Source: Clostridia bacterium (GTDB lineage: Bacteria; Bacillota; Clostridia; Oscillospirales; Acutalibacteraceae). Taken from it: a stretch of 35,937 nucleotides of DNA. The first letter of the stretch is position 1. Each line of letters starts with the position of its first letter. Positions 1-35,937 of the stretch are shown here, piece by piece. The notes beneath the pieces are model-generated. The model ran no database searches. It was not told the origin of the DNA and worked only from the letters and a program-made list of their open reading frames with translations. A program made the translations under genes and the position numbers. The stretch spans positions 1 to 35,937 of the forward strand of contig JAFSYP010000063.1 of NCBI GenBank assembly GCA_017449935.1, read 5' to 3'.

Positions 1-84
1 GAGTTGTCTTTCCTTCTATACATCTTTTCGTAACTCGAACCTTTTCTTCCGTGCTTATTGGTATTCTTTTTAACATAAAATATT

Positions 85-183
85 CCCCCTATGTAGACAA
101 TGTTTTTTATTTCATTGTCTCTCATAGAGGGAGCATATCACATGGGAGAGAAGCTCGTTTTTCATATTCATTTTCCATGTGAT
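85..183. repeat. Two adjacent inverted repeats in an AT-rich gene-free end
   Basis: The first 192 bases hold no credible gene and are clearly more AT-rich than the rest. They contain two inverted repeats. In the first, AGACAATG at 95-102 pairs with CATTGTCT at 113-120 around a T-rich loop, extended by CTATG (89-93) and CATAG (123-127). In the second, ATCACATGG at 137-145 pairs with CCATGTGAT at 175-183. Neither is followed by a clear T-run on the minus strand, so they are not textbook terminators, although they lie just past the last gene of the lysine operon. Confidence 0.55.
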
Positions 184-192
184 CCGGCATCG

Positions 193-402
193 TCAAAACC
201 ACAGTCGTATCCAGCCGCGCAGACTGAGCCCCGTGGCATAGTGACACACGCGGTTCGCGTACGGGCAGCGGAACACCTCCATATTGCCGGACATCTTCAG
301 GTCCGAATGGCGTATGCGCTTGCCGCAAAGGATATTCAGCGCGGGAACGCTGTACTTCTGCTGACCGGTTTTCAGCATACGGTTGATCGCGATCGGGTTC
401 AT
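193..402 (-). CDS. Small cysteine-containing protein of unknown function (69 aa)
   Basis: I do not recognise the family. The ATG at 402 is chosen because a strong site, GGGGAGGAAT, lies just upstream; a longer version from 426 would bury that site. The protein is basic, with one cysteine near the middle (LCGKRI) and a pair in RCPYANRVC, followed by a hydrophobic aromatic C-terminus (WIRLWF). The cysteine spacing could bind a metal, but that is speculative. It lies 69 bases downstream of the ACT-domain gene on the same strand and so may be the last gene of the asd-dapA-dapB operon. Its codon use resembles its neighbours, which supports a real gene over a chance frame. Confidence 0.6.
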   Translation of the reverse strand: MNPIAINRMLKTGQQKYSVPALNILCGKRIRHSDLKMSGNMEVFRCPYANRVCHYATGLSLRGWIRLWF

Positions 403-471
403 ACAGATTCCTCCCCTCACGCACACTATACCATACCGAATGTGCGAAAAAGGACGAAGTATGCAATCCGA

Positions 472-921
472 TCAAAGCGCCGCGCGGATCATCTGCACCG
501 TGCTGTCAAGGTCGGCCTGTACGACAAGAATGGAGATGTCGCATTCGGACGTGGTGACCATACGGATGTCGGAATGCGCCTGCGCCGCCGCGGACAGCAC
601 TTTTGCGGCATAGCCAGGCGTTTCGTTCATCTGCGGATCGAGCACGCTGATCTTGCAGTTGCCGGAGCTGACGCTGATCTTCAGCTCCGGATTCGTCTCC
701 CGAAGCTCCGCGCATACACGCAATATCACGCCGAAGTCCTCGCCGTCCACCGTGAACGACAGATCGGAATGCTGGCCGTTCGGCGGCGTCTGCGAGATCA
801 TGTCCACATTGATCCCCTCGTCCGCGATCTTCTGGAACACGGACGCGATGCGTTCGATGTGCGCCGGAGAATCATGCAGAGAAATGAGCGTTACATCCTC
901 CCGGACGGAAATTTCGTACAT
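472..921 (-). CDS. Stand-alone tandem ACT-domain protein, aspartokinase regulatory-module-like
   Basis: This 149-residue protein looks like the regulatory C-terminus of aspartokinase without the kinase. Residues 1-80 and 81-149 form two ACT-like units. The stretch around 38-58 (INVDMISQ then SDLSFTV) and around 87-128 (GNCKISV, PQM, AAKVLSA, DIRMVTTSE) matches the pattern of the beta subunit of lysine-sensitive aspartokinases. The ATG at 921 is preferred over the GTG at 930 because AAAGGAG lies 8 bases upstream. It starts 5 bases after dapB ends, so the two are co-transcribed. It probably senses an amino acid of the aspartate family, perhaps by pairing with a full-length aspartokinase encoded elsewhere. 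That partner is inference. Confidence 0.85.
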   Translation of the reverse strand: MYEISVREDVTLISLHDSPAHIERIASVFQKIADEGINVDMISQTPPNGQHSDLSFTVDGEDFGVILRVCAELRETNPELKISVSSGNCKISVLDPQMNETPGYAAKVLSAAAQAHSDIRMVTTSECDISILVVQADLDSTVQMIRAAL

Positions 922-926
922 TGTTC

Positions 927-1676
927 TCACTCCTTTACCAAATCGTGCATGGAATACAGGCCGGCGGGCTTGCCGACCATGAAAGCCGCGGCGTTCACGG
1001 CGCCGCTCGCGAAGACCGCCTTGCTCCCGGCGCTGTGGCTGAGCTTGACGACCTCGTCCGTCCCGCAGAATAGGATCTCATGCTCGCCGACGATCGTGCC
1101 GCCGCGAATCGACTGGATGCCGATCTCCCGCTTGCCGCGGCGCGCGCGCACGGCATGGCGGTCAAACACATATACAGGCTCTTCCGGCAGGACAGACGCG
1201 ATCTCGTCGGCCAGCATCAGCGCGGTGCCGCTCGGCGCGTCGATCTTTCTGTTGTGATGCATTTCCAGTATCTCAATGTCATAGCTTGTCCCCAGCACCC
1301 TGGCCGCCGTTTTGGCAAGCTCCGAAAGCAGATTGACGCCGAGAGACATGTTGGCGGTAAAGAATACGGGGATACGCTCGGCCGCCTTGCGGATCAGCGT
1401 GATCTGCTCGCTCGCATAGCCAGTCGTCGCCAGAACGACCGGCATGTTCCGCGCCGCCGCGTATTCCAGAATGCCGCCCAGCGCCGACGGGTGCGAAAAG
1501 TCGATCAGCACGTCCGCGTCCTCTTTGACCTGTGCCGGAGAGAGGTACAGCGGAAACGCTGCGTCGCCCGCATGGACGTCCACGCCGGCGACGATCTCGC
1601 AGTCCTCGCGTTCGGACACGATCTGCGCGAGCGTGCGGCCCATCTTCCCCAAAGCGCCGCAAAGCAAAATCTTCAT
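927..1676 (-). CDS. dapB: 4-hydroxy-tetrahydrodipicolinate reductase
   Basis: DapB reduces hydroxy-tetrahydrodipicolinate to tetrahydrodipicolinate with NAD(P)H, in the diaminopimelate/lysine pathway in the cytoplasm. The 249-residue product has the N-terminal nucleotide-binding GALGKMG motif (residues 7-13), LIDFSHP at 57-63, and the catalytic signature EMHHNRKIDAPSGTA at 138-152 with His140, His141 and Lys144. The length is usual for the family. The ATG at 1676 is chosen because the protein begins MKILLCGALG exactly at the Rossmann strand; the upstream extension has no homology-like features. It follows dapA across a hairpin and precedes the ACT-domain gene by 5 bases. Confidence 0.96.
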   Translation of the reverse strand: MKILLCGALGKMGRTLAQIVSEREDCEIVAGVDVHAGDAAFPLYLSPAQVKEDADVLIDFSHPSALGGILEYAAARNMPVVLATTGYASEQITLIRKAAERIPVFFTANMSLGVNLLSELAKTAARVLGTSYDIEILEMHHNRKIDAPSGTALMLADEIASVLPEEPVYVFDRHAVRARRGKREIGIQSIRGGTIVGEHEILFCGTDEVVKLSHSAGSKAVFASGAVNAAAFMVGKPAGLYSMHDLVKE

Positions 1677-1702
1677 AGTCTCACATCCTGTGTTTTGAAA
1701 TG

Positions 1703-1739
1703 AAAAAAGTGTCATCCCGAATACGGCCGGAATGACACT
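1703..1739 (-). terminator. Intrinsic terminator or attenuator between dapA and dapB
   Basis: On the minus strand, AGTGTCATTCCG (1728-1739) pairs with CGGGATGACACT (1708-1719) in a 12-base stem with one G-T wobble. The loop is 8 bases and six T residues follow. It lies inside the operon, so it would trim rather than abolish dapB expression, or protect the dapA 3' end. Confidence 0.75.
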
Positions 1740-1744
1740 GTGCG

Positions 1745-2632
1745 TTAAATCAAGCCGTGATTGCCCAGCGCGGCGCGAAGCACCTCGCGCTTGGCCGCAG
1801 GCATCGGCGCCAGAGGCAGACGGCACTCGCCGACGTCCCAGCCCATCATGTTCATCGCTTCCTTGACCGGAATGGGATTGACGTCCGCGAACAGCGCCTT
1901 GCATACGTCGAACCACTCAAGCTGCAGCTTTGCGCTGCGCGCGGGATCGCCCGCGAGGAAAGACGCCGCCATATCGTGCGCCACGCGCGGCGCGACGTGC
2001 GAGAGCACGGAGATCACGCCCTTGCCGCCGAGCGACATAATGGCTGTGACCTGGTCGTCGTTGCCCGAATAGACCGTCAGCGCGTCGCCGCACAGCGCGA
2101 TCGTTGCAGCGATCTGCGAAATATCGCCGCTCGCTTCCTTGGTCGCCACGATGCGGTCGAGCTTCGACAGCTCATAGTACGTTTCCGGCAGGATGTTGAC
2201 GCCCGTTCTGGACGGCACATTATAAAGGATGATCGGCGCGCTGACGCGCTCGGCAATATAGGAATAGTGCCGGATCAGACCGTTCTGCGACGTCTTGTTA
2301 TAGTACGGCGTGACCATCAGAAGTCCGTCGACGCCCGCTTTCTCCGCCTCGTTGGACAGGATAACGGCATAGTTCGTGTCGTTGCTGCCGGTGCCGGCAA
2401 TAACCGGTACGCGTCCGGCGGTATGCTCGACCGTGAAACGGATCGCTTCGGTATGCTCCTCATGATCGAGCGTTGCGCCCTCGCCGGTCGTGCCGCAGAT
2501 GATGATCGCGTCCGTGCCGTTCTCGATCTGATGGTCGATGATCTCGCCGAGCTTTTTGAAATTGACCTTATTGTCCGCGTCAAAGGGAGTGATGATCGCA
2601 ATTCCGGCTCCCGTAAACAGAACCTTTTTCAT
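1745..2632 (-). CDS. dapA: 4-hydroxy-tetrahydrodipicolinate synthase
   Basis: DapA condenses pyruvate with aspartate semialdehyde, the first committed step of the diaminopimelate branch. The 295-residue product carries GTTGEGATL at 47-55, the LYNVPSRTG segment at 136-144 with the active-site tyrosine at 137, and the Schiff-base lysine at 165 in VATKEASGD. The ATG at 2632 has GGAG 9 bases upstream; an in-frame TTG at 2647 overlaps that site and is rejected. The gene starts 27 bases after asd, so its substrate-supplying enzyme is made from the same transcript. The order asd-dapA-dapB follows the order of reactions. Confidence 0.97.
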   Translation of the reverse strand: MKKVLFTGAGIAIITPFDADNKVNFKKLGEIIDHQIENGTDAIIICGTTGEGATLDHEEHTEAIRFTVEHTAGRVPVIAGTGSNDTNYAVILSNEAEKAGVDGLLMVTPYYNKTSQNGLIRHYSYIAERVSAPIILYNVPSRTGVNILPETYYELSKLDRIVATKEASGDISQIAATIALCGDALTVYSGNDDQVTAIMSLGGKGVISVLSHVAPRVAHDMAASFLAGDPARSAKLQLEWFDVCKALFADVNPIPVKEAMNMMGWDVGECRLPLAPMPAAKREVLRAALGNHGLI

Positions 2633-2659
2633 AACTGATCGCTCCAATTCTGTTTTAGA

Positions 2660-3742
2660 TTAGTCAAGATAACCCTGCGCGCAGAGCTGCTCTGCCAGCA
2701 GCACCGCGCCGCCTGCCGCGCCGCGCAGCGTGTTGTGCGACAGACAGACAAATTTGTAATCGTACTGCGTATCCTCGCGCAGTCTGCCGATGGAGACCGC
2801 CATGCCGCCTTCCAGCTCACGCTGCAGCTTGGTCTGCGGGAGGTTGTCTTCTTCAAAATAGTTGAGAAAATGCACCGGGGCGTGCGGGAGCTTCGCTTCC
2901 TGCGGATAGCCCTTGAAATCCTTCCAGATCGCTTTGATCTCTTCGATCGTCGGTTTCTTTTCAAACCGCACAAACACCGCGCCCATATGTCCGTTGGAAA
3001 CGGGAACGCGGATGCACTGCGCCGTGAAGCTCGGGGAATCGGCGGGTACGATCACGTCGCCCTCGATCTTACCCCAGATCTTCAGCGGTTCTTTTTCGCT
3101 CTTTTCTTCCTCGCCGCCGATGTACGGGATCACGTTGTCGAGCATTTCCGGCCAGGTGTCGAACGTCTTGCCGGCGCCGGATATTGCCTGATATGTGCAG
3201 ACGAGCACGTCCTTGACGCCGAATTTTTCATGCAGCGGATACAGCGCGGGCACATAGCTCTGCAGCGAGCAGTTGGATTTGACGGCGATAAAGCCGCGCT
3301 TTGTGCCGAGGCGTCTGCGCTGCGCGGGAATGATCTGCGCGTGGTCCGTATTCAGCTCCGGGATGATCATGGGAACGTCCGGCGTGAAACGGTTCGCGCT
3401 GTTGTTGGAGATCACGGGGCACTCGGCTTTGGCGTACGCTTCCTCCAGCGCCTTGATCTCGTCCTTTTTCATATCGACCGCGCAGAACACGAAATCCACA
3501 TCCGCGGCGATCTCCGCGATGTCGTCCGAAGCGCTGCGGATCACAATGTCCGCCATGGATTCGGGGATCGGCGTGTCCATACACCAACGCTTGCCGACAG
3601 CTTCACGATATGTTTTTCCGGCGCTGCGGGCGCTTGCCGCAAGGACCGTCACGTCAAACCAGGGGTGTCCGTCCAGCAGCGTCGCAAAACGCTGACCGAC
3701 CATTCCGGTCGCGCCGATGATACCGACTTTGTACTTTTTCAT
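2660..3742 (-). CDS. asd: Aspartate-semialdehyde dehydrogenase, archaeal/fungal-type
   Basis: Asd reduces aspartyl phosphate to aspartate semialdehyde with NADPH, the branch point for lysine, threonine and methionine. The 360-residue protein has the GATGMVGQRF nucleotide-binding loop at 10-19, SNNSANR at 112-118, and the catalytic cysteine at 158 in KSNCSLQSY. The phrasing (KSNCS rather than the PNCST of Gram-negative enzymes, with ISGAGKTFDTW and PVSNGHMGAVF) puts it in the archaeal/eukaryotic-like subgroup, which also occurs in many Clostridia. ATG 3742 is used, with AAAGGA about 11 bases upstream; an ATG at 3754 overlaps that site. It is the first gene of the lysine operon. Confidence 0.95.
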   Translation of the reverse strand: MKKYKVGIIGATGMVGQRFATLLDGHPWFDVTVLAASARSAGKTYREAVGKRWCMDTPIPESMADIVIRSASDDIAEIAADVDFVFCAVDMKKDEIKALEEAYAKAECPVISNNSANRFTPDVPMIIPELNTDHAQIIPAQRRRLGTKRGFIAVKSNCSLQSYVPALYPLHEKFGVKDVLVCTYQAISGAGKTFDTWPEMLDNVIPYIGGEEEKSEKEPLKIWGKIEGDVIVPADSPSFTAQCIRVPVSNGHMGAVFVRFEKKPTIEEIKAIWKDFKGYPQEAKLPHAPVHFLNYFEEDNLPQTKLQRELEGGMAVSIGRLREDTQYDYKFVCLSHNTLRGAAGGAVLLAEQLCAQGYLD

Positions 3743-3792
3743 ACTTCTATTCATCCTTTCCGGGAAGATTGCGAAAAAACTTGAAAAACTTC

Positions 3793-3821
3793 TTGTATTC
3801 TCTTCCGGTTTCCAATATAAT
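3793..3821 (+). promoter_or_regulatory. Candidate promoter for queA
   Basis: TTGTAT at 3793-3798 and TATAAT at 3816-3821 are separated by 17 bases. Transcription would start near 3828, about 100 bases before queA. The site lies inside the leader of the oppositely transcribed asd gene. Confidence 0.7.
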
Positions 3822-3870
3822 AGAAAACAGTGACGAAGACATGCTCTAAAGGAATACAACTTTACTGCTT

Positions 3871-3900
3871 ATGATAGCATATTCCATATAGGATTGTCAA
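3871..3900 (-). promoter_or_regulatory. Candidate promoter for the asd-dapA-dapB operon
   Basis: On the minus strand, TTGACA (3895-3900) and TATCAT (3871-3876) are separated by 18 bases. Transcription would start near 3864, giving a leader of about 120 bases. That is too short for a lysine riboswitch, and none is apparent. The transcript would run across the plus-strand queA promoter. Confidence 0.7.
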
Positions 3901-3930
3901 ACCTTTTCCGGAAAAAAATCGAGGGTTTTT

Positions 3931-4953
3931 ATGAAAAAAAGCGACTTTTATTATGACCTGCCGCAGGAGCTGATCGCACAGACGCCGGCGACGCCCAGAG
4001 ACAGCTCCCGTCTTTTGGTGATGGATCGGCAAACCGGCAGACTGGAGCATAAGATCTTTCACGACGTGCCGGATTATCTGACGGCGGACGACTGTCTGAT
4101 CCTGAACGACACGAAGGTGCTTCCCGCGCGGCTTTACGGCATTCGGGAAGGAACGCTCGCAAAGGTCGAATTCCTGCTTCTCAAGCAGCTCACCGCCGAC
4201 ACATGGGAGGCTTTGGCCGGTCCCGGCAAAAAAGCCAGGAGCGGCGCGCGGTTCTCGTTCGGCGACAAGCTCACGGCGGAAGTGCTGGAAGTGTTGGACA
4301 ACGGCAACCGAATCGTACGTTTTTTCTTTGAAGGCAACTTCTTTTCCGTCCTGGATGAAGTCGGCCAGCTTCCCCTGCCCCACTATATTACGCGCGAGCT
4401 GGAGGATAAAGACCGCTATCAGACCGTTTACGCCAATGTGCTCGGTTCGGCCGCCGCGCCGACCGCCGGTCTGCACTTCACGCCGGAGCTGCTCGAACGC
4501 ATCCGACAAAAAGGCGTGCGCGTCGGATTCGTGACGCTGCACGTCGGGCTCGGCACGTTCCGTCCCGTCAAAACCGAAGACATCGAAGCGCATCATATGC
4601 ACACGGAATTTTACAGCATCCCGGAGGAAACGGCCGAGATCATCCGCGAGACGAAAGCGTGCGGCGGTCGCGTGATCGCGGTAGGTACGACCTGCTGCCG
4701 CACGCTCGAATCGGTCTGTCGACAGACCGGTTCCGTCTGCGCGCACAGCGACAACACCGATATATTTATCTATCCCGGATATGAATTCCAATGCATCGAC
4801 GGGCTTTTGACAAACTTCCATCTGCCGGAAAGCACGCTGATCATGCTCGTTTCCGCGTTCTGCGGGCACGAAAACACCATGCACGCCTACAAAGTCGCCG
4901 TGGAGGAAAAGTACAGATTCTTTTCTTTGGGCGACGCGATGCTGATCCTTTGA
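3931..4953 (+). CDS. queA: tRNA preQ1(34) S-adenosylmethionine ribosyltransferase-isomerase
   Basis: QueA transfers and isomerises the ribose of S-adenosylmethionine onto preQ1 at tRNA position 34, making epoxyqueuosine. The 340-residue product has the usual family length and beginning ([23 protein letters not shown]), the [18 protein letters not shown] segment near 54-71, and the [11 protein letters not shown] and [10 protein letters not shown] motifs in the C-terminal half. The ATG at 3931 follows GAGGG at a short spacing. It heads a plus-strand operon with tgt 16 bases downstream, the usual Firmicute order. Confidence 0.97.
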
Positions 4954-4969
4954 CCGCTCGGAGGTTCCT

Positions 4970-6100
4970 ATGTTTCGACTTATAAAAACCGAAGGCGCTG
5001 CCCGTCGCGGCGAGTTCATCACGCCGCACGGGAACGTGCAGACGCCCGCGTTCCAGAACGTCGCGACCTGCGGCGCGATCAAAGGCGCGCTCGACGCGGA
5101 CGATCTTCAAACCATCGGTTGCCAGCAGATGCTCTGCAACACGTATCATCTGCACGTGAGGCCCGGCGACGAACTGATCCGCGAGCTGGGCGGCCTGCAT
5201 AAGTTTACGGGCTGGGCCGGTCCGATCCTGACCGACAGCGGCGGCTTTCAGGTTTTCTCTCTGGCTTCGCTTCGCAAAATCAAGGAGGAAGGCGTGTACT
5301 TCAACTCGCACGTCGACGGCCGGCACATTTTCATGGGGCCGGAGGAAAGTATGCGCATCCAGTCCAATCTCGGCTCCACGATCGCGATGGCGTTCGACGA
5401 ATGCGTCGAGAACCCCGCGCCGCCGGACTACGCGCAGAAATCGTGCGAACGCACCGTGCGCTGGCTCTACCGATGCAAGGAGGAGTTGACGCGCCTGAAC
5501 GCGCTGCACGACACGATCAACCCGGATCAGATGCTGTTCGGGATCAACCAGGGATGCACCTATGAGCGGCTGCGCATCGAGAATATGTGCCGGATCGCCG
5601 AGCTGGATCTCGACGGATACGCCATCGGCGGACTTGCCGTCGGCGAACCGAAAGAGGATATGTACCGCATCATTTCCGCCGTCGAGCCGTTTATGCCGAA
5701 AAATAAACCGCGCTATCTCATGGGCGTCGGCACGCCCGGGAATATCCTGGAGAGCGTCAGCCGCGGCGTGGACTATTTCGACTGCGTCATGCCCAGCCGC
5801 AACGCCCGCCACGGGCATCTGAACACCATGCAGGGGATCATCAATCTCAACAACGCAAAATACGAAAAGGACCTCTCCCCGATCGATCCGACCTGCGACT
5901 GCCCCACCTGCCGCAAGCATTCGCGCGCCTATATCCGCCACCTGTTCAAGGCGAAGGAAATGCTCGCCATGCGGCTGTGCGTACAGCACAACCTGTACTT
6001 TTATAATACGCTCATGCAGAGAATACGTGACGCGCTCGACGACGGGACCTTCACACAGTTCAAGGAACAGTACGTCGACCTGCTCGATACAAGGATATGA
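4970..6100 (+). CDS. tgt: Queuine/preQ1 tRNA-guanine transglycosylase
   Basis: Tgt swaps guanine 34 for preQ1 in tRNAs with GUN anticodons, the step before QueA. The 376-residue product has NTYHL at 57-61, the base-binding aspartate at 89 in TDSGGFQVFSL, the FGINQGC substrate loop, AIGGLAVGEP, and FDCVMPSRNARHG with the nucleophilic aspartate. A zinc site CxCx2Cx25H is complete near the C-terminus (CDCPTC then a histidine 25 residues on). Length and motifs are normal. It starts 16 bases after queA with GGAGG upstream. Confidence 0.97.
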   Translation: MFRLIKTEGAARRGEFITPHGNVQTPAFQNVATCGAIKGALDADDLQTIGCQQMLCNTYHLHVRPGDELIRELGGLHKFTGWAGPILTDSGGFQVFSLASLRKIKEEGVYFNSHVDGRHIFMGPEESMRIQSNLGSTIAMAFDECVENPAPPDYAQKSCERTVRWLYRCKEELTRLNALHDTINPDQMLFGINQGCTYERLRIENMCRIAELDLDGYAIGGLAVGEPKEDMYRIISAVEPFMPKNKPRYLMGVGTPGNILESVSRGVDYFDCVMPSRNARHGHLNTMQGIINLNNAKYEKDLSPIDPTCDCPTCRKHSRAYIRHLFKAKEMLAMRLCVQHNLYFYNTLMQRIRDALDDGTFTQFKEQYVDLLDTRI

Positions 6101-6109
6101 TCGGATAAT

Positions 6110-7357
6110 ATGATGGAATACAATACAAACCAACGCGTGCTGGTCGTCGGCGCCGGCGCGGCCGGTTTGATGGCGGCCGGGACCGCGGCGCAGCGCGGAC
6201 ACGACGTTACGCTGCTCGAACGAAACGAGCGTCCGGCCAAAAAAGTCCGGATTACGGGAAAGGGACGCTGCAACGTCACGAACAACTGCGCCGATTTGCA
6301 AACGCTGATCGCGCAGATCCCCGGAAACGGCCGGTTCCTGTACTCCGCTTTTTCCGCGTTTATGCCCGCGGATACGATGCGATTCTTCGAGGAGCTCGGC
6401 GTCCCGCTGAAAACAGAACGCGGCAACCGCGTGTTTCCCGTGTCCGATTCTGCGCACGATATTGCCGAGGCGCTTGTTCGCTTTGCCAAAAAACAGGGCG
6501 TGCGGTTTGAAACCGGACGGGCCGAAACGCTTCTGCTGCAAAACGGCACGGTTTGCGGCGTGACGACCAACGACGGACGGACGCTGTCCTGCGGCCGCGT
6601 CATACTGGCGACCGGCGGGCTGTCATATCCGCTGACCGGCTCGACCGGCGACGGCTATCGGATGGCCGAGGCGGTCGGGCACACGGTCACGGAGCCTGTC
6701 GCATCGCTGGTCCCTCTGGTTTGTCACGAAGGATTCTGCTCTGATCTGATGGGGCTTTCTCTGCGAAACGTCACGCTGACCGCGAAGGACTTGCAAAAAA
6801 ACAGGATCATCTTTTCGGAGCTGGGCGAGATGCTCTTTACGCACTTCGGCGTGTCCGGCCCTCTGGTGCTGTCCGCGAGCGCGCATATGCGCCCGATGGA
6901 GCGCGGCCGCTACGACTTGTCCGTCGATCTCAAGCCTGCACTCACGCCGGAGCAGCTCGACAAACGCGTACAGCGCGACTTTTCCGAGAACATCAACCGC
7001 AACTACATCAATGCGCTCAACGGACTTCTGCCCAAAAAGCTCGTGCCCGTCGTTGTGAAGCTCTCCGGCATTCCCGCTTCCGTAAAGACGAACCAGATCA
7101 CGCGCGAACAGCGTCAAGCCTTGGTTGCACTGCTGAAGGATCTGCGTCTGACCGTGACCGGTTTCCGCCCGATCGACGAAGCGATCGTGACCGCCGGCGG
7201 CGTGAAAACCGCGCAGGTCGATCCCAAAACGATGCAGTCCAAGCTCGTGCCCGGTTTGTTTTTCGCCGGCGAGGTGCTGGACGTGGACGCGTATACCGGC
7301 GGGTTCAATTTACAGATCGCCTTTTCGACCGGCCGACTTGCCGGCATGTCTGTTTGA
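6110..7357 (+). CDS. BaiN/YhiN-type NAD(P)/FAD-dependent oxidoreductase (HI0933 family)
   Basis: This is a flavoprotein of the HI0933-like family (415 aa). It has the N-terminal dinucleotide fold VVGAGAAGLMAAG near residues 12-24, the family signature GKGRCNVTN, the ATGGLSYPLTGSTGDGYRMA segment and a C-terminal TAGGV...YTGGFNLQIAFSTG block. Members are broadly conserved; one has been linked to bile-acid side-product reduction, but most have no settled substrate, so no gene name is given. ATG 6110 is followed at once by a second ATG (6113), and the ribosome site is weak. It starts 9 bases after tgt and interrupts the usual tgt-yajC order. Confidence 0.92.
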   Translation: MMEYNTNQRVLVVGAGAAGLMAAGTAAQRGHDVTLLERNERPAKKVRITGKGRCNVTNNCADLQTLIAQIPGNGRFLYSAFSAFMPADTMRFFEELGVPLKTERGNRVFPVSDSAHDIAEALVRFAKKQGVRFETGRAETLLLQNGTVCGVTTNDGRTLSCGRVILATGGLSYPLTGSTGDGYRMAEAVGHTVTEPVASLVPLVCHEGFCSDLMGLSLRNVTLTAKDLQKNRIIFSELGEMLFTHFGVSGPLVLSASAHMRPMERGRYDLSVDLKPALTPEQLDKRVQRDFSENINRNYINALNGLLPKKLVPVVVKLSGIPASVKTNQITREQRQALVALLKDLRLTVTGFRPIDEAIVTAGGVKTAQVDPKTMQSKLVPGLFFAGEVLDVDAYTGGFNLQIAFSTGRLAGMSV

Positions 7358-7382
7358 AAGCCAAAAGAAAGAGGACTGAAAC

Positions 7383-7601
7383 ATGAAACAATCTCTGCTC
7401 AATCCCAAAATACAGCCTGCCTGCGTTTACTGCGCCGTCGGAAAAGTTTCCTGCGACGGCGAGAGCGTTCTGTGCGTCAAAAAAGGCGTGATGCAGCCGG
7501 ATTCATACTGCCGCGCATTCAGATACGATCCGCTCAAACGCGTCCCGCGTGAAAAAGCGCAGCTTCCGCAGTACAGCGCCGAAGATTTCTCGCTTGAATA
7601 A
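7383..7601 (+). CDS. Conserved small Cys-rich protein of unknown function (72 aa)
   Basis: The protein has five cysteines, at positions 14, 17, 24, 31 and 43: a CxxC pair, a CDGESVLC segment, then PDSYCRAFRYDPLKRVP. The pattern suggests a small metal-binding or redox module. I recall similar hypothetical proteins in Clostridia but no assigned function. The ATG at 7383 has AGAGGA upstream at good spacing. It follows the flavoprotein by 25 bases and precedes the yajC promoter, so it is probably the last gene of the queA transcript. Confidence 0.8.
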   Translation: MKQSLLNPKIQPACVYCAVGKVSCDGESVLCVKKGVMQPDSYCRAFRYDPLKRVPREKAQLPQYSAEDFSLE

Positions 7602-7657
7602 GAAAGATAATGATCCGCTTTACCTGCACAAGCAGTGATTCGCGTCTAAAAAAACTA

Positions 7658-7686
7658 TTGCTTTTTTTGGATTCGTATTATATAAT
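7658..7686 (+). promoter_or_regulatory. Candidate promoter for yajC
   Basis: TTGCTT at 7658-7663 and a consensus TATAAT at 7681-7686 are 17 bases apart, ahead of GGAGG at 7704-7708 and the yajC ATG at 7716. The surrounding DNA is AT-rich and non-coding. Confidence 0.8.
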
Positions 7687-7715
7687 ATATTTTAGTTTGA
7701 TTTGGAGGTTAGAGT

Positions 7716-8180
7716 ATGTATTATTTTGCACTGATGGGTTTGGGCGGAACTGCCGCCTCTTCCGGTTCGGGTACCGCGGCAAACGGTCAAAGCGGCGGCG
7801 TCGGCATGATCATTATGCTTGCCGGCATGTTTGCGGTGATGTACTTCCTGATGATTCGTCCGCAGAAGAAAAAGCAGAAGGAAGAACAGGCTATGCGCGA
7901 TAACATCTCCATCGGAGATGAGATCACCACCATCGGCGGCATCGTCGGCCGCGTCGTCACGGTAAAGGACGACAGTCTCATCATCGAGACGGGCGCCGAC
8001 CGCAACAAGATGAAGATCACGCGCTGGGCTGTCGGCAGCAACAACACGGCCAACGAAAAGCTCGAAGCCGAGCGTCAGGCTGCCAAGGATGCGGCCGAAG
8101 CCGAGAAGCAGGCCAAAATGGAAGAAAGCAGACAGAACAGCGAAGCGCGCAGAAAGAAGAGCAAGAAAAAGGACGACTGA
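7716..8180 (+). CDS. yajC: Preprotein translocase subunit YajC
   Basis: YajC is a small single-pass membrane protein that associates with SecDF and the Sec translocon. The 154-residue product has a Gly/Ser-rich N-terminus, one membrane segment at about 29-47, and then the family hallmark IRPQKKKQKE at 47-56 and GDEITTIGGIVGRVV near 67-81. The tail from about 110 is an unusually long Lys/Glu/Ala stretch likely to be helical or coiled, so the protein exceeds the roughly 100 residues common for YajC. It has its own promoter. No secD or secF follows, unlike many genomes. Confidence 0.93.
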   Translation: MYYFALMGLGGTAASSGSGTAANGQSGGVGMIIMLAGMFAVMYFLMIRPQKKKQKEEQAMRDNISIGDEITTIGGIVGRVVTVKDDSLIIETGADRNKMKITRWAVGSNNTANEKLEAERQAAKDAAEAEKQAKMEESRQNSEARRKKSKKKDD

Positions 8181-8199
8181 TCCTGCATAAAACAACGCG

Positions 8200-8233
8200 C
8201 CCCCTCATAGGATGATACAAACCTATGAGGGGG
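8200..8233 (+). promoter_or_regulatory. Perfect 12-bp hairpin occluding the next gene's ribosome binding site
   Basis: CCCCCTCATAGG (8200-8211) and CCTATGAGGGGG (8222-8233) form a perfect stem with a 10-base loop. The right arm contains GAGGGGG, the only plausible ribosome site for the ATG at 8242. ATTTTATT follows, so it might also act as a weak yajC terminator. Confidence 0.75.
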
Positions 8234-8241
8234 ATTTTATT

Positions 8242-8664
8242 ATGGCTGCAAAAACAGTTGCGCACAAACCGAAGGCACGTTCGGACGTCGCTTTGCCGAT
8301 ACGCGCGCTCTGTCTGGCCGCCGCGGTCGGCGTTTTGCTGCTGTGCTTGACGCTGCTCGGTTCCGCGGCATTTTGCCTGCAAACGGATCAGGGATATACT
8401 GTGCTGACGATCTGCGCATACGGCTGCTGCACGGTTTCGGCGTTCGCGGCGGGATGCGTTGCGGGAAAACTGATCGGAAAGAGCGGATTGGTCAACGGAC
8501 TGCTCGCCGCTCTCGCACAGATCGTCGCGCTGCTGATCGTGTGTCTGGCGCTGTGCAAAGGCGTCGGCAGCGGATTTGCGCTCGCGTCCGCGCTGACGCT
8601 CGTCTGCGGCGCGACCGGAGGCGTCGTTGCGGTCAACCTGCGTCGGCGCAGAAGATACAAATGA
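8242..8664 (+). CDS. TIGR04086-type small membrane protein
   Basis: The 140-residue protein has four predicted membrane segments, at about residues 21-45, 52-75, 83-105 and 110-130, and a basic C-terminal end (RRRRRYK). Gene length, topology and position next to yajC match the TIGR04086 family of Clostridia, whose function is unknown. The ATG at 8242 follows GAGGGGG at 8 bases. An upstream in-frame ATG at 8212 lies in the loop of the hairpin and is rejected. The stop is only 7 bases from the convergent lysA stop. Confidence 0.8.
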   Translation: MAAKTVAHKPKARSDVALPIRALCLAAAVGVLLLCLTLLGSAAFCLQTDQGYTVLTICAYGCCTVSAFAAGCVAGKLIGKSGLVNGLLAALAQIVALLIVCLALCKGVGSGFALASALTLVCGATGGVVAVNLRRRRRYK

Positions 8665-8671
8665 ATAAAGG

Positions 8672-9970
8672 TTAAAGATCGCAGCGAATCAGATCGTCAA
8701 GCGTTTCGCCGCGAACGATCAAACGCGCCTTGCCGTCCCGAACCATGACCACAGGCGGCTTGCCGTTGCGGTTATAGTTGGACGCCATGGAGTAGTTGTA
8801 TGCGCCCGTGCAAAGGATCGCCAGCGTGTCGCCCGGCTGCACCGGCTGGATCGCCGTATGCTCCTGGATCAGATCGCCGCTCTCGCAGCATTTGCCCGCG
8901 ATCGTGACGACGCTTGTCCGCGCATCGCCGGCACGGTCGGCACAGACCGCCTCATACTCCGCCTGATACAGGATATACCGCGGGTTGTCAAACATGCCGC
9001 CGTCCATACAAACGTACGTGCGCACGCCGGGGATCGTCTTGACCGAGCCGACGGTGTAGAGCGTCAGACCGGCGTCGCCGACGATGCTGCGTCCCGGCTC
9101 GATATAGATAAACGGAACGGGGATGCCGAGTTTTTCGGCATAGCCGCGGATGAACGCGCCCGCGCGGTCCATGTATTTTTCGGAAAGCGGCGTGGGATCG
9201 GTTTCGCGATAGCGGATCGCAAAGCCGCCGCCGAGATTCAGCTCCGAAAGCGATATACTGTACTGTGTCCGCATTTGCGCCATGAAATCAAGCATCACGC
9301 GCGCGGCTTCGATGAACGGCTCGTCGTCAAAGATCTGCGAGCCGATATGGCAGTGAAGTCCCGTCAGATGCACGTTCCGCATCGCCGCGGCACGCTGCAC
9401 GGCGTCCTGCGCTTCGCCTGTTTCGAGCGCGAAGCCGAACTTCGAGTCGATCTGGCCGGTGCGGATGAACTCATGCGTATGCGCTTCCACGCCGGGCTTG
9501 ATGCGCAGCAGAACGTCGACCGTCTTATTCTGCTGTCCGGCAATATATTCCAGATGCTCCAGCTCCGGCAGGTTGTCCACGATCACACGGCCGACGCCGT
9601 ACTCCACGGCCATCGTCAGCTCCCGGAGAGTTTTGTTGTTGCCGTGGAAACAGATCTTGTCCATCGGGAATCCGACGGAATGCGCCGTATACAGTTCGCC
9701 GCCGGACACGACGTCCAGTCCGATACCCTCATCCATACAGATGCGGCACAGCTCCTTGCAGCAAAGCGCTTTACTGGCGTACAGGACAAGCCCGCCTTCG
9801 GGATAGTTGCGGCAAATGGACGACGCGTACGCGCGGCAATTGCGGCGTATCTTATCCTCGTCCAGCACATATACTGGCGTGCCGTATTCCTGCGCGATCT
9901 TCAGCGTGTCTACGCCGCCGATTGTCAAATGATTCTCTGCGTTGACCGAAAAACTGTCTGACAAAAACAT
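8672..9970 (-). CDS. lysA: Diaminopimelate decarboxylase
   Basis: LysA decarboxylates meso-diaminopimelate to lysine with pyridoxal phosphate, the last step of the pathway begun by the asd-dapA-dapB operon. The 432-residue product has the PLP lysine at 67 in YASKAL, HCHIGSQI, the LNLGGGFAIRY glycine loop, EPGRSIV, and the CCESGD motif that supplies the partner-subunit cysteine. The ATG at 9970 follows GGGGGAGAGA. It lies 14 bases downstream of ysxC and so probably shares the lon-ysxC transcript. Confidence 0.97.
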   Translation of the reverse strand: MFLSDSFSVNAENHLTIGGVDTLKIAQEYGTPVYVLDEDKIRRNCRAYASSICRNYPEGGLVLYASKALCCKELCRICMDEGIGLDVVSGGELYTAHSVGFPMDKICFHGNNKTLRELTMAVEYGVGRVIVDNLPELEHLEYIAGQQNKTVDVLLRIKPGVEAHTHEFIRTGQIDSKFGFALETGEAQDAVQRAAAMRNVHLTGLHCHIGSQIFDDEPFIEAARVMLDFMAQMRTQYSISLSELNLGGGFAIRYRETDPTPLSEKYMDRAGAFIRGYAEKLGIPVPFIYIEPGRSIVGDAGLTLYTVGSVKTIPGVRTYVCMDGGMFDNPRYILYQAEYEAVCADRAGDARTSVVTIAGKCCESGDLIQEHTAIQPVQPGDTLAILCTGAYNYSMASNYNRNGKPPVVMVRDGKARLIVRGETLDDLIRCDL

Positions 9971-9984
9971 TCTCTCTCCCCCTT

Positions 9985-10563
9985 TTATATGGCTTTTTCG
10001 ATTGCCTCTTTCAGTTCGGGGACGCCTGTCCCCTTCAGCGCCGAAAACGCAACGACGGCAAGCGGATGAAAGCCATCCAGCTCTTCTCCGATCTGTGCCA
10101 TACGTTTTGCCGTTTCGGTCTTGTTCAGTTTATCCGACTTCGTCATCACGACAAGATACGGGATCTGCCGCTGCTCCAGAAAGTCGAGCATATTCCGGTC
10201 GTCCAGTGTGATCGGATGACGCATATCCGTCAACTGAACGACAAGACGGATGTCGCGTCCGGAAGTAAAATAGTACTCCATAAGCTCGGCCCAGCGTTTC
10301 TTTTCGCTCTGCGAGATCTTCGCGTATCCGTACCCCGGAAGATCGACGAAGCGCACGCCGTCGCCTTTGAAAAAATTGATCGTCGCGGTCTTGCCCGGCA
10401 CGGAGCTGACGCGCGCAAGATTCTTTCGCCCAAGCAGCCGATTGAGCAGCGACGACTTGCCGACGTTGCTGCGTCCGGCAAAGACAATCTCCGGCATTTC
10501 GGATGGGTTCAGCTGCGCCGATACGCCGAAAGACGTTTCAAACTGAAAAGACTCGTACTTCAT
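9985..10563 (-). CDS. ysxC: Ribosome biogenesis GTPase YsxC/EngB (YihA)
   Basis: This is an essential GTPase for late assembly of the large ribosomal subunit. The 192-residue product has G1 at 30-37 (GRSNVGKS), G2 threonine in PGKTATINFF, G3 DLPGYGYA at 74-81, G4 TKSDK and G5 SALKGTG. The ATG at 10563 overlaps the lon stop codon in an ATGA arrangement, implying translational coupling. lon-ysxC adjacency is standard in Firmicutes. Confidence 0.96.
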   Translation of the reverse strand: MKYESFQFETSFGVSAQLNPSEMPEIVFAGRSNVGKSSLLNRLLGRKNLARVSSVPGKTATINFFKGDGVRFVDLPGYGYAKISQSEKKRWAELMEYYFTSGRDIRLVVQLTDMRHPITLDDRNMLDFLEQRQIPYLVVMTKSDKLNKTETAKRMAQIGEELDGFHPLAVVAFSALKGTGVPELKEAIEKAI

Positions 10564-12980
10564 GCGCGTTCCCCCGTCGGCTGGATCGTGCGGTGTACGC
10601 GCGTATGGGGCTGCGGCGCGGTGCGGGAAACGGGACGGTCGACGGCGGTCGTATGCGTAATCGGAACGAGCGCCGTATCCAGCACGGCCGTCAAATCATT
10701 GACGGGCACAAAGGTCAGCATATCGCGTACCTTGGCGTCGACGTCCTGAAGATCGCATTCATTCTCCTTCGGAATAATGACCGTGGAGATGCCGGCACGG
10801 TACGCCGCCATCGTCTTTTCACGCAGGCCGCCGATCGGCAGGACTCTGCCGTTCAGCGTGATCTCGCCTGTCATCGCGACCGTTCCGCGAACCGCGCGGC
10901 CGGACAGCGCGGAGACGAGCGCCGTCGTCATCGTGACGCCTGCCGACGGTCCGTCCTTCGGGACGGCGCCCTCGGGCGCATGGATGTGTATATCCTTCGT
11001 CTTGTAAAAATCTGTCGGAATGCCGTATTCAGCGGCGTGCGCGCGCACGAACGTCACGGCGGCTTTCGCGGATTCCTTCATCACGTCGCCGAGGGAGCCG
11101 GTCAGCTCCAGCTTTCCCGTGCCGTCCAGCACGGCGGCCTCCACCTGCAGCATCTCTCCGCCGACGGCGGTCCATGCCAAGCCGTTGACGACGCCGACCG
11201 AATCCTGCAGCAACGTCGTATCGTTTTTATACCGCATGGGGCCGAGCATCTGCGGCAGATCCTCCGCGCGCACCACGACCTTTTCCGTGCCCTGCGCGAT
11301 CTGCATACACGCCTTGCGGCAAAGCGACGCGATCTCCCGTTCAAGCGTGCGGACGCCGGATTCTTTCGTATACCCTTCGATCAGCGCGTGGATGGCGTCG
11401 TCGCGCACGCGCAGCGTCTTTGCGGAAAGGCCGTGCCGTCCCAGCTGGCGCGGGATCAGATGTTTTTTTGCGATCTGGAATTTCTCTTCGTGCGTATAGC
11501 TCGGCAGCTCGATCACCTCCATGCGGTCGAGCAGCGGCTGCGGGATCGCGGAGCGGTCGTTGGCCGTCGTGATGAAAAATACGCGGCTCAGATCGAACGG
11601 GATCTCGATATAATGGTCGCGAAAAGAGAAATTCTGCGCGCTGTCCAGAACCTCAAGCAGCGCCGACGACGGGTCGCCCTTATAGTCGTTGCCGAGCTTG
11701 TCCACCTCGTCCAAAAGCATCAGCGGGTTCGCGGAACCGGCCGTCTGCATGGCGGCAAGAATGCGGCCGGGCATGGAGCCGATATACGTCTTGCGGTGGC
11801 CGCGGATCTCTGCTTCGTCATGGACGCCGCCGAGAGAAATGCGCACGTATTTTCTACCCATCGCTTCGGCAACGGAGCGCGCGATCGACGTCTTGCCGAC
11901 GCCGGGCGGGCCGACCAGACACAGGATCTGCCCCTGAATATCCGGCGAGAGCTTTCGCACGGCAAGCGTTTCGAGAATGCGTTCTTTGACCTTATCCATA
12001 CCGTAATGATCGCGGTCCAATACGCGGCGGGCGGCACGGACGTCAAGCTTATCCTTGGTATATGTATTCCACGGCAGCGCGAGAACCGTCTCCAGATAGG
12101 CGCGCGACACCGCGTTTTCCGGCGACTGCGGCGACGATCTGTCCATCCGGTCGCATTCGCGCAGCAGCTTTTTTTCCGCGTCCTCGGAAAGGCCGAGCGC
12201 ACGGATCTTTTCACGAAACTGCTGCGTTTCCTCCTCCGAAGATATGCCATCGCCCAATTCGCCGGAGATGATACGCATTTGTTCGCGCAGATAATACTCG
12301 CGCTGATTTTTGTCCAGCTGCTCCTGTACTTTGTCGTTGATGTCGTCTTCGATCTCCATCAAACGGCATTCGCGCTCGAGCAGCACGCACAGCTTTTCGA
12401 GCCGTTTTGCGGGATTCAGCTCCTCCAAAAGCGGCTGCTTGTCCGTGTATTCGAGCATGATGTTTCCGGCTATGTAATCCGAGAGCTTGGCCGCTTCCTT
12501 TTCGGCGATCACCGTCAGCACGATGTCCACGGGAAGATCCGGGACAGCCTGCGCATAGGCGTCAAATCTCTCCTTGACCTGGCGGAACAGCGCGAGCATA
12601 CGCGTGCGCGTGTCCTTGCGGGAAAAGCTCATCGGGCACGGGGCGACCTGCGCCTGAAGAAACGGCTTGGTCTGCTCCATGGAAACGATGCGGCCGCGGC
12701 GAACGCCCTCGATCGCCACGCGTACGCCGTCGTCGCCCGGCAGCTTGAGAATATGACGAACCGTGGCGATCACGCCGATCTCAAAAATATCGTCGAGCGT
12801 CGGATCGTCTGTCTCGATCTGTTTCTGACAGACCAGAAATATCGAACGGTCGCCTGTCATCGCGGCCTTGAATGCGGCGATGGACTTCGGCCTGCCCACG
12901 TCAAAGTGTATCTGCGAGCCGGGAAAAACGACCAGACCGCGCAGCGCGACGATGGGCATTGTTGCAGTTGTTGTGTCCAT
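10560..12980 (-). CDS. lon: ATP-dependent protease Lon (LonA type)
   Basis: Lon unfolds and degrades damaged and regulatory proteins in the cytoplasm. With the start at 12980 the product has 806 residues: an N-terminal substrate domain, a coiled linker, AAA+ Walker A GPPGVGKT at 357-364, Walker B MLLDEVDK, and a C-terminal protease with catalytic Ser679 (PKDGPSAG) and Lys722 (LREKTMAA). The start is uncertain. ATG 12980 has only a weak AAAGAAAG site. ATG 13007 would add nine residues (MRLFFSKKD) but lies in the loop of a terminator hairpin. The last 30 residues are a basic, Pro/Thr-rich tail. Confidence 0.96.
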   Translation of the reverse strand: MDTTTATMPIVALRGLVVFPGSQIHFDVGRPKSIAAFKAAMTGDRSIFLVCQKQIETDDPTLDDIFEIGVIATVRHILKLPGDDGVRVAIEGVRRGRIVSMEQTKPFLQAQVAPCPMSFSRKDTRTRMLALFRQVKERFDAYAQAVPDLPVDIVLTVIAEKEAAKLSDYIAGNIMLEYTDKQPLLEELNPAKRLEKLCVLLERECRLMEIEDDINDKVQEQLDKNQREYYLREQMRIISGELGDGISSEEETQQFREKIRALGLSEDAEKKLLRECDRMDRSSPQSPENAVSRAYLETVLALPWNTYTKDKLDVRAARRVLDRDHYGMDKVKERILETLAVRKLSPDIQGQILCLVGPPGVGKTSIARSVAEAMGRKYVRISLGGVHDEAEIRGHRKTYIGSMPGRILAAMQTAGSANPLMLLDEVDKLGNDYKGDPSSALLEVLDSAQNFSFRDHYIEIPFDLSRVFFITTANDRSAIPQPLLDRMEVIELPSYTHEEKFQIAKKHLIPRQLGRHGLSAKTLRVRDDAIHALIEGYTKESGVRTLEREIASLCRKACMQIAQGTEKVVVRAEDLPQMLGPMRYKNDTTLLQDSVGVVNGLAWTAVGGEMLQVEAAVLDGTGKLELTGSLGDVMKESAKAAVTFVRAHAAEYGIPTDFYKTKDIHIHAPEGAVPKDGPSAGVTMTTALVSALSGRAVRGTVAMTGEITLNGRVLPIGGLREKTMAAYRAGISTVIIPKENECDLQDVDAKVRDMLTFVPVNDLTAVLDTALVPITHTTAVDRPVSRTAPQPHTRVHRTIQPTGERA

Positions 12981-12991
12981 ATCTTTCTTTG

Positions 12992-13025
12992 AAAAAAAGA
13001 GGCGCATCGTCTACGTCTCTTTTTT
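12992..13025 (-). terminator. Intrinsic terminator between clpX and lon
   Basis: On the minus strand AAAAAAGAGACG (13014-13025) pairs with CGCCTCTTTTTT (12993-13004), with one wobble and a 9-base loop. Seven T residues follow (12992-12998). The stem is symmetrical enough to work in both directions. It ends only about a dozen bases before the lon ATG. Confidence 0.75.
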
Positions 13026-13040
13026 ATCCCTTCACTTTTT

Positions 13041-14366
13041 TCAGGAAACCGAGCTTTTGCGCAGCTTCGTTTTCACGCCGGTATAGCGTTTTTCCGCCGG
13101 CGCCGGCCTCTTTTTGAGCGGATCGCGCTCGATGACCGGCTGCTCGCCGTCCGAAACGCATCCGGCCGTGATCAGCACCTTCGTAACGGTTTCGTCCGAC
13201 GGCACGGAATACATATACGGCATCAGCACGTTCTCCATGATCGAACGCAGTCCCCTCGCGCCGGTCTTCTTTTCGAGCGTCTTGTCGGCGATCGCCTCCA
13301 ATGCCGCGCGATCAAACTCCAGCTCGACCGTGTCCAGTGCAAACAACGCCTTATACTGCTTGGTCAAGGCGTTTTTCGGCTCGGTCAGTATGCGGATCAG
13401 CGCCTCGCGGTCCAGCTCCTCCAGCGTCGTGATGACCGGCAGACGGCCGACCAACTCCGGGATCAGGCCGAATTTGATAATATCCTGCTGGATAATCTGC
13501 GGCAGAAGCTCCGCCACGGAATACTCCTTTTTGTCGCGGATCTGCGCGCCGAATCCGAGCGCGGAACCGCCGATACGTTTTTCGATGATCTTTTCGATGC
13601 CGTCAAATGCGCCGCCGCAGATAAACAGGATGTTCGTCGTGTCGATCTGAATAAACTCCTGCTGCGGATGCTTGCGGCCTCCCTGCGGCGGAACGTTCGC
13701 GACCGTGCCTTCCACAATCTTCAGAAGCGCCTGCTGCACGCCTTCGCCGCTGACGTCGCGCGTGATGGACGCGTTCTCGGATTTGCGCGTGATCTTGTCG
13801 ATCTCGTCCACATAGATGATGCCGTGCTGCGCTCGCTCGACGTCGTAATCCGCAGCCTGGATCAGACGCAGCAGGATGTTTTCAACGTCCTCGCCGACGT
13901 AGCCTGCCTCGGTCAGCGTCGTCGCATCGGCGATCGCAAACGGGACGTCGAGGATCTTGGCAAGCGTCTGCGCGAGCATCGTCTTGCCGACGCCGGTCGG
14001 GCCGAGAAGAAGAATGTTGCTCTTCTGGATCTCGACGTCGTTGTCCGCGGCGGCCAGCACGCGCTTATAGTGGTTGTGCACGGCGACGCTCAGCGTCATC
14101 TTAGCCGCATCCTGCCCGATCACATATTCGTCGAGCATCGTCTTGATCTGCATCGGCTTCGGAAGATCGGCGAGACTCTTGGCCTTCTGCGCGCTCTTGC
14201 GCGTTCCGAAGGAATCGTCGTCGTCGATGATCGCTTCACAAAGCTCCACACATTCGTTACAGATATACACGCCGGGTCCGGCGATCAGCTTTTCGACCTG
14301 ATCCTGCGTTTTGCGGCAGAACGAACAGCAGATGTTTTTTTCAAAATGGTCGTCGTTTCTGGGCAT
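13041..14366 (-). CDS. clpX: ATP-dependent Clp protease ATPase subunit ClpX
   Basis: ClpX recognises, unfolds and feeds substrates into ClpP. The 441-residue product starts with the zinc-binding domain (Cys14, Cys17, Cys36, Cys39), then Walker A GPTGVGKT at 122-129, [11 protein letters not shown], Walker [23 protein letters not shown], the ClpP-contacting [10 protein letters not shown] loop (IGF equivalent) and sensor GARGLRS. The ATG at 14366 follows GAGGAG. It lies 24 bases after clpP, so both halves of the protease come from one message. The C-terminal 30 residues are basic and look unstructured. Confidence 0.97.
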
Positions 14367-14390
14367 AGTATTCTCCTCAGGGAAATCGGA

Positions 14391-14972
14391 TTATCTCTTA
14401 TACAGCACCTTATCCACAAGGCCGTATTCTTTCGCTTCCTCGGCGGACAGATAGTTGTCGCGCTCGGTATCGCGCGCGATCTCCTCGATGGATCTGCCGG
14501 TGTTTTCCGCCAGGATGCGGTTTAGCTTGTCGCGCGTGCGAAGGATATGATCGGCCACGATCTTGATCTCTGTCGCCTGTCCCTGCGCGCCGCCGAGCGG
14601 CTGATGGATCATGATCTCGCTGTTGGGCAGCGCGATGCGCTTGCCCCGTGCGCCGGAGGAAAGCAGAAACGCGCCCATGGACGCCGCCATACCCATGCAG
14701 ATCGTCGACACGTCGCACTTGACGTACTGCATCGTGTCATAGATCGCCATGCCGGCGCTTACGGAGCCGCCGGGGCTGTTGATATACAGGCTGATGTCTT
14801 TTTCGGGGTCCTGTCCTTCAAGGAAGAGAAGCTGTGCGACGACAAGACTTGCCGTGGCGTCGTTGACTTCGTCGGAAAGAACGATGATCCGATCGCTCAG
14901 AAGACGGGAAAAGATGTCGTAGGAACGCTCTCCCCGATTGGTTTGTTCAATAACGTACGGTACCAGTGCCAT
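14391..14972 (-). CDS. clpP: ATP-dependent Clp protease proteolytic subunit ClpP
   Basis: ClpP is the serine peptidase that forms the tetradecameric chamber used by ClpX. The 193-residue product has the triad Ser98 (GMAASMGA), His123 (MIHQPLGG) and Asp172 (ERDNYLS). The first residues, [20 protein letters not shown], match mature ClpP termini with almost no propeptide. ATG 14972 follows AAGGAGG at 8 bases; the upstream in-frame start at 15014 has none. Confidence 0.98.
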
Positions 14973-15018
14973 GGTAACGCCTCCTTTATTCACAGTGTAT
15001 TCGTTATACAGCAAGCCA

Positions 15019-15039
15019 TCCTGCTTTTTAAAAGCAGGA
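15019..15039. repeat. Short hairpin between tig and clpP
   Basis: TCCTGC (15019-15024) pairs with GCAGGA (15034-15039) across an A/T-rich loop that can itself pair. No T-run follows on the minus strand. It may protect an mRNA end in the 109-base gap between tig and clpP; nothing else is visible there. Confidence 0.45.
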
Positions 15040-15081
15040 CAGCCGCACCGTTCAAATTAGTATGATCCGCATCGCCGAAGA

Positions 15082-16404
15082 TTATTCCGCGGCGCCGTCA
15101 TCCTCCGTCGAAGCAGCCTCGTCGGCTTCCTTCACAACGGCATTTTCCTTGACGATGTTGATCGCTTTTTCACAAAGAATGTCGTTTTTGACGGAATCCG
15201 CCGTAAAGAAGCTCTTGACAGAGTCGGCAGACACGCCGTACGTCTCGGCGAGCCGGTTGTACTCGGCCTCAACGTCCTCGTCGGTCACTTCGATCCCCTC
15301 CGTCTGCGCGATCTTTTCCAGCGCCAGACGAACCTTGACCTGCTGCACGGCCTGCTCGTACATATCCTGCTCGAACTGCGACTTCTCGATGCCCATATAC
15401 ATCAGGTACATATCCAGATCAATGCCCTGCTGACCGATCCGACGGGAGAAGTTCTCCTTGTTTTCTTCCGCCTTGCGTTCATACATGACCTCGGGGATCT
15501 CTCCCTCGACACGGTCGGCCAGCTCCACAAGAAGCGCCTGCTCAAAATCGGCGTCCGCGTGGCCCTGCTTCTCTTTGAGAAGGTCGGCCTTGATGTTCGC
15601 CTTCAGCTCATCCAGCGTGTCGGCATCTTCGCTGACGTCCTTTGCAAACTCGTCGTCCAGCTCCGGCAGGATCTTTTCCTTCAGGCCGTTGATCTTACAA
15701 TGGAAAACGGCGTCCTTGCCGCTGAGCTCTTCGGCGTGATACTCTTCGGGAAAGGTTACGTTGACGTCAAACTCTTCGCCGATGCTGTGGCCGACGACCT
15801 GCTCTTCAAAGCCGGGAATAAACGAACCGGAACCGAGCTCCAGATCATGCGAACCCTTGCCGCCGTCGAACGGAACGCCGTCGACGCTGCCGTCATAGTC
15901 GATCGCCGCTGTGTCGCCCAGCTTCGCGGGGCGGTCCTCGATGTCCGTAATGGTCGCGTTGCGCTCGCGCATACGCGCGATCTGGCTGTCGACTTCTTCG
16001 TCCGTGACCTCCACGACGCGCTTCGCGGCCTCCAGTCCCTTGTACTGCGTGACCTCGATCTCCGGCTTCACCGTGACCCTCACAGTCATTTCCACGCCGT
16101 CGTCGCCGATCTCTTTGATCTCGAGATCGCTGATGTTCACGGCGTCGAGCTGCGCTTCCTTCACCGCGTCGTCCACAGAGGCAGGATACAGGCTCTCCAA
16201 TGCGTCGTCATAGAAAACGCCCTTGCCGTACATTGTTTCGATAATATGCTTCGGCGCCTTGCCCTTGCGGAAGCCGGGCACCGTGATATTCGTCTTTTTC
16301 TTGTTGTAAACGCGCAGGACAGCGGCTCTGAAGTCCTCGCCGCTGATGGTGATTTCGAGCTCATACACGTTTGTTTCGATCTTGTTGGATGCTTTCAGAC
16401 TCAT
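15082..16404 (-). CDS. tig: Trigger factor
   Basis: Trigger factor is the ribosome-bound chaperone and prolyl isomerase that meets nascent chains. The 440-residue product has the ribosome-docking signature VPGFRKGKAP near residues 42-51, an FKBP-like domain at about 155-240 (DYDGSVDGVPFDGG, GSGSFIPGFEE) and a long helical C-terminal domain ending in an acidic tail. ATG 16404 is chosen, with AAAGGA 10 bases upstream, giving the usual MSLKASNKIETN start. It leads the tig-clpP-clpX-lon order typical of Firmicutes. Confidence 0.96.
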   Translation of the reverse strand: MSLKASNKIETNVYELEITISGEDFRAAVLRVYNKKKTNITVPGFRKGKAPKHIIETMYGKGVFYDDALESLYPASVDDAVKEAQLDAVNISDLEIKEIGDDGVEMTVRVTVKPEIEVTQYKGLEAAKRVVEVTDEEVDSQIARMRERNATITDIEDRPAKLGDTAAIDYDGSVDGVPFDGGKGSHDLELGSGSFIPGFEEQVVGHSIGEEFDVNVTFPEEYHAEELSGKDAVFHCKINGLKEKILPELDDEFAKDVSEDADTLDELKANIKADLLKEKQGHADADFEQALLVELADRVEGEIPEVMYERKAEENKENFSRRIGQQGIDLDMYLMYMGIEKSQFEQDMYEQAVQQVKVRLALEKIAQTEGIEVTDEDVEAEYNRLAETYGVSADSVKSFFTADSVKNDILCEKAINIVKENAVVKEADEAASTEDDGAAE

Positions 16405-16468
16405 GTTGACCATTTCCTTTCCGATAAACAACGCTGCGGTGCAAAATACCGCAGTTTATATTTGATAT

Positions 16469-16497
16469 ATTATAGCATACCGTTCGGATGATTTCCA
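16469..16497 (-). promoter_or_regulatory. Candidate promoter for tig
   Basis: On the minus strand TGGAAA (16492-16497) and TATAAT (16469-16474) are separated by 17 bases. TGC precedes the -10 box, making it an extended -10. It lies 8 bases past the stop of the upstream phosphoesterase gene. Confidence 0.75.
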
Positions 16498-16504
16498 CTG
16501 TTTT

Positions 16505-17200
16505 TTAAAAAAACTCGATCAATTTCGGAAAAAACTGCAGCGCATCGCAGGAGATCAGCGTCAGACGGACGCCGTCCAGCTCTCCCTGCACCGCGCTGCG
16601 GCAGGACGCGCCGTGCAGATGCCCGTAATAACACCGGCGGACGCCGTTGCGGCGAAGCACGTCGTAGATCTCCGGACACCACGTACCGTCCGCATTGACA
16701 GGCGGATAGTGCAGGAAAACGATCGGTTCCTTTCCGGTCGCAGCCGCCGCGTCGATCGACATCTGCAGCCGTCCGGCTTCACGCAGCAGCACCTTTCGGT
16801 CCTCGTCGCTGCAGCTTTCCGCCAGCCAGCCGCGCGTTCCGCAGACGGCATACTCCCCCGCTTCGTACGCATTGTTGAACAGCACAAACAGCGTATCAAG
16901 CCCGTTTTGGGCAAAGCACGTTTCCGTCTTTTTGCGCGTCGACCACCAATAATCGTGGTTGCCCTTGAGAATGAGCTTGCGGCCGGGCAGCGTATGTAAA
17001 AACGCGAAGTCCGGCAGCGTCTGCGCAAGATCCATTCCCCAGGAAATGTCCCCCGCGATCACCACGGTGTCCTGCGCCTGTACGACCGCGCGCCAATTAT
17101 CGGCAAGCCGTGCTTCGTAATCCTGCCAGCCGCGAAAAACGTCCATCGGCTTATCCGTGCCGAAGGAGAGATGCGTATCGGCAATGGCGAACAGTGACAC
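16505..17200 (-). CDS. Calcineurin-like metallophosphoesterase
   Basis: The 231-residue protein has all the blocks of a binuclear metal phosphoesterase: DTH at 8-10, GDISWG, GNHDYWW, a histidine in FLHYPP, and YGHLHG. It is soluble, with no signal peptide. Substrates in this family range from nucleotides to phosphoproteins, so none is assigned. The start is a GTG at 17200, supported by AAAGGATAAGGA upstream and by the DTH motif sitting at the expected distance. It follows thrC by 19 bases. Confidence 0.88.
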   Translation of the reverse strand: MSLFAIADTHLSFGTDKPMDVFRGWQDYEARLADNWRAVVQAQDTVVIAGDISWGMDLAQTLPDFAFLHTLPGRKLILKGNHDYWWSTRKKTETCFAQNGLDTLFVLFNNAYEAGEYAVCGTRGWLAESCSDEDRKVLLREAGRLQMSIDAAAATGKEPIVFLHYPPVNADGTWCPEIYDVLRRNGVRRCYYGHLHGASCRSAVQGELDGVRLTLISCDALQFFPKLIEFF

Positions 17201-17219
17201 TTTCCTTATCCTTTCCCGA

Positions 17220-18710
17220 TCAAAGCATCGCGCGCAGCACGGCGTCTTCCATCGTCTCGCGCGTGCAGCACTGCGTAAAGCGGACCGTCTTGTCCTTCAG
17301 CTCCAAAAGCTGCTTCGGACACGGGAAGCCGGTCTTTTCAAGCAGCGCGTCCACCATGCCGAATTCATCCGCGGCGCACACGTCGGGCGCAACGGCAGCC
17401 AGAACGGTTTTGCTGAATTTATACGGGCTCGCCGTCGACGCGATCACGCTCGGCGTACGATCGCCCGTCGCGGCGGCATAATCCCGATAGACCTGCACGG
17501 CGACGGCGGTATGCGTGTCGCACAAATACCCTTCCTGTTCGTAAACAGTGCGGATCAGAGCTTTCGTCGCGTCTTCGTCGCAATAGCCGCCGAAGAACAC
17601 GTCCGCGATTCTTTTATGCATGTCGCTGCCGACGTCATACACGCCCTGCTCGGACAGCTCGCGCATCCACGTTTTCGTCTGTGCGTCGTCCATGCCGCAA
17701 AGAAGGAACAGCAACCGCTCTAAATTGCTGGAGATCAGAATATCCATCGACGGCGAGGACGTGCAGTAGAACTCGCGTCTGCGGTCATAAACGCCGGTTT
17801 CGATAAAATCGGTCAGAACCTTGTTGCGGTTCGAGGCGCAGATCAGCCGACGGATCGGGACGCCCATTTCCTTTGCGTAATAGGCCGCGAGGATGTTGCC
17901 GAAGTTTCCGGTCGGCACGACGACATTGATCGCATCGCCGTTGCTGATCTCGCCGTCCGCGAGCAGATCGCAGTACGCGGAAACGTAATACACGATCTGC
18001 GGGACAAGGCGGCCCCAGTTGATCGAATTGGCGGAGGAGAACATCTTGTTTTTCTGCGCGAGCTTTTGCGCGACAGCGGGATCGGTAAAAATCTTTTTGA
18101 CGCCTGTCTGCGCATCGTCAAAGTTGCCCTTGATCGCACAGACCGCGACGTTCGCGCCTTCCTGCGTCGTCATTTGCAGCTTCTGCATGGGACTGACGCC
18201 GTCGCTCGGATAGAACACCATGATCTGCGTGTTCGGCACGTCCCTAAAGCCTTCCAGTGCGGCCTTGCCCGTATCGCCGGACGTCGCGACCAGGATCACG
18301 ATCTGCTTGCCGCCCGCCGCTTTTCCGGCCGAAACGGTCAGAAGATGCGGCAAAAGCTGCAGCGCCATATCCTTGAACGCGCAGGTCGGTCCGCGCCAAA
18401 GCTCCAAAACGTGCGACCCGTCCGCCAGCTTATGCAGCGGCGCCGTTTTCGGGCTGCTGAATTTCCCGTCGGCATACGCGCCCTCGACGCAGTCGTCGAT
18501 CTCTTTCTGCGAAAAATCCGTCAGGTACAGGGAAAGGATCTCCTTCGCTCTGCCTTTGTAGTCCAACGACGCCAGACGGGCGAGATCGTCCGCGGAAAGC
18601 TGCGGGATCGTTTCCGGCACGAACAGGCCGCCGTCCGCGGAAATACCATGCGTGATCGCTTCGGCCGAAGAAACGCGCACGCGCTTGTCTCTCGTACTTG
18701 TATACAGCAT
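17220..18710 (-). CDS. thrC: Threonine synthase
   Basis: ThrC converts phosphohomoserine to threonine with pyridoxal phosphate. The 496-residue product has the PLP lysine at 113 in GPTCAFKDMALQLL, the phosphate loop ATSGDTGKAAL and the VVPTGNFGN motif; the length is that of the long bacterial/fungal-type enzyme. ATG 18710 is used, with AAAGG 9-10 bases upstream; ATG 18719 overlaps that site. Its own promoter overlaps the end of the dipeptidase gene. Confidence 0.97.
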   Translation of the reverse strand: MLYTSTRDKRVRVSSAEAITHGISADGGLFVPETIPQLSADDLARLASLDYKGRAKEILSLYLTDFSQKEIDDCVEGAYADGKFSSPKTAPLHKLADGSHVLELWRGPTCAFKDMALQLLPHLLTVSAGKAAGGKQIVILVATSGDTGKAALEGFRDVPNTQIMVFYPSDGVSPMQKLQMTTQEGANVAVCAIKGNFDDAQTGVKKIFTDPAVAQKLAQKNKMFSSANSINWGRLVPQIVYYVSAYCDLLADGEISNGDAINVVVPTGNFGNILAAYYAKEMGVPIRRLICASNRNKVLTDFIETGVYDRRREFYCTSSPSMDILISSNLERLLFLLCGMDDAQTKTWMRELSEQGVYDVGSDMHKRIADVFFGGYCDEDATKALIRTVYEQEGYLCDTHTAVAVQVYRDYAAATGDRTPSVIASTASPYKFSKTVLAAVAPDVCAADEFGMVDALLEKTGFPCPKQLLELKDKTVRFTQCCTRETMEDAVLRAML

Positions 18711-18743
18711 AATCAACATCCTTTCGGAATCAAACTAAACTTT

Positions 18744-18771
18744 ATTATAACACATTTTTAAAAAAGTGCAA
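18744..18771 (-). promoter_or_regulatory. Candidate promoter for thrC
   Basis: On the minus strand TTGCAC (18766-18771) and TATAAT (18744-18749) are 16 bases apart. The -10 box overlaps the stop codon of the upstream dipeptidase gene. Confidence 0.65.
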
Positions 18772-19701
18772 ACCATTCTCAAAAAATATTTTTTCACACA
18801 GCACGCGGGAAAAACCATGCTCCGTAAAATACGCATACAGACGCGGGATATATTCTATTCCGGCAAGCTCCGGATGAATTTCGCACCCGTCGAAGTCGCT
18901 GCCGACGGCAAGAACGGATTCGCCGCCGATCTCAAGGATATGCGACGCGTGACGCAGCGCCGCGTCAAACCCGTCGTCCGGGGAATCGCCCAGGAAGCTG
19001 CGGCAAAAATTCAGGCCGATCAAGCCGCCGCGTTCGGACAGCGCGCGGATCTGGCCGTCGTCCAAAGCGCGCCGCACGGAGAATACTTTATCTGTGCCGT
19101 CTTTGCGCGTGCGTTCGAGCACAGCCGCAGACGTGGAGTGGCTGGCCAGCACGGGACGGCGCGACGTATCCAGGACGTCGTAAAAGCCGACGCGGTCGAG
19201 ATGCGAGACGTCCGCGATCATGCCGAGCTCATCCATCGCGCGCACGACGTCCGTGCCGAACGGTTTCAGACGTCCGCCCGCCGACTGGCAGCCGAAGCCC
19301 AGTTCGTTTTCGGCGTTCCAAGTCAGAGTCAGAATGCGAACGCCAATGCGGTAGAGTTCATACAATCTGTTTATTCTGCCGCCGAGCACCGCGCCGCCCT
19401 CCACGGCGAACACGGCGGCGCACTTTCCGTCGGCCAGCGCGTTCCGGATCTCGTCGTACGTGCGACAGACCGTCGCGCCGGACTCGCTGCATTCGCATTC
19501 AAAAAACGCTGCGTTGTCGAGATAATAGCTCCATGCCGCGTCGCCGCGCAGTTCGTCCGGAATCCAGACGGCAAACGTCTGCACCCATTCGGAAAAAGCG
19601 GCGCCCCGGTCAAAATCCAGATGCAGCGGATTGCACTTCACGGAAAGCCTGCGCTTGCGGCATTCGGTGACCGTATCGCAGTGAAGATCCAAAAAACGCA
19701 T
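18745..19701 (-). CDS. Membrane dipeptidase family (M19) zinc peptidase
   Basis: This is a renal-dipeptidase-like metalloenzyme (318 aa) that hydrolyses dipeptides, often with D-residues. It has the HxD zinc ligands at positions 7 and 9 (LHCDT), the bridging glutamate in AVEGG, LTLTWNAEN, DVSHL, the ASHS histidine and GSDFDG near the end. No signal peptide or anchor is visible, so the enzyme is probably cytoplasmic despite the family name. AAAGGAG precedes ATG 19701. It lies 18 bases after rnhB. Confidence 0.9.
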   Translation of the reverse strand: MRFLDLHCDTVTECRKRRLSVKCNPLHLDFDRGAAFSEWVQTFAVWIPDELRGDAAWSYYLDNAAFFECECSESGATVCRTYDEIRNALADGKCAAVFAVEGGAVLGGRINRLYELYRIGVRILTLTWNAENELGFGCQSAGGRLKPFGTDVVRAMDELGMIADVSHLDRVGFYDVLDTSRRPVLASHSTSAAVLERTRKDGTDKVFSVRRALDDGQIRALSERGGLIGLNFCRSFLGDSPDDGFDAALRHASHILEIGGESVLAVGSDFDGCEIHPELAGIEYIPRLYAYFTEHGFSRVLCEKIFFENGLHFFKNVL

Positions 19702-19719
19702 AGTATCTCCTTTGGCAGC

Positions 19720-20322
19720 TCAGTGCATCTTTTTCAAAAACGTCAGACGGTGGATCGGCGAAGGCCCGTACGCGCGCAGCGCCTCATAATGCAGCTTCGT
19801 TCCGTAGCCCTTATGCTGCGCAAACGCGTACTGCGGGTATTGCGCGTCCATTTCCAGCATGAAGCGGTCACGGCTGACCTTCGCCAGCACGGACGCCGCG
19901 GCAATACTCTGACAGATCGCGTCGCCCTTGACGATCGTTTCGCCCGGTACGACAAGCGGCGGCATACGGTTCCCGTCAATCAGTGCGTAATCCGCCGGGA
20001 TGGAAAGCCCTTCCACGGCGCGACGCATCGCAAGATACGTCGCCTGCAGAATATTATATGCGTCGATCTCCTTTTCGTCCGCAAAGGCGATCGAGTAGCT
20101 GACCGCCGTTTCACAGATGATCGGGAAAAGCGCTTCACGCTTCTTTTCGGTCAGTTTTTTGGAATCGTTCAGCCCCTCGATCAGAATATCGGGCGGCAGG
20201 ATGACCGCCGCGGCATACACGGGGCCGGCCAGCGGCCCGCGTCCGGCTTCATCCACGCCGCATACAAACCGTGCGCCCTCGGCGCGGATCTGTGCTTCAA
20301 AAGGTTTCCATTCTGCTTTCAT
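19720..20322 (-). CDS. rnhB: Ribonuclease HII
   Basis: RNase HII removes ribonucleotides and RNA primers from DNA. The 200-residue protein has the catalytic DE pair at 24-25 in [18 protein letters not shown], the third acid in LIDGN, the metal-binding aspartate in IVKGDA and the [10 protein letters not shown] helix, ending with the typical HKGYGT segment. GGAGG lies close to ATG 20322. An intrinsic terminator separates it from rbgA, although the pairing rbgA-rnhB is common in Firmicutes. Confidence 0.96.
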
Positions 20323-20333
20323 AGCGCCTCCAT

Positions 20334-20376
20334 AAAAAAACAGTCCGGGTCAAAGCGTGACTCTGACTCAAACTGT
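20334..20376 (-). terminator. Intrinsic terminator at the end of rbgA
   Basis: On the minus strand ACAGTTTGAGTCA (20364-20376) pairs with TGACCCGGACTGT (20340-20352): 13 positions with two wobbles and one mismatch, then seven T residues. The upstream arm includes the last codons and the stop of rbgA. Confidence 0.8.
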
Positions 20377-21237
20377 CTGCGTCGGTGTTTCCAAAGTGAT
20401 CCTGCCGAGCCGGCCGGATCTGTATTCGTCCAAAAGCATATTCGCCGTGCGTTCGGCGTCGATCTCGCCGCCGCGCATGAGCATCCCGCGTTTTCTGCCG
20501 ATCTGCTCAAGGACCTGCCACGGCATGTCGTCGGGCTGAGGCATGACGCCGTATCTGTCTGAAAGGCGATCGGCATACTCTGCCTGCAAAACCTCCAGCA
20601 GACGGACCGCCATCAGTTCGCTGTCGAGGATCTCGTCCTTGACCGAGCCGATGAACGCGAGCCTGTCGCCGACCTGCGGATCGTCAAACTTCGGCCAGAG
20701 CACGCCGGGCGTATCGAGAAGCTCGATCCCGCTGCCGATGGCAAACCATTGGTTCTGCCGTGTGACGCCGGGCCTGTCGGCGACCTTGGCGCGATTCCTG
20801 CCGGCCATACGATTGATAAAGGAAGATTTACCGGTATTCGGTATCCCGACGACCATAATGCGCAGCGGTTTGCCGGGCATACCTTTTTCGATGTTTTTAC
20901 GGATTGTGTCGGACAGAACGTCCTGCACGAGCGCAGGATACGCGTTTAATCCCCTGCCCGAACGGCAGTCCACAGGCAGCACGCCGGCGCCCTGCGATTC
21001 AAAATGTCGCACCCACGCACGCGTCGCCTGCGCGTCCGCAAGATCACACTTGTTGAGCAGAATGATGTGCGGTTTACGGCCGATCAGATCCAAAAGCTCC
21101 GGATTGCGGCTGCTCATCGGAATGCGGGCGTCGAGCAGCTCCGTCACGGCGTCCACCAAAGGCAGATATTCCCGGATCTGTCTGCGCGTGCGCGCCATAT
21201 GACCGGGAAACCATTGAACAGTCTGATCCTGCTGCAT
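20368..21237 (-). CDS. rbgA: Ribosome biogenesis GTPase RbgA (YlqF)
   Basis: RbgA is the circularly permuted GTPase that completes 50S subunit maturation in Firmicutes. The 289-residue product shows the permuted order: G4 NKCD at 62-65, then G1 GIPNTGKSS, G2 PGVT and G3 DTPGVL. The N-terminal VQWFPGHMARTRR is the family signature, and the C-terminal domain is present. ATG 21237 follows AAGGAG. It begins 9 bases after the lepB stop, continuing the rplS-lepB-rbgA order known in Bacillus and Clostridium. Confidence 0.96.
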   Translation of the reverse strand: MQQDQTVQWFPGHMARTRRQIREYLPLVDAVTELLDARIPMSSRNPELLDLIGRKPHIILLNKCDLADAQATRAWVRHFESQGAGVLPVDCRSGRGLNAYPALVQDVLSDTIRKNIEKGMPGKPLRIMVVGIPNTGKSSFINRMAGRNRAKVADRPGVTRQNQWFAIGSGIELLDTPGVLWPKFDDPQVGDRLAFIGSVKDEILDSELMAVRLLEVLQAEYADRLSDRYGVMPQPDDMPWQVLEQIGRKRGMLMRGGEIDAERTANMLLDEYRSGRLGRITLETPTQTV

Positions 21238-21246
21238 TTGCGCTCC

Positions 21247-21966
21247 TTATGAATAATTATACTCCATGCCGACTTTCCAGTGGCCGAACGGCATCAAACG
21301 GAAAGACACGGTGCCGAGGATATAGTTCGAGTCGATCAGACCGATCGCGGACGAACGGCTGTCCGAGGAATGCGGACGGTTGTCGCCGAGCACAAATACA
21401 TGCCCCTCCGGAACGGTCAGCGGATAGTTGTCAAGATCCTCGCGCTGCGTCATGACGTCCGGCGCGATATAAGTTTCGACCAGCTTCTCGCCGTCGAGAT
21501 AGACGTGCCCGTCGCGGATGTCGACGGTCTGGCCCTCTGTTGCGACGACGCGCTTCACGATCGGCTCGTCAAACGCGTTCGGCTGCGTGATGATCACAAT
21601 ATCGCCGGCTTTCGGCTCCTTCGGAACAGAAGAAACGGCCAGCCAGTCGTCCTCATGCAGCGTCGGCAGCATGGACGGACCGATCACGCCGACGAAACGC
21701 CAGAAAAACGTAAATACGACCATGATCGCGATCACCGCGGTGCCGACGACGGACGCCAGATCATACAGCGGGAAAGCGATGCGTTCCTTGCGCGTTTTCG
21801 GCTTTTGCGGCTCGTCCGGCGCGGACGCGTCATCCGCTGCGGCGGGCGCTTCCTCCGGCTGTTCCGACGGGATCGCGGTTTCCTCGGAAACCTTTTCCAG
21901 CATTTCGGACGATTCCTCCGTCATTTCCGTTTCTTCGGAAACGATCATATCTTTTTCATCATCCAT
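21247..21966 (-). CDS. lepB: Signal peptidase I with long acidic N-terminus (second tandem copy)
   Basis: This is a type I signal peptidase of 239 residues. Residues 1-60 are a Glu/Ser/Ala/Pro-rich acidic cytoplasmic extension without predicted structure. One membrane segment lies at about 70-92, then the catalytic Ser98 (GPSMLPTL) and Lys138 (VKRVV), and GDNRPHSSDSR near the C-terminus. The catalytic domain faces outside. It starts 14 bases after its paralogue and has a weak ribosome site. The acidic extension, absent from the first copy, may set a different partner or localisation; this is inference. Confidence 0.94.
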   Translation of the reverse strand: MDDEKDMIVSEETEMTEESSEMLEKVSEETAIPSEQPEEAPAAADDASAPDEPQKPKTRKERIAFPLYDLASVVGTAVIAIMVVFTFFWRFVGVIGPSMLPTLHEDDWLAVSSVPKEPKAGDIVIITQPNAFDEPIVKRVVATEGQTVDIRDGHVYLDGEKLVETYIAPDVMTQREDLDNYPLTVPEGHVFVLGDNRPHSSDSRSSAIGLIDSNYILGTVSFRLMPFGHWKVGMEYNYS

Positions 21967-21980
21967 GAATGTCGCCTACT

Positions 21981-22607
21981 TTACTTAATGGTAATACCGG
22001 ACAGGGATTTGAACGGATACACGCGATATTTGACCGTGCCGAGGATATAGTTCTCGTCGATCAGACCGACCGTCGTGAATCGGCTGTCCTTTGAATTGCT
22101 GCGGTTGTCGCCCAGCACGAATACCTTCCCCTTCGGGACGACCAGCGGGAACGTCACGTCGCCGATCGCTTCGGTCTGCGCATCAAACGCTGTTTCCTGC
22201 TCGGCCTGATCGTTGATGATGACGGCATGAGACAGGCTGTCGATGTCGACCTTGTCGCCGCCCATGGCGATCACGCGCTTGACGAGCGGTTTTTCCATCG
22301 TGTTCGGCTGGGTGATGATGACGACGTCGCGCTTGCGGATCGGCGAAAACGCAGACACGGCAAGCCAGTCGCCGTCATGCAGCGTGGGCTCCATCGACTG
22401 TCCCTGCACGCCGACGCCGCGGAAGAAAAACGTGAATACAACAAACAATATCACGACCGCGGCTGCACCTGCCGCGACCGTTTCGTAAAAGAACGACCAC
22501 AGCTTACCGCCCTGCTGCGCCTGCGTATGTTCGTCATCGTCGATACTGCGCACAAAATGGAACCAATAATCCTGTATCATATCCTGCAAAAGGATCACCC
22601 CATCCAT
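21981..22607 (-). CDS. lepB: Signal peptidase I (first tandem copy)
   Basis: This is a type I signal peptidase of about 208 residues that releases exported proteins from their signal peptides. It has a short cytoplasmic N-terminus, a membrane segment at about 43-66, catalytic Ser71 (GQSMEPTL) and Lys110 (VKRVIAMGGD), and GDNRSNSKDSR. The start is uncertain: ATG 22607 has no good ribosome site, and ATG 22580 has AGGA almost touching it. The catalytic domain is clearly paralogous to the following gene. It lies 158 bases after rplS, across a structured spacer. Confidence 0.93.
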   Translation of the reverse strand: MDGVILLQDMIQDYWFHFVRSIDDDEHTQAQQGGKLWSFFYETVAAGAAAVVILFVVFTFFFRGVGVQGQSMEPTLHDGDWLAVSAFSPIRKRDVVIITQPNTMEKPLVKRVIAMGGDKVDIDSLSHAVIINDQAEQETAFDAQTEAIGDVTFPLVVPKGKVFVLGDNRSNSKDSRFTTVGLIDENYILGTVKYRVYPFKSLSGITIK

Positions 22608-22631
22608 CAAAATTCAATAAAAGAAAGAGAC

Positions 22632-22736
22632 CCGACACGACGCAAAGACCCCTGAAAGGAAAGTCCTGAGCACGTGCCGGGCTCGATCAGGCGCATCTTG
22701 CCGACGCGCCTTCGCATCTCGGATCCTGCCGGCACA
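22632..22736 (-). promoter_or_regulatory. Structured spacer with competing hairpins between rplS and lepB
   Basis: On the minus strand the segment CCCGGCAC (22675-22682) can pair with upstream GTGCCGGC (22729-22736) or with downstream GTGTCGGG (22632-22639). The first pairing encloses a GGCGC/GCGCC hairpin. The second encloses weaker pairs and is followed by a pyrimidine-rich TCTCTTTCTTTT tract. The arrangement resembles an attenuator; no known RNA family is recognised. Confidence 0.45.
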
Positions 22737-22765
22737 AAGTAACGCCGACGACCAGCCGCAGAGGA

Positions 22766-23107
22766 TTAAAGCTTCTCCTTAACCTTTGCCGCCTTACCGA
22801 CTCTGTCGCGCAGATAATACAGCTTGCTTCTGCGAACGCGGCCCTTGCGGACAAGCTCCACCTTCTCCACGTTGGGAGAATGCACGGGGAATACTCTTTC
22901 CACGCCGACGCCGTAGGATACTCTGCGGACGGTGAAGGTCTCGGACACGCCGGAGCCCTTCTTCGCGATCACGGTACCCTCGAAGGTCTGTACTCTTTCT
23001 CTCTCGCCTTCACGGATCTTGACGTGCACGCGTACGGTGCTGCCGATGGCGATCTCGGGTTTCTGCTCTTTCAGGCTGCTCTGCGCCATGAGTTTGAGTG
23101 CGTCCAT
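22766..23107 (-). CDS. rplS: 50S ribosomal protein L19
   Basis: L19 sits at the interface of the ribosomal subunits. The 113-residue product has the family pattern: [41 protein letters not shown] and a basic C-terminus [24 protein letters not shown], with normal length. ATG 23107 follows GGAGG at 9 bases. It is the first gene of the rplS-lepB-lepB-rbgA unit and has its own promoter and a structured leader. Confidence 0.98.
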
Positions 23108-23213
23108 TTTTTCTTTCCTCCAGTTTTCAGATGTTCGTAACGCGCCGCGCCAGAGGACCACCCGCTTTAATGTTGTGGCATTAAACCCCGTCCTGAGAGA
23201 CGGACACAAATGC
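23108..23213 (-). promoter_or_regulatory. Probable L19 leader RNA
   Basis: The 5' leader of rplS is about 105 bases. On the minus strand it folds into CCGTC/GACGG (23188-23203), then TTTAATG/CATTAAA (23166-23185), followed by GTTACGAACATC and the ribosome site. This resembles the ribosomal protein L19 leader known from Firmicutes, which regulates rplS. The match is from memory of the motif, not from a covariance model. Confidence 0.55.
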
Positions 23214-23219
23214 TAAAAT

Positions 23220-23248
23220 ATTTTAACACAGCATTTTACAAATTGCAA
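23220..23248 (-). promoter_or_regulatory. Candidate promoter for rplS
   Basis: On the minus strand TTGCAA (23243-23248) and TAAAAT (23220-23225) are separated by 17 bases, with the start expected near 23213. Confidence 0.7.
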
Positions 23249-23284
23249 GTGTTTTTTTAAATTATTCATACTTTTTTATTTGCC

Positions 23285-23313
23285 TTGCAAATTGTATCGC
23301 AGAATGGTATGAT
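23285..23313 (+). promoter_or_regulatory. Candidate promoter for the aldo/keto reductase
   Basis: TTGCAA (23285-23290) and TATGAT (23308-23313) are 17 bases apart, only 21 bases before the ATG at 23334, so the leader is very short. It is divergent from the rplS promoter. Confidence 0.65.
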
Positions 23314-23333
23314 AAAGGAAAGGAAGTGGTTCA

Positions 23334-24236
23334 ATGCAAAGGATGCTGGGCAAAACCGGGATCGCTCTATCCCCTGTCGGCTTCGGGTGCGCAAGCGTTT
23401 GGGGCAACTCGCTGATTTCCGACCATGACGCCGTAAAGCTGTTCGAGCAGGCATACGATCTCGGGATCACCTATTACGATACCGGCCACAGCTACGGAAT
23501 GGCGGAGGAGCGGATCGGCAAAGCGCTTGCAAACAGGTTTGTGCCGCGTGCTAAGATCGTGCTCTCCACCAAGTTCGGAACGCGCATCGTGAACGGGAAA
23601 TTGGTACACGACGTGTCCGCCGACTGGATACGCGAAAGCGTCCGGACGAGCCTGCGCCGCATGGGCACGGACTATATCGACCTGCTGTCCATTCACGGCA
23701 CGCGGCGGAGCGATTTTTGCGACGAAGTCTTTTCGACGTTGGCCGCGCTCAAGCAGGAAGGACTGGTTCGCGCGATCGGCGCTTCGACCAGCAACGACGC
23801 CGGACTGATCGCCGAGATCGGTCAGAACGGCCGGTTCGACTATGTGTTCATCCGGTACAATCTGTTCAACCGGCATCTGGAACCGCTGATGCATTCGCTG
23901 TATGAAAACGGTATCGGCGTGATCGCGGGCGCGCCGCTGGCGGAAAGGCTTTACTCAAACCGTGTGTTCCTTCCGCGCAGCAAAAAGGACGTCTGGTATC
24001 TCGTCCGCGCCGTCGCGCGTTTTCGCAAGCAGCTTTTGCAAGGAAGAAAATACCGTTTTATCAACCATGTAGATGGGATGAGCGGCGCGCAGATCGCGCT
24101 GCGTTATGTGCTGGATAACGAGGACGTGTCGTCGGCCGTCGTCGGGACTACGTCGCTCGACCACCTGAAAGACGATCTGCTGGCGCTGCAAAAAGAGATC
24201 CCGGCAGACGTCCTGCAAAAAATAAAATCCATTTAA
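23334..24236 (+). CDS. Aldo/keto reductase
   Basis: This is an NADPH-dependent aldo/keto reductase of 300 residues. The catalytic tetrad is complete: Asp49, Tyr54, Lys80 and His121 in YDTGHSYG, STKFG and SIHG. The barrel motifs GRAIGAST-like (VRAIGASTSN) and the C-terminal cofactor segment SSAVVGTTSLDHL are present. It has no C-terminal iron-sulfur cluster domain. The substrate cannot be told from sequence. GGAAG precedes the ATG. It is a single-gene unit facing away from rplS and followed by an intergenic repeat region. Confidence 0.9.
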   Translation: MQRMLGKTGIALSPVGFGCASVWGNSLISDHDAVKLFEQAYDLGITYYDTGHSYGMAEERIGKALANRFVPRAKIVLSTKFGTRIVNGKLVHDVSADWIRESVRTSLRRMGTDYIDLLSIHGTRRSDFCDEVFSTLAALKQEGLVRAIGASTSNDAGLIAEIGQNGRFDYVFIRYNLFNRHLEPLMHSLYENGIGVIAGAPLAERLYSNRVFLPRSKKDVWYLVRAVARFRKQLLQGRKYRFINHVDGMSGAQIALRYVLDNEDVSSAVVGTTSLDHLKDDLLALQKEIPADVLQKIKSI

Positions 24237-24269
24237 AACGACGTTCACGAAAAGTTGAAGAATACAGCA

Positions 24270-24480
24270 GTCTTTTCTTGATTGCGAGCGCGAAGCGCGT
24301 GGCAATCCGTTCCCCTGTGTCACAGCTCGATGTGCTTCCGAGGGGGATGCGGATCGCCGCGGTCGGCGCAGACGCCTCCCTCGCGATGACGTCGCCTTTG
24401 GCTGCATCTGACCATCCTCCAGCTTTCCGTGATGAACCTGTTATTATGCGGACGGCCGATAGCCGTCTACGAGCGGTGCT
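24270..24480. repeat. Structured intergenic repeat region, first part
   Basis: No gene is evident. GATTGC (24280-24285) pairs with GCAATC (24302-24307) around a GCGCGAAGCGC core, and GACGGC (24451-24456) pairs with GCCGTC (24462-24467). The modular CG-rich hairpins resemble dispersed palindromic repeats of Clostridia. TGCGGACGGCC (24447-24457) recurs at 24771-24781, linking this block to the second one. Confidence 0.5.
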
Positions 24481-24483
24481 GTA

Positions 24484-24525
24484 AAAAACAACGCAGCAGG
24501 GCGAAAGCTCTGCTGCGCTGGTTTT
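24484..24525. terminator. Bidirectional intrinsic terminator with GAAA loop
   Basis: CGCAGCAGGGC (24492-24502) and GCTCTGCTGCG (24507-24517) form an 11-bp stem with one wobble. TTTTT follows on the plus strand, and a TTTTTT run (from 24489 down) follows on the minus strand. It ends the minus-strand small ORF and could stop plus-strand reading from the reductase gene. Confidence 0.8.
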
Positions 24526-24533
24526 TATGCTGT

Positions 24534-24626
24534 TCAGTCTCCCAGACTGTTGATCATTTCGACCATCTGTTCCATCACGTCGCCGGCGGTTTGCAGCACG
24601 AAGACCCGTTTGGTGCTGTTGTGCAT
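24534..24626 (-). CDS. Candidate small ORF (30 aa)
   Basis: The frame encodes MHNSTKRVFVLQTAGDVMEQ and ten more residues ending NSLGD. The ATG at 24626 has AAGGGAGAG about 7 bases upstream, and a strong terminator follows the stop within 20 bases, as for a compact gene. The frame stays open to a TTG at 24656 (adding FDGSKGEIY), bounded by an in-frame TAA at 24660-24662, so a 40-residue form or a remnant C-terminal fragment of a lost gene is possible. It is hydrophilic with a likely C-terminal helix. I do not recognise it, and no clear promoter is seen. Confidence 0.4.
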   Translation of the reverse strand: MHNSTKRVFVLQTAGDVMEQMVEMINSLGD

Positions 24627-24717
24627 ATAAATCTCTCCCTTCGATCCGTCGAACAAGGATTACTTACAGAAAACCCATTAATTTACAGTTTATTTTAATA
24701 TCACATACACATTTCTT

Positions 24718-24840
24718 GCAGGGACGCGCATTGCGCGTCCGCCGTGTCGACACGAAATACCATGAAATATTGCGGACGGCCATCCCTGCGGACGATGGAT
24801 ACCGAAAAATCGCAGGGGCGGCCAAAACTGCCGCCCCAAC
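24718..24840. repeat. Structured intergenic repeat region, second part
   Basis: Nested palindromes fill the block: GCAGGGA (24718-24724) with TCCCTGC (24783-24789); GGACGCGC (24722-24729) with GCGCGTCC (24733-24740); the 10-base palindrome GTGTCGACAC (24744-24753); GTCCGC (24737-24742) with GCGGAC (24772-24777); and GGGGCGGC (24815-24822) with GCCGCCCC (24830-24837). The last hairpin, with ATTTTT after it on the minus strand, may end the lipid kinase transcript. Confidence 0.6.
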
Positions 24841-24861
24841 TGTTTAATCATCAATTCTGTT

Positions 24862-25821
24862 TTATAATCGAATCGGCTTTTCCGCGCTGATCCTGCCGCT
24901 TTCCACATCCTTAAAAAATGTGGAATTGGCGGGTACGACAAATTTGATCGCGGACGGGATCAATTCCATTGTGCAGTCGTGGACGACCTCGCACTCACCG
25001 TCCACGTTGACAACGGCGGGCGCATCCGAATGGACCGTGATCTTCCTGCCGCGGACGAACTTCGTAACGTCCCAGCTCAGGTGTTCGCCGCGTTTATAGG
25101 CGCCGAGCAGCGTCAGGAGCTTCAGTCGACTGAACTGTTTACGCACGACGATGATGTCTAAAAGGCCGTCGTTCGGCATCGCCAACGGGCCGCCCATATA
25201 GCCGCCGCCGTACCAGCGGGAATTGCCGACGAAGCAAAAGATGACCTTTTCCTTCTGCGGCGGTTCGTCGTCCACGGAGATCGTGAACGTATTCTCAACC
25301 TTCTTCATGAGCGCCCACAGCGCGGACAGCGTGTACGCCATTTCCCCGCCGACCAGCGGCAGTTTTTTGAAATCGGCCTGCTTCTTGCACACCTCGGCGT
25401 CCATGCCCATCGAGCATTCGTTGATCGCGATCTTATCGCCGCAGCGGATCAGATCGAGCGGGATCGCCGTGCCGTTGACCTGCGCCTCCACATTTGCGAG
25501 CTGCTCGCGCGTGCCGAACAGGCGGATAAAATCGTTGCCGGAACCGAGCGGCAGCACGGCGACCTCGACGTTCTCCGCGCCGTATGCGCCGTTGACCACC
25601 TCAAACAGCGTTCCGTCGCCGCCGCAGGCATAGAACCGGATCTGCTCGCCGGACGCTGCGCGTTCCTTTACAAAGCGCTGGCCGTCGCCGCCGGCTGTGG
25701 TACAGTAGACCTCATAATCCAATCCGTTCTTTTTGCAGTATTCGTGGATCTGCGGCTGGATGCGCTGCGCGTCCCTGCCCTTTTTACCTGCCATCGGATT
25801 GACAACAAAAACATGCTTCAT
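24862..25821 (-). CDS. Diacylglycerol kinase-family lipid kinase (YegS/BmrU-like)
   Basis: This protein of about 319 residues has the DAGK catalytic fold: VNPMAGKKG at the N-terminus, the nucleotide loop CGGDGTLFEVVNG, LPLGSGNDFIRLFG, and the C-terminal beta domain with NDGLLDIIVV. It probably phosphorylates a lipid alcohol at the membrane surface; the precise lipid cannot be read. ATG 25821 gives the best spacing from AAGG; ATG 25824 and GTG 25830 are alternatives. It starts 10 bases after the methyltransferase stop, and the ribosome site overlaps that stop. Confidence 0.9.
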   Translation of the reverse strand: MKHVFVVNPMAGKKGRDAQRIQPQIHEYCKKNGLDYEVYCTTAGGDGQRFVKERAASGEQIRFYACGGDGTLFEVVNGAYGAENVEVAVLPLGSGNDFIRLFGTREQLANVEAQVNGTAIPLDLIRCGDKIAINECSMGMDAEVCKKQADFKKLPLVGGEMAYTLSALWALMKKVENTFTISVDDEPPQKEKVIFCFVGNSRWYGGGYMGGPLAMPNDGLLDIIVVRKQFSRLKLLTLLGAYKRGEHLSWDVTKFVRGRKITVHSDAPAVVNVDGECEVVHDCTMELIPSAIKFVVPANSTFFKDVESGRISAEKPIRL

Positions 25822-25831
25822 CATTTTCACC

Positions 25832-26944
25832 TTACCCTTTATAATACATATACAGATCGCATTTGATCATGCCGTTATACAACTTGCGGCGCTTGTCCGC
25901 CTTTCGGCCGAACGATTTTTCAAAGGTTTCCGAAGGGCAGATCACGCTGTACGACCAGCCGCGCTGCGGCGTAAAGACGCGTCCCATCGCTTTATACAGC
26001 TCCTCGGCCTGCGATATATCCAGAAGCCGCTCGCCGTACGGCGGATTGCAGATGACGGTGCCGCGCTCGCTCTTGTGCGAAAAGCTGCGCACGTCCGCGC
26101 GAAAGAATTCGATTTTGTCCGAAACGCCGGCGCGCTGCGCGTTGGCGCGCGCGATCTCCAGCACTTCGGCGTCGATATCCGACGCGTAGGCAAAGAAATC
26201 GCAGTCGCGCTTTTCCAGATCCTTTGCGCGTTCGCGTTCCGTTTTCCAGACAGAGCCGTCGAGATTCTCCCACCGTTCGGCGGAAAACGGACGGTGCAGG
26301 CCGGGCGCGATCTGCATCGCCGCCAGCGCGCCCTCGATCGCGATCGTGCCGGAACCGCACATGGGATCGTACAGCGTATGATACGGACGAAGACGCGACA
26401 CATAACAGATCGCCGCCGCAAGCGTTTCCTTCAGCGGCGCGCCCGCCGCCTGAATGCGGTATCCGCGCTTGTGCAAACCGGCGCCGGATGTGTCGATCAG
26501 CAGGCTGACGACGTTTTTCATGATGGAAAACTGGATCTGATGCACCGGCCCAGTTTCCGGAAACCATTCAAGATGATGGCGGCTTTTGAGCCGTTCGACG
26601 ATCGCCTTCTTGATAATAGCCTGACAGTCGCTGACGGAAAACAGCGCGGAGTTGATCGAATATCCCTTGACAGGGAACGCGTCTTCGACAGGGATCCATT
26701 CCTCCCACGGCAGCGATTTCGTATTCTGGAACAATTCTTCAAAACTCTCCGCCGTGAAGGCGCCGACAAGGATCTGGATACGTTCGGCAAAGCGCGAACA
26801 TATGTTGGCGCGCGCAAGCATTTCGGCGCCGCCCGAAAACAAGACGCGGCCGTTCTCCGCGCGCACATCCTGCGCCTGCATTTCACGAAGCTCCTGGGCT
26901 ATCGGTCCTTCCAGTCCAAGCAGGCAGGGTATCACAAAATCCAT
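25832..26944 (-). CDS. THUMP-type class I RNA methyltransferase (RlmL/YpsC-like)
   Basis: The 370-residue protein has an N-terminal ferredoxin-like/THUMP region (MDFVIPCLLGLEGPIAQEL, then HQIQFSI...LLIDTSGAGLHKRGYR) and a C-terminal Rossmann methyltransferase with DPMCGSGTIAIEGA for S-adenosylmethionine and the N6/N2 base-methylation motif NPPYGER. This is the arrangement of the 23S rRNA guanine-N2 methyltransferase group (YpsC in Bacillus, the N-terminal half of E. coli RlmL). ATG 26944 follows GAGG; GTG 26956 overlaps the site. It forms an operon with the lipid kinase. Confidence 0.92.
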   Translation of the reverse strand: MDFVIPCLLGLEGPIAQELREMQAQDVRAENGRVLFSGGAEMLARANICSRFAERIQILVGAFTAESFEELFQNTKSLPWEEWIPVEDAFPVKGYSINSALFSVSDCQAIIKKAIVERLKSRHHLEWFPETGPVHQIQFSIMKNVVSLLIDTSGAGLHKRGYRIQAAGAPLKETLAAAICYVSRLRPYHTLYDPMCGSGTIAIEGALAAMQIAPGLHRPFSAERWENLDGSVWKTERERAKDLEKRDCDFFAYASDIDAEVLEIARANAQRAGVSDKIEFFRADVRSFSHKSERGTVICNPPYGERLLDISQAEELYKAMGRVFTPQRGWSYSVICPSETFEKSFGRKADKRRKLYNGMIKCDLYMYYKG

Positions 26945-27013
26945 ATCAGACCTCACTCATTTTGATGCATCCAATATAGCATATCCGAGCGGAAAATTCA
27001 ACTGTATTGCATG

Positions 27014-27037
27014 AAAAAACCGCCTCCGAAGAGGCGG
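27014..27037 (-). terminator. Intrinsic terminator after the M28 peptidase gene
   Basis: On the minus strand CCGCCTC-TTCG-GAGGCGG (27020-27037) is followed by six T residues (27014-27019). It lies 7 bases past the stop codon. Confidence 0.9.
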
Positions 27038-27044
27038 CAAAAAA

Positions 27045-28301
27045 TTACTCGTTGGATGAAAGTCCGCGCTCGTCAAAAAGGAACGCCGTGCGCAACAGCA
27101 CTTCGATTCCTTTTTCGATCGTTTGCACATTCAGATTCTCCGCCGTGTCAAGTCGCGTGTGATAATACCTCGCCGGCGCATGGTCCATCGCGCAGAATGC
27201 CACAGACGGGACGCCGCCCTGCATCATGGCCGCGGCGTCAGTCGCGCCAAGGTCGATCGACAGCTTCGGCAGATCGAGTCCCGCGTCATACGACGCCTGA
27301 AGCATCAGAGCGACCGCAGTCTTATCGAGCGAAACGGTGCCGGTCATATCCTTGTGATACACGCCCATGAATTCCATATCACGCACGGTGTCGGTCGCCA
27401 CAAAAACCGTTTCGACGTCGTCAAATTTGTTGGCCTTTACAAACGCTTTCGCACCGCGAAGGCCGGACTCCTCGGAGCCCATGGAGACTGCCATGACCTC
27501 CGTATGCTCAAACTCGATGTTGTTGGTCGTCATAAACTGAAGCACGGCGATCGAAGAAAAGACGCCCGTCAGATCGTCGTTCGCGCCCTCGACGACCAGC
27601 TTAGGATCGTCGAACACAAAGCCGACGCACAGTCCGAGCACACAAACGCCCTCCGCGATCCGGAATGCCAGCTGCGCGCCGTCGGACAGCTTCAGCACGA
27701 CGGAAAGAATATCCAGCACAAGACAGACAGCAACACATCCGAGCGCCGTATAGATCGCGACGCGCAGCAGCTTGTATCCGCCCCAATGCGTGAAGCGCCA
27801 CTCGTACGCCGAATCCATGTGACCGCTGAAAATGATCCGACGCTTGACCTCGCCCTTCGGCTTTTTGGTCAGGATCACATTACTGGACTGCGCTTTTCTG
27901 AAAAACGGGTCCATGATCTGCTTGTAAAGCAGAAACTCCAGAACGATGTAAACAAGGATCAGAACGGTCAGAACAAGTGAACCGACCTGAAACGCACGTC
28001 CCAGATTCTGCGGTACGAAGCCTGCGGCGATAAACAGCGCGATCGCGATGCTTTCGATGACCGCGCTGAACCACGGCCATGCCATAAACGCGCGGGGCGA
28101 GAGTTTAAACGACTGCTTCTCCGCGGAATCGGCAAATTTAGCGCACGATTCGAGCACGTAATCCTGCGCTTTGTCCTCGTTCTCGGAACCCGCCGCGCGA
28201 GGTCCGATCGTTTTACAGACCTTCCGGATCTCACGAACGGTAAAGTTCGTGCTTTCACGGATCTTTGCAACGTGGTTTAAATCCAGCTCATTGAATTTCA
28301 T
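27045..28301 (-). CDS. Membrane-embedded M28-family zinc peptidase
   Basis: The 418-residue protein has M28 aminopeptidase ligands: His161 and Asp163 in FSGHMDSA, GANDDLTG with Asp242/243, the Glu277-Glu278 pair in GSEESGL, Asp304 and His381 in YHTRLDT. Unusually, two membrane hairpins are built in, at about 77-97 and 106-126 before the first ligand, and at 182-203 and 211-231 between the first and second ligand groups. Basic loops at 127-155 suggest the active site faces the cytoplasm. The ribosome site AGGAG is 12 bases from ATG 28301, a long spacing. It follows the SCP2-like gene by 74 bases. Confidence 0.85.
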   Translation of the reverse strand: MKFNELDLNHVAKIRESTNFTVREIRKVCKTIGPRAAGSENEDKAQDYVLESCAKFADSAEKQSFKLSPRAFMAWPWFSAVIESIAIALFIAAGFVPQNLGRAFQVGSLVLTVLILVYIVLEFLLYKQIMDPFFRKAQSSNVILTKKPKGEVKRRIIFSGHMDSAYEWRFTHWGGYKLLRVAIYTALGCVAVCLVLDILSVVLKLSDGAQLAFRIAEGVCVLGLCVGFVFDDPKLVVEGANDDLTGVFSSIAVLQFMTTNNIEFEHTEVMAVSMGSEESGLRGAKAFVKANKFDDVETVFVATDTVRDMEFMGVYHKDMTGTVSLDKTAVALMLQASYDAGLDLPKLSIDLGATDAAAMMQGGVPSVAFCAMDHAPARYYHTRLDTAENLNVQTIEKGIEVLLRTAFLFDERGLSSNE

Positions 28302-28332
28302 ATACGGTTTGAACTCCTATGGACAAATTCGC

Positions 28333-28361
28333 AGAGCCACGACACATGACGCCGCGGCTCT
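28333..28361 (-). terminator. Weak terminator-like hairpin after the five-gene operon
   Basis: On the minus strand AGAGCC...GGCTCT forms a stem of up to 12 pairs with several G-T wobbles and a 5-base loop. Only a short T-poor tail follows, so read-through into the M28 gene is likely. Confidence 0.45.
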
Positions 28362-28375
28362 GTTCCTTGATAGAA

Positions 28376-29182
28376 TTATTTTGCGAGTGCGCCGACTTCC
28401 AGCATGAATCCGCCGATCTGTCCGCCGAACTCGGGCGCGCCGTCCATGATCAGACGTCCGGCCTTCACGGCTTCGAGCATGTCGTCGGTATCGAGCAGGA
28501 TGCCCAGCGCGCTGTCAAGGTTATTGAAGCGCAGCGTGAAGAAGGTAAGCGCCTTCTTGTAATCGCCGCGGCCGGCCTTTGTCTTGCCTTCCTTGACGCG
28601 CATATGCGCCGAAACGCCCGGATAGCCTTCCACTGCCCAGCCGTACACACGGTCGGGGCTCTTCTTGGCCCAGTCGTGGATCGCGGGATGGCCGGCCTTG
28701 TTAAGCTGGCTGATGCCGGTGGAGAGCAGATAGAAGAAGCACTTAACCATAAGCTCCTTGGACGCTTCATCCTTCGGCGGCTCCGTTGCGGAAAGCAGCG
28801 AGGACATCTTCAGCAGCACGGACACAAACGCGATCAGAACGTCCATCTTGCCCACGCCCTTGATCTTGCGCGGGAGTGTCTTGGGATTCATCTTGCCCTT
28901 GAAAAAGCCGTTCATCGCTTCGATGGATTTGAAGCCGATCTCGACGTCGGGGTTCGTGTGGATGGTATTGAGCTTGACTGTCCACTCACCGTTCTTGATC
29001 CAGAAGCAGGTGCTTCTCTTTCCGCCCTTGGTCTCGGGATCGAGCGCGCTGACCTGGATCACGGCGTTCATGCCCTTGAATTTCTTCTTGAGTTCCGGAA
29101 CATCATTGGCGATAACCTTCATCAGCGGAAGCACCGCATTGAAGAAAATGATGCTGGAATAGACTTCTTCCTTCTTATGCAT
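28376..29182 (-). CDS. Tandem SCP2-like protein B
   Basis: The 268-residue protein appears to contain two sterol-carrier-protein-2-like units. Residues 38-128 carry the pattern strand (EWTVKL), NPDVEIGFKSIEAMNGFFKGK, then KIKGVGKMDVLIAFVSVLLKM. Residues 185-268 repeat it as ALTFFTLRFNNLDSALGILL, DDMLEAVKAGRLIMDGAPE, GGFMLEVGALA. SCP2 folds bind lipids or acyl groups in a hydrophobic tunnel, but the ligand here is unknown. ATG 29182 follows GGGGGAG at 8 bases. It is the last gene of the operon, 18 bases after the transketolase C subunit, and is a diverged paralogue of the first gene. Family assignment is by pattern only. Confidence 0.65.
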   Translation of the reverse strand: MHKKEEVYSSIIFFNAVLPLMKVIANDVPELKKKFKGMNAVIQVSALDPETKGGKRSTCFWIKNGEWTVKLNTIHTNPDVEIGFKSIEAMNGFFKGKMNPKTLPRKIKGVGKMDVLIAFVSVLLKMSSLLSATEPPKDEASKELMVKCFFYLLSTGISQLNKAGHPAIHDWAKKSPDRVYGWAVEGYPGVSAHMRVKEGKTKAGRGDYKKALTFFTLRFNNLDSALGILLDTDDMLEAVKAGRLIMDGAPEFGGQIGGFMLEVGALAK

Positions 29183-29200
29183 TACCGTCACTCCCCCTTC

Positions 29201-30211
29201 TTAAACCTCGTCGTCCCAGTTGTCGTCGTCGTCTCTGCGGACGCCGAGACTGTCGAACACGGCGTTGATGATACCGTTGGAATCAATGCCCAGAATAGAC
29301 ATGATGTCCTCGTGCAGACCGATGGGAGCGAACTTATCCGGAATGCCCAGACGCTTGAACCTGACGGGGATATCGCTCTCCGCAAGGACCTCCGCGACTG
29401 CGGAGCCGAGACCGCCGATTATGTTGTGATCTTCCGCGGTGATGATCTTGCCGGTCTCCTGCGCAGCCTTGAGGATGGCTTCCTTGTCGATGGGCTTGAT
29501 GGTATGCATGTTCAGCACGCGCACCTTGATGCCGTGTACGTTCTCCAGGAACATCGCTGCCTGCAGCGCCTGGAACGCACAGGAACCGGTCGCGATGACC
29601 GTCGCGTCGGAGCCTTCGTGCAGCTCCACCGCCTTGCCGATCTGATAACCGTAGTTCGCGTCGGAATACAGAACGCGGTCAAAGCCTCTGTTGATGCGGA
29701 TATACACCGGGCCCTTATGCGCATAGGCGGCGCGCACGGCGTTGGCCGTCTCCAGACCGTCAGCCGGACAGATCACGACCAGATTCGGCATAGAACGCGC
29801 CACAGCCAGGTCCACGATGGCATGGTGCGTCGAACCGGCCTGACCGAAGGACGTACCCGCGTGGGTGGCGATGATCTTGCAGTTGATATTCTGGTAGCAA
29901 ATATCCGTGTGCAGCTGGTCCGCGCAGCGCAGAGAAGCGAAAACGGAGAACGTCGAAAGGAAGGGCGTGCAGCCCGCCTTCGCCATACCGGCGGCGACGC
30001 CGAACATGTTCTGCTCGGCAATACCGACGTTGAAGAAACGATCCGGGAACTCCTTCTGGAAAATACCGATCTTTGTCGAGGTCGCAAGGTCGGCAGTCAG
30101 CGCGACGATCTCCGGATGCGATCTGCCGAGCTCAGCGAGCGTATTGCCGTAATACTCCGCAGTAGACATTGCGGTCGATTCCACAGCTGTATAAACAAAT
30201 CCGCCTGCCAT
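29201..30211 (-). CDS. Transketolase, C-terminal subunit
   Basis: This subunit of 336 residues carries the pyrimidine-binding and C-terminal domains of transketolase. It has ALTADLATSTK, the cofactor-activating glutamate in NVGIAEQNMFGVAAGMA, STFSVFASLRCADQLHTDI, the H/D-rich THAGTSFGQAGSTHHAIVDLA, and the C-terminal AEDHNIIGGLGSAVAEVL. ATG 30211 directly follows the TAA of the N subunit, with GAGG upstream, so the two are translationally coupled and must form a heteromer. The last ten residues, DDDDNWDDEV, are strikingly acidic. The sugar substrate is unknown. Confidence 0.92.
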   Translation of the reverse strand: MAGGFVYTAVESTAMSTAEYYGNTLAELGRSHPEIVALTADLATSTKIGIFQKEFPDRFFNVGIAEQNMFGVAAGMAKAGCTPFLSTFSVFASLRCADQLHTDICYQNINCKIIATHAGTSFGQAGSTHHAIVDLAVARSMPNLVVICPADGLETANAVRAAYAHKGPVYIRINRGFDRVLYSDANYGYQIGKAVELHEGSDATVIATGSCAFQALQAAMFLENVHGIKVRVLNMHTIKPIDKEAILKAAQETGKIITAEDHNIIGGLGSAVAEVLAESDIPVRFKRLGIPDKFAPIGLHEDIMSILGIDSNGIINAVFDSLGVRRDDDDNWDDEV

Positions 30212-31078
30212 TTATCTCGCCTCTCTTTCCACGCGTTCCACACGTTTCTTATAGTATTCGGCAAGGTCTTCCTTGCACTGTTTGTAGAGCGTCTCGTCAA
30301 TGGCGCCGTAGTGCCATTTATAATTGCCTTCCATCATCTTGATGCCGGCGCCCTTGACCGTATCGGCAAGGATCAGCACGGGATTGGTCGCGGTCAGCGC
30401 ATAGTCGATCGCTTCGCACAGCTCGCGGATGTTCTGGCCGTCCACCTTTTTGACCGTAAGGCCGAAGGCCGTCCATTTGTCGGCCAGAGGCTCCAGCTTC
30501 ATGACGTCCTCCGTATCGCCGTCGATCATCTTGTGGTTGCGGTCGACGATGGAGATGACATTGGTGAGGTTGTAATGGTTGATAGTCATGGCGGCTTCCC
30601 AGTTGGAGCCCTCGCCCAATTCGCCGTCGCCCATCAGGCAGAACGTCTTGTAGGACTTACCGAGCACTCTGGCCGCCAAGCCGGTGCCGGCAGCGATCGG
30701 CAGGCCGTGACCGAGCGAACCGGTGGAGGCGTCGACGCCGATAACCTTGTTGGAATCCAGATGGATGCCCATTTTGGAATTGGTGTGGTTGAAGGTCTTC
30801 AGCTGCTCCTTGTCGTTGAAGCCGAAGTCGCACAGCACAGGCGCATACGCAATGCCGGCATGGCCTTTGCTGAGGATGAAGCGGTCTCTGTCCGCCCAGT
30901 TGGGATCATCCTTGCGGATGTGCAGATACTTGTGGTACAGCACGGTAAAAATATCCATCGCGCTCATACCGCCGCCGATATGGCCGCTGCCCGCCCAGTA
31001 CGTCGTGTCCAGGCAGAGATTGCGCAGCTCATGCGCTTTCTTTTCCAGCGCGAGCCATTCGCTCTTTGTCAATGACAT
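30212..31078 (-). CDS. Transketolase, N-terminal (thiamine-diphosphate-binding) subunit
   Basis: The 288-residue subunit holds the diphosphate-binding domain: SGHIGGGMSAMDI at 31-43, SKGHA at 70-74, STGSLGHGLPIAAG at 118-131 and the thiamine motif GDGELGEGSNWEA at 150-162 with the distal asparagine in VDRNHKMIDG. Split transketolases are normal in several bacterial groups and are not frameshifts. ATG 31078 has AAGGGG at a long spacing. It begins 18 bases after the aminotransferase gene. This subunit works only together with the downstream C subunit. Confidence 0.93.
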   Translation of the reverse strand: MSLTKSEWLALEKKAHELRNLCLDTTYWAGSGHIGGGMSAMDIFTVLYHKYLHIRKDDPNWADRDRFILSKGHAGIAYAPVLCDFGFNDKEQLKTFNHTNSKMGIHLDSNKVIGVDASTGSLGHGLPIAAGTGLAARVLGKSYKTFCLMGDGELGEGSNWEAAMTINHYNLTNVISIVDRNHKMIDGDTEDVMKLEPLADKWTAFGLTVKKVDGQNIRELCEAIDYALTATNPVLILADTVKGAGIKMMEGNYKWHYGAIDETLYKQCKEDLAEYYKKRVERVEREAR

Positions 31079-31096
31079 TCTTTAATACACCCCTTC

Positions 31097-32359
31097 TTAT
31101 GCAAGCTCCGGATGATGCGCCTTGACCGCTCTGAAAGCGTCTTCTGCGATCTCTACGGTCGTCTTGATATCCTCGTCCGTCAGTGCGGCATTGATGAAAT
31201 GATTGTGGTGCGAAGCGAAGAAAACGCCTCTGGAAACGCACTCCGCGATCCATTCCTGATGCAGATACAAATCGTCGTCGTTCGCCACACGCAGATAGAA
31301 CAGCGAGGGCATACCGGAAACGACCAAATCGAAGCCGTTTTCTTTCGCGGCGATCTTCAGGCCGTTGATCAGCTTCGTGCCCAGCGTGTCAAACAGCTGC
31401 GGGGTGTTGAGCTTCTTCATCTTTTCGATATTCGCGATACACGCGGCGAACGGCACGGAGCTCATCCAGTAGCTGCCCGTCACATTCATGCCGCTGATGG
31501 CGCTCTTGAGGTGATCGCGGCCGCACAGCGCTGACATATTGTAGCCGTTGGCAAGCGCCTTGCAGAAGCAGATCATATCCGCCTTGAAGCCGAAGTAGTG
31601 GTCGGAACCTGCAAGGTCCAGACGGAAGCCGGCGCGCACGTCGTCGATGATCAGCTGGATATCCTCGTCGTCGCAGATCTTTCTGACCTTCGCCCAGAAA
31701 GCGCGCGTCATGATCGCGTTGTCGTGGAAGTTGCCGTGATCGTACGGCTGCGCAATAATGGCCGCGATCTCGCCCTTGTTCTCCTCGACGACTTTCTCAA
31801 GCGCGGGGATGTCGTCCCACGGGACGATGATGTTATTCCAGACTTCCTCGGGCAGAACGCCGCTGTAATCCTTCTTGGCCTGCCAGGGAGAAACGCCGTG
31901 ATAATAGCCCTTGAAGAAGATGATCTTCTTGCGCTTGGTATACGCTCTGGCAGTCATGGCGGCGATCTGCGTGGTGTCGTTGCCGTTCTTGGCAAAATAG
32001 ACCCAGTCCGCCGAGGCGACGGTGTCGACAAGAAGCTCGGCACAGTCGACCATAACGCTGCCGGGAGACGTGGTGCAGTTGCCCTTCTTGAGCTGGGCGA
32101 GTGCGGCGGCGTCCACGTCGGGATCGTTATAGCCGAGGACATTGGGGCCGTACGCACACATATAGTCGATGTATTTGTTGCCGTCCACGTCCCAGAAATA
32201 TGTACCCTGGGCGCGTTCGGAGAACATCGGCCACTTGCTGACCGGGATAAACAGACCTTCCGCCGGGCCGAGGTGACCGTAAACGCCGGACGGAATCACT
32301 TTCGTTGCGCGCGCAAAAAGCGCACGGCTTTTTTCATGCGTATATTCAGGATAAGACAT
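31097..32359 (-). CDS. Class III aminotransferase, glutamate-1-semialdehyde-aminotransferase-like
   Basis: This is a PLP enzyme of 420 residues. It has DVDGNKYIDYMCAYGPNVLGY, YYHG at 152-155, the cofactor aspartate at 239 in IIDDVRAGFRLD, and the Schiff-base lysine at 267 in CFCKALANGY. It resembles HemL overall, but the usual NSGTEA phosphate-loop motif reads KNGNDT at 124-129, DEVMTGFR reads DDVRAGFR, and the EP motif reads AQPYDHGN. A different substrate from HemL is likely. No heme genes are nearby. ATG 32359 follows AAGGAGG. It lies 13 bases after SCP2-like A and just before the transketolase genes. Confidence 0.88.
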   Translation of the reverse strand: MSYPEYTHEKSRALFARATKVIPSGVYGHLGPAEGLFIPVSKWPMFSERAQGTYFWDVDGNKYIDYMCAYGPNVLGYNDPDVDAAALAQLKKGNCTTSPGSVMVDCAELLVDTVASADWVYFAKNGNDTTQIAAMTARAYTKRKKIIFFKGYYHGVSPWQAKKDYSGVLPEEVWNNIIVPWDDIPALEKVVEENKGEIAAIIAQPYDHGNFHDNAIMTRAFWAKVRKICDDEDIQLIIDDVRAGFRLDLAGSDHYFGFKADMICFCKALANGYNMSALCGRDHLKSAISGMNVTGSYWMSSVPFAACIANIEKMKKLNTPQLFDTLGTKLINGLKIAAKENGFDLVVSGMPSLFYLRVANDDDLYLHQEWIAECVSRGVFFASHHNHFINAALTDEDIKTTVEIAEDAFRAVKAHHPELA

Positions 32360-32372
32360 TCCGCAACCTCCT

Positions 32373-33131
32373 TTATGCCAGATACAGAGCAACTCTGTCG
32401 AGAATTCTGTTCATGTTGTCGAGCATGGAGATCATGCCCTTCATGGTGATCGAACCGTTGCCGATGCAGGCAAGCGAATTGACCTTGTCGTTGAACAGGT
32501 CGTTCGCCAGCTGCATGGAGCCGAATTCCATCACGGATCTGGGAGTACCTTCGCAGTCCTTCAAAGTGGTCAGCACATGATCCTTCGCACGGATCACGGC
32601 CTTCGGACCGTTCTTGATGGACATCAGGATATCGCCGTCTTCGATATTCTGCGCGCTGAACGTGCTGATCGGATCGTGATTGCCGAGCTGTGAGATCGCG
32701 CAGGTCACGACGTAGAACGTCAGCGTCGTGTTCAGATCGAAGAACGCGGGATCCTTCATCGCTTCCTCGGAAGGACGCATCACTTCACTGAGCCGGTCGG
32801 TCAACGGCACGAACGTCTTCAGCAAAAAGCCGATCTTGGAAAAGCCCTTTGTCGGAACAGGCGTCACGGTGCCGTCGATCAGCCCGTTGAATTTTTCGGG
32901 CGAAGCAAACGGCAGACGGATGTCGCAGTCCGCGCAGCCTTCCGTCAGAAGGCAGTTGCCGTCCTCAAAGCTGAGCGTCGCCTTGGGGCCGTCCTTGACG
33001 TCGAAGCCGATGGACACGGGTTTGGTACCGCTCAAGATGTTCTTGGCCTGTTCGTCCAGCTTGCAGAGATTTTCCAGCGCGCCGAGGACCGCGAACATAT
33101 TGATGTACGCTAAAGTTTTTGCATCTGTCAA
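32373..33131 (-). CDS. Tandem SCP2-like protein A
   Basis: The start is a TTG at 33131, chosen because GGAGGAGGA lies 6 bases upstream; longer in-frame starts bury this site and the promoter. The 252-residue product seems to hold two SCP2-like units. Residues 35-118 have GPKATLSF, CDIRLPFASPEKFNGLIDG and GFSKIGFLLKTFVPLTDRL. Residues 165-252 have GPKAVIRA, MEFGSMQLANDLFNDKVNS, then GNGSITMKGMISMLDNMNRI. Three cysteines cluster at 60-69. It is the first gene of the operon and a diverged paralogue of the last one. Function is unknown; lipid or hydrophobic-metabolite binding is inferred. Confidence 0.62.
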   Translation of the reverse strand: MTDAKTLAYINMFAVLGALENLCKLDEQAKNILSGTKPVSIGFDVKDGPKATLSFEDGNCLLTEGCADCDIRLPFASPEKFNGLIDGTVTPVPTKGFSKIGFLLKTFVPLTDRLSEVMRPSEEAMKDPAFFDLNTTLTFYVVTCAISQLGNHDPISTFSAQNIEDGDILMSIKNGPKAVIRAKDHVLTTLKDCEGTPRSVMEFGSMQLANDLFNDKVNSLACIGNGSITMKGMISMLDNMNRILDRVALYLA

Positions 33132-33178
33132 AATAATTCCTCCTCCGTGAAAATTGGAATGGGTATAAAAACATGTAT

Positions 33179-33207
33179 AATATAGCACATGCAAAATAAA
33201 ATTTCAA
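33179..33207 (-). promoter_or_regulatory. Candidate promoter for the SCP2/aminotransferase/transketolase operon
   Basis: On the minus strand TTGAAA (33202-33207) and TATATT (33179-33184) are separated by 17 bases, with TGC before the -10 box. The leader would be about 40 bases. The region is AT-rich and non-coding. Confidence 0.75.
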
Positions 33208-33287
33208 CAGTTTTTATGTAAACAAATTGATTTTTTATCTGTTTTTTGTGTATTTTGCAGTAATCGCATTCCGTAACAAAATAATAA

Positions 33288-33341
33288 GAAGCCGCAGCGC
33301 AGCTGAAGCCGGCGTCTGCGCGCCTGCTGCGGTGCAGCTTC
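33288..33341 (-). terminator. Terminator after dnaJ
   Basis: On the minus strand GAAGCTGCACCGCAGC (33326-33341) pairs with GCTGCGCTGCGGCTTC (33288-33303), with one wobble and one mismatch. An inner GGCG/CGCC hairpin lies in the loop. TTATTATTTTG follows. It separates dnaJ from the operon downstream. Confidence 0.8.
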
Positions 33342-33376
33342 ATCAGAAACTGTTTCGGTTTAATTCCGTAAATGAT

Positions 33377-34534
33377 TTATTTTTTCTTCTTTCCGAAGAA
33401 ACCGAACTTGCCGTCGGAGTCATGGTCGACGGGCGTACCAAGCTCGTCGGAAAGCCTGTGGATCAACTCGCGCTGGGAATCGGTCAGTTTTTTCGGAACG
33501 TCCACGATCACGCGCAGAAGCTGATTGCCCTTGTCGCGGCTGTTGAGCTTCTGGATGCCCTTGCCGCGCAGCATGAACACCTCGCCCGGCTGCGTACCGG
33601 CAGGCAAATCCCACTTGACCTTGCCTTCGAGCGTGGGGATCTGGATCGTATCGCCCAACGCCGCCTGCGCGAAATTGACGTTCACGTTGTACCAGACGTC
33701 GTAGCCGTCGCGTTCAAAGAACGGATGCGGACGCACGAAGACCGCCACATGCAGATCGCCCGCAGGGCCGCCGTTCGCGCCCTTATGCCCTTCGCCGCGC
33801 ACGTTCAGCACCTGCTGGTCGTCGATTCCGGCAGGGATATTGACGTCGATGCTCACACGGCGTTTCACGCGGCCGCCGCCGCGGCACTTCGTACAGGGCG
33901 TTTCGATGATCTTTCCGCGACCGCCGCATTTCTGACACGGCTTGGAGGTCGAGATCATACCGAACGGCGTGCGCTGCTGCGCCTGCACCTGTCCCCTGCC
34001 GCCGCATTCCGGACAGGTCTTGGGCGACGTTCCCGCCGCCGCGCCGCTGCCGCCGCACTCGGAGCACATTTCTATACGCGTCGTTTCCACGGTCCGCTTG
34101 CAGCCCTTGGCCGCCTCTTCAAAGGAGATCGTCACGCGCTCCTGAAGATCTTCGCCTCGCTGCGGAGCGTTGGGATTGCGCTGACGCCCGCCGAAACCGC
34201 CGCCGAAGCCGCCGCCGAAAATGCTGCCGAACAGATCGCCGAGATCGAACTCCATCCCATCAAAGCCGCCTGCGCCGCCGCCGAAGCCGCCCGCGCCGTA
34301 ATTCGGATCGACGCCGGCATGGCCGAACTGATCGTAACGCGCTTTCTTCTGCGCGTCCGACAGCACCTCGTACGCTTCGTTGGCTTCCTTGAACTTCGCC
34401 TCGGCCTCCGGGTTATCCGGATTCAGGTCGGGGTGATACTGTTTGGCCTTTTTGCGGTAGGCTTTCTTGATCTCGTCCTCGCTTGCGTTTTTGTCAACGC
34501 CCAGTACTTCGTAATAATCGCGTTTGTCCGCCAT
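33377..34534 (-). CDS. dnaJ: Chaperone protein DnaJ
   Basis: DnaJ delivers substrates to DnaK and stimulates its ATPase. The 385-residue product has the J domain (residues 1-70, HPD motif in YHPDLNP), a Gly/Phe-rich linker at about 76-118, the zinc domain with four CxxCxGxG-type repeats ([32 protein letters not shown]; the last is slightly degenerate) and the C-terminal substrate domains. ATG 34534 follows GAGGAATCATT. It lies 70 bases after dnaK, with a GCTGTCCGGACAGC palindrome (34568-34581) between them. Confidence 0.98.
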
Positions 34535-34604
34535 AATGATTCCTCATGTTCCTGTAAAACTTCATGCGCTGTCCGGACAGCCGTCGGGGTATTCTGTCTG
34601 CCGA

Positions 34605-35937
34605 TCAATTATCGTCCGGGATGTCCGTGAAGTCCGCTTCCTGATAGCCGCCTGCCGCAGCGTTCGGGTCAAAGCCCTGCGCACCCTGTGCGCCGCCCTG
34701 CGCCGCCTGCGCAGCCTTATAGATCTTTTCGGACACTTCATAGAATTTTTGCGTCAGCTCTTCCTGACGGGACTTGATGAGATTGATATCCTCGCCTTTG
34801 AGCGCTTCCTTGAGCGCGTCGACCTTTTCGGTCAGCACGGTCTTGTCCTCCTGCGGGAACTTGTCGCCGTCCTCGTTCATCATCTTTTCGCACTGATAGA
34901 CCATCTGGTCGGCGTTGTTGCGGATATCGACCGCTTCTCTGCGTTCCTTATCCTCCTGTGCGAAGCGCTCCGCGTCCTGCACGGCCTTTTCGATGTCCTC
35001 CTTGGACATGTTGGTCGAAGACGTGATGGAAATGGACTGCTCCTTGCCGGTGCCCAGATCCTTTGCGGACACATGGACGATTCCGTTGGCGTCGATGTCG
35101 AACGTGACCTCGATCTGCGGCACGCCTCTGCGGGCGGGCATGATGCCGTCCAGATGGAACACGCCGAGCGTCTTGTTGTCGCGGGCAAACTCACGCTCGC
35201 CCTGAAGCACGTGGACTTCAACGGACGGCTGGTTGTCGGCGGCCGTGGAGAAAATCTGGCTCTTCTTGACGGGGATCGTCGTATTGCGGTCGATGATCTT
35301 TGTATTGATGCCGCCCATCGTCTCAATGCCCAGAGACAGGGGCGTCACGTCGAGCAGCAGCAGGCCCTGCACTTCGCCGCCCAGCACGCCGGCCTGCAGC
35401 GCGGCGCCCATCGCGACGCATTCGTCGGGATTGATGCCCTTGAACGGCTCTTTGCCGAGATACTTCTGCACCGCTTCCTGCACGGCGGGGATACGGGAGG
35501 AACCGCCGACCATCAGGACCTTGTCGATCTCGGAGGTCTTCAGACCACTGTCGGAGATCGCCTGACGCACCGGTCCCATCGTCGCGTCAACGAGAGAAGA
35601 CGTCATTTCGTTGAACTTCGCGCGCGTCAGCGTCGTTTCCAGATGCTTCGGGCCGGTCGCGTCAGCCGTGATAAAGGGCAGGCTGATCGTGGAGGTCGTC
35701 ACGCCGGACAACTCGATCTTCGCTTTTTCGGCCGCTTCCTTGAGTCTCTGCATGGCCATCTTGTCGCCGCGCAGGTCGATGCCGTTTTCCTTTTTGAACT
35801 CATCAGCCAGCCAGTCGATGATTTTCTGATCGAAATCGTCGCCGCCCAGACGGTTATTGCCCGCCGTGGCCAGCACTTCCTGCACGCCGTCGCCCATCTC
35901 GATGATGGACACGTCGAACGTGCCGCCGCCCAGGTCA
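34605..35937 (-). CDS. dnaK: Chaperone protein DnaK (5' end beyond the window)
   Basis: This is the C-terminal two thirds of Hsp70. The visible part starts at [11 protein letters not shown] in the nucleotide-binding domain and includes [26 protein letters not shown], the linker-region [11 protein letters not shown], the substrate-binding domain with [19 protein letters not shown] and a helical lid ending in a Gln/Gly/Ala-rich tail and acidic [10 protein letters not shown]. No frameshift is seen. The gene runs off the right edge, so its start and any CIRCE operator upstream cannot be judged. It is followed by dnaJ, the standard hsp70 operon order. Confidence 0.98.

What the first reader, a model, noticed from the sequence alone, without database searches (positions are those of the whole stretch)
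28376..33131. Five-gene operon: two tandem-SCP2 proteins around an unusual aminotransferase and a split transketolase
Five co-directional genes with gaps of 0-18 bases share one promoter (33179-33207). The order is SCP2-like A, HemL-like aminotransferase, transketolase N, transketolase C, SCP2-like B. Seen directly: the order, spacing, ribosome sites and catalytic motifs. Family knowledge: split transketolases and dedicated aminotransferases occur together in specialised sugar or amino-sugar pathways, and SCP2 folds bind hydrophobic ligands. Inference: the operon makes or breaks down an amino-ketose-like or amino-lipid compound, with two-carbon transfer by the transketolase and the SCP2-like pair holding a hydrophobic substrate or product. 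No isomerase, transporter or regulator is present, so the pathway probably draws on central metabolites. I know of no described system with exactly this set.
Basis: partly seen in the sequence, partly recalled or inferred. Interest (0 to 1): 0.85.

Follow-up and report, generated by a model that had tools for sequence, protein, structure and literature searches.

The report
Transketolase-aminotransferase operon with lipid carriers
A conserved five-gene unit in gut- and rumen-type Clostridia couples a carbon-joining enzyme and an amine-transferring enzyme, each travelling with its own lipid-carrier-like protein, and may handle long-chain amino alcohols (the backbone of sphingolipids) by an undescribed route; no biochemistry has been done yet.

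Summary
Five minus-strand genes (SCP2A, aminotransferase AT, TKN, TKC, SCP2B) lie behind one promoter. All five are collinear in 72 of 80 fetched loci; the other 8 are cut by a contig end. Three genomes of two other families of the phylum also have all five. The unit can split into two modules, SCP2A-AT and TKN-TKC-SCP2B, so each enzyme tends to travel with its own SCP2-like protein. AT is not HemL: it groups with FumI (38% identity), which deaminates a sphinganine-like long-chain amino alcohol. The transketolase keeps its ThDP and donor-side residues, but the acceptor-site Arg/Asp pair (human R101/D424) is N/A in every close-family row, and the phosphate-site Arg (R318) is gone there too; 17 of 18 other transketolase-type matches examined in the sampled genomes keep the Asp. 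In E. coli transketolase that pair is a salt bridge, and changing the Asp widens the aldehydes accepted. Best reading: ketol transfer to (or from) a long-chain aldehyde plus transamination of the ketodiol, i.e. sphingoid-like 2-amino-1,3-diol metabolism without serine palmitoyltransferase. Substrate, chain length and direction are inferred.

The parts
33179..33207 (-). sigma-70/A type promoter-like site (TTGAAA, 17 nt, TATATT, TG before the second hexamer)
   Evidence: 10 of 12 matches; 6 sites found in the stretch, 2.7 on average in shuffles
32373..33131 (-). SCP2A: SCP2-like protein of two related halves, partner of AT
   Evidence: 18 bits, under cut-off; 21 of 40 family members match PF02036 at E<=0.01
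31097..32359 (-). AT: class III PLP aminotransferase on the FumI (aminopentol aminotransferase) side of the tree; presumed PLP lysine K267, invariant in the family alignment
30212..31078 (-). TKN: ThDP-binding half of a split transketolase; acceptor-site Arg (human R101, E. coli R91) replaced by Asn
29201..30211 (-). TKC: pyrimidine-binding half of the split transketolase; human R318 to Ala, E423 to Gln, D424 to Ala (E. coli R358, E468, D469)
28376..29191 (-). SCP2B: second SCP2-like protein, partner of the transketolase (start GTG 29191, or ATG 29182)
   Evidence: G856 orthologue 33.6 bits to PF02036; a 58.1-bit SCP2 match beside a related transketolase in G608; 2 of 40 members match at E<=0.01

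Best explanation
A two-step pathway for a long-chain, sphingoid-like amino alcohol. The split transketolase moves a two-carbon ketol unit between a polar donor (hydroxypyruvate or a ketose phosphate) and a long-chain aliphatic aldehyde, giving a 1,3-dihydroxy-2-alkanone. The FumI-type aminotransferase interconverts that 2-ketone and the 2-amine, giving a 2-amino-1,3-diol, which has the head group of sphinganine. SCP2B holds the hydrophobic chain for the transketolase and SCP2A for the aminotransferase. Shown: gene order, module pairing, residue changes, family placement. Inferred: hydrophobic substrate, chain length, reaction order, lipid binding by the SCP2-like proteins, and the biosynthetic direction (slightly preferred over breakdown).
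For: (1) AT's closest solved relative is FumI (297 against 167 bits for the best GSAM; 38.3% identity against 31.8 and 29.0% for two GSAM fragments). By PMC2933618 (passages) FumI moves the 2-amino group of hydrolysed fumonisin B1, a long-chain 2-amino-3-hydroxy compound, to pyruvate. AT and FumI share MCAYGPN-LGY, KNG-D-T, DDVR-GFR and HN-F motifs that the GSAM fragments lack; plasmid homologues share most of them; a 99/97 branch separates them from GSAM. (2) The transketolase keeps donor-side and cofactor residues, but R101 is N in 78 of 78 rows, D424 is A in 77 of 77, and R318 is A or S in 77 of 77; four more distant loci agree at 101 and 424. In 19 genomes, 30 of 44 TKC matches were examined: all 12 SCP2-linked ones lack the Asp, 17 of the 18 others keep it. 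(3) The equivalent E. coli residues are R91 and D469 (alignment). PMC5073344 (abstract and passages): these form a salt bridge in the active site; D469T gave activity on aromatic aldehydes that the wild type lacks; it is part of a series moved from phosphorylated to non-polar aliphatic and aromatic acceptors; ketodiols made by transketolase can be directed to aminodiols. (4) Module pairing: SCP2A-AT and TKN-TKC-SCP2B lie on different contigs in G637 and G032. (5) No alpha-oxoamine synthase match (TIGR01822 as a stand-in for SPT/KBL/BioF, E<=1e-20) in 24 of 24 SCP2A-bearing genomes tested from the window's family, some of them incomplete.
Against: No source of the long-chain aldehyde was found: LuxC has only weak hits in 3 of 41 genomes, and DUF2229 (a domain of the plasmalogen enzyme, as recalled) is absent from G000 and is in 11 of 24 SCP2A-bearing genomes of the family against 8 of 9 without. 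No sphingolipid gene was recognised in the neighbourhoods, though none was sought by profile except TIGR01822. Three of 15 genomes with SCP2A-AT (G094, G416, G694) have no TKC of this type by score. Three SCP2-linked copies (G637, G032, G608) keep R318. S345, H416 and R474 of the phosphate site stay in 77 of 77, so phosphorylated substrates are not excluded. FumI is only 38% identical, the order of groups inside its side of the tree is weak (80/57), and substrates of its other relatives are unknown to me.
Confidence: 0.43

Rival explanations
1. Same chemistry run backwards: breakdown of dietary or host sphingoid bases. AT removes the amine, the transketolase splits off the two-carbon unit onto a sugar phosphate and releases a fatty aldehyde for oxidation.
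For: Both reactions are reversible in principle (recalled); FumI acts in a catabolic pathway and five plasmid relatives sit beside TetR regulators, four of them also beside ABC transporter genes; in G694 the SCP2A-AT pair follows an amino acid permease; many of the fetched loci bear rumen or gut sample names.
Against: In 80 loci no neighbour cluster outside the five occurs in more than 19 (simple ORF caller, most clusters not identified by profile), so no dedicated transporter or regulator is regularly linked; SCP2A is kept in 11 of 11 genomes of the window's genus, which suits a standing function.
Confidence: 0.22
2. 1-Deoxy version: the transketolase works like DXS or an acyloin synthase with pyruvate as donor, giving a 3-hydroxy-2-ketone and, after AT, a 1-deoxysphinganine-like 2-amino-3-alkanol, the head group of hydrolysed fumonisin itself.
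For: TKC also scores well against dxs (223 bits, against 258 for the best transketolase model); FumI's own substrate is a 2-amino-3-hydroxy chain without a 1-hydroxyl (name).
Against: TKN matches transketolase far better than dxs (231 against 44 bits), and H37, H77, H110 and H258, which line the ketol site (recalled), are kept in 78 of 78 rows.
Confidence: 0.1
3. A polar amino-sugar or amino-ketose pathway: two-carbon extension of a small aldehyde and transamination, with the SCP2-like proteins only as scaffolds.
For: Transketolases normally use sugars; S345, H416 and R474 of the phosphate site remain in 77 of 77 rows; three SCP2-linked copies keep R318; SCP2 folds also occur where they bind no lipid (recalled).
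Against: Changes at R101, D424 and R318; aminotransferase on the FumI side; an SCP2-like partner for each enzyme; sugar-type neighbours are sporadic (aldolase-like in 15, FGGY-like kinase in 6 of 80 loci; names are my reading).
Confidence: 0.16

Closest known systems
FumI, aminopentol aminotransferase (PDB 6hbs/6hbv; fumonisin degradation, Sphingopyxis)
   Same: Same side of the class III aminotransferase tree, shared motifs, best solved match
   Different: 38% identity; FumI serves a catabolic pathway; here AT is tied to an SCP2-like protein and usually to a transketolase
Split-chain transketolase of Carboxydothermus hydrogenoformans (PDB 6yak/6yaj)
   Same: Same split architecture, best solved match of both halves
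   Different: It keeps R101, R318, E423 and D424
Engineered E. coli transketolase (D469 variants; PMC5073344)
   Same: The same Asp is changed, and ketodiols from transketolase can lead to aminodiols
   Different: Laboratory system with short or aromatic aldehydes; R91 is kept there; no SCP2 partner
PigD/PigE of prodigiosin biosynthesis (PMC6667630, passages)
   Same: A ThDP enzyme followed by an aminotransferase on a hydrophobic aldehyde
   Different: PigD adds pyruvate to 2-octenal; a different ThDP family as recalled; no SCP2 in the passages seen
Serine palmitoyltransferase route to sphingoid bases
   Same: Would reach the same kind of product
   Different: Uses an alpha-oxoamine synthase; no TIGR01822 match in 24 SCP2A-bearing genomes of the window's family

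Membership tests
Transketolase (split) | ThDP/Mg and donor-site residues (D155, N185, H37, H77, H110, H258; E366, F389; human numbering, roles recalled) | tested here: met
   Kept in 78 of 78 (TKN) and 77 of 77 (TKC) rows
Transketolase (split) | Canonical acceptor/phosphate residues R101, R318, D424 | tested here: not met
   N in 78 of 78; A or S in 77 of 77; A in 77 of 77. So not filed as a pentose-phosphate transketolase. R318 is kept in three less similar SCP2-linked copies
FumI-type aminotransferase group | Closer to FumI than to GSAM by score and tree | tested here: met
   297 against 167 bits; 99/97 branch; order inside weak, 80/57
FumI-type aminotransferase group | Activity on long-chain 2-amino-3-hydroxy compounds | not testable with these tools
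   Needs enzyme assay
HemL (glutamate-1-semialdehyde aminomutase) | Score above the curated NCBIfam hemL cut-off | tested here: not met
   202.3 against 527.3 bits
SCP2 domain | Profile match above Pfam's cut-off | tested here: inconclusive
   Window SCP2A 18 bits, SCP2B none; G856 orthologues 28.0 and 33.6 as whole proteins but 19.5 and 15.3 as single stretches; SCP2A stretches pass in G637 and G032; at E<=0.01 21 of 40 SCP2A and 2 of 40 SCP2B members match
SCP2 domain | Hydrophobic ligand cavity | not testable with these tools
   Structure prediction switched off
Canonical sphingoid base synthesis | Serine palmitoyltransferase or another alpha-oxoamine synthase in the genome | tested here: not met
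   TIGR01822 as stand-in, E<=1e-20: 0 of 24 SCP2A-bearing genomes of the window's family, 3 of 8 outside it; incomplete genomes included

The most novel reading that the evidence does not exclude
Clostridia make sphingoid bases without serine palmitoyltransferase: a specialised transketolase condenses a two-carbon ketol unit with a fatty aldehyde and a FumI-type aminotransferase aminates the ketodiol, each enzyme working on substrate held by its own SCP2-like protein. This would be a second, convergent origin of the sphingolipid backbone and an unrecognised sphingoid source among gut and rumen bacteria.
Probability: 0.22. Interest if true: 0.93.

Novelty: new variant of a known kind. Interest (0 to 1): 0.73.

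Why it matters
[quoted passage not shown] An operon that could make or break the same backbone by transketolase and aminotransferase chemistry, in gut- and rumen-type Clostridia whose sampled genomes show no alpha-oxoamine synthase match, would change which gut bacteria are looked at for these lipids. It would also give biocatalysis a natural transketolase-aminotransferase pair with a natural change at the very residue engineers altered. The idea is testable at once with five cloned genes and LC-MS.

Tried and rejected
HemL/haem role: rejected on score and motifs. Pentose phosphate role: disfavoured, a second split transketolase with R101, R318 and D424 is in the genome. Extra pathway genes: among 80 loci the most frequent other clusters are SecA-like (19), an aldolase-like protein (15), a mixed cluster of long frames on the other strand (15), ABC-type (14), then two at 11; SDR (7), FGGY-like kinase (6) and MFS-like transporter (6) are sporadic; these names are my reading of the sequences, not profile results. 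Aldehyde source by LuxC or by plasmalogen breakdown (DUF2229; idea prompted by passages of the review PMC10191378): no support. SCP2 relatives among solved structures by sequence: none found. The unit on plasmids: SCP2A no match; TKC matches all below 60% identity. Six of the 326 plasmid records with an AT match were read; none shows a family SCP2A/SCP2B match or an annotated transketolase, one has an alpha-ketoacid dehydrogenase that weakly matches the TK profiles. Literature for the combination: the listings of searches showed nothing that describes it; one search gave the PigD/PigE lead and search 67 nothing of use.
Full report
Observation. The five genes, their order, strand and spacing are as described: SCP2A 33131-32373, AT 32359-31097, TKN 31078-30212, TKC 30211-29201, SCP2B 29191-28376, gaps 13, 18, 0 and 9 (18 if SCP2B starts at the ATG at 29182, as the family consensus suggests), with a promoter-like site at 33207-33179. 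Pfam gives Aminotran_3 for AT and transketolase domains for TKN and TKC. The SCP2 label is weak in the window (SCP2A 18 bits against 21.3; SCP2B nothing). It rests on relatives: whole-protein scores of 28.0 and 33.6 in G856 (its single stretches reach only 19.5 and 15.3), passing stretches of SCP2A in G637 and G032 and a 58.1-bit SCP2 match beside a related transketolase in G608, similarity of the two families (probability 94.9) and of SCP2A's two halves (probability 91). For SCP2B a tandem structure is not shown.

Conservation. A scan of genome contigs with AT found 304 relatives; the best 80 were kept (AT identity 68-96%), with Clostridia-type names, most of them MAGs. In 72 of these 80 all five genes are present in order; the other 8 run into a contig end. 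The remaining 224 were not seen. No other gene cluster occurs in more than 19 of the 80 loci. In the sample of relatives SCP2A is in 26 of 98 genomes: 11 of 11 in the window's genus (itself included), 14 of 49 others of its family, 1 of 38 others of its order; AT lies beside it in all 26. In the class sample it is in 3 of 391. In the phylum sample AT scores above 450 bits in 7 of 398 genomes; in all 7 an SCP2A gene is next to it, whereas the 6 other listed matches (222-235 bits) have none in the short loci read. G636, G777 (one family) and G856 (another) have all five genes; G608 has four up to the contig end. The phylum is not named by the tools; the record names suggest Bacillota.

Two modules. 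G694, G416 and G094 carry only SCP2A-AT at that place. In G637 and G032 SCP2A-AT lies on one contig and TKN-TKC-SCP2B on another. G608 has a second TKN-TKC with an SCP2 neighbour. So the unit is best seen as two enzyme-plus-SCP2 pairs, usually joined. Of 15 genomes with SCP2A-AT searched for TKC, 12 have a match above 400 bits and 3 (G094, G416, G694) do not; of 4 genomes without SCP2A-AT none has one.

Aminotransferase. The best solved relative is FumI at 297 bits, against 167 for the best GSAM; identities are 38.3% to FumI and 31.8 and 29.0% to two GSAM fragments. FumI transfers the 2-amino group of hydrolysed fumonisin B1 to pyruvate (PMC2933618, passages). In a tree of 34 rows a 99/97 branch puts the SCP2-linked enzymes, FumI and six plasmid homologues on one side and GSAM plus six other enzymes of the phylum on the other; the order inside is weakly supported (80/57) and one row (L141) is very long. 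By curated models it is neither hemL (202 against 527 bits) nor GntE (217 against 525).

Transketolase. Human numbering is read from the printed alignments; the roles of residues are recalled except where cited. Kept in all rows: H37, K75, H77, H110, D155, N185, K244, H258 (78 of 78) and S345, E366, F389, F392, H416, R474 (77 of 77). Changed: R101 to N (78 of 78), E423 to Q and D424 to A (77 of 77), R318 to A (66) or S (11). Four more distant loci show N and A at 101 and 424, with G at 318 in G636 and G777. In 19 genomes 44 TKC matches were listed and 30 examined. The 12 SCP2-linked ones (same contig within about 5 kb of SCP2A, or beside an SCP2-type gene) all lack Asp at 424 (A in 10, S in 1, G in 1); R318 remains in the three least similar and is S, A, G or T in the others. 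Of the 18 other matches 17 keep Asp. The equivalents in E. coli TktA are R91, R358, E468 and D469. There R91 and D469 form a salt bridge; D469T gave activity on aromatic aldehydes that the wild type lacks and belongs to a series moved from phosphorylated to non-polar aliphatic and aromatic acceptors; transketolase ketodiols can be directed to aminodiols (PMC5073344, abstract and passages). That D469 changes also favour short aliphatic aldehydes is recalled. In this family both partners of the salt bridge are gone together.

Mechanism. A ketol-transferring enzyme whose acceptor site has lost charged sugar-binding residues, an aminotransferase related to one that acts on a sphinganine-like amino alcohol, and two SCP2-like proteins, one per enzyme, point to a long-chain aldehyde, a ketodiol and a 2-amino-1,3-diol. 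Direction is open. I lean to synthesis because no uptake or regulatory gene is regularly linked, but the catabolic role of FumI, the regulators and transporters beside its plasmid relatives and the permease beside the pair in G694 speak for breakdown. No alpha-oxoamine synthase match (TIGR01822, E<=1e-20) was found in the 24 SCP2A-bearing genomes tested from the window's family; 3 of 8 outside it have one. The aldehyde source is not found, which is the main gap. The phosphate-site residues S345, H416 and R474 that remain leave a phosphorylated substrate possible.

Known or new. The listings of searches of the paper library showed nothing describing this set; most subscription papers are not held. 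[quoted passage not shown] PigD/PigE (PMC6667630, passages) is the closest natural logic I found: a ThDP enzyme then an aminotransferase on a hydrophobic aldehyde. I file the unit as a new variant of that kind of chemistry; if the product proves to be a sphingoid base, the pathway would be new in kind.

Noticed in passing
window 24862-25830 (-): YegS/diacylglycerol kinase-like gene (PF00781, PF19279) about 2.5 kb downstream on the same strand, after rlmL; this superfamily includes sphingosine kinases (recalled), but a cluster with it was seen in only 4 of 80 loci.
   Followed up: partly
window 27045-28301 (-): M28-type peptidase with hydrophobic stretches directly downstream of the operon; its cluster is in 8 of 80 loci, mostly close relatives.
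   Followed up: partly
window 28319-31075 (+): A 918-aa open frame antisense to SCP2B, TKC and TKN; probably a codon-composition shadow. Long antisense frames also hid true genes in my simple ORF calls of related loci.
   Followed up: no
L130:10474-11826 (-): Amino acid permease directly upstream of the SCP2A-AT pair in the 6.4 Mb genome G694, which has no TKC match of this type.
   Followed up: partly
L131:4624-6054, L132:5434-6873: MurT-like ligase upstream of SCP2A on the same strand in both f117 genomes.
   Followed up: no
G856, G608, G637: These genomes hold 6, 8 and 6 SCP2 matches at E<=0.1, against 0 or 1 in the seven genomes of the window's family searched; their partners were not examined.
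   Followed up: no
L128:254-841; L129:10771-11169: A SpoVT-like regulator precedes the operon in G636; a similar-looking sequence does so in G777 (my reading).
   Followed up: no
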